From: an uncultured Clostridia bacterium
GTDB lineage: Bacteria; Bacillota; Clostridia; Christensenellales; Borkfalkiaceae
Length of the DNA: 51,108 nucleotides
Direction: 5' to 3'
NCBI GenBank assembly: GCA_947628675.1
Contig: CANRAR010000007.1
Coordinates: forward strand, 1 to 51,108
The translations under genes and the position numbers were made by a program. The notes under the pieces were generated by a model. That model did no database searches. It was given only the letters and a program-made list of their open reading frames with translations, and was not told the origin of the DNA. Within the stretch, counting starts at the first letter, position 1. Each line of letters begins with the position of its first letter. Below, piece after piece: positions 1-51,108 of this stretch.

Positions 1-7
1 GAACTTG

Positions 8-44
8 CTCCTTTGAGGTTTTTGGTGACACTTAAACTATATCA
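8..44 (-). promoter_or_regulatory. Probable promoter and RBS of a divergent gene starting off the left edge
   Basis: Read on the minus strand, an extended -10 (TGATATAGT, plus positions 36-44) is followed by AAAGGAG at plus positions 8-14. The start codon would then lie at or just beyond position 1. No convincing -35 box is present. Nothing of the gene itself is in the window, so its identity is unknown. The rest of positions 45-130 shows no gene. Confidence 0.3.
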
Positions 45-137
45 CATGGAGCGCCTTGTTCGCTATCTTTTTTCTATCGCCTTTGTCTCACATCTATTGT
101 AATCCTACAAAAAGGGCGTCCTCGTTTTACATTTCGT

Positions 138-166
138 TTGACTTTTGAATATTGCCGTGATATAAT
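138..166 (+). promoter_or_regulatory. Sigma-A promoter of the thioesterase gene, almost leaderless
   Basis: A -35 box TTGACT (138-143) and a perfect -10 box TATAAT (161-166) are separated by 17 bp. Only 8 bases separate the -10 box from the ATG at 175, so transcription should begin at or within about two bases of the start codon. No Shine-Dalgarno sequence precedes the ATG. Confidence 0.8.
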
Positions 167-174
167 TTTTCCGT

Positions 175-918
175 ATGGAAAAATATTGCAATACAAAGCA
201 ATATACGTTGCGTTATTCCGACTTCGATTTCAAGGACGAGCTCTCGCTCTTTTCCCTCCTTTCCCTCGTGCAGGAATCGGCGGGCGCGAGCGCAGATGAA
301 CTCGGCTTCGGCTACGATGCGCTCAAAAAGATCGGGTGCGGGTTCGTCGTCGTGAATACCTATTGCGAATTTTCCCGTCCCATTCGGCTGGGCGAGCAGA
401 TTTCTGTGGAGACGTGGCCGCTGCCGCCCCGCCATGTGATTTTTGAAAGGGACAGCCGTGTGCTCGCGGAGAGCGGAGAGGTGCTCGCAAATTTCGCCGC
501 GCGCTGGTGCCTCGTCGATCTCAAAAGTTTTACGCTCCAAACGCCCGAAAAACTCGGCGAAGTGCACGAAAATTGTCCGTACCGCGACGAAAAGACGGTG
601 GAAGTTTCCTCGTGGAAAATTCCCAAGATCGCGGGAAATTTGCGTTTTGCGCGCACCGTGCGCGTCTCCGACTGCGACCACTACCTCCACGCCAACAACG
701 CGAAGTACGCCGATTTCTTCATGGACTGCTTCACGATGGAGGAACTTGCATCCCGTCCCATCAAGGCGTTCCAAATTGCGTACATCAAGCAGGCGAAGGA
801 GGGCGAGACCCTCGAACTCTTCCGCGAGGACAGGGAGGGGGAGAGCATCTGCGAGGCGCGGGAAGGCGGCGAGCCCATCGCGCAGTTCCGCGTCTGGTTT
901 GCGGAGGCGAAAAAATGA
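175..918 (+). CDS. Acyl-ACP thioesterase (FatA/FatB-like, double hotdog fold)
   Basis: Probable acyl-acyl carrier protein thioesterase, releasing free fatty acids from acyl-ACP in the cytoplasm. The 247 residues fit the bacterial family. The N-terminal hotdog starts at QYTLRYSDFD (residues 9-18) and the second repeats the pattern at TVRVSDCDHYLHANNAKY (161-178). The start at 175 is supported because the conserved domain begins nine residues later, although there is no ribosome binding site and the promoter lies immediately upstream. Oddity: the family motif D-x-N-x-H in the second hotdog reads D168-H-Y170-L-H172, so the Asn is Tyr here; D168, H172 and the following N174-N175 are kept. The stop overlaps the next gene by ATGA. 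Substrate chain length cannot be read from sequence. Confidence 0.8.
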   Translation: MEKYCNTKQYTLRYSDFDFKDELSLFSLLSLVQESAGASADELGFGYDALKKIGCGFVVVNTYCEFSRPIRLGEQISVETWPLPPRHVIFERDSRVLAESGEVLANFAARWCLVDLKSFTLQTPEKLGEVHENCPYRDEKTVEVSSWKIPKIAGNLRFARTVRVSDCDHYLHANNAKYADFFMDCFTMEELASRPIKAFQIAYIKQAKEGETLELFREDREGESICEAREGGEPIAQFRVWFAEAKK

Positions 919-1388
919 GAGAGAAGGCGGACATCGTAAGATTTGTAAAGATCGTCAAGCGGCTGTTCTTCGTGTTCAGCATCGTCGCCATCTTCGCCGA
1001 GATGATCCTTCTCGTGTTCTCGTTCATGAACTACTTGGGCTGCATCATCGCCGCGTGTGTGCTGGGCGTGGGGTATCTCGCCCTCTACGGCGTTTACGCC
1101 CTCCGTGTTTCCATGGGGACGGTCATCGGCATCGACGTGACGGACAAAGTCGTGCACGTAAAGACCAAGCGCAAGACGTGGACGTACGACGTAAAGCGCG
1201 GCTGCGTGGGCATGAAGGTGAAGCGGAACAAATTCGTGGCTACCTTCCAGACGCAGGACTCGCGCGATAGTTTCATCTTTTACAGGCGCGTCTGGTTCTC
1301 GCCGCACGGCGAAGAGCAATTCACCGCCGACGAAATAAGAATGTTCTATCCCTCCCTCCCCGCCGCCGACGACGAAGAAGAGGAATAA
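915..1388 (+). CDS. Small membrane protein of unknown function
   Basis: A 157-residue protein not assigned to a named family. A short basic cytoplasmic N-terminus is followed by two membrane segments (about residues 16-36 and 40-65). A soluble C-terminal region of short beta-like stretches follows (IDVTDKVVHVKTKRKTWTYD), ending in an acidic tail DDEEEE. The layout of a two-helix hairpin followed by a PH-like beta domain resembles the proteins at 13468 and 28429, but no sequence similarity was demonstrated. It overlaps the thioesterase stop by ATGA and is presumably translated by coupling with it, which may hint at a lipid or envelope role. That role is inference only. Confidence 0.7.
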   Translation: MREKADIVRFVKIVKRLFFVFSIVAIFAEMILLVFSFMNYLGCIIAACVLGVGYLALYGVYALRVSMGTVIGIDVTDKVVHVKTKRKTWTYDVKRGCVGMKVKRNKFVATFQTQDSRDSFIFYRRVWFSPHGEEQFTADEIRMFYPSLPAADDEEEE

Positions 1389-1490
1389 AAAATCAAAAAT
1401 AAAAACCAAAAACCAAATCAAAAAATCAATATAGAATATCAAAAATCAAAATCAAAAATCCAAATCAAAAAATCAAATCAAAAAGCAAAG
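1389..1490 (+). repeat. A-rich degenerate AAATC repeat spacer
   Basis: About 100 bases between the membrane protein and argG consist almost only of A with regularly spaced TC or CC, as variations of CAAAATCAAAAA. G is almost absent, in strong contrast to the GC-rich genes on both sides. No open frame or clear hairpin is present. A TATAGAAT stretch near 1430 could serve as a -10 box but has no matching -35. Confidence 0.6.
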
Positions 1491-1509
1491 GATTTCAGGA
1501 GTTAGAGAA

Positions 1510-2736
1510 ATGGAAAAGAAAATCAAGAAAGTGGTGCTCGCGTATTCGGGCGGATTGGATACCTCCATCATCATCCCGTGGCTCAAGGAGAACTACGACG
1601 GGTGTGAAGTCATCGCGGTCTCGGGCGACGTGGGGCAGGGCACCGAACTCGATGGGCTCGAAGAAAAGGCCAAAAAGACGGGCGCCTCCAAGTTGTATGT
1701 GCTCGACCTCAAAAAGGAGTTCGTGGAGGACTACATCTTCCCGACCATGCAGGCGGGCGCGGTGTACGAGGACAAATACCTTTTGGGCACTTCCTTCGCC
1801 CGTCCCGTCATCGCAAAGGCCATCGTGGAGATCGCCAAGAAGGAACACGCCGACGCCATTTGTCACGGCTGCACGGGCAAGGGCAACGATCAGGTGCGTT
1901 TCGAACTCGCCATCAAGGCGTTCGCGCCCGAGATGAAGATCATCGCCCCGTGGCGCATCTGGAACATCAAGAGCCGCGAGGAGGAAATAGAGTACGCCGA
2001 GGCGCACAACATTCCCCTCAAGATCAACCGCGAGACCAACTATTCCAAGGATAAAAACCTGTGGCACCTCTCGCACGAGGGGCTGGACTTAGAGGAGCCT
2101 TCCAACGAGCCGCAGTACGAGAAGGCGGGCTTTTTGGAGATGGGCGTTTCGCCCCTGCAGGCGCCCGACGAGCCCACCTATGTGACGCTCCACTTTGAAA
2201 AGGGCGTTCCCACGATGCTCGACGGCAAGAAGGTGGGCGCCGTCGAACTCATCGAAAAACTCAACGAGATCGGCGGCAAAAACGGCGTCGGGCTTGCGGA
2301 CCTCGTGGAAAACCGCCTCGTCGGCATGAAGTCCCGCGGGGTGTACGAGACCCCCGGCGGCACCATTTTGTATGAAGCCCACAGGCTCCTCGAGACCATC
2401 ACCCTCGACAAGGCGACCATGCACTACAAGCAACTCGTCGCGGTGAAGTTCGGCGAGATGGTGTACGACGGGCAGTGGTTTACGCCCTTGCGCGAGGCGC
2501 TCTCCGCCTTCGTTTCCAAGACGCAGGAGACGGTGACGGGCGACGTGAAACTGCGCATCTACAAGGGGAACGTGACGAGCGCGGGCATCTCCTCGCCGTA
2601 CTCCCTGTACAGCGAAACGATCGCCACCTTCTCGGACGACGGCGGCGCGTACTCGCAGAAGGACAGCGAGGGCTTCATCAACCTCTTCGGCCTGCCCATC
2701 AAGGTGAAGGCGCTTTTGGACGCGCAAAGGAAATGA
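1510..2736 (+). CDS. argG: Argininosuccinate synthase
   Basis: Joins citrulline and aspartate with ATP to give argininosuccinate, the penultimate step of arginine synthesis. The 408 residues match the usual length. The N-terminal ATP-pyrophosphatase loop AYSGGLDTS lies at residues 11-19, and family stretches such as [13 protein letters not shown] and IGGKNGVG follow. The ATG is preceded by AGGAG (1497-1501) at good spacing. It is the first gene of the arginine cluster and overlaps argC by ATGA. argH, which usually accompanies argG and completes the pathway, is not in the window. Confidence 0.97.
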
Positions 2737-3662
2737 TCCGCGCATTCATCGACGGCAAGGCGGGAACGACCGGCCTGCAAATCTACGAGCGGCTCTCCTT
2801 GCGCGGGGACGTGGAACTTCTGACCCTCCCCGAAGAGAAGCGGAAGGACGCGGCGGCGCGGAGGGAGGCGATGAACGCGGCGGACGTCGTGTTTTTGTGC
2901 CTGCCCGACGACGCGGCGCGCGAGGCGGTGGGGCTCGTGGAAAACCCCGCGACCGTCGTCATCGACGCCTCGACGGCGCACCGCACCGAGGAGGGGTGGG
3001 CATACGGCTTTCCCGAACTTGCGCCCTCGTTCCGCGAAAAAATTGCGGGAAGTAGGCGCATCGCCAACCCCGGGTGCTACGCGAGCGGGTTTCTCGCCAT
3101 CGTCTATCCGCTCGTCGCGGGCGGCATCGTCGCCCCCGACTATCCCTTCGTCTGCCACGCCGTGAGCGGCTACTCTGGCGCGGGCAAAAAGGGCATCGCG
3201 GAGTACGAGGAGGAGGGCAGGAGCGAACTTTTGAAGGCGCCGCGCCTCTATGCCTTGACCCTTTCGCACAAGCACCTGCCCGAAATGACGAAAATTGCGG
3301 GACTTTCCCATCCGCCCGTCTTTAACCCGTATGTGTGCGACTTTTACGCGGGAATGACGGTCTCCGTGCCCCTGCATCGGCGGCTTTTGCAGAAAAATTG
3401 GGGGAAAGATGACATTTTTGGCTATTTTGCAGAGTACTATGACAGACATAGGTTTATCTCTGTGACGCAAAATTCCGAAAACGGGTACCTCTCCGCGGCA
3501 AAACTCGTGGGCACCAATCTGCTGGAAATTTTCGTCGGCGGCAATGAGGAGCAGATCCAGCTCTCGGCGCGGCTCGATAACCTCGGCAAGGGGGCTTCGG
3601 GCGCGGCGGTGCAGAACATGAATCTCGCGCTGGGGCTTGACGAAACGCTCGGCTTATGTTAA
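2733..3662 (+). CDS. argC: N-acetyl-gamma-glutamyl-phosphate reductase, short (type 2) form
   Basis: Reduces N-acetylglutamyl phosphate to the semialdehyde with NADPH, the third step of ornithine synthesis. The start at 2733 gives 309 residues beginning [14 protein letters not shown], which is the nucleotide-binding loop of the short ArgC class rather than the roughly 345-residue form common in Firmicutes. The active-site cysteine is C115 in NPGCYASG. The start codon overlaps the argG stop (ATGA), so an upstream in-frame extension running through argG is not real. Confidence 0.95.
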
Positions 3663-3680
3663 AATAACAAGGATAACTGT

Positions 3681-4895
3681 ATGATAAAGAAAATCGCGGG
3701 CGGCGTGTGTGCGCCCAAGGGATTCCGCGCGAACGGCGTTCACTGCGGCATCCGCAAAAACAAAGACAAAAAAGACCTCGCCCTCATCGTGAGCGACGTG
3801 CGCTGTGCGGCGGCGGGGGTGTATACTTCCAACCTCGTGAAGGGCGCGCCCATTCTGGTGACGAAAGCGCACCTTGCGGACGGGTATGCGCGCGCCGTCA
3901 TCGTGAACAGCGGCAACGCCAACACCTGCAACGCGGACGGCATCGAGATCGCGGAGGGGATGTGTGCCCTCGTCGAGAAGTTCGCGGGCATCCCCGCGGG
4001 CGATGTTTTGGTCGCCTCGACGGGCGTCATCGGGCAAAAACTTTCGCTCGAACCCATCGAGGGGGGCATGGAGGCGCTCGTGAAGGGGCTCGGCGCGGGG
4101 AGTTCCGCCGCGGCGGAGGCCATCATGACGACGGATACCTACAAAAAAGAGGTCTCCTTCGCCTTTGAAGTGGGCGGAAAGCCCTGCCGCATCGGGGCGA
4201 TCGCCAAGGGCGTGGGCATGATCTGCCCCAATATGGCGACGATGCTCTGCTTTGTGACGACGGACGCCGCCATTTCCCCCGCAATGCTGCAACGGGCGCT
4301 TATAGAGGACGTGAAGTCGTCTTTCAATATGCTCTCCGTTGACCGCGACACTTCCACCAACGATACGCTGTGCATTATGGCGAGCGGGCTTGCGGGCAAC
4401 GCCGAAATTGCGGCGGCGGGGGCGGACTTTAACGCCTTCAAACGGGCGCTTCATAAAGTGACGGTGGCGCTCTGCCGTATGCTTGCCGCCGACGGCGAGG
4501 GGGCGACGAAACTCCTTCAATGCACCGTAAAGGGGGCAAAGACGAGAAGAGATGCGCGCCGCGCCGCCAAGGCCGTGGTGTGCTCCGACCTTCTGAAGGC
4601 CGCGATGTTCGGCGCCGACGCCAACTGGGGCAGGGTGCTGTGCGCGCTCGGCTACTCGGGCGCCGACCTCGACGTCACGAAGATCGACGTGGATTTTCGT
4701 TCCAAGGCGGGCATTTTGCCCGTGTGCAGAGACGGCGCGGGCGTGGAGTTCTCCGAAGAATTTGCAAAGCAGGTGCTCTCGGAGAAGGAAATTGACATCG
4801 ACGTGCGCGTGGGCGGCGGCCGCGGATGCGCCACGGCGTGGGGGTGCGACCTCACCTACGACTACGTGAAGATCAACGGCGATTATAGGACGTGA
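3681..4895 (+). CDS. argJ: Bifunctional ornithine acetyltransferase / N-acetylglutamate synthase
   Basis: Transfers the acetyl group from N-acetylornithine to glutamate, recycling acetyl in the cyclic arginine pathway; many members can also use acetyl-CoA. The family self-cleaves before a Thr nucleophile. Here the site is in GMICPNMATML with the predicted cut between A186 and T187. Length 404 matches the family. With argJ present and no argA or argE seen nearby, the cyclic pathway is implied. The 18-base gap to argC contains AAGGATAA as a ribosome binding site. Confidence 0.96.
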   Translation: MIKKIAGGVCAPKGFRANGVHCGIRKNKDKKDLALIVSDVRCAAAGVYTSNLVKGAPILVTKAHLADGYARAVIVNSGNANTCNADGIEIAEGMCALVEKFAGIPAGDVLVASTGVIGQKLSLEPIEGGMEALVKGLGAGSSAAAEAIMTTDTYKKEVSFAFEVGGKPCRIGAIAKGVGMICPNMATMLCFVTTDAAISPAMLQRALIEDVKSSFNMLSVDRDTSTNDTLCIMASGLAGNAEIAAAGADFNAFKRALHKVTVALCRMLAADGEGATKLLQCTVKGAKTRRDARRAAKAVVCSDLLKAAMFGADANWGRVLCALGYSGADLDVTKIDVDFRSKAGILPVCRDGAGVEFSEEFAKQVLSEKEIDIDVRVGGGRGCATAWGCDLTYDYVKINGDYRT

Positions 4896-4928
4896 TCGCG
4901 CAAATAAGACACGATTGCCCGCAAAAAA

Positions 4929-5100
4929 GATACACTCGCCGCCTGTGGCGGCTCGGTATGAGGGGACGGCGAGAGAGGCTCCTCCCTCTGTGTCCCCCTC
5001 CTCGGAGAGGAAGGGGATAGCGTTCGGACTTCGTTCTTCGGGATCCTTCGAGGATAGACTCTCGTGGACTGCGTTCAGTCGTTTCGGCTCAGGATGACGC
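4929..5100 (+). repeat. Dispersed palindromic repeat element between argJ and argB
   Basis: The 251-base gap between argJ and argB holds no credible gene but is a chain of hairpins. The first unit is GATACACTCG, a hairpin CCGCC-TGT-GGCGG, then CTCGGTATGAGG; the same flanks recur around a different hairpin at 32118-32178. Next come an imperfect CCCCTCCTC/GAGGAAGGGG hairpin near 5000-5025, ATCCTTCGAGGAT near 5043-5055, and GACTCTCG..CAGTC. The element ends near 5097; read on the minus strand that end is GTCATCCTGAGCC, a motif I recall as recurrent in intergenic repeats of many bacteria. It was probably mobilised as a non-autonomous element. Confidence 0.55.
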
Positions 5101-5146
5101 GTTTACCAAGCACGGGGCGGGGCGGAACAGAAAAACAGGTAGAATT

Positions 5147-6004
5147 ATGGATATAAAACAGCAACAGGCGGAATTTTTGCTCGAGGCGATGCCGTATATC
5201 GAGAAATACCGCGATAAGATCCTCGTCATCAAGTACGGCGGAAACGCCATGACCGACGACGCGCTGAAACAGTCCGTCATGCGCGATCTCACCATCCTCC
5301 GCTTCGTGGGCATCAAAGTGGTGCTCGTGCACGGCGGAGGCCCTGAGATCACCGAGACCCTCTCCCGTATGGGGATAAGTTCGCGCTTCGTAAACGGCCT
5401 GCGCTACACCGACGCGGAGACCGCCGAAGTCGTACGCATGGTGCTCGCGGGGAAAGTGAATAAGTCGCTCGTGCATATGCTCGGCGCGCTCGGCGCGAAC
5501 GCCGTGGGGCTCTCGGGCATCGACGGAAATATGCTGCTCTGCTCCAAGGAGAACGAGGCGCTGGGCTTCGTCGGCAAGATCGAGGCCGTGGATACGGGGC
5601 TCATCCTCTCCTGCCTCGGCGCGGGGTACCTGCCCGTCATCTCCACCGTCGGCTACGACAACGAGGGCAATATCTACAACGTCAATGCCGATACGGCGGC
5701 CTCCGCCATTGCGGGCGCATTGAAAGCCGAGAGCCTCATTCTAATGACGGACATCAAGGGGCTCATGCGCGATAAAGACGACGAGGACAGCCTCATTCGC
5801 AAGGTGTACGTCTCGGATATTCCCGCGCTCGTGAAGGAGGGCATCATCTCGGGCGGCATGATCCCCAAGGTGCAGTGCTGCCGCGAGGCCATCCGCAAGG
5901 GCGTGGGACGGGTTTTCATCACCGACGGACGGGTGAAACACTCCATTTTGCTCGAACTGCTCTCCGATGAGGGAATGGGCACGATGTTTGTAAAGGGCGA
6001 CTGA
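5147..6004 (+). CDS. argB: Acetylglutamate kinase
   Basis: Phosphorylates N-acetylglutamate, the second step of the pathway and usually the point of arginine feedback. The 285 residues contain the amino-acid kinase motifs IKYGGNAM (K29), VLVHGGGPEI and NVNADTAAS. The N-terminal helix before the kinase fold (residues 1-24, MDIKQQQAEF onward) is the feature seen in arginine-inhibited hexameric enzymes, so feedback inhibition is likely by family knowledge. The ribosome binding site is weak (CAGGTAG). An intrinsic terminator follows directly. Confidence 0.96.
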   Translation: MDIKQQQAEFLLEAMPYIEKYRDKILVIKYGGNAMTDDALKQSVMRDLTILRFVGIKVVLVHGGGPEITETLSRMGISSRFVNGLRYTDAETAEVVRMVLAGKVNKSLVHMLGALGANAVGLSGIDGNMLLCSKENEALGFVGKIEAVDTGLILSCLGAGYLPVISTVGYDNEGNIYNVNADTAASAIAGALKAESLILMTDIKGLMRDKDDEDSLIRKVYVSDIPALVKEGIISGGMIPKVQCCREAIRKGVGRVFITDGRVKHSILLELLSDEGMGTMFVKGD

Positions 6005-6032
6005 AAGGGGCGACCGAGGGGTCACCCTTTTT
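6004..6032 (+). terminator. Intrinsic terminator after argB
   Basis: AAAGGG-gc-GACC-gagg-GGTC-a-CCCTTT followed by more T forms a hairpin with a U-tract starting at the argB stop codon. It divides the arginine cluster, so argD onward needs read-through or its own promoter. Confidence 0.7.
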
Positions 6033-6057
6033 CACGAAAAAAGAGGGAGTTTGGAAT

Positions 6058-6091
6058 AAAATTCTATTTTTCCTCGGAAAAATAGAATTTT
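6058..6091 (+). promoter_or_regulatory. Perfect 16-bp AT-rich palindrome upstream of argD
   Basis: Arms 6058-6073 and 6076-6091 are perfect reverse complements around a two-base centre (TC). The arm reads AAAATTCTATTTTTCC. It lies between the argB terminator and the argD start. It could be a protein binding site or a structured leader. It does not match the ArgR box consensus closely enough to call it one. Confidence 0.6.
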
Positions 6092-6122
6092 CCCAAAAAT
6101 TGTTTCAAAAGCAGGGAAAGAT

Positions 6123-7286
6123 ATGGCGGAATTTGCGGAAATCAAACAGTTGGACGAGACCTATCTCGCGCACACGTACGGGCGGTATCCCGTCGCCTTC
6201 GAGGGCGGCGAGGGGGCGACCCTGTACGGCGTGGACGGCAGGGAATACATCGACTTCGGCGCGGGCATCGCGGTGAACATCTTCGGCGTCAACGACCCCG
6301 CATGGAAGGCGGCGGTAAAGGCGCAACTCGATAAAGTTCAGCACGTGAGCAACTATTATTACTCCGAGCCCACGGTGCGGCTCGCTGAACTTCTGTGCCA
6401 AAAGACGGGTGCAAGGCGGGTGTTCTTCGGCAACTCGGGCGCGGAGGCCAACGAGTGCGCCTTCAAGACGGCGCGCAAGTACTCCTTCATGAAGTACGGC
6501 GCGGGCAGAAGCGACATCGTCTCCCTGAACGGAAGTTTCCACGGCAGGACGCTCTTCACCCTCACGGCGACGGGGCAGGACGAATTTCACAGGTATTTCG
6601 ACCCGTTCGCGGGCGGCGTGAAGTATGCCGACCCCAACCTTGCGAGCGTGAAGCGGGCGGCGGAGAAGGCGTGTGCCGTCGTCATCGAGTGCATTCAGGG
6701 CGAGGGCGGCGTGAAGGCGTTAAATCCCGAATTTGTGCGCGCGCTGGCGGACTTTTGCAGGGAGAGGGACATCCTCCTCATCTGCGACGAAGTGCAATGC
6801 GGCATGGGCAGAACGGGGAAATTTTCCGCCTACGAAAACTACGGCATTGCGCCCGACATCGTGACGCTTGCCAAGGGGCTCGCGGGGGGACTGCCCATCG
6901 GCGCGTGTCTCTTCTATGACAAAACGGCGGACGTATTGCAGCCGGGCGACCATGGCTCGACCTTCGGCGGCAACCCCGTGGCGTGTGCGGGGGGCATCTC
7001 TGTCGTCTCGCGGCTGACGGACGAATTTTTGCTCGAAGTGCAGGGCAAGGCCGCCTATCTGCGCGCCAAACTCAAGGGCTTTGACGGCGTGGAGGATGTG
7101 ACGGGGCTGGGGCTCATGATCGGCATCCATACGAAAAAACCCGCCAAGGAAATTGCACAGAAATGTTTGGAGAGGGGGGTGCTTGTTCTCACCGCGCACG
7201 ACGTGGTGCGGCTTCTTCCGCCCCTCACAATTACGAAAAATGAAATGGACGGTGGGCTTTCCGTCCTCAAAGAGGTACTCAAATGA
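6123..7286 (+). CDS. argD: Acetylornithine aminotransferase
   Basis: PLP-dependent class III aminotransferase converting N-acetylglutamate semialdehyde to N-acetylornithine; members often also act on succinyl-diaminopimelate semialdehyde. The 387 residues show FGNSGAEANE, SFHGRT, ICDEVQCGMGRTG and the PLP lysine K251 in TLAKGLAGGLP. CAGGGAAAG precedes the ATG. The end overlaps argF by ATGA. Confidence 0.95.
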   Translation: MAEFAEIKQLDETYLAHTYGRYPVAFEGGEGATLYGVDGREYIDFGAGIAVNIFGVNDPAWKAAVKAQLDKVQHVSNYYYSEPTVRLAELLCQKTGARRVFFGNSGAEANECAFKTARKYSFMKYGAGRSDIVSLNGSFHGRTLFTLTATGQDEFHRYFDPFAGGVKYADPNLASVKRAAEKACAVVIECIQGEGGVKALNPEFVRALADFCRERDILLICDEVQCGMGRTGKFSAYENYGIAPDIVTLAKGLAGGLPIGACLFYDKTADVLQPGDHGSTFGGNPVACAGGISVVSRLTDEFLLEVQGKAAYLRAKLKGFDGVEDVTGLGLMIGIHTKKPAKEIAQKCLERGVLVLTAHDVVRLLPPLTITKNEMDGGLSVLKEVLK

Positions 7287-8185
7287 AACATTTACTCAAA
7301 CTTGCCGACCTTTCGCGCGAGGAAATTCTCTCCATTCTCAACCTTGCCGACCAACTCAAATACGAGCGCAAGAACGGCGTGTTCACCCACCACTTGCAGG
7401 GGAAGAAACTCGGCATGATCTTCCAAAAATCTTCGACGCGCACCCGCGTCTCCTTTGAGACGGGGATGTACGAACTCGGCGGCTATGCGCTGTTCCTCTC
7501 CGACAGAGATCTGCAGATCGGCAGAGGCGAGCCCGTGGAGGACACGGCGCGCGTCCTTTCGCGCTACCTCGACGGCATCATGATCCGCACCTTCGAGCAG
7601 AAGGAGGTGGAGGATCTTGCAAAGTACGGCTCTATTCCCATCATCAACGGGCTCACCGACTACTGCCACCCCTGCCAGGTGCTCGCCGACCTCATGACCA
7701 TCCGCGAGTACAAAGGGGCGTTCAAGGGGCTCAAGATGTGCTTTGTCGGCGACGGCAACAACATGGCGAACTCCCTCATGGTGGGAGCCATCAAGACGGG
7801 CATGGAGTTCTCCATCGCCTGCCCCAAGGGCTACGAGCCCGACGCGGCGCTCATGGAATGGGCGAAGAAGGAGGGGACGTTCACCATGACGACGAACCCC
7901 GAAGAGGCGGCAATGAATGCCGACGTCATCTACACCGACGTTTGGGCTTCCATGGGACAGGAAGGGGAGAAGGAGAAGCGCGAGAAGGCGTTCAAAGATT
8001 TCTGCGTGGACGAAAAGGTGATGGCGGCTGCCAAGCCCGACGCGATGGTGCTGCACTGCTTGCCCGCGCACCGCGGCGAGGAGATCACGGCGGAGGTCTT
8101 TGAGGCACACGCCGATGAAATTTTCGAAGAGGCGGAGAACCGCCTCCACGCGCAGAAGGCCGTGCTCGTAAAATTATTGAAATAA
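7283..8185 (+). CDS. argF: Ornithine carbamoyltransferase
   Basis: Condenses ornithine with carbamoyl phosphate to citrulline. The 300 residues carry the carbamoyl-phosphate motif SSTRTR (50-55), HPCQVLADL, and the ornithine-side motif HCLPAHRG near residue 258. Translational coupling with argD (ATGA) and the adjacent carA and carB genes, which supply its substrate, fit an anabolic role. Confidence 0.97.
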   Translation: MKHLLKLADLSREEILSILNLADQLKYERKNGVFTHHLQGKKLGMIFQKSSTRTRVSFETGMYELGGYALFLSDRDLQIGRGEPVEDTARVLSRYLDGIMIRTFEQKEVEDLAKYGSIPIINGLTDYCHPCQVLADLMTIREYKGAFKGLKMCFVGDGNNMANSLMVGAIKTGMEFSIACPKGYEPDAALMEWAKKEGTFTMTTNPEEAAMNADVIYTDVWASMGQEGEKEKREKAFKDFCVDEKVMAAAKPDAMVLHCLPAHRGEEITAEVFEAHADEIFEEAENRLHAQKAVLVKLLK

Positions 8186-8349
8186 TTTCGTTTCCGATTT
8201 TACGAAAGGCAGGACGCCTCTTTCTATGAACGAGCAAGCCAAGGAGAACGCGTAAGCGACGACGGGAGTGTACAAAGACGTACATGACCGAGGAGCGCGC
8301 AAGTTCGACACAGGATTGCGAAGTTCAGAGGAAGAGGAACGAGGTTGAT
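8186..8349 (+). other. Intergenic region between argF and carA
   Basis: No gene is supported in these 164 bases. A weak terminator-like hairpin GAAAGGC-aggac-GCCTCTTTC occupies 8204-8224. The remainder is G- and A-rich with a GTAC...GTAC pair near 8269-8284 and no recognisable riboswitch or promoter. A pyrimidine-responsive leader would be expected here by analogy but cannot be shown. Confidence 0.4.
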
Positions 8350-9411
8350 ATGAAGAAAAAAGCATACATAACCCTGCAAAACGGGAAAGTGTTCGAGGGC
8401 GTCTCCTTCGGCGCAAAGAAGGAGGTCATCGGCGAACTCGTGTTCACCACGGGCATGACGGGGTACCTCGAGACGCTCACCGACCCGAGTTACTACGGGC
8501 AGATCGTGACGCAGACCTTTCCGCTCATCGGAAATTACGGGGTCATCCCCCCCGACTTCGAGAGCGGGAAAGTGTGGGCGAGCGCCTACATCGTGCGCGA
8601 AAAATGCGATATGCCCTCCAATTTCCGCAGTCAGGGGAACATAGAGGAATTCTTGAAGGCGCAGGGCATTCCCGCCGTGTACGGCGTGGATACCCGCGAA
8701 CTCACCAAGACGGTGCGCGAGGCGGGCGTCATGAACGCCGCCATCACCTTTGCGCCCTTTTCCGAGTTCGGGCGGCTGCAAGCCTACCGCGTGAAGAACG
8801 CCGTGCTCGCCGTGACATCGGGCAAGAGGGAGACGTACGGCGAGGGCGGACTGCACGTCGTGATGTACGACTTCGGCGCAAAGAAAAATATCGGGCGCGA
8901 ACTCGTTTCGCGCGGGTGCCGCGTGACCGTCGTGCCCGCCTACACGACGGCGGAGGAAGTGCTCTCTCTCGAGCCCGACGGCATCATGCTGACGAACGGC
9001 CCCGGCGACCCCGCCGAAAATACCGAAATTATTGCGGAAATTCGCAAACTTGCGGGCAAGAAGCCCATTTTGGGCATCTGCCTCGGGCATCAGCTCTTCG
9101 CGCTCGCCATGGGCGGCAAGACGCGCAAGATGAAGTACGGGCACCGCGGCGCGAACCAGCCCGTAAAACAAGTGGAGACGGGCAGGGTGTTCATCACCTC
9201 GCAAAATCACGGCTACGAAGTGGTGGCGGAGAGCGTCCCCGCGGGCGTTTTATCCTATGTCAACGTCAACGACGGCACGTGCGAGGGCATGGACTATCCC
9301 GAATACGACGCCTCCACCGTGCAGTTTCACCCCGAGGCGTGTGGCGGCCCGCACGACGCGAGTTTTCTGTTTGAGGCGTTCATCGCGCGCATGAAGAAGG
9401 AGAAACACTGA
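8350..9411 (+). CDS. carA: Carbamoyl-phosphate synthase small (glutaminase) subunit
   Basis: Hydrolyses glutamine and channels ammonia to CarB. The N-terminal CPSase domain is followed by a class I glutamine amidotransferase domain with the nucleophile C244 in GICLGHQLF and the downstream VQFHPEA. The start at 8350 gives 353 residues, the usual size. An upstream in-frame extension has no family support, whereas GAGG sits five bases before this ATG. It is followed after one base by the carB-dapF frame. Confidence 0.96.
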   Translation: MKKKAYITLQNGKVFEGVSFGAKKEVIGELVFTTGMTGYLETLTDPSYYGQIVTQTFPLIGNYGVIPPDFESGKVWASAYIVREKCDMPSNFRSQGNIEEFLKAQGIPAVYGVDTRELTKTVREAGVMNAAITFAPFSEFGRLQAYRVKNAVLAVTSGKRETYGEGGLHVVMYDFGAKKNIGRELVSRGCRVTVVPAYTTAEEVLSLEPDGIMLTNGPGDPAENTEIIAEIRKLAGKKPILGICLGHQLFALAMGGKTRKMKYGHRGANQPVKQVETGRVFITSQNHGYEVVAESVPAGVLSYVNVNDGTCEGMDYPEYDASTVQFHPEACGGPHDASFLFEAFIARMKKEKH

Positions 9412-9412
9412 A

Positions 9413-12400
9413 ATGCCCAAGAGAAGCGATATTAAAAAAGTCCTCGTCATCGGCTCCGGCCCCATTGTGATAGGACAGGCGGCGGAGTTCGACTATGCGG
9501 GCACACAGGCTTGCCGCGTCCTCAAGGACGAGGGGTGCAATGTCGTTCTGTGCAACTCCAACCCCGCCACCATCATGACGGATAAGATGCTCGCGGATGA
9601 AATTTATCTGGAACCGCTCACCGAGGACAGTTTGAAGCGCATCATTATAAAGGAGCGCCCCGATAGCCTCCTTGCCTCTTTGGGCGGGCAGACGGGGCTC
9701 ACGATGGGCTGCAAACTCGCCAAGAGCGGATTTTTGGACGAATGGGGGGTCAAACTCATCGGCACCAAACTCGACGCTATCGACCGCGCCGAGGATCGGG
9801 AACTCTTCAAGGAGACGATGAACAAGATCGGGCAGCCCGTCGTGCCCTCGGACATCGCCTACACCGTGGAGGAGTGCGTTGCAATCGCAAATAAACTCGG
9901 CTATCCCGTCATCGTGCGGCCTGCCTTCACTTTGGGCGGCGCGGGCGGGGGAGTAGCGCGGGACGAGGAGGAACTCCGCCTCATCTCCCACAACGGGTTG
10001 ATGCTCTCGCCCATCACGCAGGTGCTCATCGAGAAGTACATCGGCGGGTGGAAGGAAATCGAATTTGAAGTCCTGCGCGACGGGAAGGGGAACGTCATCA
10101 CCGTCTGCTCGATGGAGAACGTCGATCCCGTGGGGGTGCATACGGGGGATTCCGTCGTCATTGCGCCCGCCGTGACGCTCTCCGACAAGGAATACCAGAT
10201 GCTCCGCACGGCGTCGCTCGACATCATCACAGAACTCGGCATTGAGGGCGGCTGCAACTGCCAATTTGCGCTCTATCCCGATAGTTTCGAGTACGCCGTC
10301 ATCGAGGTCAACCCCCGCGTTTCGCGCTCCTCGGCGCTCGCCTCCAAGGCGACGGGCTATCCCATTGCCAAGGTGGCTTCCAAAATTGCGCTCGGCTATA
10401 CCCTCGACGAGATCAAGAACGACGTCACGGGCAAGACGTACGCCTGCTTCGAGCCCACCATCGACTACGTCGTCGTAAAACTGCCCAAGTGGCCGTTCGA
10501 TAAATTTTTGTACGCCAAGCGCGACTTGGGCTCGCGCATGAAGGCGACGGGGGAGGTGATGGCGATCGGCGCCTCCTTCGAACAGGCCATCATGAAGGCG
10601 GTGCGCGGGGCGGAGATCTCCCTCGACACCTTGAATCACCCCAAGTTTGCGAATATGTCCGCGGGCGAACTGCGGGAGGAGATCAAAAAGCAGACCGACG
10701 AGCGGCTGTTCGCCGTGTTCGCCGCCTTGAAGGCGGGCATCTCCGTGGACGAGATTTATTCCGTCACCAAGATCGACGAGTGGTTTTTGTGGAAATTCGT
10801 CAATTTAATTGAATACGAGCGCGCCATTGCGGGCAAAAAACTTACGCGGGCGCAGTATCTCGAGGGCAAGCGGTTGGGCTTCCCCGATCGGGCGCTCGCC
10901 CGCATTTCGGGTGAAAAACTTCCCATGTACCGCCGCGCTTGCTTCAAAATGGTGGATACCTGCGCCGCCGAATTTGCCGCGCAGACGCCGTACTTCTATT
11001 CGACGTACGACGACCCCGCGGACGACGAGGCCAAGCCCTTCGTGAAGCGGAGCGGCAAGCGGCGCGTCATCGTCATCGGCTCGGGCCCCATCCGCATCGG
11101 GCAGGGCATCGAGTTCGACTACTCCTCCGTCCACTGCGTGTGGGCATTGAAGCGGCTCGGGTACGAGGTCGTCATCATCAACAACAACCCCGAGACCGTC
11201 TCCACCGACTTCGACACGGCGGACAGGCTGTACTTTGAAAGCCTCACGCCCGAGGACGTGCAGAACGTCATCGACGTCGAAAAGCCCTACGGCGTCGTCA
11301 TCACCTTCGGCGGGCAGACCGCCATCAAACTGTGTTCCTATCTCGACAAGGCGGGGGTGCGCATCCTCGGCACGAGTGCGGACAGCGTGGATATGGCGGA
11401 GGACAGGGAGCGCTTCGACGAACTCTTGGAGCAGTTCGGCATCGCACGGCCGAAGGGGCTGACCGTCATGACCAAGGAGGAGGCCGTGCGGGCGGCGGAG
11501 ACTTTGGGCTATCCCGTGCTTCTGCGCCCCTCGTACGTCATCGGCGGGCAGAACATGACCATCGCCTTCACCGAGAACGACATTGCGCGATATATGGACG
11601 TCATTTTGGCGCAGCATATCGAAAATCCCGTGCTCTGCGATAAGTACCTCATGGGGACGGAACTCGAAGTGGACGCCATCTCCGACGGCGTGGATGTTCT
11701 CATCCCCGGCATCATGCAGCACATCGAGCGCGCGGGGGTGCACTCGGGGGACTCCATTGCGGTGTATCCGCCGTACCACCTCGCCGACGCCATGAAGAGC
11801 CGCATTGTGGAAGTTTCCACTCGGCTTGCGCTCGCCTTAAAGACCAAGGGGCTCATCAACATCCAATATCTCATCTATCAGAACAGGTTGTACGTCATCG
11901 AAGTCAACCCGCGCGCCTCGCGCACCATTCCGTACATCTCCAAGGTGACGGGGGTGCCCATGGTGGACATCGCCACCAAGATCATGGTGGGGGCGAAACT
12001 TCGCCGCCTCGGCTACGGCACGGGGCTGTACCCCGATTCGCCGTACGTCGCCGTGAAGGTGCCCGTGTTCTCCTTTGAAAAACTCAACGACGTCAACTCC
12101 CAACTCGGGCCCGAGATGAAATCGACAGGGGAAGTGCTCGGCATCGGCAAGACCATCGAGGAGGCGCTCTTCAAGGGGCTTGTCTCGGCGGGCTTCAAGA
12201 TGTGCCATCCCACCAAGGAAAAGCCCGTCGGCGTGTACTTTACCGTCAACGATCAGGATAAGTTCGAACTCGTCTCCATCGCCAAGAAGTTTGCCGACCT
12301 CGGCTGTAACCTCTATGCAACGGCGGGCACGGCGAAGGTCATCTCCGACCTCGGCATCGACGTCACCGTCGTGGAACGCTTGAAGGCCACCAAGCGCGTC

Positions 12401-13468
12401 TCCAAACTCATGGACGAGGGCAAGATCGACTATATCATCTACACGGGCAAGACGGACGTGGATAGCATTGCCGACTACATCGAACTGCACCACCACGCAA
12501 TCCTACTCGGCGTGACGGTACTCACCTCCCTCGATACGGCGCGGGCGCTCTCGGACATCATTGCGAGCAAGTTCACGGAGTACAACACCGAACTTGTGGA
12601 TATCAACAATCTGCGCAAGAAGAGGACGGAACTGCACTTCACCAAGATGCAGTCGTGCGGCAACGACTACATCTACTTCGAGAATATGGACGGGGCGATC
12701 ACCTGCCCCGAATCGCTCGCCGTCAACTTCGTCAGCCGCCACTACGGCATCGGCGGGGACGGCATCGTGCTCATTGAGAAGTCCGACGTTGCCGACGCCA
12801 AGATGCGCATCTTCAACCAGGACGGCTCGGAGGGCAACATGGCGGGCAACGCCATACGGTGCGTCGCCAAGTACCTCCACGAGAAGGGCATCGTGAAGGG
12901 CGAGACCATGACCATCGACACGATGAGCGGCGTCAAGACGGTGAAGGTGTTCTCCTTCAACGGCATCGTCTCTTCGGCGAGCGTAAATTTGGGGCTTGCC
13001 GAGTTCCGCGGCGAGAAAATTCCCTCCGTGTGGAGGGGGGAGAAGGTCGTAAAGGCGCCCATGGAGATCGAGGGGACGACGTACGATGTGACCCTCGTCA
13101 ACCTCGGCAACCCGCACTGCGTTATCTTCTGCGACAAGGTGGACGATGTGCCCGTGAAGACGCTCGGCCCCAAGATCGAGAACAGCAAGTATTTCCCGCA
13201 GCGCACCAATGTGGAGTTTGTGCGCGTCGTCAACGAGGCGACCATCAAGATGCGCGTGTGGGAGCGCGGCAACGGCGAAACGTGGGCTTGCGGCACGGGC
13301 GCCGCGGCTGCCGCCGTCGCAAGCGTGATGTGCGGCTACTGCCGCCGCGATACCGACATCACCGTGAAGGTGCGCGGGGGAGACCTCATCGTGCGGTATT
13401 CCTCCGACGGTTCGGTGACGCTCACGGGCAACGTCGAAAAAATTTACGAGGGGACGGTGGAGTTCTGA
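9413..13468 (+). CDS. carB: CarB-DapF fusion: carbamoyl-phosphate synthase large subunit joined to diaminopimelate epimerase
   Basis: A single 1351-residue frame. Residues 1 to about 1070 are a complete CarB: two ATP-grasp halves beginning VLVIGSGPIVIGQAAEFDYA and VIVIGSGPIRIGQGIEFDYS, then an allosteric MGS-like domain from about residue 935. Without a linker, ELHFTKMQSCGNDYIYFE (from residue 1073) opens a full 279-residue DapF. Its family residues include FNQDGSE, NLGNPH, TNVEFV, ERGNGE and the second catalytic cysteine C1293 in WACGTGA. The first catalytic cysteine, usually in MCGN, is alanine (A1144 in NMAGNAIRC). CarB makes carbamoyl phosphate for arginine and pyrimidines; DapF would make meso-DAP for lysine and peptidoglycan. 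There is no stop or good internal start at the junction. The end overlaps the next gene by TGATG. Confidence 0.93.
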   Translation: MPKRSDIKKVLVIGSGPIVIGQAAEFDYAGTQACRVLKDEGCNVVLCNSNPATIMTDKMLADEIYLEPLTEDSLKRIIIKERPDSLLASLGGQTGLTMGCKLAKSGFLDEWGVKLIGTKLDAIDRAEDRELFKETMNKIGQPVVPSDIAYTVEECVAIANKLGYPVIVRPAFTLGGAGGGVARDEEELRLISHNGLMLSPITQVLIEKYIGGWKEIEFEVLRDGKGNVITVCSMENVDPVGVHTGDSVVIAPAVTLSDKEYQMLRTASLDIITELGIEGGCNCQFALYPDSFEYAVIEVNPRVSRSSALASKATGYPIAKVASKIALGYTLDEIKNDVTGKTYACFEPTIDYVVVKLPKWPFDKFLYAKRDLGSRMKATGEVMAIGASFEQAIMKAVRGAEISLDTLNHPKFANMSAGELREEIKKQTDERLFAVFAALKAGISVDEIYSVTKIDEWFLWKFVNLIEYERAIAGKKLTRAQYLEGKRLGFPDRALARISGEKLPMYRRACFKMVDTCAAEFAAQTPYFYSTYDDPADDEAKPFVKRSGKRRVIVIGSGPIRIGQGIEFDYSSVHCVWALKRLGYEVVIINNNPETVSTDFDTADRLYFESLTPEDVQNVIDVEKPYGVVITFGGQTAIKLCSYLDKAGVRILGTSADSVDMAEDRERFDELLEQFGIARPKGLTVMTKEEAVRAAETLGYPVLLRPSYVIGGQNMTIAFTENDIARYMDVILAQHIENPVLCDKYLMGTELEVDAISDGVDVLIPGIMQHIERAGVHSGDSIAVYPPYHLADAMKSRIVEVSTRLALALKTKGLINIQYLIYQNRLYVIEVNPRASRTIPYISKVTGVPMVDIATKIMVGAKLRRLGYGTGLYPDSPYVAVKVPVFSFEKLNDVNSQLGPEMKSTGEVLGIGKTIEEALFKGLVSAGFKMCHPTKEKPVGVYFTVNDQDKFELVSIAKKFADLGCNLYATAGTAKVISDLGIDVTVVERLKATKRVSKLMDEGKIDYIIYTGKTDVDSIADYIELHHHAILLGVTVLTSLDTARALSDIIASKFTEYNTELVDINNLRKKRTELHFTKMQSCGNDYIYFENMDGAITCPESLAVNFVSRHYGIGGDGIVLIEKSDVADAKMRIFNQDGSEGNMAGNAIRCVAKYLHEKGIVKGETMTIDTMSGVKTVKVFSFNGIVSSASVNLGLAEFRGEKIPSVWRGEKVVKAPMEIEGTTYDVTLVNLGNPHCVIFCDKVDDVPVKTLGPKIENSKYFPQRTNVEFVRVVNEATIKMRVWERGNGETWACGTGAAAAAVASVMCGYCRRDTDITVKVRGGDLIVRYSSDGSVTLTGNVEKIYEGTVEF

Positions 13469-14073
13469 TGCAGAGGGATAAACTGTACGAGGAAAGCGCG
13501 GTCTCCAAGCGGAGCCAAAAGGAGAGCAAACTCTACACCGCATTCTTTGTGATGGCGATGATCTTCTTTGTCCTCGCCGCCATTCTGCTGTTCTTCTCCT
13601 TCAACGACATCGTGAACGTGGTGAATAATGAAAAGGCAAGTTCCACGGAGAAAGCGCTGTACATCGTGATACGCATCGGGTTCGTGGTGTCGCTCGTCCT
13701 CATCGGGCTTCTCTTCTTCCTGCTCAAAAACCGCTTCAACGTGAGTTACGACTATATCTATGTGGATGACGAAGTGCGTTTCACCAAGGTATTCAACGGC
13801 AAGCGGCGCAAATATATTACGACCGTCACGATGGAAAACCTCCTGCGCATCGGGTATTGCGATAAGCCGTCCTACCAGAATGCCCTCCGCGAGTTGCGGG
13901 GGAAAAAGCCGTGCATCCTTACCCCCAACAAGACGCCCGCCGAGGAGAAATTCTTCGTCTATCTCCTCGTGAATACCTCGATGGAGCGCAAAATGTACGT
14001 CATCGAATGCAGAAAGGAGATGCTCGAATACCTCGTGTTCGCGGCGGGAAGAAATAAGTGGGTGAGCGAATGA
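13468..14073 (+). CDS. Two-helix membrane protein of unknown function
   Basis: A 201-residue protein I do not recognise. A basic N-terminus is followed by two strong membrane segments (about residues 25-46 and 68-90). The cytoplasmic C-terminal part starts NVSYDYIYVDDEVRFTKVFN and looks beta-rich, similar to small PH-like domains. Its start overlaps the carB-dapF stop and its stop overlaps the cysteine desulfurase start, so it is coexpressed with both. Function is unassigned. Confidence 0.75.
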   Translation: MQRDKLYEESAVSKRSQKESKLYTAFFVMAMIFFVLAAILLFFSFNDIVNVVNNEKASSTEKALYIVIRIGFVVSLVLIGLLFFLLKNRFNVSYDYIYVDDEVRFTKVFNGKRRKYITTVTMENLLRIGYCDKPSYQNALRELRGKKPCILTPNKTPAEEKFFVYLLVNTSMERKMYVIECRKEMLEYLVFAAGRNKWVSE

Positions 14074-15188
14074 TCTACCTCGACAATGCCGCGACGACGG
14101 CTCCCGACGAAGCTGCCGTGGCGCGGGCGCAGACCTTCCTGAAAGAAAACTTCTATAATCCCTCCGCGATCTATGGCGGAGGTTTTTCCGTGCACTCTGC
14201 CCTCAAAGGGGCGCGCGAGGGGCTCATTTCCCGCATCGCCGACCCCGCGAAGTTCGAACTCATCTTCACCTCGGGGGGCACGGAGAGCGACAATCAGGCG
14301 ATCTTCTCGGGCGCGCGGCGCGGCAACGCCGTGACGACGGGGGGGGAACACGCCGCCGTGTTCGAGAGTTTCACCGAACTCAAAAACCGCGGAGTGGAGC
14401 CCCGTTTTGCGCCCGTTTTGCGGGACGGCAGGGTGGATAAGGAGGCGCTCCTCGCCCTTGTGGATGAAAAAACGGCGCTCGTCTCCGTCGTGCACGTCAA
14501 CAACGAGACGGGAGCCGTTAACGACATCTTCGCGCTCGCCCGCGCCGTGAAGGCAAAAAATCCGCGTACACTCTTCCATTCGGACGGTGTACAGGCGTTC
14601 GGCAAACTTCCCGTGCGGCTCACGGGAGACATCGACCTCTACTCGGTGAGCGCGCACAAGATTGGGGGATTGAAGGGCACGGGCGCGCTCTTCAAGCGAA
14701 AAAACCTCAACTTATTGCCGTTTATTTACGGCGGCGGGCAGGAGAGCGGGCTAAGAAGCGGCACGGAAAACGTGTTCGGCGCGATGACCTTTGCCTATGC
14801 CGCGGAGAAGAAATTCGCCACGCTTTCGGCGGACGGGCGGCGGCTTTTGAAACTCAGAGAGCGGCTGTGGGAACTTCTCGATAAAGATATTTTTGTTCGC
14901 ATTTCACCCGAGGACGGGACGCCGTACATCTTGGCGACCTCGGCGGTGGGGATGCGCGGCGAGGTGCTCGTGCGGATGCTGTGGGAGCGCGGCGTCGTCG
15001 CGGGGACGGGCAGCGCCTGTTCTTCCCGCCATCGGTTCAGCCGTGTGCTTGCGGCCTGCGGGTACGACGAAAAGACGATGGACGGGGCGCTCCGCTGGAG
15101 TTTTTCGCCCGCCACGACGGAGGAGGACGTGGAGCGCGCGGCGGAGATCGCAAACGACGTCGCCGCGACATTCAAGGGGAATTTATGA
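14070..15188 (+). CDS. Cysteine desulfurase (NifS/IscS family)
   Basis: PLP enzyme that removes sulfur from cysteine as an enzyme-bound persulfide. The start at 14070 gives MIYLDNAATT, the typical family N-terminus; a GTG four codons upstream is less likely. The PLP lysine is K197 in SAHKIGGLKG and the persulfide cysteine is C317 in GSACSSR. At 372 residues it fits the NifS-like group paired with ThiI, which follows with overlapping codons. Sulfur supply for tRNA 4-thiouridine is therefore the likely role; iron-sulfur assembly cannot be excluded. Confidence 0.93.
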   Translation: MIYLDNAATTAPDEAAVARAQTFLKENFYNPSAIYGGGFSVHSALKGAREGLISRIADPAKFELIFTSGGTESDNQAIFSGARRGNAVTTGGEHAAVFESFTELKNRGVEPRFAPVLRDGRVDKEALLALVDEKTALVSVVHVNNETGAVNDIFALARAVKAKNPRTLFHSDGVQAFGKLPVRLTGDIDLYSVSAHKIGGLKGTGALFKRKNLNLLPFIYGGGQESGLRSGTENVFGAMTFAYAAEKKFATLSADGRRLLKLRERLWELLDKDIFVRISPEDGTPYILATSAVGMRGEVLVRMLWERGVVAGTGSACSSRHRFSRVLAACGYDEKTMDGALRWSFSPATTEEDVERAAEIANDVAATFKGNL

Positions 15189-16339
15189 TGGAAAAAGTGG
15201 TCATCATCCGCTATGCGGAGATTCATTTGAAGGGCAAAAACAGGGGATATTTCGAGCGCATCTTTATCATCAACCTCGAACGCGCCCTGAAAGGCCTCCG
15301 CCACGAACTGCATCGCACGAGCGGACGATACCTCGTGGAGAAATTCGATACGGCGCGCTACGAGGAAGTTATGGAGCGCGTGGGGCGCGTGTTCGGCGTT
15401 CACTCCTGCTCGGAAGGGCTGCTCGTGCCAAACGATATGGACAGCATCTTCGAGGCGGCAAAGTGCGTCGCCCCCGCAAGTGGGACGTTCAAAGTGGAGA
15501 CCCACCGCGCCGACAAGAAGTTTCCCCTGACCTCCATGGAGATCAGCGCGGAGATCGGCGGGCGGCTGCTTGCCCATAACCACGCCCTCAAAGTGGATGT
15601 GCATGACCCCGCCGCGCACGTCTATGTAGACATCCGCGAGAACGGCACGGCGCTCGTGTTCGGCTCCTATCGCCCCGGGGCGGGCGGAATGCCCGTCGGC
15701 ACCGCGGGGACGGGGCTTCTGCTTCTTTCGGGTGGCATCGATTCACCCGTCGCGGGCTACATGATGGCGAAGCGCGGCATGACGGTGGAGCCCCTGCACT
15801 TCCACAGTTACCCCTACACCAACGAGGGGGCAAAGGAGAAGGTGAGAGAACTCGCCGCGCTCCTTGCAAAGTACACGCTCGTGGATCGGCTCCGCACCGT
15901 GAACGTCGCCCACATTCAGGAGGAGATCCACAAACATTGCGCCGCCGACCTCAACGTGACGCTTTTAAGGCGATTTATGGTGCGCATCGCCGAGCGGATC
16001 GCGGGTAAGGTGGGCGCGCAGTGCCTCATCACCGGCGAGAGCCTCGGGCAGGTGGCGAGCCAGACGATGGAGGGGCTGACTTCCTCCAATTCGGTGGCGA
16101 CGCTTCCCATCCTCCGCCCGCTCATCGGCTTCGACAAGGAGGAGATCATCGAGCGCGCGCGAAGGATCGGCAGTTACGAGACCTCCGTGCTTCCCTATGA
16201 GGACTGCTGTACGGTGTTCCTCCCCGAGCATCCCGCCATCCGCCCCAAACTCTCGTATATCGAAGAGGAGGAGGCCAAACTCGACGTGGAAGCCCTCATC
16301 GAGGAGGCCATGGGAACGCTCGAATACATCCGCCTCTGA
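15185..16339 (+). CDS. thiI: tRNA 4-thiouridine synthase ThiI
   Basis: Adenylates U8 of tRNA and introduces sulfur. An N-terminal ferredoxin-like and THUMP region (IIRYAEIHLKGKNRGYFE) precedes the PP-loop ATPase motif LLSGGIDSP near residues 179-187, then the family stretch LITGESLGQVASQT. At 384 residues it lacks the C-terminal rhodanese domain of the enterobacterial form, as usual in Firmicutes, so the upstream desulfurase must pass sulfur directly. Two ATG codons in tandem (15185, 15188) could both start. The stop abuts the convergent PBP gene with no gap. Confidence 0.95.
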   Translation: MMEKVVIIRYAEIHLKGKNRGYFERIFIINLERALKGLRHELHRTSGRYLVEKFDTARYEEVMERVGRVFGVHSCSEGLLVPNDMDSIFEAAKCVAPASGTFKVETHRADKKFPLTSMEISAEIGGRLLAHNHALKVDVHDPAAHVYVDIRENGTALVFGSYRPGAGGMPVGTAGTGLLLLSGGIDSPVAGYMMAKRGMTVEPLHFHSYPYTNEGAKEKVRELAALLAKYTLVDRLRTVNVAHIQEEIHKHCAADLNVTLLRRFMVRIAERIAGKVGAQCLITGESLGQVASQTMEGLTSSNSVATLPILRPLIGFDKEEIIERARRIGSYETSVLPYEDCCTVFLPEHPAIRPKLSYIEEEEAKLDVEALIEEAMGTLEYIRL

Positions 16340-18511
16340 CTACCACCAATCGTCGGGGAGCGACGAGGACGCCTCGACGCGCACGGAGGGGAGCGTCACC
16401 GTCTTTCCCGCGCGGCTCAAATAGTAGGGCGTGACGGAATAGACGTAACTCTCGCCCGCGCGGACGGAGTTATCGCAGATGAGTTTTTGAAATTTTCCGC
16501 TGTAAATCGTGGTTATTTGACCGCGATTTTCTCTTTTTACCACATATGCATAGTACTTTGTCTGACATAGTTCTAGATAAATCGCCCCATTTTTGACGAA
16601 AATGCGGGGCGGCGCGATGCTCGGCTCGGAGAAGCGCCTGCACGTCTCCTGCGGGAGCGCGGCGGGGCGGAAGAGTTCGTAGAGGTTTTCTCCCACGGGC
16701 GCGGAGGGGTCGGCGAGGACGATCTTATGCTCGTTTTCGTAGGTGAGCCTGTCGTAGGCGACGCGCACGAGGCTGTTACAAGTAGGGAGCGGCGCGGGCG
16801 TTTTCCCATCGTACAAGGTGCGAAGCGCACACAGGGCGATGTTGGCGGGCAGCCCTCCGCCCGTCGCGTTTATAGGGGAATTGTCGCGGTTGCCGAGCCA
16901 CACGGCGACGGTATCCTCGGCGGTGTAGGCGACGGTATAGGCGTCGGTGTTGCCGTCCTTTCCCTCGGCGGTACCCGTCTTGGCGCAGACGGGGAAGGGG
17001 AGAGAAGCAAGCCGTTTCGCCGTTCCCTCCTTGGCGGCAGTTTGCAGCATATCGCTTACGAGGGCGCAGGTCTCCTCCGAGAACACCCGCCTGCCCGCAT
17101 CGCCGTGGCGGTAGAGGGTGCGTCCCTTTTCGTCCTCGACGCGCAAAATACACGCCGAGGGGAAGTATTCCCCGCCGCAGGCAAAGGTGGAATAGGCGTC
17201 CGCGAGCGCGGGCAGCGTATACCCCTCGCGCATCCCGCCGAGGGCGAGGGCGAGCGTTCTATCCTCCTCGGCGACGGGAAGCCCCATCTTTTCCATGTAA
17301 CTTGCCGCACGGTCGCACCCGAGGCTGTTCAGAATGCGCACGGCGGGGATATTCACGCTGTGGGAGAGGGCATACCGCGCGCTCATGTAGCCCCCCGTAG
17401 CGCCGCCCGCGTCGTCGGGGGAATAGCCGCCGAAGTCGGCGCGCTCATCCAAAAGGGGCGTGGCGGGGGAGATGAGGTTCTCCTCGATGGCGGGCGCATA
17501 GACGAGGAGGGGCTTGATGGTGGAGGCGGGCAGGCGCTTTAACGTGCCGCAGGTCGAGTGCAGCGCCTTGACGGCGTGGGTGCGATGATCGACGATCAGT
17601 GCGCAAAAATCGCTCTCCGCCTCGGTTTTTTCCAGCGCATTTTGCAGAGCGGCGTTGTACGCCGTGTAAATTTTCAGCGACCCCAATTCCCCCGTGCGGG
17701 CATCGGGGAAGAGGACAGCAAGTTCCTCGTACACGCGGGCGAGGTAGGCGTTTTCGCCGCTCTCGAAGGGGGAAGCGGGCAGGGGCTCGCGCACCGCCGC
17801 CGCGTACTCGGAAGTCGTCAAATAGCCCTGTTCCAGCATGAGTTTCAGCACGAAATTGCGCCGCGCAAGGCATTTTTCGGGGTTTTTGAAGGGGGAATAG
17901 GTGTTGGGCGACTTGGCGAGGGCGGCGAGCATGGCGCACTCCGCGGGGGTGAGATCTTCCGTATCCTTGCCGAAGTAGTACCTTGCGGCGCTCCCCACGC
18001 CGAACGCACTGTGTCCGAAGTAGATGGAATTGACGTAGAGTTCCAAGATCTGCTCCTTCGTGTATCGCCGTTCGAGCGCGCGCGTCAGCTTAAATTCTTT
18101 GAGTTTCCGCGCAATGGTCTTATCGCTTGTGAGGTGGGTGTTCTTGATGAGTTGTTGGGAGATGGTGGAAGCCCCCTCGCGGAAGGAAAAACTCGTCAAA
18201 TTCTTCCACATCGCCTTCATAACGCGCCGATAGTCGATGCCGCCGTGCGCAAAAAAGCGCTTGTCCTCGACGGCGACGAAGGCGTTGGGCAGATAGTCGG
18301 GAAGGTTCTCAAAGGCAACGCTCTTTCGCCGCGCCGTCTCCATGGGCGCGCCGCCCCCGTCGTAGATGCGGATGCAAGCCGTATCCAGCGTGAGTTTTTC
18401 GGGCTCCAATTTTGCCCCCGCCGTGATGCCGAGGTAGGCAAAGAGGAACGAGAGAGCAAGTACTCCCGCCGAACCGAAGAGAACAAAGAGGACGATCGCC
18501 GCGCGTTTCAT
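16340..18511 (-). CDS. Class A penicillin-binding protein (glycosyltransferase-transpeptidase)
   Basis: Bifunctional peptidoglycan synthase anchored by an N-terminal membrane helix (residues 5-27). The GT51 domain has the catalytic glutamate E82 in AVEDKRFFAHGG, then GASTISQQL and KLKEFKLTRALER. The transpeptidase domain has ASTIKP with the serine near residue 331, SHSVN, and CAKTGTAEG near residue 511. The C-terminus (DKLTYENEH onward) lacks a PASTA domain. The 723 residues match PBP1A-type proteins. The ATG has no ribosome binding site and a -10 box lies six bases upstream. It converges with thiI and diverges from the sirtuin operon. Confidence 0.94.
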   Translation of the reverse strand: MKRAAIVLFVLFGSAGVLALSFLFAYLGITAGAKLEPEKLTLDTACIRIYDGGGAPMETARRKSVAFENLPDYLPNAFVAVEDKRFFAHGGIDYRRVMKAMWKNLTSFSFREGASTISQQLIKNTHLTSDKTIARKLKEFKLTRALERRYTKEQILELYVNSIYFGHSAFGVGSAARYYFGKDTEDLTPAECAMLAALAKSPNTYSPFKNPEKCLARRNFVLKLMLEQGYLTTSEYAAAVREPLPASPFESGENAYLARVYEELAVLFPDARTGELGSLKIYTAYNAALQNALEKTEAESDFCALIVDHRTHAVKALHSTCGTLKRLPASTIKPLLVYAPAIEENLISPATPLLDERADFGGYSPDDAGGATGGYMSARYALSHSVNIPAVRILNSLGCDRAASYMEKMGLPVAEEDRTLALALGGMREGYTLPALADAYSTFACGGEYFPSACILRVEDEKGRTLYRHGDAGRRVFSEETCALVSDMLQTAAKEGTAKRLASLPFPVCAKTGTAEGKDGNTDAYTVAYTAEDTVAVWLGNRDNSPINATGGGLPANIALCALRTLYDGKTPAPLPTCNSLVRVAYDRLTYENEHKIVLADPSAPVGENLYELFRPAALPQETCRRFSEPSIAPPRIFVKNGAIYLELCQTKYYAYVVKRENRGQITTIYSGKFQKLICDNSVRAGESYVYSVTPYYLSRAGKTVTLPSVRVEASSSLPDDWW

Positions 18512-18517
18512 ACGGAC

Positions 18518-18523
18518 AGTATA
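18518..18523 (-). promoter_or_regulatory. -10 box of the class A PBP gene, leaderless arrangement
   Basis: On the minus strand TATACT ends six bases before the ATG at 18511, which places the transcription start at or next to the A of the start codon. No good -35 is visible at 17 bp (the bases read CGAAAA), so the call rests on the -10 box and the lack of a Shine-Dalgarno. Confidence 0.4.
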
Positions 18524-18566
18524 AGTAATTTACGCAAAAATTTTCGCCTTCACGCGCGCGGAAGTG

Positions 18567-18595
18567 TTGAAAATACAGTTGGTTTATGATATAAT
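18567..18595 (+). promoter_or_regulatory. Sigma-A promoter of the sirtuin-miaB-mutSL-miaA operon
   Basis: TTGAAA (18567-18572) and TATAAT (18590-18595) are 17 bp apart. The predicted leader is only about 14 bases and contains the GGGGG ribosome binding site of the first gene. Confidence 0.85.
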
Positions 18596-18615
18596 GCAAG
18601 TTGGGGGCAAAGGCT

Positions 18616-19323
18616 ATGACACTGCAAGAGATCATTCGAGAAAGTTCACGCATCGTGTTTTTCGGCGGCGCGGGGGTATCCACGGAGAGCGGCATCCCCG
18701 ATTTCCGCTCGGAGGACGGGCTCTACCGCCAAAAATATTCCGTCCCGCCCGAGACCATTTTGAGCGCGGACTACTTCTATTCGCACACAGTGGAGTTTTA
18801 CAAGTTTTACCGCGACAAGATGCTGCCCCTCTGGGCGAAGCCTAACGCCGCGCACTTAAAACTTGCCGAACTCGAGAAGAAGGGCAAACTTCTCGCCGTC
18901 GTCACGCAGAACATCGACGGTCTGCATCAGGCAGCGGGGAGCAAGAGAGTGTATGAACTTCACGGCAGTGTGCACCGCAATACCTGCCTTTCGTGCGGCA
19001 AAAAATATCCCGCCGAATACGTTGCAGAGGGCGAGGGCATCCCGCGCTGTTCGTGCGGGGGGCTCATAAAGCCCGACGTCGTTCTATACGGCGAGCCGCT
19101 CGACGGCGAAACGGTGGAGGGCGCGTGTGAAGCCATCGCCGCCGCCGATACCCTCATCGTGGCGGGGACTTCGCTCACCGTGTACCCCGCGGCGGGGTTT
19201 GTGAGCCTCTTCCGCGGCAAACACCTCGTGCTCGTCAACCGCAGCGCGACGCCGCTCGACGGGCAGTGCGACCTTGTGCTCCGCGAGAACGTGGGCAAGG
19301 TCTTTTCGGAGATCGAGGCATGA
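18616..19323 (+). CDS. NAD-dependent protein deacylase, Sir2 family
   Basis: Removes acetyl or other acyl groups from protein lysines using NAD. The 235 residues show GGAGVSTESGIPDFR (NAD loop), TQNIDGLH, the catalytic H116 in ELHGSVH, a zinc ribbon with C124-x-x-C127 and C145-S-C147, and GTSLTVYPA. The ATG at 18616 is preferred over a TTG at 18601 because GGGGGC lies between them at ribosome-binding distance. It overlaps miaB by ATGA and heads a DNA-repair and tRNA-modification operon. Confidence 0.93.
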   Translation: MTLQEIIRESSRIVFFGGAGVSTESGIPDFRSEDGLYRQKYSVPPETILSADYFYSHTVEFYKFYRDKMLPLWAKPNAAHLKLAELEKKGKLLAVVTQNIDGLHQAAGSKRVYELHGSVHRNTCLSCGKKYPAEYVAEGEGIPRCSCGGLIKPDVVLYGEPLDGETVEGACEAIAAADTLIVAGTSLTVYPAAGFVSLFRGKHLVLVNRSATPLDGQCDLVLRENVGKVFSEIEA

Positions 19324-20627
19324 ACTATCACATCGTCACATACGGCTGCCAGATGAATCTTCACGAGTCGGAGAAGATCGCGGGCGTCCTCAAAGAAAAG
19401 GGGTACGACAAGGAGACGCCCATCGAAGAGGCGGACATCATCGTATTCAACACCTGCTGCATCCGCGAGAATGCGGAAAACCACGCATTCGGCAACATCG
19501 GCGCGCTCAAACAGCTCAAACGGCAGAAAAAGGGGCTCATCATCGCGGTGGGCGGCTGTATGGTGCAGGAGGAGGGCAAAGCGGCGCTTCTCAAATCCAA
19601 ATTTCCCTTTATCGACATTTTGTTCGGCACCCATAACCTTGCCGAACTCGGCGAACTCATCGAAAAGAAGCGCGCGGGGCGGCGCAATCTCGTCTCCGTG
19701 CCCGAGGCGCGGGCGGAGGTGGAGGACGGAGTTTCGCCCGTCCGCACGAGTTACCCCAACGCATGGGTGAACATCATGTACGGGTGCAACAACTTTTGCT
19801 CGTACTGCATCGTGCCCTACGTGCGCGGCAGGGAGCGCTCCCGCAGAATGGACGATGTTCTTTCCGAAGTGCGCGCCCTCGTTGCAGGCGGCTACAAGGA
19901 AATTACCCTCCTCGGGCAGAACGTCAACTCCTACCGCGACGAAAACGGGGCGGATTTCCCCGCACTCCTCGATGCCGTCGCCTCCATTGAGGGCAAGTTC
20001 CGCGTTCGGTTCATGACGTCGCACCCCAAGGATTTTTCCGAACGGCTCGTCGCCGTCATGAAAAAACACGAAAAAATTTGCAAACACCTGCATTTGCCCG
20101 TGCAATCGGGCTCGAGCCGCATCCTCTCGCTCATGAACAGGCGGTATACGCGGGAAAAATACCTCGATGAAATTGCGCTTTTGAGGCGCGAGATCCCCGA
20201 CTGCGAGGTGACGACGGACTTCATCGTGGGCTTCCCCACCGAAACGGAGGAGGAATTTCAGGAGACCCTCTCCCTCGTGGAGGAGGCCGATCTCGCCTCG
20301 GCGTTCATGTTCATCTTCTCGCCCCGCACGGGCACACGGGCGGCTACGATGGAGGGGCAAGTGAGCGAGGAAGTTTCCAGGGACAGGCTCTCCCGCCTCA
20401 TCGCCCTCGTCAACGAAAAGACGCGCCAAAAGAGCGCAAAGTACGTCGGAAAAACGGTGGAGATCCTCTGCGAGGACTACGACGCCAAGAAGGGGATGTA
20501 CCTCGGCAGGGACGAATACGGGAGAATGGGGTACTTTGAAAACAGCAAAAACCGCGTGGGTGAGTTTGTCCGCCTCCGCGTGACGAGGGCAAACGGCATT
20601 TCGCTCTACGGCGAGGCCGCAGACTGA
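19320..20627 (+). CDS. miaB: tRNA 2-methylthio-N6-dimethylallyladenosine synthase MiaB
   Basis: Radical-SAM methylthiotransferase acting on i6A37 of tRNA. The N-terminal cluster-binding part has YGCQMNLHES and FNTCCIRENAENH. The radical SAM motif follows as NNFCSYCIVPYVRGRERSR, and a TRAM domain closes the 435 residues. IRENAENH identifies MiaB rather than MtaB or RimO. Its substrate is made by MiaA, whose gene is four genes downstream in the same operon. Confidence 0.95.
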   Translation: MNYHIVTYGCQMNLHESEKIAGVLKEKGYDKETPIEEADIIVFNTCCIRENAENHAFGNIGALKQLKRQKKGLIIAVGGCMVQEEGKAALLKSKFPFIDILFGTHNLAELGELIEKKRAGRRNLVSVPEARAEVEDGVSPVRTSYPNAWVNIMYGCNNFCSYCIVPYVRGRERSRRMDDVLSEVRALVAGGYKEITLLGQNVNSYRDENGADFPALLDAVASIEGKFRVRFMTSHPKDFSERLVAVMKKHEKICKHLHLPVQSGSSRILSLMNRRYTREKYLDEIALLRREIPDCEVTTDFIVGFPTETEEEFQETLSLVEEADLASAFMFIFSPRTGTRAATMEGQVSEEVSRDRLSRLIALVNEKTRQKSAKYVGKTVEILCEDYDAKKGMYLGRDEYGRMGYFENSKNRVGEFVRLRVTRANGISLYGEAAD

Positions 20628-20639
20628 CGGAGGAAATTT

Positions 20640-23201
20640 ATGGCGCTTTCACCGATGATGGAGCATTGGAAAAAGGTCAAGGAAGAATACCCGGGGTGCA
20701 TCGTATTTTACCGCCTCGGCGATTTTTACGAGATGTTCTTCGAGGACGCCGAGAAGGCGAGCAAGATCCTCGACCTCACGCTTACCGGCAGGGACTGCGG
20801 GCTGGAAGCCCGCGCGCCCATGTGCGGCGTTCCCTTCCACGCCGCCGACAGTTACATTCAAAAACTCGTGGAGGCGGGCGAGCGCGTCGCCATCTGCGAA
20901 CAACTCTCCGACCCTAAGGCGAGCAAGGGAATGGTGGACAGGGATGTCATCCGCGTCGTCTCGGCGGGCACCGTCATCGAGAACGCCATGCTCGATGAGA
21001 AGCGGAGCAACTACATCGCCTGCGCCTGCAAGATAAACGGCAGTTATGCGCTCGCTTGGGCGGACATCACGACGGGCGAGTTTGCCGTGGGCGAGGCGGA
21101 GAACACCGAGCACCTCTTGTATGCGCTCGTCAATCTCTCCGTCGCCGAGATCATCTGCAACGAGGAACTTTTATTTGAAACCAAGGACTGTGCGGAGGTG
21201 CAGCGGGGCGCGCTTCCCGCGTTCTTGTGCTATCTCCCGTGGTCGTTCGGGCGCGCGGCGGCGGAAAAATCGCTCAAAGAGCAGTTCTCCGCCTCTGTGG
21301 ACGCTTTGGGCATCGCCGATAAGGAGGCCGCTATCTGCGCGGCGGGGGCGCTCCTCGAATACCTCCGCGAGACGCAAAAACACGCCCTCAAAAACATCAA
21401 CGCCCTCCGCTACACGGAGGAGGGCTCGCGGCTCGTGCTGGATAGCGTAGCCGTGCGCAACCTCGAAATTCTCAAAAACAACGCGGAGGGGAAGAAGTAC
21501 GGCTCCCTTCTGTGGCTGCTCGATAGAACCAAGACGGGCATGGGCGCCCGCAAACTTGCAAGCGCGCTCATCTCGCCGCTCCACGATAAGAAAGCGATTG
21601 AGGAGCGGCTCGACGCGGTGGATGAACTCTTCCGCGCGAGCGTCGTGCGCATCGGCCTTGCCGATATGCTCGCGGGCATCAAGGATATCGAACGCCTCAC
21701 GGGGCGCATCTCCAACGGCAACTTGCAGCCGCGCGACTGCATTGCGCTCTCCGCGTCTCTTGCCGTCGTGCCCAACCTCAAATTCCAACTCTCGGGGTTT
21801 TCCTCCGCGCTCCTCGGGCGCATCGCCGCGGGGCTTGCCGATACCAAGGAAGTCTGTTCGCTCCTCGATGCGGCGATCGCCCCCGACGCGACGACGCTAC
21901 GGGAGGGCGGCTACATCCGCCGCGGCTACAACAAGGAACTCGACGAACTCAAAGACGTAAAGGATCACAGCAAGGCGCTCCTCGCCGAACTCGAGACCCG
22001 CGAGCGCGAAAAGACGGGCATCCGCACCCTCAAAGTGGGCTACAACCGCGTATTCGGCTACTACATCGAGATCAGCAATTCCTTCCGCGACCGCGTCCCT
22101 TACTCCTACACGCGCAAGCAGACGCTTGCAAACGGCGAGCGCTACGTAAACGACGAACTCAAGGAACTCGAAGCCAAAATTTTGGGCAGCGACGACAAGG
22201 CGCAGCGCCTCGAAGAATATCTCTACTCCGAACTCATGGAGATCCTCGTGCGCAACATCCCCGTGTTTCAGGCGGTGGCGGCGGCGGTCGCCTCGCTCGA
22301 TTGCCTCGTTTCGCTTGCGACGGTCGCCAAGGAGAATAAGTACGCCCGTCCCCAAATCGTGGAGGAGGGCGCCCTCGAAGTGGAAGAGGGGCGGCACCCC
22401 GTGGTGGAGGCCATCTCGCGCGAGCGGTTTGTGCCCAACGACTGTATGCTCGACGGCGGAGACAGCCGCACGATGATCCTCACGGGGCCCAACATGGCGG
22501 GCAAGAGCACGTACCTTCGGCAGAACGCCCTCATCGTGCTCATGGCACACATCGGCTCCTTCGTGCCCGCCAAGCGCGCCGTCGTGCCCCTCGTCGATCG
22601 CATCTTCACGCGCATCGGGGCGAGCGACAACCTCATTCTCGACAGGAGCACCTTCATGGTGGAGATGACGGAAGTCGCCAGCATTCTGCGCAACGCCACA
22701 GCAAAGAGCCTTCTCATTCTGGACGAAGTCGGCCGCGGCACGAGCACGTTCGACGGTCTCTCCATCGCGTGGGCGGTCATCGAGCACCTCACGAAGAACA
22801 TCCGCGCCAAGACGCTCTTTGCCACGCACTACCACGAACTCACCGAACTCGAAGGCAAACTCGAGGGCGTCAAAAATTATAAAATCAACGCGCGCGAGAT
22901 CGGCGGAACCATCGTCTTTTTGCGCAAGATCGTGCGGGGCGGGGCTTCTCGCTCCTTCGGCGTGGAAGTCGCCGCGCTCGCGGGCGTCCCCGAAAGTGTC
23001 ACGTCCCGCGCCAAAGTTATTTTGCGCTCGCTCGAAAGAAACGACCTCGCGGGTCGCCACATTCCAGATGAACCCATCGAGGAGGAGCCCGACGAAATGG
23101 AAGAAAAACTCCGCACACAACTTGCGGGCATCAATCCCGATGCACTCTCGCCCTTGCAGGCGCTTGCGCTCCTCGCGGAGTGGAAGGAGAAACTCAAATG
23201 A
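20640..23201 (+). CDS. mutS: DNA mismatch repair protein MutS
   Basis: Recognises mismatches and starts repair. The 853 residues are full length. The N-terminal mismatch-binding domain carries the Phe-x-Glu motif in DFYEMFFEDA. The C-terminal ATPase has TGPNMAGKST near residues 615-624, LDEVGRGTSTFDG and the ATHYHELTEL switch. AGGAAATTT precedes the ATG. It overlaps mutL by ATGA. Confidence 0.97.
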   Translation: MALSPMMEHWKKVKEEYPGCIVFYRLGDFYEMFFEDAEKASKILDLTLTGRDCGLEARAPMCGVPFHAADSYIQKLVEAGERVAICEQLSDPKASKGMVDRDVIRVVSAGTVIENAMLDEKRSNYIACACKINGSYALAWADITTGEFAVGEAENTEHLLYALVNLSVAEIICNEELLFETKDCAEVQRGALPAFLCYLPWSFGRAAAEKSLKEQFSASVDALGIADKEAAICAAGALLEYLRETQKHALKNINALRYTEEGSRLVLDSVAVRNLEILKNNAEGKKYGSLLWLLDRTKTGMGARKLASALISPLHDKKAIEERLDAVDELFRASVVRIGLADMLAGIKDIERLTGRISNGNLQPRDCIALSASLAVVPNLKFQLSGFSSALLGRIAAGLADTKEVCSLLDAAIAPDATTLREGGYIRRGYNKELDELKDVKDHSKALLAELETREREKTGIRTLKVGYNRVFGYYIEISNSFRDRVPYSYTRKQTLANGERYVNDELKELEAKILGSDDKAQRLEEYLYSELMEILVRNIPVFQAVAAAVASLDCLVSLATVAKENKYARPQIVEEGALEVEEGRHPVVEAISRERFVPNDCMLDGGDSRTMILTGPNMAGKSTYLRQNALIVLMAHIGSFVPAKRAVVPLVDRIFTRIGASDNLILDRSTFMVEMTEVASILRNATAKSLLILDEVGRGTSTFDGLSIAWAVIEHLTKNIRAKTLFATHYHELTELEGKLEGVKNYKINAREIGGTIVFLRKIVRGGASRSFGVEVAALAGVPESVTSRAKVILRSLERNDLAGRHIPDEPIEEEPDEMEEKLRTQLAGINPDALSPLQALALLAEWKEKLK

Positions 23202-25012
23202 TCAACGTCCTCACGCCCGACGTATACAACCGCATCGCCGCGGGCGAGGTGGTAGACCGCCCGTACTCCGTCGTCAAGGAACTCGTGGAGAACGCCATCG
23301 ATGCGGGCGCCACGGAGATCTCCGTCGAAGTTGAGGGCGGCGGCAAACGCCGCATTGCGGTGACGGACAACGGCTGCGGCATCTTAAAGGAAGACCTGCC
23401 GCTCGCCTTCCGTCCCCACGCCACGAGCAAACTCCAAACGGCGGAGGATCTCTTTTCGGTGACAACTTTGGGCTTCCGCGGGGAGGCCATCGCCTCGATT
23501 GCCTCCGTCTCCGAGACGGCGATCCTCTCCAACGCAAACGGCGAGGCATATTCTCTTCTCTGCAAGGGCGGCGAACTCGGCGAAATTCGCGCGGCGGCGG
23601 GGGCAAAGGGGACGTGCGTCACGGTGGAAAATCTCTTCTACAACACGCCCGCCCGTCTGAAATTCCTGAAATCCGACGCGCAGGAGGAGGGTGACGTCTC
23701 CAACATGATGGCGCGCTTTCTTCTCTCCCGCCCCGAAATCGCCTTTACGTACACGGTCAACGGCAAGGTGAAGTACCGCTCCTTCGGGGACGGGCTCAAA
23801 GCCGCGCTCGTCGCCGTCTACGGGGCGGGGATCCTCAACGATTGCATCGAAATTTCCGCCGATAAGCACGGCATCAAACTCGCGGGCTTCATCGGAAACC
23901 GCAACTTCTCCAAGCCCAACCGCAGTTATCAGAGCCTCTTCGTCAACGGGCGCTACATCGTCAACCAAACGGTGGGTGCGGCGATCTCCAACGCCTACGC
24001 CGCCTACCTCATGAAGCGGCAATATCCGTTCTACGTGCTCTTTTTGGACGTTCCGCCCGAGATCGTGGACGTCAACGTGCACCCCAACAAAGCGGATGTG
24101 CGCTTTGCGGATAACCAAATCATCTACGGAAGCGTCTACTCCGTCGTCTCCGCCGTTCTCGACGGCAACTCCCGCGCCCTCGAATACGTCGCCCCGCAGT
24201 CCCTTCCCAAGCAGTCGCCCGCCGCGCCGCAAATGACGTACGAGGAGGCAAAAAAGGAACTGCAATTCGACGTCTCTCCCTTGGCGGGGAGAACGCCTGC
24301 GCCGCGCTTTTTCACGCCGGAGCGAGAGCCCCTCAAATTCGAGGTAAATGCGCCCACGGCGGCCGAAATCGACTACTTCGAGGAGAACAAAAAGTTCCTC
24401 TTGGAGCAAGCGCAGGCGCAGCAAGAGCGCGTGGACGTCAAGTCCCTCGAATACAAGGGCGAACTCTTCCGCACCTACCTCATCTATGAGTACGGCGACT
24501 GCGCGTACCTCATCGACCAACACGCCGCGCACGAGCGGCTCATCTACGATAGGCTCCGCGAAAAGACGGAGCAGCGCGCCGTCGTCTCCCAGCCCATGCT
24601 CATGCCGTACATTCTCGAAGTCAACGCGGCGGAGTATGCCTTCCTCGAGAAGAATTTCGAAGTTCTGCGCGAACTCGGGTTCGAGGCGGGCGCATTCGGC
24701 GGCACGAGCATCAAGGTCTCCGCCGTGCCCGCCGACCTCATGGGGCTGGACTTAAAGGCGTTCTTCGGGGAAATTCTCGCCTCGATGGAGAGCCTCCGCG
24801 CCATCAAATTGCCCGATCTTTTGAAGGATAAACTCGCCTCCGCGGCTTGCAAGGCGGCGGTCAAGGGCGGGGAGAAGCTGACGGATGGGGAGGCGCGCTC
24901 CCTCATCGAGCGCACCGAGGGCGATATGGGGCTCAAATGCCCGCACGGCCGCCCCGTCGCCGTCAAAATCAAGAAGAGCGAGATGGAAAAACTGTTCAAG
25001 CGCATCGTATGA
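23198..25012 (+). CDS. mutL: DNA mismatch repair endonuclease MutL
   Basis: Matchmaker and nicking enzyme of mismatch repair. The GHKL ATPase motifs are NAIDAGA, DNGCGI and GFRGEA. The C-terminal domain keeps the nicking-endonuclease signature in the form DQHAAHERLIYD, plus ACKAA and CPHGRP. The last acidic residue of DQHA-x2-E-x4-E is Asp instead of Glu, a conservative change. This is the Firmicutes type of MutL that nicks DNA itself, in line with no mutH. The start at 23198 gives 604 residues; a six-codon upstream extension inside mutS is unlikely. Confidence 0.96.
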   Translation: MINVLTPDVYNRIAAGEVVDRPYSVVKELVENAIDAGATEISVEVEGGGKRRIAVTDNGCGILKEDLPLAFRPHATSKLQTAEDLFSVTTLGFRGEAIASIASVSETAILSNANGEAYSLLCKGGELGEIRAAAGAKGTCVTVENLFYNTPARLKFLKSDAQEEGDVSNMMARFLLSRPEIAFTYTVNGKVKYRSFGDGLKAALVAVYGAGILNDCIEISADKHGIKLAGFIGNRNFSKPNRSYQSLFVNGRYIVNQTVGAAISNAYAAYLMKRQYPFYVLFLDVPPEIVDVNVHPNKADVRFADNQIIYGSVYSVVSAVLDGNSRALEYVAPQSLPKQSPAAPQMTYEEAKKELQFDVSPLAGRTPAPRFFTPEREPLKFEVNAPTAAEIDYFEENKKFLLEQAQAQQERVDVKSLEYKGELFRTYLIYEYGDCAYLIDQHAAHERLIYDRLREKTEQRAVVSQPMLMPYILEVNAAEYAFLEKNFEVLRELGFEAGAFGGTSIKVSAVPADLMGLDLKAFFGEILASMESLRAIKLPDLLKDKLASAACKAAVKGGEKLTDGEARSLIERTEGDMGLKCPHGRPVAVKIKKSEMEKLFKRIV

Positions 25013-25920
25013 GAAAACTTTTGGTCATCTGCGGGGCGACGGCCTCGGGCAAGACGGCGCTCGCCGTGGAGTGCGCAAGGCGGATGGGGGGCGAAATAGT
25101 CTCCTGCGACGCCCTGCTCGTCTACCGCGGCCTCAATATCGGCACCGCCAAGCCCACTGAGGAGGAGCGCGGGGGCATTCCGCACCACCTCATCGATGTC
25201 GCCGAACCCACGCAAAATTTTTCGGTGAGCGACTTCGAGCGCGCCGCCCTCGAGGCGGTAGAAAGTATCGACGCGCGCGGAAAAGTCCCCATTTTGTGCG
25301 GCGGAACGGGGTTCTATCTCAACGCCGTGCTCTTCAAGAGTTCCTTCGGCAGCGCGCCTGCGTCCCGCGAGATCCGCGAAAAATACGAAAAAATAGAGCG
25401 GGAAGAGGGCAGGGAGGCGCTCCACGCCCGCCTCGCCGCAGTCGATCCCGAGAGCGCGCGGGCGCTCCATTGTAACGACGTCAAGCGCGTCATTCGCGCG
25501 CTGGAGATCTACGAGCAGACGGGAAAGAGAAAGTCCGAGCAAAACGACGGCAAGACGCCGCGCTTTCCCTACGAGGCGTTCGCCTACAACTTCCCGCGGG
25601 AGGAACTGTACGCCCGCATCGACCGCCGCGTGGAGCAGATGATAGCGGCGGGGCTCGTGGAGGAAGTGGAGGGGCTTCTAAACGGCGGCGTCCCCGAAAA
25701 CGCGCAGTGTATGCAGGGCATCGGGTACAAAGAAGTGGTCGAATTTTTGAAAAACGGCTATAATTTAAGTACTATGTCAGACATAATAAAGCAAAATACG
25801 CGCAATTATGCCAAAAGGCAGCGTACTTTCTTCAAAAAATTGCCGAATTTGCATTGGATCGAACCGAAATCCATAGCGGCGGCAGCGGAAGAGGTGATGG
25901 GAATTTATGAAGGCAGATGA
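25009..25920 (+). CDS. miaA: tRNA dimethylallyltransferase MiaA
   Basis: Adds a dimethylallyl group to A37 of tRNAs reading UNN codons, producing the substrate of MiaB. The 303 residues have the P-loop ICGATASGKTALA, the family GGTGFYLNA, and a terminal R-Q-R-T-F-F stretch (RNYAKRQRTFFKKL). In this lineage hfq often follows miaA; here a PLP enzyme gene follows directly, overlapping by 14 bases, and no hfq is seen. Confidence 0.95.
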   Translation: MRKLLVICGATASGKTALAVECARRMGGEIVSCDALLVYRGLNIGTAKPTEEERGGIPHHLIDVAEPTQNFSVSDFERAALEAVESIDARGKVPILCGGTGFYLNAVLFKSSFGSAPASREIREKYEKIEREEGREALHARLAAVDPESARALHCNDVKRVIRALEIYEQTGKRKSEQNDGKTPRFPYEAFAYNFPREELYARIDRRVEQMIAAGLVEEVEGLLNGGVPENAQCMQGIGYKEVVEFLKNGYNLSTMSDIIKQNTRNYAKRQRTFFKKLPNLHWIEPKSIAAAAEEVMGIYEGR

Positions 25921-27127
25921 ATTGATCATAGAGGCGGAAGAGGCGCTCAAAGCGCAGTTTGCGCGGGCGGACGAGATTTCGCTCTTCAACCAGAAGAAAG
26001 TTTTGGAGGCGTTCCGCGCGGAGGAAATTGCCCTTCGCCACTTTGCGCCCTCCACGGGCTACGGCTACGGCGACGAGGGGCGGGAGGCGCTCGGCGCCGT
26101 CTACGCGCGCGCATTCGGCGCGGAAAGGGCGCTCGTCTCGCCCGCGCTCCTCTCGGGCACCCACGCGCTTACGGTCGCGCTCTTCGGCGTTTTGCGTCCC
26201 GGGGACAGTGTCCTCTGCATCACGGGAATGCCCTACGATACCCTCCGCGGCGTCATTTTCGGCGAGGGGAACGGGTCTTTGAAGGATTTCGGCGTCTCCT
26301 TTGACGTCGTCGCGCTCGACGAAAAAGGTAAATGCGACGAAAAGACCGTCGCCGCCCGCCTCAAAGAAAAGCAGTACCGTATGATCTACATTCAGCGCTC
26401 GCGCGGGTACGAACTGCGGGATGCCTTCCCCGTCGCCGAAATCGGCAAGATGTGCGAATTTGTGTGCAAAGCGGGCTTTGCGGGGTGCATCTTCGTGGAT
26501 AACTGCTACGGCGAGTTCGTGGAAAAAGAGGAGCCCACCGAAGTCGGCGCCGACCTCATCGTGGGGAGCCTCATCAAGAACCCCGGGGGCGGGCTCGCTC
26601 CCACGGGCGGCTACATCGCGGGCGGCGCAAATTATGTTGCCATGTGCGAAAACCGCCTCACCGCGCCCTCCGTCGGCGGGGAGATCGGCTCGTACGCCTA
26701 TGGCTATCAGGCATACTTTCAGGGCTTTTTCCTCGCACCGCACGTCGTAGCGCAGGCTGTAAAGGGGGCGCTCCTCATCGGCAAGTGCATGGAAAGTTTG
26801 GGCTACGAGAACTTCCCGTCGCTCGAAAAGACCCCCGCGGACATCACCCGCGCCATCCGCTTTCCCTCGGAGAGGGAACTCACCGCGTTCATCCAGTCGG
26901 TGCAGGACTCATCTCCCGTCGATAGTTTTGTAAAACTCGAGGCGTGGGATATGCCGGGGTACGATTGCAAAGTCATCATGGCAGCGGGCACGTTCGTGGC
27001 GGGAGCAAGTATCGAACTCTCCGCCGATGCGCCCATCCGCGCACCGTATACCGCCTACTTTCAGGGCGGGCTCACCTACGAGCACTGCAAGATCGCCTGC
27101 AAAAGCATCCTCGAAAAACTTTTATAA
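25907..27127 (+). CDS. PLP-dependent YnbB-like protein (aluminium-resistance / methionine gamma-lyase-like family)
   Basis: A 406-residue fold-type I PLP enzyme of the family often annotated as aluminium resistance protein or methionine gamma-lyase-related. GYGYGDEGREALGAVYA, SPALLSGTHAL, FVDNCYGEF and the probable PLP lysine in GSLIKNPGGGLAPTGGYI are visible. In Bacillus the equivalent ynbB lies in the same neighbourhood as miaA and hfq, supporting the family call. The true substrate is unknown. The stop is followed by a terminator that ends the sirtuin-to-ynbB operon. Confidence 0.85.
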   Translation: MKADELIIEAEEALKAQFARADEISLFNQKKVLEAFRAEEIALRHFAPSTGYGYGDEGREALGAVYARAFGAERALVSPALLSGTHALTVALFGVLRPGDSVLCITGMPYDTLRGVIFGEGNGSLKDFGVSFDVVALDEKGKCDEKTVAARLKEKQYRMIYIQRSRGYELRDAFPVAEIGKMCEFVCKAGFAGCIFVDNCYGEFVEKEEPTEVGADLIVGSLIKNPGGGLAPTGGYIAGGANYVAMCENRLTAPSVGGEIGSYAYGYQAYFQGFFLAPHVVAQAVKGALLIGKCMESLGYENFPSLEKTPADITRAIRFPSERELTAFIQSVQDSSPVDSFVKLEAWDMPGYDCKVIMAAGTFVAGASIELSADAPIRAPYTAYFQGGLTYEHCKIACKSILEKLL

Positions 27128-27140
27128 AATAGGGGAACGC

Positions 27141-27169
27141 AAAGGGGCGGCTCACGGCCGCTCTTTTTT
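27141..27169 (+). terminator. Intrinsic terminator after the mutSL-miaA operon
   Basis: AAAGGG-GCGGC-tcacg-GCCGC-TCTTTTTT forms a hairpin with a T-tract 14 bases after the YnbB-like stop codon. Confidence 0.75.
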
Positions 27170-27192
27170 ATGGAAATTTTTCCCAAAAACCC

Positions 27193-27221
27193 TTGACATC
27201 CGCCGCGGAGGATGCTATCAT
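27193..27221 (+). promoter_or_regulatory. Sigma-A promoter of the SPFH gene
   Basis: A consensus -35 TTGACA (27193-27198) and a -10 TATCAT (27216-27221) are 17 bp apart. The predicted start near 27228 falls inside the box array described in the next entry. Confidence 0.85.
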
Positions 27222-27242
27222 GATGATATCAAAATGATATCA
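27213..27242 (+). promoter_or_regulatory. Three phased 8-bp palindromic boxes, probable repressor operator
   Basis: TGCTATCA (27213-27220), TGATATCA (27224-27231) and TGATATCA (27235-27242) are repeated every 11 bp, one DNA turn. The second and third boxes are perfect palindromes; the first has one mismatch and overlaps the -10 box. Short palindromic boxes in tandem are the typical sites of MetJ/Arc-type ribbon-helix-helix dimers. Such a protein is encoded at 31557 in the same locus, so it is the favoured binder. This is inference. Confidence 0.65.
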
Positions 27243-27259
27243 CAATTCGGAGGCATATC

Positions 27260-28201
27260 ATGCAGGTCAAGGATTTCGATAAAATGACGGAAAAGACGGC
27301 GAAGGAGAAGAGCGGTTGGCTGATGCTCGCCGTCACGATCGCCGCGGTCGTCGGCTCCATCGCGCTCTTTGTAGCGGGCGCGGTGTTTCTCGCGGAAAAT
27401 ACGGCGTTCGTTGCGCTCATGGCCGCGGGCGTCGTCGGGCTCGTCGTGGGGCTCACGCTCTTCGGCGGCTTCAAGCTCGTCCAGCCCAACGAGGCGTTCG
27501 TCCTCACGCTCTTCGGCAAATATTACGGCACCATCAAGCGCGACGGTTTCTTCTGGGTCAATCCGTTCTGCGCGGCGGTCAATCCCGCCCGCACGGCAAC
27601 GGCGGGTTTCGCGCGCAAACTCTCCTTGAAGGCGATGACGCTCAACAACGATAAGCAAAAGGTCAACGACGAAGAGGGCAATCCCATCGAGATCTCCGTC
27701 GTCGTCATTTGGCGCATTACGAACACCGCAAAGGCGGTATTCAACGTGGATAATTACATGGCGTATCTCTCCACGCAGTGCGATGCCGCCATCCGCCAAG
27801 TCGCGCGGCAGTATCCGTACGATGTCTCCACGAACGGCGATGAAACGTCGCTTCGCGGCAGCGCACAGGAGATCGCGGAAGTTCTCCGCGTAGAATTGCA
27901 ACAGCGCACGGAAATGGCGGGCATCGAAATTTTGGAGGCGCGCATCTCCCACCTTGCGTACGCACCCGAGATCGCCGCTGCCATGCTCCAACGCCAGCAG
28001 GCGTCCGCCATCATCGCGGCACGGCAGAAAATTGTGGAAGGGGCGGTCTCCATGGTGGAGATGGCGCTCAACAAACTTTCGGAGGAGAACGTCGTCGAAC
28101 TCGACGACGAGAGAAAGGCGCAGATGGTCTCCAATCTCCTCGTCGTTCTCTGCGGCAACCGCGACGCCCAGCCCGTCGTCGGCGCCGGGAGCATCTACTG
28201 A
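27260..28201 (+). CDS. SPFH (band 7/stomatin-like) domain membrane protein
   Basis: A 313-residue membrane-organising protein. Two adjacent membrane segments (residues 20-45 and 49-69) precede the SPFH domain, beginning [20 protein letters not shown] and containing [19 protein letters not shown] and a Q-rich coiled stretch [19 protein letters not shown]. Prokaryotic SPFH proteins scaffold membrane microdomains and often sit with stress or transport genes. GGAGG (27249-27253) gives an ideal ribosome binding site. In related genomes, as I recall, a small RHH protein gene follows directly; here about 3.3 kb intervene. Confidence 0.9.
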
Positions 28202-28343
28202 TGGCTTCGGGCGCGGCGCGCCGAAAAAATTTTTGAAGTTTTTGCAAAAAAGTTGGCATATACCCGCCTTGCCCGCCGAAAATCGTGCTACCATTACATT
28301 GGAAGGAGCGTGAAGCGCAAAGGAAGGTGCGGCGGAAAGAAAA

Positions 28344-28412
28344 AAAGCCATTGGCGCGGCTGTGCGCAAACGCCGCGCCGCGGCGTTTGCGCACAGCCGC
28401 GTCAATGGCTTT
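28344..28412 (+). repeat. Near-perfect 69-bp palindrome (34-bp arms)
   Basis: Arms 28344-28377 and 28379-28412 are reverse complements with a single mismatch around a one-base centre. The core is CGGCTGTGCGCAAACGCCGC. Transcribed, it would form an extremely stable hairpin ending 16 bases before the chosen start codon of the next gene. On the minus strand it is followed by seven T, like a terminator, but no minus-strand gene feeds into it. The remaining 28202-28343 holds no supported gene; a good AAGGAG at 28303-28308 has no well-spaced start except a GTG at 28310. Confidence 0.85.
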
Positions 28413-28428
28413 CGGTAAAAAATTCAAA

Positions 28429-29289
28429 ATGAAAAATCTGCTCGGCTACAACATAAAGTCGCAGGACGGAAGATTGGACGGCGAGGAATTCGTCCTCCGC
28501 CGCATCGACGGCGCGCTCTCCTCCAAGCAAAAAAATTTGGAAGAGGAGGGGGCGGCGCTCGAAAAAAGTTCCGCCTTTCCGCTGTGGCTCTCCCTTCTGA
28601 AATATTTCTTCCTCCTCGCCGGCTGCATCTTGCTCGGTGGCGGGCTCGATGCGCTTTCGGATGACGAGGCGCTCCTCGCCGACATGGAAGCGAACGGGCT
28701 TTGGTGGATCATCGGCGCGGGCGCGGCCGCCATTCTCGTCGGGCTTGTGCTCGCACTTTTGGAGTGGCGGAAGGGAAAAATCGTAAAGGGGAGTTCCGCC
28801 TTTCTCGATTTTTCCGAGCGGACAAAAAAGTTGAACGCGCAGTCGCGCGAGGCGCTCCGTGTTCCCGAAAACGCCGCGCCGATCGACGTCTTCACCTATC
28901 CGTACAAGCCGCGCGCCAATGGGAAGGCGTCCATCTTTGAGCCGCAATATTTTCTCTTGGAAGTTGCGGCATTCCGCGAGGGCGACCTCTTTTGTCTCTC
29001 CGACGTCGAGCGGGTGCTCGGCATTCCGCTCGATAAGATAAGGCGGGTGTTGCGCGTGAAAAAGAGCGCGGCGTTTATCGGCTGGAATAAGGAGACGCCG
29101 CCCAACAAGCCGCCCTACAAAGTGCGGATCAATCAGTACGGGGTGCACTATGCAAAGCCGATTTATGCCGTGGAAATTGAAGGAAGCGAGGAATTCTACC
29201 TCCTTTTCCCGCCCTACGAGTGGGAAAAGATCGCGCCGCTTCTCGGCGATCGGGCGCCAAACATCGAAGAAGTGAAAAGACTTTCGTGA
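28429..29289 (+). CDS. Two-helix membrane protein of unknown function
   Basis: A protein of about 286 residues with no recognised family. A charged N-terminal segment (residues 1-50) is followed by membrane segments at about 52-72 and 91-112. A basic linker and a soluble C-terminal domain follow, with FEPQYFLLEVAAFREGD, a winged-helix-like patch DVERVLGIPLDKIRRVLR and EEFYLLFPPYEWEKI. The start is uncertain: ATG 28429 is chosen since it lies outside the palindrome and overlaps the stop of a tiny upstream frame (GTG 28310). ATG 28405 lies inside the palindrome and GTG 28285 would translate through it. No candidate has a clear ribosome binding site. It lies between the SPFH gene and the ABC exporter. 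Confidence 0.65.
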   Translation: MKNLLGYNIKSQDGRLDGEEFVLRRIDGALSSKQKNLEEEGAALEKSSAFPLWLSLLKYFFLLAGCILLGGGLDALSDDEALLADMEANGLWWIIGAGAAAILVGLVLALLEWRKGKIVKGSSAFLDFSERTKKLNAQSREALRVPENAAPIDVFTYPYKPRANGKASIFEPQYFLLEVAAFREGDLFCLSDVERVLGIPLDKIRRVLRVKKSAAFIGWNKETPPNKPPYKVRINQYGVHYAKPIYAVEIEGSEEFYLLFPPYEWEKIAPLLGDRAPNIEEVKRLS

Positions 29290-29295
29290 GGCAAT

Positions 29296-30075
29296 ATGCA
29301 GGAAAATGAAGCAATTGTGAGGGCGGAAAACCTCAAAAAGACGTTCACGCTCTCCAAGAAACAGCAAAAAATCGAAAAGACGGGCGAAAGGCGCCGCGTC
29401 GCGGTGGACGGGCTCTCGTTCTCCGCCTACCGCGGAGAAATTTACGGGCTGTTAGGGCCCAACGGCGCGGGCAAGACGACGACGCTACGGATGCTCTCGA
29501 CGCTCATCCGCCCCGACGCGGGCGACGCGTTTTTGTGCGGGCACTCCATCACGAAGGAGCCGCAGCGCGTCCGCGACGTCATCGGGTTCATGACGAGCGA
29601 TCTGAAACTCGAGGGCTTCTTCACGCCCGACTATCTCTTCGATTTTTTCGGCGCGATGCACGGCGTAGACAAGGCGACGCTCGCGCGGCGGAAAAAGGAA
29701 CTTTTCTCCCGCTTCGGCATCGATAAATTTTCCGAGGTGCGGGTGAAAAATCTCTCCACGGGGATGCTGCAAAAAGTTTCGCTCGTCATCTCCATCGTCC
29801 ACGACCCCGAGGTCGTCATCTTCGACGAGCCGACGAACGGGCTGGACGTCATCACCGCAAAAGTCGTGACCGACTTTTTGGAGGAACTTCGCCGCATGGG
29901 GAAGAGCATTCTCCTCTCCACGCACATCTTTTCCCTCGTGGAAAAACTGTGCGACAGGGTGGGCATTCTCCTGAACGGAAAACTCGCCGCGGAGGGGACG
30001 CTCGAAGAAGTGGGCAAGGGCGATTTGGAAAAGACGTTTTTTGCGCTCTACGAGAGCGAAGGGGGAAGGCTATGA
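29296..30075 (+). CDS. ABC transporter ATP-binding protein (NatA-like)
   Basis: ATPase of an ABC-2 type exporter. The 259 residues contain Walker A GPNGAGKTT (54-62), the signature LSTGMLQK, Walker B VVIFDEPTNGLD and the STHIFS switch. NatA-type ATPases work with the permease encoded just downstream, as in sodium or drug efflux, but the substrate is unknown here. The last codons (FFALYESEGGRL) are duplicated in the DNA immediately downstream. Confidence 0.92.
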   Translation: MQENEAIVRAENLKKTFTLSKKQQKIEKTGERRRVAVDGLSFSAYRGEIYGLLGPNGAGKTTTLRMLSTLIRPDAGDAFLCGHSITKEPQRVRDVIGFMTSDLKLEGFFTPDYLFDFFGAMHGVDKATLARRKKELFSRFGIDKFSEVRVKNLSTGMLQKVSLVISIVHDPEVVIFDEPTNGLDVITAKVVTDFLEELRRMGKSILLSTHIFSLVEKLCDRVGILLNGKLAAEGTLEEVGKGDLEKTFFALYESEGGRL

Positions 30076-30190
30076 AATTTTTCGCCCTCATGAAAGAAAA
30101 GACGTTTTTCGCCCTCATGAAGGAAGAGACGTTTTTTGCGCTCTACGAGAGCGAAGGGGGAAGGCTATGAAATTTTTCGCCCTCATGAAA
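30033..30190 (+). repeat. Direct repeat of 63 bp spanning the ATPase-permease junction
   Basis: Positions 30033-30095 and 30128-30190 are identical and offset by 95 bases. The 32 bases between them contain another partial copy of the same codons (GTTTTTCGCCCTCATGAA). The unit covers the 3-prime end of the ATPase gene and the first codons of the permease gene, so both ends of the junction exist twice. Confidence 0.95.
30072..30170 (+). CDS. 32-residue chimeric ORF created by the duplication
   Basis: The duplication leaves an intact small frame between ATPase and permease. It starts with the permease start MKFFALMKEK, repeats TFFALMKEE, and finishes with the ATPase tail ESEGGRL. It overlaps the ATPase stop by ATGA at its start and the permease start by ATGA at its end, and the AGGGGGAAGG ribosome binding site is copied too. 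It would be translated in the course of coupling the two genes. Whether the peptide has any function is unknown; it may be a neutral by-product. Confidence 0.5.
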   Translation: MKFFALMKEKTFFALMKEETFFALYESEGGRL

Positions 30191-31273
30191 AAGGAATTTC
30201 ACCGCTTTTTCCACGACCCGCGCCTCATCATCACCATGCTCCTCCCCGGGATCATCATCTTTCTTCTATATGGCATTCTCGGCGAGGCATTGAATTCCGA
30301 AAAGGAGGCGCGGCAATACCACGTGTACCTTTCGGGAAATTCCGCCGTGACGGCGGTCATCTCCGAGGCGGCGCAGAAGAACGGGGACAGCGTGGAGTGG
30401 ATGTCCATCGACGACAGGGAGGCGGCAAAGGACGCCGTGCACGATGGCAAGGCGACCGCCGTGCTCGTGTTCAGCGAAAACTTCGACGCGACGGAGGGCG
30501 GGAACGTGGATATTTTCTACAACGCCTCCGATGAGACGAGCGCGGCGTTCTATTCGCTTGCAACTTCGGTGCTGAACGTTTACAGGGTGCGCTTCACCGT
30601 GACTTCGGAGAGCCTTCTCAACGACGAAGTCGTCGGGATGCAGATTTTGTGCAGCATTTTGCCCCTCCTCATCGTGGCGTTTGTGTTCTCCGCCTGTATG
30701 TCCTTAACGCTCGAATCGGTGGCGGGGGAGAAGGAGCGGGGGACGCTTTCCACCATTCTCGTGACCTCCGCCAAGCGCTCGCACATCGCACTCGGGAAGA
30801 TCGTCCCGCTCGCGTGTATCTCCATGCTCGGCGCGCTCTCGAGTTTCCTCGGGACGGCGCTCTCCATGCCCAAACTCATGGGGCTCTCGCTCAATATGCT
30901 TGGGGCGTACGGCTTTTGGAATTACTTTTTCATCCTGCTCCTCATCGTGAGTTTCGTGCCGCTCATCGTGAGCCTTATCGCCGTCGTCTCCACCTACTCG
31001 AAGTCGGTGAAGGAGGCCTCCGCCTATACGGGAATGCTGATGATCTTTTCCATCATCCTGACGCTCGTGGCGACCTTTGTGCCCGCGCTCGGCGATTGGA
31101 CGGTGGCAATCCCCGTCCTCAACGCCGTCGTCGCCATGCAGGGGCTGCTCGCGGGCGCGCTCCCCGTTTGGCAATCGCTCGTGAGCGTGGGCGTCAACCT
31201 TGCGTTCACCGCCATTCTCGTGTTTTGCATGACCATGATGCTTTCGGACGAGCGCATCATGTTCGGGAAGTAA
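30167..31273 (+). CDS. ABC-2 type transporter permease (NatB-like)
   Basis: Membrane subunit of the exporter. The first helix (about residues 19-38, LIITMLLPGIIIFLLYGILG) is followed by a large extracytoplasmic loop of about 120 residues. Five further helices from about residue 160 include the ABC-2 signature around SVAGEKERGTLSTILVTSAKRS. Length 368 is normal. The start at 30167 uses the second copy of the duplicated ribosome binding site; an upstream extension through the duplication is not needed. Confidence 0.9.
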   Translation: MKFFALMKKEFHRFFHDPRLIITMLLPGIIIFLLYGILGEALNSEKEARQYHVYLSGNSAVTAVISEAAQKNGDSVEWMSIDDREAAKDAVHDGKATAVLVFSENFDATEGGNVDIFYNASDETSAAFYSLATSVLNVYRVRFTVTSESLLNDEVVGMQILCSILPLLIVAFVFSACMSLTLESVAGEKERGTLSTILVTSAKRSHIALGKIVPLACISMLGALSSFLGTALSMPKLMGLSLNMLGAYGFWNYFFILLLIVSFVPLIVSLIAVVSTYSKSVKEASAYTGMLMIFSIILTLVATFVPALGDWTVAIPVLNAVVAMQGLLAGALPVWQSLVSVGVNLAFTAILVFCMTMMLSDERIMFGK

Positions 31274-31291
31274 ACCGCAAAAGGGGACGAT

Positions 31292-31325
31292 ATTAAGGAT
31301 ACCGAAAAGACAAAAAACAAGTGCC
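31292..31325 (+). pseudogene. Decayed duplicate of the start of the RHH gene
   Basis: These 34 bases match 31557-31591, the first eleven or so codons of the RHH gene, except that ATG has become ATT, one A of a seven-A run is missing and CAG is CAA. The copy is therefore out of frame and without a start. It directly precedes the 14-bp tandem array, and the intact copy follows it. Confidence 0.8.
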
Positions 31326-31331
31326 TTGGTG

Positions 31332-31542
31332 AGAATAAAATTAGTTAGATAAAATTAGTAAGAAAGAATAATAAGAAAGAATTGGTTAGATAAAATTAGT
31401 GATAACAAAATTAGCGAGATAGAATTAGCAAGACAGAATTAGCGAGAAAGAATTAGTGGGATAGAATTGGTGAGAAAGAATTCGTGAAAAAGAGTTAGTG
31501 AGAAAGAATTAGCGGGATAGAATTAACGCAATAGAATCAGCG
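31332..31542 (+). repeat. 14-bp minisatellite, about 15 units
   Basis: Fifteen imperfect head-to-tail units of consensus AGAWAGAATTAGYG. Most are exactly 14 bases, a few 13 or 15 near the left end. Units at the right are closer to each other than those on the left. As 14 is not a multiple of three and stops are frequent, the array is non-coding. It fills the gap between the exporter operon and the RHH gene. Confidence 0.9.
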
Positions 31543-31556
31543 GGAATGGAAAAATG

Positions 31557-31727
31557 ATGAAGGATACCGAAAAGACAAAAAAACAGGTGCCCCTGCGGCT
31601 CTCCCCGACGTTGTATGCGGAACTCATGCGATGGGCGGACGAGGACTTTCGTTCGCTCAACGGGCAGATCGAATTTTTGCTCACCGAATGTGTGAAAAAG
31701 AGAAAGGGGGAAAAGAAAGATGGATGA
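31557..31727 (+). CDS. Small ribbon-helix-helix (Arc/MetJ-type) DNA-binding protein
   Basis: A 56-residue protein: MKDTEKTKKQ, then the beta strand QVPLRLSP, helix A TLYAELMRWADED and helix B SLNGQIEFLLTECV, with a Lys-rich tail. This is the fold of Arc-like repressors, which bind as dimers to short palindromes through the strand residues. A second ATG three bases upstream could also start. It overlaps the next gene by eight bases. The TGATATCA boxes at the SPFH promoter are its most likely target. An antitoxin role was considered, but no toxin-like partner is adjacent. Confidence 0.8.
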   Translation: MKDTEKTKKQVPLRLSPTLYAELMRWADEDFRSLNGQIEFLLTECVKKRKGEKKDG

Positions 31728-32067
31728 CAGTATGATAGTTTCCATCGTTGTAATGGGCGTTCTGTTCGCCGCGGTCATCGGCATTTTGGTTTTTGAAATC
31801 GTGTGGATCAAAAAGATACAGAAAAAATATATGTACCGCTGGCAGGCGCACGAAATTGTGTTCGAGATCGCGGCGCGGAGTGTGCGGCTCTATGTGGACG
31901 GCGATGTGGAGGACGAACTCGGCGCGGACAATATCCGCGTCTGCACTCTCCGCGCCTTTTTGGATGGGGAGGAGATAAAAGCCCGCATGAGAACGCACGG
32001 GATGCAGATAGAACTCGATGTGACGGCGGGGAATACGCCGCTCCAACTCCTCGGAACGGGGAAGTGA
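31720..32067 (+). CDS. Small single-helix membrane protein of unknown function
   Basis: A 115-residue protein with one N-terminal membrane helix (about residues 5-28), a basic stop-transfer segment WIKKIQKKY and a soluble domain of about 80 residues (HEIVFEIAARSVRLYVDGD onward) that looks beta-rich. It is coupled to the RHH gene by an eight-base overlap and followed by a strong terminator. It probably belongs to the SPFH/RHH module, possibly as a membrane sensor or partner, but that is a guess. Confidence 0.7.
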   Translation: MDDSMIVSIVVMGVLFAAVIGILVFEIVWIKKIQKKYMYRWQAHEIVFEIAARSVRLYVDGDVEDELGADNIRVCTLRAFLDGEEIKARMRTHGMQIELDVTAGNTPLQLLGTGK

Positions 32068-32095
32068 AAAATCTCGCCAAGCGGCGAGATTTTTT
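32066..32095 (+). terminator. Intrinsic terminator of the RHH operon
   Basis: ATCTCGCC-aagc-GGCGAGAT with an A-run on its left and six T on its right (32090-32095) follows the small membrane protein directly. It would also work on the minus strand for potD read-through. Confidence 0.9.
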
Positions 32096-32117
32096 CATGG
32101 AGGGAGATATTTGGAAC

Positions 32118-32178
32118 GATATACTCGGTGCGCCGCCCGTCCGCGAAAGCGGACGGGCGGCGCACCTCGGTATGAAGG
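32118..32178 (+). repeat. Hairpin element with flanks conserved at 4929-4963
   Basis: GATATACTCG is followed by a perfect GC-rich stem of at least 17 bp (32128-32144 with 32149-32165) closed by a GAAA tetraloop, then CTCGGTATGAAGG. The same flanks (GATACACTCG and CTCGGTATGAGG) surround a shorter, unrelated stem at 4929-4963. It ends eight bases after the potD stop and has no U-tract on either strand, so it is not a standard terminator; it could stabilise the potD mRNA end. Confidence 0.75.
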
Positions 32179-32186
32179 CTGGATCT

Positions 32187-33848
32187 TCACTCTTTGGATT
32201 TTTCTTTGTTTACGGGTTCGTAGTCATTTTTGGGTGCTTCCTGCTCTACGAGTTCGTAGCCTTTTTTGGGCTTGGGGCGGAAGAGGTCTATCTTATTTCC
32301 AAACTTGACGAGCAGGACGAAGGCGACGATGGCGACGGCGGCGACGCACAAAACGACGATCGCCCAAGTATCCAGCGTCTCCGCCTTGACGTGCGACCAC
32401 AGTTCGTTGATGCGCTCGCTCGTATCGGCATCGAAGTAGTTCATGACGGCGCAGCGCGCGATGACGTCCTCGGGGGGGAACTGCGCGAAGAGTTGGCGCT
32501 TTTCGGCGCTGTCCTTCTCGGCGGTGATGACCGTCTGCCCTTCCTCCGCGTCTGCGCCGAGGAAGAAGTAGGTGAGGTCGTAGTCCACCGTCTCTGCGGG
32601 CTCATCCTCCGTCTCGGGGTCGAATTCATAGCCGTAGAGCCAATCGGCGTAGTCGAGCATTTCGTTGTACGCTTCCCCGTTTTCGTCCGTAGTATTTTCG
32701 CCCGCGATGACGGAGGTGTAGCCGATGTAGTAGCTGTTGCGCTTGGCGCTCTCGGGCATGGACATATAGTTGACGAACGCCTGCGCCGCCTTTTTGGTGC
32801 CGCGCTCCTCGACGCCCTTCGTGAGCACCCAGCCGTCGAACCACAAATTGGAGCCCGCCTCGGGGACGAAGTATTCGAGGTACAGATCGTCTTCCTCCGC
32901 CTCGTCGAGGGCGTAGACGGCGTCGCCGCTCCACGCGTAGTTGAGCCAAATTTTGCCGCTCACCATATCCGCCTTGCCCGTATCCGTCTCGAAGCCGTAG
33001 ATGTTCTTCTTCATGTCGAGGAGGGTATCGCCCACGGCGTCCGTGTACTGCTCCGCCGTGCGGTTGAAGATGTCGGTGAGGGCTTGATTGTAGCCGTCGC
33101 CCGATTTGTCGAGGGCGAGCAGTTCCTGCTCGTAGGTGAGCCCGAGGGCGGCGAAGTAGGTATCGCGGACGTTATCTTTCGCCGTAATTTTATTGGTGTA
33201 TTTGTCGCTTACAAAGGTCTGCCAGCCGAGCGCTTCGAGGTCGTCGCGCTCGACGTGCTCGGGGTTGTACACGAAGCCCGTGGTGCCCCACATATAGCCC
33301 GCGGCGTATTCGCTCCACTTGTGCGCCGCCTGCTCGCCGTCCTGCGTGACGGTGACCGTGCCGTTTTCAAAGACGTCCCGAATGTAGGGGGAGACGTTGC
33401 GGACGTAGTAGTTGTTGGGGTCGGCACTATCGAAGAAGGAGGCGTCGTAGGGGACGATTCTATCCTCGGCGGCGAGTTTCATGATCATGTAGTCGGAGGG
33501 GCAGAGAAGGTCGTACTCGTTGCCGAGGACGATCTCATTGTACATATCCTCGTTGGTGCCGAAGGTGGCGTAGTCCACGCGGATGCTCTCATGGTACGTT
33601 TCCTCGTACCACTTTTCGAAGTCGTCGAGGATGGGGGGCGCGTCCGAAGCGGAGACGGCGCCCTCGCCCTTTTCCTCCGCGAGGGTATCGTAGAGGTAGG
33701 AGCCCTCGCCGCCCTCGTCGATGTACTCCGCCCAACTGTACACTTTGAGGATGACGTCCGCCTGTTTGCCGCCGCACCCGCCGAGAAGGGCGAGCGTGGG
33801 GAGCAACATAATTGCCGCCGCAAGGATGCCGAAGATGCGCTTTTTCAT
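32187..33848 (-). CDS. potD: Polyamine ABC transporter substrate-binding lipoprotein with C-terminal membrane helix
   Basis: Captures spermidine or putrescine outside the membrane. The signal peptide ends in the lipobox LLGGC with C25, and the mature part resembles PotD/PotF (LKVYSWAEYIDEG, WGTTGFVYNP, WLNYAWSGDAVYAL). At 553 residues it is about 200 longer than usual. The surplus includes an acidic region after residue 430 and a C-terminal helix at about 495-514 with a 39-residue basic and acidic tail. The protein would therefore be tethered at both ends. Last gene of the pot operon, starting four bases before the potC stop. Confidence 0.9.
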   Translation of the reverse strand: MKKRIFGILAAAIMLLPTLALLGGCGGKQADVILKVYSWAEYIDEGGEGSYLYDTLAEEKGEGAVSASDAPPILDDFEKWYEETYHESIRVDYATFGTNEDMYNEIVLGNEYDLLCPSDYMIMKLAAEDRIVPYDASFFDSADPNNYYVRNVSPYIRDVFENGTVTVTQDGEQAAHKWSEYAAGYMWGTTGFVYNPEHVERDDLEALGWQTFVSDKYTNKITAKDNVRDTYFAALGLTYEQELLALDKSGDGYNQALTDIFNRTAEQYTDAVGDTLLDMKKNIYGFETDTGKADMVSGKIWLNYAWSGDAVYALDEAEEDDLYLEYFVPEAGSNLWFDGWVLTKGVEERGTKKAAQAFVNYMSMPESAKRNSYYIGYTSVIAGENTTDENGEAYNEMLDYADWLYGYEFDPETEDEPAETVDYDLTYFFLGADAEEGQTVITAEKDSAEKRQLFAQFPPEDVIARCAVMNYFDADTSERINELWSHVKAETLDTWAIVVLCVAAVAIVAFVLLVKFGNKIDLFRPKPKKGYELVEQEAPKNDYEPVNKEKSKE

Positions 33849-34657
33849 TGCTTCGCCTCCTTTTTCCGCAGGGCGGGAAGGTTGGACAGGACGACGAAGA
33901 GCACGATGACGAGGAAGATGATGGTGGTGAGCGCCCAGAAGGAGGAGAGGGTCTCCGCCGTGTGGGCGTTGCCGCGCATGGTGGCGTTGAAGACGTACGT
34001 GGAGATGGTCTCGAACCCGTTGGGGCGGGTGTAGACGGTGACGATGTAGTCATCGAGCGACAGCGTGATGGCGAGCATGAAGCCCGAGATGACGCCGGGG
34101 ATGATCTGCGGCAGGACGACCTTCCAGAGCGCCTTGAAGGGGCTCGCGCCGAGATCGAGCGCCGCCTCGTAGAGGGAGCCGTCCATCTGCTTCAACTTGG
34201 GGATGACGGAGAGCACCACGAAGGGTGTGCATATGACCATGTGCCCGATGAGCATCGTGAAGTACGACTTGCCGATGCCGACGGCGACAAAGGTGATGGC
34301 GAGCGCGAGCGCGGTGACGATCTCGGCATTGATGACGGGGATCTGCGAAGCGCCGTGCAGGAGCGCCTTGGTGCGCTTCTTGCAATAGAACATCCCGAGC
34401 GCGCCCAAGGTTCCCAAGACGGTGGAGAGGAGCGCCGCGAGGAAGGCGAGGAGCAGGGTGTTGCCGATCATTTCGAGGATGACGGGGTCGCCGAACAGTT
34501 TGGTGTAGTGCTCCAAGGAGAACGAGCCCGTAGTGCCGATGATGTCCGTCGAGAAGAAGGAGTACACGGCGAGGAGCAGGATGGGGGCGTAGAGGAGGAG
34601 CAGAATGAGCCCGATGAAGCCCGCTTTGAGGCATTTGATGACGAGTTGCTTGTTCAT
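33845..34657 (-). CDS. potC: Polyamine ABC transporter permease PotC
   Basis: Inner-membrane permease of 270 residues with six predicted helices (the first at residues 14-34) and the EAA loop EAALDLGASPFKALWKVVLP that docks on PotA. It overlaps potB and potD by ATGA on either side, giving fixed operon order potA-potB-potC-potD. Confidence 0.94.
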   Translation of the reverse strand: MNKQLVIKCLKAGFIGLILLLLYAPILLLAVYSFFSTDIIGTTGSFSLEHYTKLFGDPVILEMIGNTLLLAFLAALLSTVLGTLGALGMFYCKKRTKALLHGASQIPVINAEIVTALALAITFVAVGIGKSYFTMLIGHMVICTPFVVLSVIPKLKQMDGSLYEAALDLGASPFKALWKVVLPQIIPGVISGFMLAITLSLDDYIVTVYTRPNGFETISTYVFNATMRGNAHTAETLSSFWALTTIIFLVIVLFVVLSNLPALRKKEAKQ

Positions 34658-35442
34658 AGATTTGCCCCCCTTACGTTTTCTTCCGACTTAAAGCCGCCCG
34701 TGAGCAGCGTGGAGACGAACACGACGACGAGGAGGACAAGCGCGACCATGGAGCCCATGTGCCAATCGCTGCCGAAGTATTCGTAGATGAACTTGCCGAT
34801 GATGGTGACCATGGAATTACCCAGCATATCCGAGACGACGTAGTTCGTCATGGACGGCAGAAAGACCATGGTGACGCCGCTCACGATGCCGGGAACGGAG
34901 AGGGGAAGGGTGACGCGTGTGAACGCCGTGAAGCCGTTTCCGCCGAGGTCGTAACTCGCCTCGTAGAGGCTGGGGTCTATCTTCATGAGCGTCGTGTAGA
35001 GGGGCAGGATCATGAAGGGGAGGAAATCGTACACCATGCCGAACACGGTGTTGAAGTAGTTGGCCTGCCCGAGTAGCCCGATCCAGTTGAAGAGTTCGCG
35101 GATGGCGTTGACGCGGAGCACGAAGTTGATCCACATGGGCACGACAAAGAGCATTAAAATGACGTGCTTTTTCTTCATCTTGCTGCGCGCGAGAATGTAG
35201 GCGACGGGATAGGCGATGAGAAGGCAGACGACCGTGGTGATGAGCGCGATGACGATGGAGTAGACGATGGTCGAGAGTTTGGTGGGGTCGGAGAAGAACT
35301 TGATAAAATTGCCGAAGGAGAAGTGCATATTCCTGTCCGTAAAGGCGTAGACGAGGATGACCGCCATGGGGACGATGACGAAGAAGAGCAGGAATACGGC
35401 ATAGGGGATGCACAGCGTCTTGCGGGAGAAACGTAACTTCAT
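34654..35442 (-). CDS. potB: Polyamine ABC transporter permease PotB
   Basis: Second permease subunit, 262 residues with six helices, and the EAA loop EASYDLGGNGFTAFTRVTLP. The start chosen (MKLRFSRKTL) overlaps the potA stop by ATGA; a frame extending 28 codons into potA is discarded because it carries no membrane or family features. Confidence 0.94.
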   Translation of the reverse strand: MKLRFSRKTLCIPYAVFLLFFVIVPMAVILVYAFTDRNMHFSFGNFIKFFSDPTKLSTIVYSIVIALITTVVCLLIAYPVAYILARSKMKKKHVILMLFVVPMWINFVLRVNAIRELFNWIGLLGQANYFNTVFGMVYDFLPFMILPLYTTLMKIDPSLYEASYDLGGNGFTAFTRVTLPLSVPGIVSGVTMVFLPSMTNYVVSDMLGNSMVTIIGKFIYEYFGSDWHMGSMVALVLLVVVFVSTLLTGGFKSEENVRGANL

Positions 35443-36950
35443 CTCTTCTTTTCCTCCGTGTTTTTGAGCGTGAGTTTGATCTTCTCCCGCGGGATGATGA
35501 CGGAGACGTAGTCGTTCTCGTTCCAAAGATCCTCCGTCGCAAAGACGAAATCTTCGTCCTCGTCGCTGTCGCCCGTACGCACGATGACGCGGTAGTGGTC
35601 GCCCTTGTAGATGATGGAGATGATGTGCCCCGTGGTGCCGCCCGCATCCTCGTCGTCGCTTATTTCGATGTCGTACAGCCCGACTTCCACCTTGACTTCG
35701 GTGCCCGTGAGGTCGAGTTTTTCGCCTGTCGCGGTGATGAGGTAGTCCTCCTCGTCGAGGTGACTCCCGGGGTAGAGTTGGGTGACGTCGCAGTCGAACT
35801 CGCCGCCCGCAAACTCCACTTTGTTGGCCTTGTTGATGACGCCGTCGAACACGTTGGTGGTGTACTTCGGCTTCATGAGGTGGATGCCGTCGGGCGCGAC
35901 GTTGAGCCCGATGGTCTCGCCGACGGCGCGGCTCTCGGTGCTCTGCACGACGACTTCGTACTTGCCAACCTGCACGGTGATTTCATAGTGGATGCCCTTG
36001 AAGACGACGGAGATGACTTCGCCCTTCAAAGTTCCCTTGTCGGGGGAGGTCATCTGAATGTCCTCGGGGCGGACGACGACGTCGGCGGGCTCGCCTTCAC
36101 CGAAATCATCGACGCAGTCAAACATCTTGCCGCAGAATTTTACCTTATGCTTGCCCACGACGGTGCCGTTGAAGATGTTGCTCTCGCCGATGAAGTCGGC
36201 AACGAACGTGTTGGCGGGCTCGTTGTAGATGCCCTGCGGGGTGCCGATCTGCTGGACGACGCCATCCGACATGACGACGATGGTATCCGACATGGTGAGC
36301 GCCTCCTCCTGATCGTGGGTGACGTAGATGAAGGTGATGCCGAGGCGGCGGTGCATCTCTTTGAGTTCGAGTTGCATCTCCTTGCGCATTTTGAGGTCGA
36401 GTGCGCCGAGGGGTTCGTCGAGAAGGAGAATTTCGGGCTCGTTGACGATGGCGCGGGCGATGGCGACGCGCTGTTGCTGTCCGCCCGAGAGGGTGGCGAC
36501 GGAGCGCTTTTCAAAGCCTTCGAGATCGACGAGCGCGAGCGCCTTTTTCACCTTTTCGGCAATTTCTTTTTTGGAGAGGCGCTCTCTCTTCGTGTATTCT
36601 TTGCCGTCCTTGTTACGGTAGGTGTTCTCCACCCGCTTGCATTTGAGCCCGAACGCGATGTTTTCAAAGATATTGAGGTGGGGGAAGAGGGCGTAGCGCT
36701 GGAATACCGTGTTGACGGGGCGCTTGTTGGGGGGGAGACGGGAAATATCCTCCCCGTTCAATAAAATTTTGCCGCTCGTGGGCAGGTCGAAGCCCGCGAT
36801 CATGCGGAGCGTCGTCGTCTTGCCACAGCCCGAGGGCCCGAGGAAGGTGATGAACTCGCCCTTGTTCACGTAAAAACTCACGTGGTCGATGACGAGATTG
36901 TCCCCGAAGTATTTGGTGACGTCCTGAAGTTCGATGATGTGTTCCGCCAT
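35439..36950 (-). CDS. potA: Polyamine ABC transporter ATPase PotA with an extra C-terminal domain
   Basis: Energises polyamine uptake. Walker A LGPSGCGKTT (38-46), signature LSGGQQQR (154-161), Walker B ILLLDEP and YVTHDQEEAL are intact. The usual regulatory TOBE-type domain covers about residues 270-355 (VVVRPEDIQM, VFKGIHYEITVQVGKYEV). A further 130 residues repeat that theme (IIYKGDHYRVIVRTGD) and end in VIIPREKIKLTL, so the regulatory domain seems duplicated, giving 503 residues instead of about 370. A charged insert (about 106-126) also follows the Q-loop region. First gene of the transporter, 27 bases after the regulator. Confidence 0.92.
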   Translation of the reverse strand: MAEHIIELQDVTKYFGDNLVIDHVSFYVNKGEFITFLGPSGCGKTTTLRMIAGFDLPTSGKILLNGEDISRLPPNKRPVNTVFQRYALFPHLNIFENIAFGLKCKRVENTYRNKDGKEYTKRERLSKKEIAEKVKKALALVDLEGFEKRSVATLSGGQQQRVAIARAIVNEPEILLLDEPLGALDLKMRKEMQLELKEMHRRLGITFIYVTHDQEEALTMSDTIVVMSDGVVQQIGTPQGIYNEPANTFVADFIGESNIFNGTVVGKHKVKFCGKMFDCVDDFGEGEPADVVVRPEDIQMTSPDKGTLKGEVISVVFKGIHYEITVQVGKYEVVVQSTESRAVGETIGLNVAPDGIHLMKPKYTTNVFDGVINKANKVEFAGGEFDCDVTQLYPGSHLDEEDYLITATGEKLDLTGTEVKVEVGLYDIEISDDEDAGGTTGHIISIIYKGDHYRVIVRTGDSDEDEDFVFATEDLWNENDYVSVIIPREKIKLTLKNTEEKKR

Positions 36951-36977
36951 ACCTTTTCTCCTTTTGTGTTTGTTCTC

Positions 36978-37511
36978 TTAAAAATTGGGGGGCGTGGAGA
37001 TCCAAATGAACTTGGCTCTGCTCTTGCCCTTGTTGACGATGTAGTGCTCCTTTCCCGCCGTGAAGTAGAAACTCTCGCCCTTCTTTGCGGGGTGGCTCTT
37101 GCCGCCCGTGACGACGGCTACTTTTCCCTCGAGGACGTAGCCGAATTCTTCGCCCTCGTGGGGGAAGTCCGCCTGCGTCTGCGCCCCGGCTTCGAGTTCG
37201 ACGAGCACGGGTTCCATCATGTTCTTCTGCGCGTTGGGAATGACCCACGAAAGCAGCATTCCCTCCGAGCGCTTTTCGATGTACTCGTCCACCGAAAAGA
37301 CGACTTTTTCCTCCGCTTCCTCGTGGAAGAAGTCGGAAAGGTTGCTGCCGAGGGCGTTGAGAAGATCGACGAGCGTGGCGATGGAGGGGCTCGTCAGGTC
37401 GTTTTCGAGTTGCGAAATGTAGCCCTTGGTGAGTTCGCAGCGGTCGGCGAGTTCTTCCTGCGTCAAATTTTTTTGCAGACGCATCTCTTTTATCTTTGCG
37501 CCGAGTTCCAT
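36978..37511 (-). CDS. XRE-family regulator with cupin domain (PuuR-like)
   Basis: A 177-residue regulator. The N-terminal helix-turn-helix (ELGAKIKEMRLQKNLTQEEL, KGYISQLENDLTSPS) is joined to a C-terminal cupin (about residues 105-175, FPHEGEEFGYVLEGK and GESFYFTAGKEHYIVN). This architecture is common for polyamine or amino-acid metabolism regulators, with the cupin sensing the ligand. It heads the pot operon and probably controls it and itself through GTTTA/TAAAC sites in its leader. GAGGAGG lies before the ATG. Confidence 0.92.
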   Translation of the reverse strand: MELGAKIKEMRLQKNLTQEELADRCELTKGYISQLENDLTSPSIATLVDLLNALGSNLSDFFHEEAEEKVVFSVDEYIEKRSEGMLLSWVIPNAQKNMMEPVLVELEAGAQTQADFPHEGEEFGYVLEGKVAVVTGGKSHPAKKGESFYFTAGKEHYIVNKGKSRAKFIWISTPPNF

Positions 37512-37525
37512 TTTTTCCTCCTCGG

Positions 37526-37602
37526 GTTTAGTATTTGTAAACTTTTTGCCGTTTATTGCGAAACTCTCGCAAAATTAAACGAAAAGTTTAATAAAAATAA
37601 AC
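37526..37602 (-). promoter_or_regulatory. Cluster of GTTTA/TAAAC half-sites, probable operator
   Basis: Between the promoter and the regulator gene lie a perfect inverted repeat TTAAAC-gaaaa-GTTTAA (37575-37591) and further half-sites at 37526-37530, 37538-37542, 37551-37555 and 37598-37602. Repeated inverted half-sites downstream of the start point suit autoregulation by the XRE-cupin protein. Confidence 0.55.
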
Positions 37603-37615
37603 GGAAAACGCGGAC

Positions 37616-37644
37616 AGTATACAATATATAAATAGGAATGTCAA
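37616..37644 (-). promoter_or_regulatory. Sigma-A promoter of the regulator-potABCD operon
   Basis: On the minus strand TTGACA (37644-37639) and TATACT (37621-37616) are 17 bp apart. The leader to the ATG at 37511 is about 100 bases and contains the half-site cluster. Confidence 0.85.
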
Positions 37645-37700
37645 CAAGATTGCGGCAGGTGGGGAAGACGGGCGGAAAATGTAATAAAATTGCAAAAAAA

Positions 37701-37730
37701 GAACCCGCTGTGCATTTTTGAAGGGCGGGG
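37701..37730 (-). terminator. Terminator-like hairpin, AGAACC family copy A
   Basis: On the minus strand CCCGCCC..CAAAAATGCA..GCGGG is followed by TTCTTTTTTT, a fair intrinsic terminator just upstream of the pot promoter. It is related to copies at 38321 and 38432. Confidence 0.5.
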
Positions 37731-37935
37731 AGGATGGAGACGGGGCAGGGAGGGGCGGAGAGAAGGCGGGGGGAGGGGTTCTACTGTGGGTAGAGACGGA
37801 TTGGGACGCGAGGGAAAAAGGAGTGATGGGGGGATATGTTGTAAGGGATTAGGAAGAATGAGACAAGAGAGAGGGCGGGACGGGATAAGGTTGGGAGAGG
37901 ATATAGACGAGGGTATCCGGCAAGGTCGGGGGGGA

Positions 37936-38085
37936 GAAGGGGATAGAGACGGGACAGGGGGCGTTGGGGGACTGAAATAGAAAGGTTAGGGGAGATAGAA
38001 GGGGATAGAGGCGGGACATGGGGCGTTGGGGGACTGAAATAGAAAGGTTAGGGGAGATAGAAGGGGATAGAGGCGGGACATGGGA
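37936..38085. repeat. 62-bp tandem repeat, 2.4 copies
   Basis: Units start at 37936, 37998 and 38060 (last partial). They begin GAAGGGGATAGAGRCGGGAC and include GTTGGGGGACTGAAATAG. The first two units differ at only about two positions, suggesting recent duplication. Confidence 0.95.
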
Positions 38086-38320
38086 GGGGGTGTTCTACTG
38101 TGGGTAGAGTTGAATTGGGGCGCGAGGGAAAAAGCAGTTGTCGGGGAGGGTATGAAGTAAAAGAAAAAAGGGTTGTTTGGGTGAGATAAGAAAAAGGAGG
38201 GTAAAAACGGCAGAAGGCTGTGAGGAGTGGGGCGGAGGAAAAGCGGGGAGGAGATGTCGGGATGAGGTGGGGCGAGAGAGAATGGGAGGGGGAGTACGAT
38301 AGAAAAAGTATCGAAAAAAA

Positions 38321-38350
38321 GAACCTACTGCGCAAAGTGCGCGGCGGGAG
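38321..38350 (-). terminator. Terminator-like hairpin, AGAACC family copy B
   Basis: On the minus strand a stem formed by the GC-rich arms around GCGC-actt-GCGC is followed by AGGTTCTTTTTTTCG. Compared with copy C, bases change on both arms while pairing is largely preserved. Confidence 0.45.
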
Positions 38351-38431
38351 ATGAGAAAATCAATGGCGGAGAGAGGGATATGAGGGCGCGCGGGAATATC
38401 CACGAGAAGGGAACAGAAAGGAGAGAGATGA

Positions 38432-38459
38432 AGAACCCGCCGTGCATTTTCACGGCGGG
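38432..38459 (-). terminator. Terminator-like hairpin, AGAACC family copy C
   Basis: A perfect nine-bp stem CCCGCCGTG/CACGGCGGG closes a six-base loop, followed on the minus strand by TTCTTC only. The U-tract is weak, so this may be a degenerate member of the family or a backup to the rpsT terminator. Confidence 0.45.
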
Positions 38460-38527
38460 ACGAGGGGCGGACGGGACGAAAGGACGGAGGGAAATCGGGG
38501 GACTGAAAAGGAATATCGGGAGAGAAC

Positions 38528-38557
38528 AAAAAGAAAAGCGCCCACGGGGTGGGCGCC
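38528..38557 (-). terminator. Intrinsic terminator of rpsT
   Basis: On the minus strand GCGCCCAC-ccc-GTGGGCGC is followed by TTTTCTTTTT, 15 bases after the rpsT stop codon. Confidence 0.9.
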
Positions 38558-38572
38558 TCTGCTGCTGTTGCG

Positions 38573-38839
38573 TTAGGCGTTGAGGGCGGCAAACTTCTTG
38601 GCGAGTTTGGCCTTCTTGTTGTTGGCGTTGTTCTTGTGCAGAATGCCCTTCGACGCCGCGGAATCGATCGCGGAGACGGTGGCGGGGTAGAGGGCGGCCG
38701 CCTGTTCTTTCTCGCCCGCGTTGACGGCGGCGAGGAATTTCTTGATCTGCGTTTTCAAAGCCGACTTGATGGCCTTGTTCTCTTCGGTTTTCTTTTCGGT
38801 GACGAGCACACGCTTTTTTGCGGATTTGATGTTGGGCAC
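38573..38839 (-). CDS. rpsT: Small ribosomal subunit protein bS20
   Basis: Primary 16S-binding ribosomal protein of 88 residues. It begins with GTG as [16 protein letters not shown], the normal S20 N-terminus, and continues with [15 protein letters not shown] and [18 protein letters not shown]. The GTG start is fixed by family alignment and by AAGGAG about ten bases upstream; longer frames reach through the promoter and are wrong. Monocistronic, with its own promoter and terminator. Confidence 0.96.
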
Positions 38840-38874
38840 GGTGAATATACTCCTTAAACTTAATAACCTTTGAT

Positions 38875-38903
38875 ATTTTAGCATAAAATGCAGTGCTTGT
38901 AAA
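38875..38903 (-). promoter_or_regulatory. Sigma-A promoter of rpsT
   Basis: On the minus strand TTTACA (38903-38898) and TAAAAT (38880-38875) are 17 bp apart, giving a leader of about 30 bases that ends in AAGGAG. Confidence 0.75.
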
Positions 38904-38961
38904 CTGTTTTTGCGCCGTAGCGGGAAAAATTTTCGCAAAATTTGCAGGGGAGGGGCGCGAC

Positions 38962-39762
38962 ATGGAGGAAAAAAGTGCGCGGATCGGGCTGTTCGACAGC
39001 GGCGTGGGCGGGCTCACCGTGCTCCATGCTTGCCGCCGCGCCTTGCCGCAGGCGACGTTTTTTTACTATGGAGACAACGCCCGCGCGCCGTACGGCACCC
39101 GAACCGAGGAGGAGGTCACCGCTTTCGTTGCGGAGGGGCTGGAAGTGCTCGCGCGCCATGGGATAGACGCCGCCGTGCTCGCCTGCAACACGGCGACCGC
39201 CGTCTGCGCCGAGGCGATGCGGAAAAAATTCGGCTTTCCCATTGTGGGCATGGAGCCCGCCGTAAAGCCCGCCGCGGAAAAGTTCCGCGACATCCTCGTG
39301 CTGGCGACGCCGAGGACGGCGGCAAGTGTGCGGCTTGGCGAACTCATTGGGCGGTTTCCGCGGTGCAACATTTCGGTTTGCGCGTTGCCGGGGCTCGCGG
39401 GCGCCATTGAAAAATTTCTGACGCAGGGAGAAGGGTTCTCGCTCGCGGAGCATCTGCCGCCCGCAAAGCCCGAGGCCGTCGTGCTCGGCTGTACGCACTA
39501 CGCGTTCTTCCGCCACGAGATCGGAGCGTACTACGGCGCGCCCGTCTACGACGGCGGAGAGGGGACAGCGCGGTGGCTGAAGAGCGTGATCGGCGCTCTT
39601 CGCGGGGAGGCGGAGTGGAGCGAAACTACAAAAACGAACAAAAGTTTGCCATTCAAGTGGAGCGGGGAGCCCGCCAAAGGGGCGGTTTTCCTCGGCAAGT
39701 GGGCGCAAATCAACGAAAAAGTATACAAACAAACGTTCGGGACGGGTGATTTTTCCCTATAA
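38962..39762 (+). CDS. murI: Glutamate racemase
   Basis: Produces D-glutamate for peptidoglycan. Two catalytic cysteines are visible in LACNTATAV and LGCTHYAFF. The N-terminal motif [12 protein letters not shown] and [12 protein letters not shown] complete the pattern. The start at 38962 gives 266 residues and is preceded by GGGGAGGGG; an upstream frame running into the rpsT promoter is discounted. Its location beside the dcw cluster fits cell-wall precursor supply. Confidence 0.95.
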
Positions 39763-39827
39763 ATCGCCAAAAAATCGTCTCGGGGGAAAATTTTACCCAT
39801 TTTATGGAAAAAAATGGAGCAAAGTGG

Positions 39828-39856
39828 TTGACAGAACCTGAAAAAGGTGCTATAGT
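39828..39856 (+). promoter_or_regulatory. Sigma-A promoter of the dcw cluster
   Basis: TTGACA (39828-39833) and TATAGT (39851-39856) are 17 bp apart. The 8-mer AGTGGTTG occurs at 39823-39830 and again at 39854-39861, overlapping both promoter boxes. GTG-containing repeats near this promoter are the usual sites for MraZ, the product of the first gene, so autoregulation is likely. Confidence 0.85.
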
Positions 39857-39885
39857 GGTTGCACTACGATAAGGAGGGGAATGCT

Positions 39886-40353
39886 ATGGACCTTGAAACC
39901 GTGCTCAGTGGTACCGTTTATCATCAACTCGATGATAAAGGGCGTGTGCGCATTCCCTCCAAATTCTTCCCCAAATCCGACGAGAAGGGAGAGGACGACA
40001 AGCGGGATTTCACGATGAAGTTCTACTTCATGGCGGGCGCGCAGGGGTGCATCTCCGTGTATTTGAAGGAGGCGCTCGACCGCCGCATCAACGCGATGCG
40101 CGAAGTGGGCAGTGCGATGTCTGACGTCGTCCAATACAAGCGCAAGATCCTCGCCTCCATCGAGCCCGTCGTGACGGACAAGCAGGGCAGGGCGGTCATC
40201 CCCGCGTCTTTGAGAAACTATGCGAAGATCGCAAAGGAACTCGTTTCGGTGGGCATGGACGACCACTTCGAGATCTGGGCGAAGGAAGAGTACGAGAAAC
40301 AGGATAGCATCATCAGCTATGACAGAGCATACAGCGAAGTCGGATTCTTCTAA
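39886..40353 (+). CDS. mraZ: Transcriptional regulator MraZ
   Basis: First gene of the dcw cluster, a DNA-binding protein that represses the cluster in other bacteria. It has 155 residues with two AbrB-like halves, VYHQLDDKGRVRIPSKF and VTDKQGRAVIPASLRNYA. AAGGAGG nine bases before the ATG decides the start; an in-frame upstream TTG or GTG is not needed. An inserted charged segment KSDEKGEDDKRD lies in the first half. It overlaps rsmH by 35 bases. Confidence 0.96.
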   Translation: MDLETVLSGTVYHQLDDKGRVRIPSKFFPKSDEKGEDDKRDFTMKFYFMAGAQGCISVYLKEALDRRINAMREVGSAMSDVVQYKRKILASIEPVVTDKQGRAVIPASLRNYAKIAKELVSVGMDDHFEIWAKEEYEKQDSIISYDRAYSEVGFF

Positions 40354-41284
40354 TGCGTGGGGCTATCACCGCCCCGTGATGCTCGAAGAAGTCCTCGCGG
40401 GATTGAACTTAAAGCGCGGCGGGCTGTACTTCGACGGAACGGTGGGCGGGGGCGGACATTCCTACGCCATCCTCGAGGCCGACCCCACGGTGAGGCTCGT
40501 TGCAACGGACAAGGACGACGAGGCGATCAGCGAGGCTGAAAAGCGGCTGAAATGCTTCGAGGGAAGGTACAGGCTCGTCCATACCGACTACAAGCAGTTT
40601 GAAAATGCACTTGCGCCCGAGGACAGGTTGGACGGGTTCTTGCTCGACTTCGGGATCTCCTCCCACCAAATCGACGACGGCGCGCGCGGGTTTTCCTACC
40701 GCATCGCCGAGGCGCCCCTCGATATGAGAATGGACAGGCGGTCGCCTCTCACGGCGGAGGACGTCGTGAACGGGTACGGCGAGGAGGCGCTCATAAAACT
40801 TTTGCGGATGTACGGCGAAGAGCAGTTTGCGCCGTCCATCGTGCGGAACATCGTGCGGGCGCGGGCGAAGGAGCGCATTACGACGTGCGGGGCGCTGAAG
40901 GCGCTCGTGGAAGAGGGCATCCCGCCCAAGTTCCGCTCCGCGGCGTGTGCGAGAAAGACCTTCCAGGCCATCCGCATCGAAGTGAACGGAGAACTCGAAG
41001 GGCTGGAAGCCTGCATAAGGGGGCTCATCGGGCGGCTGAAAGTGGGCGGAAGGGCGTGTATTCTCACCTTCCATTCGCTGGAAGACCGCATCGTAAAGCA
41101 AGTGTTTAGGGATCTTTCCTCCGACTGCGTGTGCCCGAAGAATTTCCCCGTGTGCGTATGCGGGAAGAGAAAGCAACTTGAAATAATCGGGAAAAAACCG
41201 CTCACGGCGAGCGAAGAGGAAATAGAGAGCAACCCGCGCAGCAAGAGCGCAAAACTGCGGATCGCGGAAAAAATTGCAGAATGA
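40319..41284 (+). CDS. rsmH: 16S rRNA (cytosine1402-N4)-methyltransferase RsmH
   Basis: Methylates C1402 of 16S rRNA with SAM. The 321 residues contain GYHRPVMLEEVL, the SAM motif FDGTVGGGGHS, DFGISSHQID, SAARKTFQAIRIEVN-like (ACARKTFQAIRIEVNGEL) and FHSLEDRIVK. The start at 40319 (MTEHTAKSD) lies inside mraZ, an unusually long 35-base overlap; the next possible Met is at VML, too far inside the domain. Confidence 0.95.
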   Translation: MTEHTAKSDSSNAWGYHRPVMLEEVLAGLNLKRGGLYFDGTVGGGGHSYAILEADPTVRLVATDKDDEAISEAEKRLKCFEGRYRLVHTDYKQFENALAPEDRLDGFLLDFGISSHQIDDGARGFSYRIAEAPLDMRMDRRSPLTAEDVVNGYGEEALIKLLRMYGEEQFAPSIVRNIVRARAKERITTCGALKALVEEGIPPKFRSAACARKTFQAIRIEVNGELEGLEACIRGLIGRLKVGGRACILTFHSLEDRIVKQVFRDLSSDCVCPKNFPVCVCGKRKQLEIIGKKPLTASEEEIESNPRSKSAKLRIAEKIAE

Positions 41285-41325
41285 ACGCGCGATCCGTCGA
41301 ATACTGATAGAAAGGGGTGATAGTT

Positions 41326-42066
41326 ATGTCGAACACAGCCGTTTTGGAACGGGCGCCGATGCAGATGCATACCTCGCTCAAAGATCGTTTGATTTCCCCG
41401 GCGGAAGAGGAGCACAAGAGCAGAATTGCGGACAACTTCCGCAGGCTGCGCTTCGACAGCGCCGAGGCCTATAATTCCGCGCGCGACGGCGACCCCGTTG
41501 CGGATATTCCCGTGGCAGACGTCGCTGTGGCAGAGCCCGAAGTCGAGGTCTCGCCCGCGGCTTCCCGCATCGCGCAGTACACCCCCGCCCCGTCGCCCGT
41601 AGGCAGGAGGGAACTCTTCGAGGGCGTCGTGTACAAGGACGGGAAATTGGAGATGCCCCAGACGGAAGCGGTTTCCGCAGAGGGGACGGTCGCTTCGGCG
41701 GCGCCCATCTCCGCCGACGAGGAGGACGCCACGCCCACCCGCCGCACGATGGACACGCTCAACCGCCCCGCCGCCCTGCAGACGCAGGAAGCGGTGCTTG
41801 CCCCCGCGGCGACGGTATCTTCCGCGCTCTCCACAAAACTCAAAGTAGCGCTCATCGCCGTGGTCACCGCCATCGTGCTCGCCATCGTGCTCATCTGCGT
41901 CAATTCGAGCATCATCCGCTCCATCAACTCGGACATTGCAAGCAGGGAAGCGGAACTCGGCAGCCTCACGCAGGCAACGGAGGCCGTGCGCGAGCAGATC
42001 GCCGACCTCACTTCACCCGAGAGCATTGCCGAATGGGCGGCGAAAAACGATATGGTCCGCGGATAA
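41326..42066 (+). CDS. ftsL: FtsL-like cell division protein with long cytoplasmic region
   Basis: Position between rsmH and ftsI identifies the FtsL slot. The 246-residue protein has a 170-residue N-terminal region that is acidic and Ala/Pro-rich, one membrane helix (173-195), and a short periplasmic coiled coil (about 200-230) ending SPESIAEWAAKNDM, as in FtsL. Classical FtsL is near 100 residues, so the cytoplasmic extension is unusual and could host interactions. AAGGGG lies nine bases before the ATG. Confidence 0.8.
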   Translation: MSNTAVLERAPMQMHTSLKDRLISPAEEEHKSRIADNFRRLRFDSAEAYNSARDGDPVADIPVADVAVAEPEVEVSPAASRIAQYTPAPSPVGRRELFEGVVYKDGKLEMPQTEAVSAEGTVASAAPISADEEDATPTRRTMDTLNRPAALQTQEAVLAPAATVSSALSTKLKVALIAVVTAIVLAIVLICVNSSIIRSINSDIASREAELGSLTQATEAVREQIADLTSPESIAEWAAKNDMVRG

Positions 42067-42144
42067 GGCGGGACATCGGAGGAAAACAAAATAAAAAAGA
42101 CGGATTTCTCATTATCTGTCCTACGAAAGAGGTTATTTGCCGTA

Positions 42145-43833
42145 TTGATGGCGATAACCTTTCTTTTTTGCCTTTTTCTTGCGCGGTTCTTCTATATTCA
42201 GGCGATCTGGGAGGACGACCTCAACCTGCGCGCCGTCGATCAGTGGACGCGGGAGATCCCCGTCGTAGCGGGGCGGGGGAAACTCATCGACCGGAACGGC
42301 GAAGTGCTCGCCGACAACCGCGCGGCATACAGCGTGTACGCCCGCGCCAACGCCGTGACCGACCCCGAGGGGAGCGCGGCGCTGCTTTCCGAGACGCTCG
42401 GGATGTCCTACGAGGGGGTCTACGGAAAGTTGACGGAGAAGGGGCGCTCGGAGGTGACGGTGGCGCGCCGTACTCCAAAGGAGGCGATCCTCGCCCTCGA
42501 AGCGCACGATCTTCGGGGAATTTACTTCGCCGAGGACGATATTCGCGTCTATCCGCACGGGGCGCTCGCTTCGCAGGTCATCGGGTTTACGTCGTACGAC
42601 GGCACGGGCACGACGGGCATAGAGAGGGGGTATGAGGAATACCTCGCGGGCAAGGACGGGGAGATTTTGTTCGAGACCGACCTCGTGGGCGTGGAGATAG
42701 AGGACGCGGTGGCGGCGTACGTTCCCGCGACGGACGGCATGAATGTGCGGCTCACCCTCGACTACCGCATTCAGGCGCTCGCCGAGGAGGTGATGGCGCG
42801 GGCGCTTGCGACTTCTTCCTCCAAGGCGGCGCGCGCCATTGTGCTCGACCCCACCGATTTTTCCGTGCTCGCCATGGTGAATTTGCCATCGTACGACCTC
42901 AACGACATTCCGCGCGACGATATGGCGACCTTGAACGCGCTCTCGCGCAACAGCCTCGTTTCCGACATCTACGAACCGGGCTCTACCTTTAAGATCGTGA
43001 CCGCGGCGGCGAACATCGAAGAGGGGCTCAGGGGAAATTCTTCCGCGTTGCCGCTCAACTATGTGTTTTCGTCGTCCCGCTCGCGCGTGGTGGACGGCTC
43101 GACCATCCGCTGTTGGAGCGACCACAAGAACGGCAAACACGCCAACCAGACGCTCGCCGAGGCCTTGAACAACAGTTGCAACCCGTGCTTTGTGGATATT
43201 GCGCTCGCCCTCGGGAAGGAGAAGTTTTACGAATATTTGGGGGCGTTCCGCTTCGGACAGGCGACGGGCATCGACTTTTCGGGGGAATCCATCGGGATGC
43301 TTCTTCCCGAGAGCACCGTGAAAAACGGCGACCTTGCGCGCATCGGGTTTGGGCAGACCGTCGCCGTGACGCCGCTCCAACTCGCCTGTGCCGCCGCCGC
43401 GGCCGTCAACGGCGGTTACTACTACGCGCCCCGCCTCGTGCAGGAGATCTTTTCGGAGGACGGCATCACGCGCTTCTTCTTAAAGCCAAAACTGCTCGGC
43501 CGCACGGTGAGCGAGGAGGCCTCGCGGATCCTCTCCTCCATGCTTGAAGGCGTCGTGCGGGACGGGAGCGGGAAGAAGGCCTTTATCGAAGGGTACCGCG
43601 TGGCGGGCAAGACGGGCACCGCGCAAAAGTACGAGGACGGGCACATCGCGCAGGGCAAGTATATTTCGTCGTTCGTGGGGTATTTTCCCGCGAATGCACC
43701 CAAGTACCTCGCGCTCGTCATCCTCGACGAACCGCAGGGGAGCTACTATGGGAGCACGGTCGCCGCGCCGTGTGCCGCCGAGATCTTCCGCGGCATCATC
43801 GACATCATGAAAATCCAAAAGGCGGAGGGGTAG
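42145..43833 (+). CDS. ftsI: Class B penicillin-binding protein (FtsI/PBP2B-like transpeptidase)
   Basis: Septal peptidoglycan transpeptidase. After a membrane helix come the dimerisation domain (VAGRGKLIDRNGEVLADNR) and the transpeptidase with EPGSTFKIV (serine near residue 281), NNSCNP, and AGKTGTAQK near residue 488. No PASTA domain follows, favouring FtsI over SpoVD. The start is uncertain: TTG 42145 and ATG 42148 are the only standard starts after the ftsL stop, and both lack a well-spaced ribosome binding site. The frame is open upstream to an ATA at 42091 that sits eight bases after GGAGG and would add the basic segment KKTDFSLSVLRKRLFAVL typical of this family. Confidence 0.93.
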   Translation: MMAITFLFCLFLARFFYIQAIWEDDLNLRAVDQWTREIPVVAGRGKLIDRNGEVLADNRAAYSVYARANAVTDPEGSAALLSETLGMSYEGVYGKLTEKGRSEVTVARRTPKEAILALEAHDLRGIYFAEDDIRVYPHGALASQVIGFTSYDGTGTTGIERGYEEYLAGKDGEILFETDLVGVEIEDAVAAYVPATDGMNVRLTLDYRIQALAEEVMARALATSSSKAARAIVLDPTDFSVLAMVNLPSYDLNDIPRDDMATLNALSRNSLVSDIYEPGSTFKIVTAAANIEEGLRGNSSALPLNYVFSSSRSRVVDGSTIRCWSDHKNGKHANQTLAEALNNSCNPCFVDIALALGKEKFYEYLGAFRFGQATGIDFSGESIGMLLPESTVKNGDLARIGFGQTVAVTPLQLACAAAAAVNGGYYYAPRLVQEIFSEDGITRFFLKPKLLGRTVSEEASRILSSMLEGVVRDGSGKKAFIEGYRVAGKTGTAQKYEDGHIAQGKYISSFVGYFPANAPKYLALVILDEPQGSYYGSTVAAPCAAEIFRGIIDIMKIQKAEG

Positions 43834-43835
43834 CC

Positions 43836-45272
43836 ATGAAATTGGAAGCTCTTGCAAAGGAGGCGGGCGGAAGGATACAAGGGGGAAGCGCCGAGATTTC
43901 GGGGCTCTGCACGGATAGCCGCGTGGCGGGCGAGGGGGATCTATTTGTTTGCTTTTGCGGGACGCGCGTCGATTCCCACGAATTTGCCTACGAGGCGGAG
44001 GCGCGCGGCGCCGCCGCGATCGTCTGCGAGCATGAACTCGACGTCGAGATCCCCCAACTCATCGTGAGGGACGGGCGGCTCGCGCTTGCCGAGATCGCGG
44101 CGGCGTTCTACGGGCACCCCGAGCGGAAACTCGCCACGGTGGGCGTCACGGGCACCAACGGAAAGACGACGGTGACGCGGATGCTCTATGAAATTTTTTC
44201 CGCCGAGGGAAAGAATGCGGGCGTCATCGGTACGCTCGGTGCGCGGTACGGAAAGGTTGCGGTGGATCCCGCGCTGACGACGCCCGACCCCATCGACCTA
44301 TTCGCCTTGCTCGCGGAGATGAAGAAAGGAGGGGTGCAGTTTGTCGCTATGGAGGTCTCCGCCCATGCGCTCGCCCTCAAAAAGGAGGCGCCCATCGTGT
44401 ACGACGCGGCCGTCTTCACCAATCTCACGCAGGATCACCTCGACTTTTTCGGCACGATGGAGGCCTACGGCGCGGCGAAGCGTACGCTCTTTACGGACAA
44501 GCGGTGCCGCCTCGCCGTGCTGAACGTGGACGACCCCTTTACGGCGACGCTTACGGGCGGGGTGCGGGCGGTGACGTACGGGCTGGATTCGCCCGCCGAT
44601 TGCTTCGCCCTACCAGAGGAGGAGAGCGCGGCGGGGACGCGTGTGCTGCTCAATTTGGAGGACGAACTGTGCGAGGCGCAGCTGAAAATGGCGGGCAGGT
44701 TCAACGTGTATAATGCGCTCGCGGCGGCGACGGCGGCGCATAGGCTGGGCATCTCCGTAGATGCCATCGCGCGCGGGCTCTCGAATACTACGGTGAGCGG
44801 CAGGTTGGAGCGCGTGGGGGCTTTCCGCGGGGCGGATATCTTCGTGGATTTCGCGCATACGCCCGACGGGCTGGAAAAATCGCTTACGGTGCTCCGCGGG
44901 TACTGCGCGGGCAAACTCGTGGTGCTCTTCGGGTGCGGCGGCAACCGTGACCGCGAGAAGCGCCCCGTCATGGGGGAGATCGCGGCAAAAAACAGCGATT
45001 TCGCCGTGATCACTTCGGACAATCCCCGCTATGAAGACCCCTGCGCCATCATCGGCGAGATCGCCGCGGGCTTTTCCAAGGTCGGCTCGCACTATGCCGC
45101 CGTGGAGGAACGGGAACGCGCCATCGAGTATGCGCTCTCCCTTCTCGAACGGGGGGATATTTTGCTCGTGGCGGGCAAGGGAGGGGAGACGACGCAGGAG
45201 ATCATGGGAATAAAATACGCCTACGATGACAAAGATGTGATAAAAACGCACATCGAGGGACGCGATGCGTAA
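43836..45272 (+). CDS. murE: UDP-MurNAc-tripeptide synthetase MurE (meso-DAP type)
   Basis: Adds the third residue to UDP-MurNAc-dipeptide. The ATP loop is VTGTNGKTTV, with VFTNLTQDHLDFFG downstream. The amino-acid selectivity motif reads DNPR (395-398), which marks meso-diaminopimelate rather than lysine. Its 478 residues are typical. The start at 43836 follows GGAGGGG at good spacing. The specificity makes a working DAP epimerase necessary, relevant to the CarB-DapF fusion. Confidence 0.96.
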   Translation: MKLEALAKEAGGRIQGGSAEISGLCTDSRVAGEGDLFVCFCGTRVDSHEFAYEAEARGAAAIVCEHELDVEIPQLIVRDGRLALAEIAAAFYGHPERKLATVGVTGTNGKTTVTRMLYEIFSAEGKNAGVIGTLGARYGKVAVDPALTTPDPIDLFALLAEMKKGGVQFVAMEVSAHALALKKEAPIVYDAAVFTNLTQDHLDFFGTMEAYGAAKRTLFTDKRCRLAVLNVDDPFTATLTGGVRAVTYGLDSPADCFALPEEESAAGTRVLLNLEDELCEAQLKMAGRFNVYNALAAATAAHRLGISVDAIARGLSNTTVSGRLERVGAFRGADIFVDFAHTPDGLEKSLTVLRGYCAGKLVVLFGCGGNRDREKRPVMGEIAAKNSDFAVITSDNPRYEDPCAIIGEIAAGFSKVGSHYAAVEERERAIEYALSLLERGDILLVAGKGGETTQEIMGIKYAYDDKDVIKTHIEGRDA

Positions 45273-46212
45273 TTTGCTTTTCTGTTTTTTGTCGGCGTTT
45301 GCGCTGTCCGCCGCGCTGCTCCTGCTCCTCATTCCGCTGTTGAAGCGGCTGGGCGCGGGGCAAAATATTCTCTCTTACGTAAAGGAGCATATGCAAAAGA
45401 GCGGGACGCCCACCATGGGCGGGCTCGCTTTTATCACTGCTGCCGTCATCGCCGCAGCGGTCTTTGCGGAGAGGGACGCCACCTTTCCCGTTGCGCTCGC
45501 CGTGGGACTCGGATACCTCGCCGTGGGATTTTTGGACGACCTTCTCAAAAAACTGCGCGGGAAAAATTTGGGGCTCAGACCCTATCAGAAGATCATCTTC
45601 CAACTCGCCGTCGCCGTGATGGCGAGCGTCTATTGCTGCCTCAACGGGCTCACGATCCTGCGGATGCCCTATTCCCGCGCGGTGTACGACATCGGTTGGG
45701 GGATGCTGCCGCTCGGGGTGCTCGTCTTCGTCGCCACGGTGAACAGCGTCAACCTGACGGACGGGCTCGACGGGCTTGCGGGCTCCGTAAGTGCGGTGTT
45801 CTTCTCGGTCATGGGTGCCCTGTTTTTCGTCCAAGGGACAAGCAGTGCGCTCTCCACGCTCTCGATTGCGCTCGTCGGTGCGCTGTGCGCCTTCCTCCTC
45901 TTCAACGTCAACCGCGCGAGCATCTTTATGGGGGACACGGGTTCGCTCTCCCTCGGCGGGTTCGCCTCCGTCGTCGCGCTCTTTTCGGGCAATGCCCTCG
46001 CCGTGCCCATCGTCGGCGCGACCTTTGTTCTTTCAAGCATATCCGTCATCCTTCAGGTAATATACTATAAAAAAACGGGCAGACGGATCTTTTTGATGGC
46101 GCCCATCCATCACCATTTTCAGGAGAAGGGATACACCGAGGCAAAGATCGCCTATGTGTATTCCGCGCTGACGTTGGTGGCGGGGGTAACGCTCCTCATT
46201 CCGTTTGTCTGA
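45265..46212 (+). CDS. mraY: Phospho-MurNAc-pentapeptide transferase MraY
   Basis: Integral membrane enzyme forming lipid I. The 315 residues show the family motifs KSGTPTMGG, GFLDDLLK, VNLTDGLDGLA, FNVNRASIFMGDTGS and APIHHHFQ, spread over about ten helices. It overlaps murE by eight bases. murF, normally between murE and mraY, is missing. Confidence 0.96.
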   Translation: MRNLLFCFLSAFALSAALLLLLIPLLKRLGAGQNILSYVKEHMQKSGTPTMGGLAFITAAVIAAAVFAERDATFPVALAVGLGYLAVGFLDDLLKKLRGKNLGLRPYQKIIFQLAVAVMASVYCCLNGLTILRMPYSRAVYDIGWGMLPLGVLVFVATVNSVNLTDGLDGLAGSVSAVFFSVMGALFFVQGTSSALSTLSIALVGALCAFLLFNVNRASIFMGDTGSLSLGGFASVVALFSGNALAVPIVGATFVLSSISVILQVIYYKKTGRRIFLMAPIHHHFQEKGYTEAKIAYVYSALTLVAGVTLLIPFV

Positions 46213-46213
46213 A

Positions 46214-46240
46214 TTCCCCGACGGGACAACCCGTGGGGAA
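46214..46240 (+). promoter_or_regulatory. Hairpin between mraY stop and murD ribosome binding site
   Basis: TTCCCC-g-ACGGG-acaa-CCCGT-GGGGAA pairs almost completely and abuts AAGGAGAGG of murD. It lacks a U-tract. It may keep the murD ribosome binding site accessible or set relative expression. Confidence 0.5.
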
Positions 46241-46252
46241 AAGGAGAGGGAT

Positions 46253-47665
46253 ATGCTGTTTTCAAGACAAACTTTTCTCGTTGCGGGGCTCTCCCGTTCG
46301 GGGGTCGCCGCGGGTGAATACCTCGCCTCGCAGGGCGCCAAGGTGTACCTCTATGACGACGTGGACGACGAAAACGTCCGCAGCGCCATAGAGCGGCTTT
46401 CGGGACTCGGCTGTATTCCCGTGCGGAAGGACGAGCTTACGGAGCGCGCGGGGCTGTGCGATATTCTCGTGCTCTCGCCGGGGATCCCCGTAGACCATCC
46501 GCTTCCCGTCTCGTTCAAGCGGGCGGGGAAGCGCATCGTGGGGGAGGCCGAACTCGGCGCACTCGCCCTGCACTGTCCCGTCGTTGCAGTGACGGGCACC
46601 AACGGCAAGACGACGACGGTCACCATGCTCGAGTGCATTCTCAAAGCGGCGGGCAAAAATGCCATCGCCTGCGGCAATGTGGGCAGACCCATCACCGCCT
46701 GCCTCAAAGAATTGGGCGACGACGGCATCGCCGTTGCCGAAATTTCTTCTTTCCAACTTGAAACGCTCTATTCGCTCCGTCCGCACGTCGCGGTTGTTCT
46801 CAACGTGACGGAGGATCACCTCAACCGCCACTACAACATGGAAAACTACATATATTTGAAGTCTCGCATTCTGAAAAATTCTTCGGAGAGCGAATTTGCC
46901 GTGCTCAACTATGACGACCCCATCGTGCGCGGGTTCGACGAAAAGACCAAGGCGACGACCATATGGTTCTCCATGAAGGAGAAGGTGGAGGGGGCGTACT
47001 TTTCCGAGAATGCGTTTTGGTTCTTCGGGGAGAGAATTTTGTCCGCGGACGAGTTTCCCCTCGACGGCGACCACAACCGCGCCAACGCGCTCGCCGCCAT
47101 CGCCGCCGCCAAACTCATGGGGACGGGCAATGCCGCCATCGCCGCCGCGCTCAAGACCTTCCGCGGCGTCAAGCACCGTCTCGAAAAGGTGGGAGAATTG
47201 AACGGCGTCACCTTTATCGACGACTCCAAGGCGACCAACGTGGATTCCGCCATCAAAGCGATCGGAAGCGTGAAGGGCGAGAGTGTGCTCCTCGTCGGCG
47301 GGAAGGACAAGGGGTATACTTACGAACCGCTGTTCGACGCAGTCAAGACGTCGGGCGTCGTACATACCGTCATCTACGGGGAGAACGCGTTCCGCATATT
47401 GAGTGCGGCGCTCTCGCGCGGGTATACGTCGGTCACGCTGTGCCGCCCCTTCGACATGGCGGTGCGCGTCGCCTATCTCACGGCGCGGCGCGGGCAAAAC
47501 GTGCTGCTCTCGCCCGCTTCCGCGAGTTTCGATGCCTTCACGAGTTATGAGGAGCGCGGCAACCGCTTTGCCGAACTCATGACGGTCTTTGCCAAGGAGA
47601 CGGGGCGCGAAAATGAGATGCCGCGCCTTCCCGCCGCGGGGAGGGAGCGTGAAGAGATCGAGTAG
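46253..47665 (+). CDS. murD: UDP-MurNAc-L-alanine:D-glutamate ligase MurD
   Basis: Adds D-glutamate to UDP-MurNAc-Ala. An N-terminal Rossmann-like domain (FLVAGLSRSGVAAGEYL) precedes the ATP loop VTGTNGKTTT and LNVTEDHLNRHYNMENY, then the C-terminal KHRLEKVGELNGVTFIDDSK. 470 residues. The start at 46253 follows AAGGAGAGG; an upstream GTG within mraY is disfavoured. Substrate D-Glu is supplied by the nearby murI. Confidence 0.96.
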   Translation: MLFSRQTFLVAGLSRSGVAAGEYLASQGAKVYLYDDVDDENVRSAIERLSGLGCIPVRKDELTERAGLCDILVLSPGIPVDHPLPVSFKRAGKRIVGEAELGALALHCPVVAVTGTNGKTTTVTMLECILKAAGKNAIACGNVGRPITACLKELGDDGIAVAEISSFQLETLYSLRPHVAVVLNVTEDHLNRHYNMENYIYLKSRILKNSSESEFAVLNYDDPIVRGFDEKTKATTIWFSMKEKVEGAYFSENAFWFFGERILSADEFPLDGDHNRANALAAIAAAKLMGTGNAAIAAALKTFRGVKHRLEKVGELNGVTFIDDSKATNVDSAIKAIGSVKGESVLLVGGKDKGYTYEPLFDAVKTSGVVHTVIYGENAFRILSAALSRGYTSVTLCRPFDMAVRVAYLTARRGQNVLLSPASASFDAFTSYEERGNRFAELMTVFAKETGRENEMPRLPAAGREREEIE

Positions 47666-48794
47666 GGCTCGGCGCATGGGGGAGACGTCGGCGGGGGATC
47701 TCCCGTTTCTTTTCGCCGTCATTCTGCTCGCGGCGTACGGCGTCGTATGCGTGTATTCCGCGAGCAGTTACAACGCCGAGGTGCAGTACGGCGACGCGCT
47801 GTACTTCTTCAAGAAGCAACTCGCGGGATTTCTCCTCGGGCTCGCCGCCATGGTGGGCATTTCCTTCGTCCCGTATGAAAAATTCCGCCGCGCGGGACTG
47901 CCTGCGCTCCTCGTCTCGCTCGTCCTTTTGGCGCTCGTCTTTATCCCCGGCGTCGGGCGGAGCAACTACGGCGCGACGCGGTGGATCGGGGTGGGGCCGG
48001 TCACCGTGCAGCCCTCCGAACTCGCAAAATACGGGTTTGTGCTGTTTACGGCGGGGTATTTCGCCAAAAATCCTGCACGGATGCGGGGATTTAAGGGGGT
48101 TCTGCCCGTGCTCGGCGCGGGGCTCTCCGTGTGCGTTCTCATCATGTTGGAGCCCAATATGTCCGTGACGATGTGCGTGGGCGCCGTCATGATCGGCATG
48201 ATCTTTTTGGGCGGCGCTTCGTGGAAGACGCTCGCCGCCATCTGCATTCCCGTGCTGTTCGCGGTGCCCGCCCTCATCTTGGCGGAGCCGTACCGCTTGC
48301 AACGGCTCTCCGCCTTCATGGATCCGTGGGCGTCGCCCAAAGAGGAGGGGTATCAGCTCATCCAATCGCTGTATGCGCTCGGGAACGGGAATTTATTCGG
48401 CGTTGGGCTCTTTCACTCCCGCCAGAAGTACCGCTTTTTGCCCTTCTCCGAGAGCGACTTCATCCTCTCCGTCATCGGCGAAGAGACGGGCTTTTTCGGC
48501 GTTTTGTTGCTGTTCGCGGTCATCGGCTTCGTGATTTGGAGAGGCTTTTGCATTGCCAACCGCTGTGATAATTTTTACGGCTATATGCTCGTTTCGGGGA
48601 TCATGCTCGTCTTTGCGGTGCAGAGCGCCCTCAATGCGCTCGTCGTGAGCGGGTGCATCCCGCCCACGGGGCTGCCGCTCCCGCTCATCTCCGCGGGGAA
48701 TACTTCGCTCGTCGTCACTATGGCGGCTATGGGGCTCGTTTACGGGGTATCGAGGCACAACGGGAAGGGGAAAATTCATAGGATATACCAATAA
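47649..48794 (+). CDS. ftsW: Peptidoglycan glycosyltransferase FtsW
   Basis: SEDS-family polymerase for septal peptidoglycan, partner of FtsI. About ten helices; visible motifs are GATRWIGVGPVTVQPSE, QSLYALGNGNLFGVGL, FPFSESDFILSVIGEE-type (FLPFSESDFILSVIGEE), and GLPLPLISAGNTSL. The start is taken as GTG 47649, giving the basic N-terminus MKRSSRARR and a 17-base overlap with murD; ATG 47676 is the alternative. The usual GGSS near the end reads AGNTS. Confidence 0.92.
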   Translation: MKRSSRARRMGETSAGDLPFLFAVILLAAYGVVCVYSASSYNAEVQYGDALYFFKKQLAGFLLGLAAMVGISFVPYEKFRRAGLPALLVSLVLLALVFIPGVGRSNYGATRWIGVGPVTVQPSELAKYGFVLFTAGYFAKNPARMRGFKGVLPVLGAGLSVCVLIMLEPNMSVTMCVGAVMIGMIFLGGASWKTLAAICIPVLFAVPALILAEPYRLQRLSAFMDPWASPKEEGYQLIQSLYALGNGNLFGVGLFHSRQKYRFLPFSESDFILSVIGEETGFFGVLLLFAVIGFVIWRGFCIANRCDNFYGYMLVSGIMLVFAVQSALNALVVSGCIPPTGLPLPLISAGNTSLVVTMAAMGLVYGVSRHNGKGKIHRIYQ

Positions 48795-48830
48795 ATACGG
48801 GGCGCCCGACCTTCGGGTTTTTCCGTATTT
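48793..48830 (+). terminator. Nested hairpin with T-tract between ftsW and murA
   Basis: A short stem CCCGA-cct-TCGGG followed by TTTTT is enclosed by an outer pair AAATACGG/CCGTATTT. It resembles a leaky terminator or attenuator that would lower expression of murA and ftsQ relative to upstream genes. Confidence 0.5.
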
Positions 48831-48854
48831 TTCGAAATACACAAGGAGAATCCT

Positions 48855-50111
48855 ATGGATAAATTTGTGGTGGAGGGAGGGAGACGGCTTGACGGGAGCG
48901 TGAACGTACAATCGGCGAAAAATTCCGTGCTGCCGCTCCTTGCAGCCTCTATTTTGACCGAACGGCGCGTCACCATCCGCGAAACGCCCGCAATAGCAGA
49001 CGTCTCCTGCATGGCGCAGATCCTGCGGGAACTCGGCGCGGAGGTGAGTTTCCGCGGCGACGACGTCACCATCGACAGCGCAAACGCCTGTTCGCACCGC
49101 ATCTCATCGGCACTGACGAAGGAGTTGCGCTCCTCCGTCTTCATGCTCGGGTCGCTGCTCACCCGCTTTCACCGCGCGGTCATCGCCTATCCCGGGGGAT
49201 GCGACATCGGGCTTCGACCCATCGACATCCACCTCAACGCCTTGAAGCGGCTCGGGGTGGATATTACCGAGCGGGACGGTTACATATTTTGCGAATGCGA
49301 GCGCCTGCGCGGCGCGGAGATCCCCATCGATTTCCCGAGCGTCGGCGCAACGGAGAACATCATGCTTGCCTCGGTGAAGGCGGAGGGGAGGACTCTCGTG
49401 CAGGGTGCCGCGAAGGAGCCCGAGATCGTGGACCTGCAAAATTTTCTCAATGCGATGGGGGCGCGTGTCCGCGGCGCGGGGACGGACGTCATCGAGATCG
49501 AGGGCGTGAAGACATTGGGCGGCGTGGAATATCTGCCCATCAAAGACCGCATCGAGGCGGGGACATACCTCATTGCGTGTGCCGTTTGCGGCGGAGAAGT
49601 AGAGGTGTGCGGCGCAAAGCCCGAAAATGTGGGGTTACTTTTGCACAAATTGCGTGAAAACGGTTGCAAAATCCATATCAAAAATGATAAAATAAGGATA
49701 GCAAGTTACGGTCGGCTCAAATGCAACCGCAGGATAGAGACGATGCCCTTCCCGGGCTTTCCCACCGACCTGCAAGCGCAGGTCACCGCGCTCAACAGCG
49801 TATGCGAGGGATGCGCGCTCATCGTGGAAAATCTCTTCGAGACGCGCTTCAAGTATGTGCCCGAATTGCAGAAGATGGGCGCGGACATCGAGGTGAAGGG
49901 CAGGACTGCATTTGTGCGCGGCGTGAAGGGGCTTCACGGCGCGTCCGTCGTAGCGGGAGATCTGCGCGGCGGGGCGGCGCTCGTCATTGCGGCGCTCGCG
50001 GCGGAGGGGACGAGCGAAGTGCTCGACCTTTCGCACATCGACAGGGGCTACTCCGATCTGCGGGGAAAACTCAAAGGGCTCGGCGCGGAGATCAAGCGCG
50101 TACGCATTTAG
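48855..50111 (+). CDS. murA: UDP-GlcNAc 1-carboxyvinyltransferase MurA
   Basis: First committed step of peptidoglycan synthesis, transferring enolpyruvate from PEP. 418 residues. SAKNSVLPLLAAS opens the fold; the catalytic, fosfomycin-target cysteine C116 lies in YPGGCDIGLRPID; GRTAFVRGV and the DLRGGAALVIAAL stretch follow. The start follows AAGGAG. murA near ftsQ replaces murG and murC seen at this place in many relatives. Confidence 0.96.
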   Translation: MDKFVVEGGRRLDGSVNVQSAKNSVLPLLAASILTERRVTIRETPAIADVSCMAQILRELGAEVSFRGDDVTIDSANACSHRISSALTKELRSSVFMLGSLLTRFHRAVIAYPGGCDIGLRPIDIHLNALKRLGVDITERDGYIFCECERLRGAEIPIDFPSVGATENIMLASVKAEGRTLVQGAAKEPEIVDLQNFLNAMGARVRGAGTDVIEIEGVKTLGGVEYLPIKDRIEAGTYLIACAVCGGEVEVCGAKPENVGLLLHKLRENGCKIHIKNDKIRIASYGRLKCNRRIETMPFPGFPTDLQAQVTALNSVCEGCALIVENLFETRFKYVPELQKMGADIEVKGRTAFVRGVKGLHGASVVAGDLRGGAALVIAALAAEGTSEVLDLSHIDRGYSDLRGKLKGLGAEIKRVRI

Positions 50112-50126
50112 AAGAGGGAGATACCA

Positions 50127-50927
50127 ATGAAAACGAGAGCGATCATCACCACCATAGTTTCGTTTGTGCTCCTCGTCGCGGTCGTCGCGGCGGGGCTCAA
50201 TGCGATCTTTACAATCACTCTCGTGGAGAGCGAATTTTCCGTGTGCTCGGAGGCGGGCAAGCGGGACGCCGAGGCGCTCAAAGCCGAACTCGACAAATTC
50301 GTGGGCGACAGCACGACCTTCCTCGATGTAGACGATGTGAATGAGACGGTCGAAAAATACCCGTGCTTCCGCGTGGAGGCGGTGGAGAAGTCCTTCCCCA
50401 AGACGTTGAAGGTGAAGGTCTCCGAGCGCAAGGAATTTTTCGCCGTGAAGAATGGGGAAAACTACGCCGTGTTGGACGAGGAGGGCATCTACCTCTACGA
50501 CGGCGCGAACACCAACCGCTTGGGCGGCGTGAACGTCGTGCTCGAAGGGTTCGACATTGCACTCGAAAAGGGCAGCCGCGCGACGGGCGAATACATCGAC
50601 GAAGCACTCACGATGTTCTCCGTCTTTTCCGAACTTCTTCCCGGGGTGCGCGCGAATGTCGTCTCGCTTCGCCTCGCGCACAACATCGGGCAGAACACGA
50701 AGGAAAATACCTTCTTCGTCGTCACCATGCGCGAGGGCGTGAAGATCGCCATCGCCAATCCCGCGGAGAACATCGCCCTGAAGGCGCGCGCCGCCTTTAC
50801 CGATGAGACCTACGGATACCTCTCGCCCAACTTCTCCGATAGGGAGAAAATGTACGGCAGTATCACCGTGAGCGGAAACGATGCGAACGTAGACCGCCGC
50901 GACGACCTGCCCATCAAGGAGGCATAA
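50127..50927 (+). CDS. ftsQ: Cell division protein FtsQ/DivIB-like
   Basis: Bitopic division protein of 266 residues. A short cytoplasmic start and one membrane helix (about 5-28) are followed by a POTRA-like domain containing YPCFRVEAVEKSFPKTLKVK and the FtsQ beta domain with SERKEFFAVKNGENYAVLDE. Position at the end of the dcw cluster supports the call. It would join FtsL at the septum. ftsA and ftsZ do not follow; a terminator does. Confidence 0.88.
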   Translation: MKTRAIITTIVSFVLLVAVVAAGLNAIFTITLVESEFSVCSEAGKRDAEALKAELDKFVGDSTTFLDVDDVNETVEKYPCFRVEAVEKSFPKTLKVKVSERKEFFAVKNGENYAVLDEEGIYLYDGANTNRLGGVNVVLEGFDIALEKGSRATGEYIDEALTMFSVFSELLPGVRANVVSLRLAHNIGQNTKENTFFVVTMREGVKIAIANPAENIALKARAAFTDETYGYLSPNFSDREKMYGSITVSGNDANVDRRDDLPIKEA

Positions 50928-50928
50928 A

Positions 50929-51001
50929 CCGCTTCGGCGGAGCACATGGCACCCATGTCCGCGGTCGGCCGCGGGAGAAAGCGTCCTTCGGGCGCTTTTT
51001 T
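50929..51001 (+). terminator. Four consecutive hairpins ending in an intrinsic terminator after ftsQ
   Basis: Immediately after the ftsQ stop: CCGC-TTCG-GCGG (50929-50940), ACATGG-cac-CCATGT (50944-50958), CGCGG-tcgg-CCGCG (50960-50973), then AAAGCG(T)CC-TTCG-GGCGCTTTTTT (50978-51001). The last is a clear terminator. The remaining 51002-51108 shows no supported gene. Confidence 0.85.
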
Positions 51002-51108
51002 GTTGTTCCGAAGGGGAAAATATTTTCGCATTGTAGGTTTGTCAAACATATGAGACGGATGAGAGCGAAAAAAGATCAGTGCAGGACGCCGTCGGTGAGA
51101 TAGTCTGA

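Follow-up and report, generated by a model that had tools for sequence, protein, structure and literature searches.

The window analyzed here, a stretch of 51,108 nucleotides from an uncultured Clostridia bacterium, raises a question: what is a diaminopimelate (DAP) epimerase, DapF, doing at the end of CarB? The last gene of its arginine operon is a single open frame of 1351 codons (9413-13468, plus strand) that runs from CarB into a full DapF fold without a stop. The operon and the parts of the fused gene are as follows.

1510..2736, plus strand: argG (TIGR00032, 485.6 bits)
2475..3662, plus strand: argC (the frame; family match from residue 89; TIGR01851, 390 bits)
3681..4895, plus strand: argJ (TIGR00120, 451.5 bits)
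5147..6004, plus strand: argB (TIGR00761, 255.4 bits)
6123..7286, plus strand: argD (TIGR00707, 427.2 bits)
7283..8185, plus strand: argF, ornithine carbamoyltransferase (TIGR00658, 429.4 bits)
8284..9411, plus strand: carA, small subunit (TIGR01368, 430.2 bits)
9413..13468, plus strand: carB-dapF fused gene, 1351 aa (open frame, Pfam, TIGR01369, TIGR00652)
9413..12613, plus strand: CarB part with both ATP-grasp halves, oligomerisation domain and MGS domain, ending ...NTELVDINNL (TIGR01369; end set by the C-termini of unfused CarBs)
12266..12526, plus strand: MGS (allosteric) domain, residues 952-1038 (PF02142, 45.7 bits)
12614..12628, plus strand: junction RKKRT (comparison with relatives)
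12629..13465, plus strand: DapF-like domain, residues 1073-1351, 279 residues (TIGR00652, AlphaFold2, Foldseek)
12842..12844, plus strand: Ala1144 (GCG), in the place of the first catalytic cysteine (alignment with solved DapFs and relatives)
13289..13291, plus strand: Cys1293, the second catalytic cysteine (Cys217), kept (alignment with solved DapFs and relatives)

A sequence-only reading had seen here a whole CarB joined in frame, at its allosteric C-terminal end and without a linker, to a complete DapF. For the CarB half this was correct. Residues 2-1047 score 1405.6 bits against TIGR01369 (cut-off, 1027). The Pfam hits are CPSase D1 (two), D2 (two), D3 and MGS, followed by DAP_epimerase; residues 1075-1349 match the DapF model TIGR00652 with 263.3 bits (cut-off, 114.65). 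There is almost no linker, since unfused CarBs of other genomes stop at the aligned place (L268 with ...LVDINTI, L274 with ...MVDINTIR, L032 and L266 with ...LVDINH). With all domains present, a score above the cut-off and carA directly upstream, one base away, the protein resembles other CarBs except for the DapF domain after MGS, and, judging from its family, the CarB part probably makes carbamoyl phosphate. In animal CAD, a multienzyme CPS fusion, the further domains are aspartate carbamoyltransferase and dihydroorotase, partners from the same pathway. The window protein likewise has the CPS large part fused to a further domain, but its partner comes from lysine/cell-wall synthesis and, as described below, is disarmed; the 11 Pfam families in the chain (E 0.001), all CPS, other ATP-grasp, MGS or DAP_epimerase, include no carbamoyltransferase or dihydroorotase domain. 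Of such multienzyme CPS, only mitochondrial CPS chains (5dot and 6uel) are among the structure matches.

Could assembly or sequencing simply have joined two genes? Related records are mostly titled as metagenome assemblies, but the fused relatives rule out a missed stop, and an artefact is vanishingly improbable. The uninterrupted frame recurs at full length in 17 of 36 genomes of the same genus, at 82-93% identity, and others of the 36 have parts of it at contig ends. The fusion was found in 105 of 113 related loci, which were fetched by similarity to the window protein and count some genomes twice (two tools were used); these loci include L107 (NZ_DF158897.1, titled Oscillibacter ruminantium GH1). 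It is also present in the single-contig genomes G277, G680 and G657. The taxonomic range, which the sequence-only reading had left to a database search, takes in 23 family codes; among 393 Clostridia genomes, at least 45 have fused CarB-DapF. In the open-access (CC-licensed PMC) literature searched, we found no report of a CarB-DapF fusion or a disarmed DapF; passages of an oomycete fusion paper (PMC2705460) describe a different lysine-pathway fusion and mention no DapF.

Is the DapF half complete as well? Its fold is, but its active site has lost the first catalytic cysteine. The AlphaFold2 model of residues 930-1351 has a mean pLDDT of 89.4 and a pTM of 0.76, and the best Foldseek matches are DapF structures. 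DapF uses two catalytic cysteines, 73 and 217 in H. influenzae numbering. Alignment to solved DapFs and relatives puts Ala1144 in the place of Cys73 and Cys1293 in that of Cys217, and all eight substrate-contacting residues (N11, N64, N75, N157, N190, E208, R209 and T219; roles in PMC5296763 and PMC12039745) are present. The domain is therefore like DapF (TIGR00652, PF01678) in whole fold, score, Cys217 and substrate contacts, and unlike it in the alanine and in being fused to CarB. According to PMC5296763, C. glutamicum DapF is almost inactive as C83A or C221A, and also as N15A, N74A, N85A, N159A, N194A, E212A, R213A or T223A; the window domain keeps the eight binding residues changed in the latter mutants. 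By analogy with the published Cys-to-Ala mutants, the window domain would be unable to epimerise DAP, and conversion of LL-DAP to meso-DAP by this protein should be absent. The second, stand-alone dapF that the sequence-only reading proposed to look for exists in the same genome (G000:C10:9581-10414): it is 48% identical, has both cysteines and lies 1.6 kb from dapL. With an intact second DapF present and the fused one predicted to have no epimerase activity, the fusion is probably not a meso-DAP source here, and we rejected it as one. That it nevertheless makes meso-DAP in this genome, coordinated with CarB, is very unlikely given Ala1144 and the separate gene next to dapL, even though the full fold scores above the curated cut-off and such a bifunctional enzyme very likely exists in some relatives.

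Those relatives are identified by their cysteines. We call a fused DapF domain Cys-kept or Cys-lost according to whether it has the first catalytic cysteine; 95 fused genomes divide into 32 Cys-kept and 63 Cys-lost. In 28 of the 32 Cys-kept genomes no other DapF was found (the exceptions are G117, G119, G087 and G105), whereas a stand-alone DapF is present in 51 of the 63 Cys-lost genomes; of the remaining 12, 10 have Ddh, a bypass enzyme. Put differently, of the 40 fused genomes in which no second DapF was found, 28 are Cys-kept, and 10 of the 12 others have Ddh. The 45 genomes of the first set (44 and G000) are all at least 90% complete and gave 23 kept without and 2 kept with a stand-alone DapF, and 15 lost with and 5 lost without (Fisher p 5e-6, uncorrected for kinship). 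G413, scored Cys-kept in this set, has Ser at the second cysteine place and an eroded pocket. The corresponding counts in the second set, 50 fused genomes of unstated completeness, are 5, 2, 36 and 7, with seven weak second matches verified as DapF above the cut-off. In the first set, the five Cys-lost genomes without a stand-alone DapF all have Ddh and lack DapL, and Ddh is present in five of the seven in the second; in G065 and G069, which may be incomplete, neither a second DapF nor Ddh was found. Cys-kept genomes that lack a stand-alone DapF often have Ddh too (8 of 11 tested). When kinship is allowed for, with six independent pairs on the tree, the link between cysteine state and back-up DapF is not significant: stand-alone DapF went the same way in 3.2 pairs on average (median p 0.25). 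Gene order was compared as well. Of the 13 Cys-lost genomes having both dapL and a stand-alone dapF, 12 have the two no more than 2 kb apart on one strand. Among the 22 Cys-kept genomes with dapL and no stand-alone DapF, seven have the fused gene no more than 2.5 kb from dapL; among the 13 Cys-lost genomes with dapL, one does (G381). Because the fusion carries the only DapF found in 28 Cys-kept genomes, and because DapL, the LL-DAP supplier, is present in 22 of 23 tested Cys-kept genomes without a second DapF, the fusion in such lineages very probably works as a bifunctional enzyme.

What, then, does the disarmed domain still have? Cys73 is kept in 21 of 123 fused domains and in 59 of 61 stand-alone DapFs, Cys217 in 119 of 123 and 58 of 61, respectively. 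Among the Cys-lost, Cys217 persists in 61 of 63 rows of the tree set and in 98 of 102 distinct domains, and the eight pocket residues plus Cys217 are all present in 69 of those 102 versus 21 of 21 Cys-kept domains. In 51 Cys-lost rows, a set from which 12 eroded rows had been removed beforehand, N64, N75, N157, P158, H159, N190, E208, C217 and G218 are invariant, with R209 at 98%, T219 at 92% and N11 at 82% (domain median, 1.24 bits). The 12 eroded rows show no higher conservation in the pocket than elsewhere (mean 0.90 versus 1.13 bits for the rest, p 0.17); 10 of them form one branch, to which G276, from the window's family, belongs. The persistence of Cys217 could mean that it acts alone in some one-sided chemistry on an amino acid, such as dehydration, elimination or one-way proton exchange. 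A related fold, that of proline racemase, offers a precedent in which one cysteine of the catalytic pair is likewise changed: a Cys-to-Thr change makes the human trans-3-hydroxyproline enzyme a dehydratase (PMC8142540); such dehydratases are among the Foldseek matches, and 7 of 123 fused domains have Thr or Ser in the cysteine's place. Ala or Gly, however, is the usual replacement (in 95 of 123), with no known reaction, as opposed to the Thr and known new reaction of the dehydratase; single Cys-to-Ala mutants of DapF are almost inactive as epimerases (PMC5296763); and the ligand is probably unchanged, as most of the residues that contact the distal end of DAP persist. We consider a one-cysteine catalyst unlikely.

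The history of the fusion bears on whether the domain could be lost. Some unfused CarBs sit inside the fused clade, and CarB therefore seems able to shed its DapF domain. Monophyly of the fused CarBs was rejected (AU test, p 3e-6, for a group chosen after seeing a tree with long branches), a result that fits both domain loss and more than one fusion. Recent copying of the fused domain was rejected as the origin of the stand-alone gene: in the window genome, the stand-alone DapF clusters with its counterparts from the same genus and separately from the fused domains. Where the start codon of DapF once lay, 6 of 32 Cys-kept rows have ATG preceded by a Shine-Dalgarno-like GAGG, so that separate translation of DapF is possible in these six; seven rows in each group have a start codon there without GAGG. 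The window has ACG at this place (12626-12628, in the junction) and none of the 63 Cys-lost rows has ATG with GAGG, and thus there is no sign of a separate DapF start at this position in the window.

The DapF part is under purifying selection: its dN/dS is 0.02-0.30 in Cys-lost pairs, where computable. With this and the 23 family codes, tolerated read-through of adjacent genes, an alternative offered by the sequence-only reading, finds no support as a full account. In Cys-lost pairs, dN/dS of the domain is mostly 2-4 times that of CarB, with dS saturated in many pairs, and its constraint is thus relaxed. The domain may be a structural passenger that aids CarB folding or the formation of dimers or tetramers, or that is hard to shed, any ligand binding being without a role. 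Damaged domains are indeed retained: in 33 of the 102, one or more of the eight pocket residues and Cys217 are missing. In the window's genus the whole pocket is present in 14 of 22 Cys-lost domains and damaged in 8, and in four of the 22 (L019-L022) the second cysteine is gone as well. The eroded rows fit this too, and C. glutamicum DapF is a dimer (PMC5296763). But folding alone does not demand the whole pocket found in most Cys-lost domains or the near-constant Cys217, and the domain seems sheddable. A passenger is possible, if somewhat doubtful.

The reading we prefer, with a probability of roughly 45%, is that a working bifunctional enzyme turned into a ligand-binding, probably regulatory CPS module where meso-DAP had another source. 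It would have begun with an old in-frame fusion of carB to a dapF gene behind it, and the ancestral protein would have worked in both pathways. The first cysteine would then have been lost where another source of meso-DAP was likely, with the DAP-contacting residues mostly, and the second cysteine almost always, staying. We infer that the disarmed domain, now a DapF-derived ligand-binding module on CarB, may close in the manner of DapF around DAP or a similar di-amino acid, and that this closure next to the MGS domain would tune carbamoyl phosphate synthesis in the arginine operon. A regulatory tie between cell wall and CarB, as the sequence-only reading proposed, is still the best reading, but if it exists it would not run from CarB effectors to DapF. 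Given an epimerase that should be dead and an intact second DapF, DAP or a like amino acid would signal to CarB. In E. coli, DapF can bind RppH and stimulate it even after replacement of both its cysteines (PMC4227774), and structures of that complex (PDB 6d13 and 6vck) are among the matches. There, as proposed here, DapF partners an enzyme without needing two cysteines; unlike here, the proteins are separate, the partner is unrelated and DapF is also a working epimerase.

The fused genes provide a natural series for one domain: at one end it is the only such epimerase found and probably works, at the other it is disarmed, with its pocket mostly kept and in places eroded; the Cys-kept genomes that also have a stand-alone DapF are possible intermediates. 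For annotation, scoring the window chain as DapF gives a false positive for the DAP pathway, and the label CarB alone misses the only DapF found in 28 of 95 fused genomes examined. More tentatively, it is possible that DapF was disarmed on several separate branches to become a DAP sensor in CPS, so that precursor supply for cell wall and lysine would set arginine and pyrimidine flow in many Clostridia. We know of no bacterium in which a cell-wall precursor directly controls carbamoyl phosphate synthesis; if the reading is true, it would do so here.

The carB-dapF fusion noticed in the sequence-only reading is real and widespread. In the window it is the last gene of an arginine operon that runs argG, argC, argJ, argB, argD, argF, carA, carB-dapF, all on the plus strand.

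9413-13468, plus strand: carB-dapF fused gene, a single chain of 1351 residues
Residues 1-1067 of the fused chain: CarB part
Residues 1073-1351 of the fused chain: DapF fold

No second CarB was found in the window's genome (93.88% complete), where the remaining matches were a stand-alone DapF and two weak ones to the ATP-grasp region. A full-length fused frame occurs in 17 of 36 same-genus genomes, at 82-93% identity, and 105 of 113 loci gathered by similarity are fused. A class-wide draw of 393 genomes gave 311 with a match at an E value of 1e-200 and at least 45 with the fusion, the window's genome included, across 23 family codes. Of 398 genomes drawn from the whole phylum, at least 17 carry it, two of which (the window's genome and G191) belong to the window's class. 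Fused records by name include Oscillibacter ruminantium GH1, Gemmiger sp. An120, and Candidatus Borkfalkia faecigallinarum. Seven same-genus genomes (G009, G010, and G028 to G032) have a stand-alone DapF but no CarB-DapF among the matches listed; two of them, G009 and G029, are 99% complete. Loss of the arginine/CPS operon is possible in these seven.

Ala1144 of the window protein aligns with the first catalytic cysteine of solved DapFs, and the second is present as Cys1293. In C. glutamicum DapF, changing either cysteine to Ala almost abolishes activity, and Ala changes at eight further residues also abolish it (PMC5296763). All eight are intact in the window domain, among them the residues that grip the distal end of DAP in Anabaena DapF (Asn66, Asn164, Asn197, Glu215, and Arg216; PMC12039745). 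The domain thus looks disarmed: its pocket is apparently compatible with DAP, but short of one of two proton carriers. Across 123 distinct fused domains, the first-cysteine place is Ala in 75, Cys in 21, Gly in 20, Ser in 4, and Thr in 3, and the second is Cys in 119 and Ser in 4; in 61 stand-alone DapFs, the first is C in 59 and S in 2, and the second C in 58 and S in 3. The eight pocket residues and the second cysteine (Cys217) are all present in 21/21 domains that keep the first cysteine (Cys-kept) versus 69/102 that lost it (Cys-lost). Within the window's genus, the pocket is whole in 14 of 22 domains and both cysteines are gone in 4. Retention of one cysteine of two this often is not what random decay should produce, but some of the domains do have a damaged pocket. 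Both halves belong to known families. In the open-access literature we searched there was no description of the CarB and DapF pairing, of its breadth, or of repeated one-cysteine loss from a pocket that is otherwise mostly retained; protein databases may already list the architecture.

In four fused proteins of the window's genus (L019 to L022, from G002, G007, G016, and G006), both cysteines and several residues of the pocket are gone, with the domain still in frame on CarB. Two stand-alone DapF-like proteins (L233 and L235, from G037 and G056) have Ser at both cysteine places and are possibly a further disarmed branch.

The DapF part of Cys-lost chains is constrained, less so than CarB. In Cys-lost pairs, dN/dS was 0.02-0.30 for the DapF part and 0.016-0.154 for CarB, with dS saturated in many other pairs; for the window and G443, a second genome, the values were 0.125 and 0.073. 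Once 12 eroded Cys-lost rows are removed, the pocket is near-invariant within a variable domain in the remaining 51; in those 12 it is not. The eroded domains favour a purely structural role in some lineages. Some unfused CarBs, from G580 and from G271, G047, and G403, are placed inside the fused clade, and the data reject a single clade of all fused rows. CarB seems viable without the DapF domain; the rejection can also be explained by more than one fusion.

Loss of the first cysteine is accompanied by a back-up source of meso-DAP. In a first set of 45 genomes, the cysteine is kept in 23 without and 2 with a stand-alone DapF and lost in 15 with and 5 without; the corresponding counts in a second set of 50 are 5, 2, 36, and 7. 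Pooled, 32 genomes keep it (28 without a stand-alone DapF) and 63 have lost it (51 with one). The bypass enzyme Ddh provides a direct route to meso-DAP. All five genomes of the first set with neither the cysteine nor a stand-alone DapF have Ddh and none has DapL, the LL-DAP supplier, so DapF is probably dispensable there. Five of the seven in the second set have Ddh; G065 and G069 show neither a stand-alone DapF nor Ddh. Of the 23 first-set Cys-kept genomes that have no stand-alone DapF, 22 carry DapL; the exception is G413, with an odd, eroded domain. Ddh also occurs in 8 of 11 tested Cys-kept genomes without a stand-alone DapF, and alone it does not discriminate between Cys-kept and Cys-lost. 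The counts are not independent, since seven kept/lost changes account for the whole 95-row CarB tree. A clade of 56 rows is Cys-lost throughout except L254; the other, of 39, is mostly Cys-kept with about five further losses (L251 to A, L249 to S, L088 to G, L166 to S, and the group L163/L164/L165/L169 to G). An independent-pair test on the tree had only 6 pairs (median p 0.25).

L254 (G413, contig C34, 115000-120000) is an outlying fused DapF domain inside the Cys-lost CarB clade (TIGR00652, E 1e-45), with CGN present, Ser at the second-cysteine place, and most pocket residues lost; reversal, re-fusion, or misalignment would each account for it. No DapF was found at E 1e-10 in six of the 36 genomes searched (G453, G269, G179, G471, G422, and G298, all at least 93% complete).

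Gene order agrees with the back-up counts. In 12 of 13 Cys-lost genomes with both genes, the stand-alone dapF lies within 2 kb of dapL on the same strand, at 1629 bases in the window's genome. As for the fused gene itself, 7 of 22 Cys-kept genomes have it no more than 2.5 kb from dapL, as does one Cys-lost genome, G381. G117 and G119 keep the first cysteine despite a stand-alone dapF adjoining dapL; their respective tree partners, G486 and G277, have the same arrangement and have lost it. These pairs suggest that the second gene was present before the cysteine was lost.

Six Cys-kept relatives retain, within the fused frame, an ATG preceded by GAGG at the old dapF start, and in all six dapL is within 2.5 kb. 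The ancestor was likely a carB-dapF-dapL operon in which loss of the carB stop would have produced the fusion. Locus L219 (G147, contig C57, 962-5059) resembles this proposed arrangement, with an intact dapF that begins a few codons past the carB stop and shares its frame, but its unfused carB is a different one. The window has ACG at the old start and no SD-like stretch, so separate translation of its DapF part looks unlikely.

For the MGS domain (12266-12526), the allosteric domain of CarB, inspection by eye of an alignment to E. coli CarB showed that Lys954, Thr974, and Thr977 are conserved in the window protein and Asn1015, Thr1017, and Glu892 are not. These six residues have roles in nucleotide and ornithine control, so the classical CarB effectors may act differently on this protein.

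We infer that the window domain lacks epimerase activity. DapF has a precedent as a noncatalytic partner: E. coli RppH is stimulated by DapF that lacks both cysteines (PMC4227774). For a new reaction following the loss of one cysteine, trans-3-hydroxyproline dehydratase is a precedent (PMC8142540). In the mechanism we propose, the domain would bind DAP and its two lobes would close on it, as the lobes of known DapFs do (PMC5296763); the effect on CarB would pass through the adjoining MGS domain.
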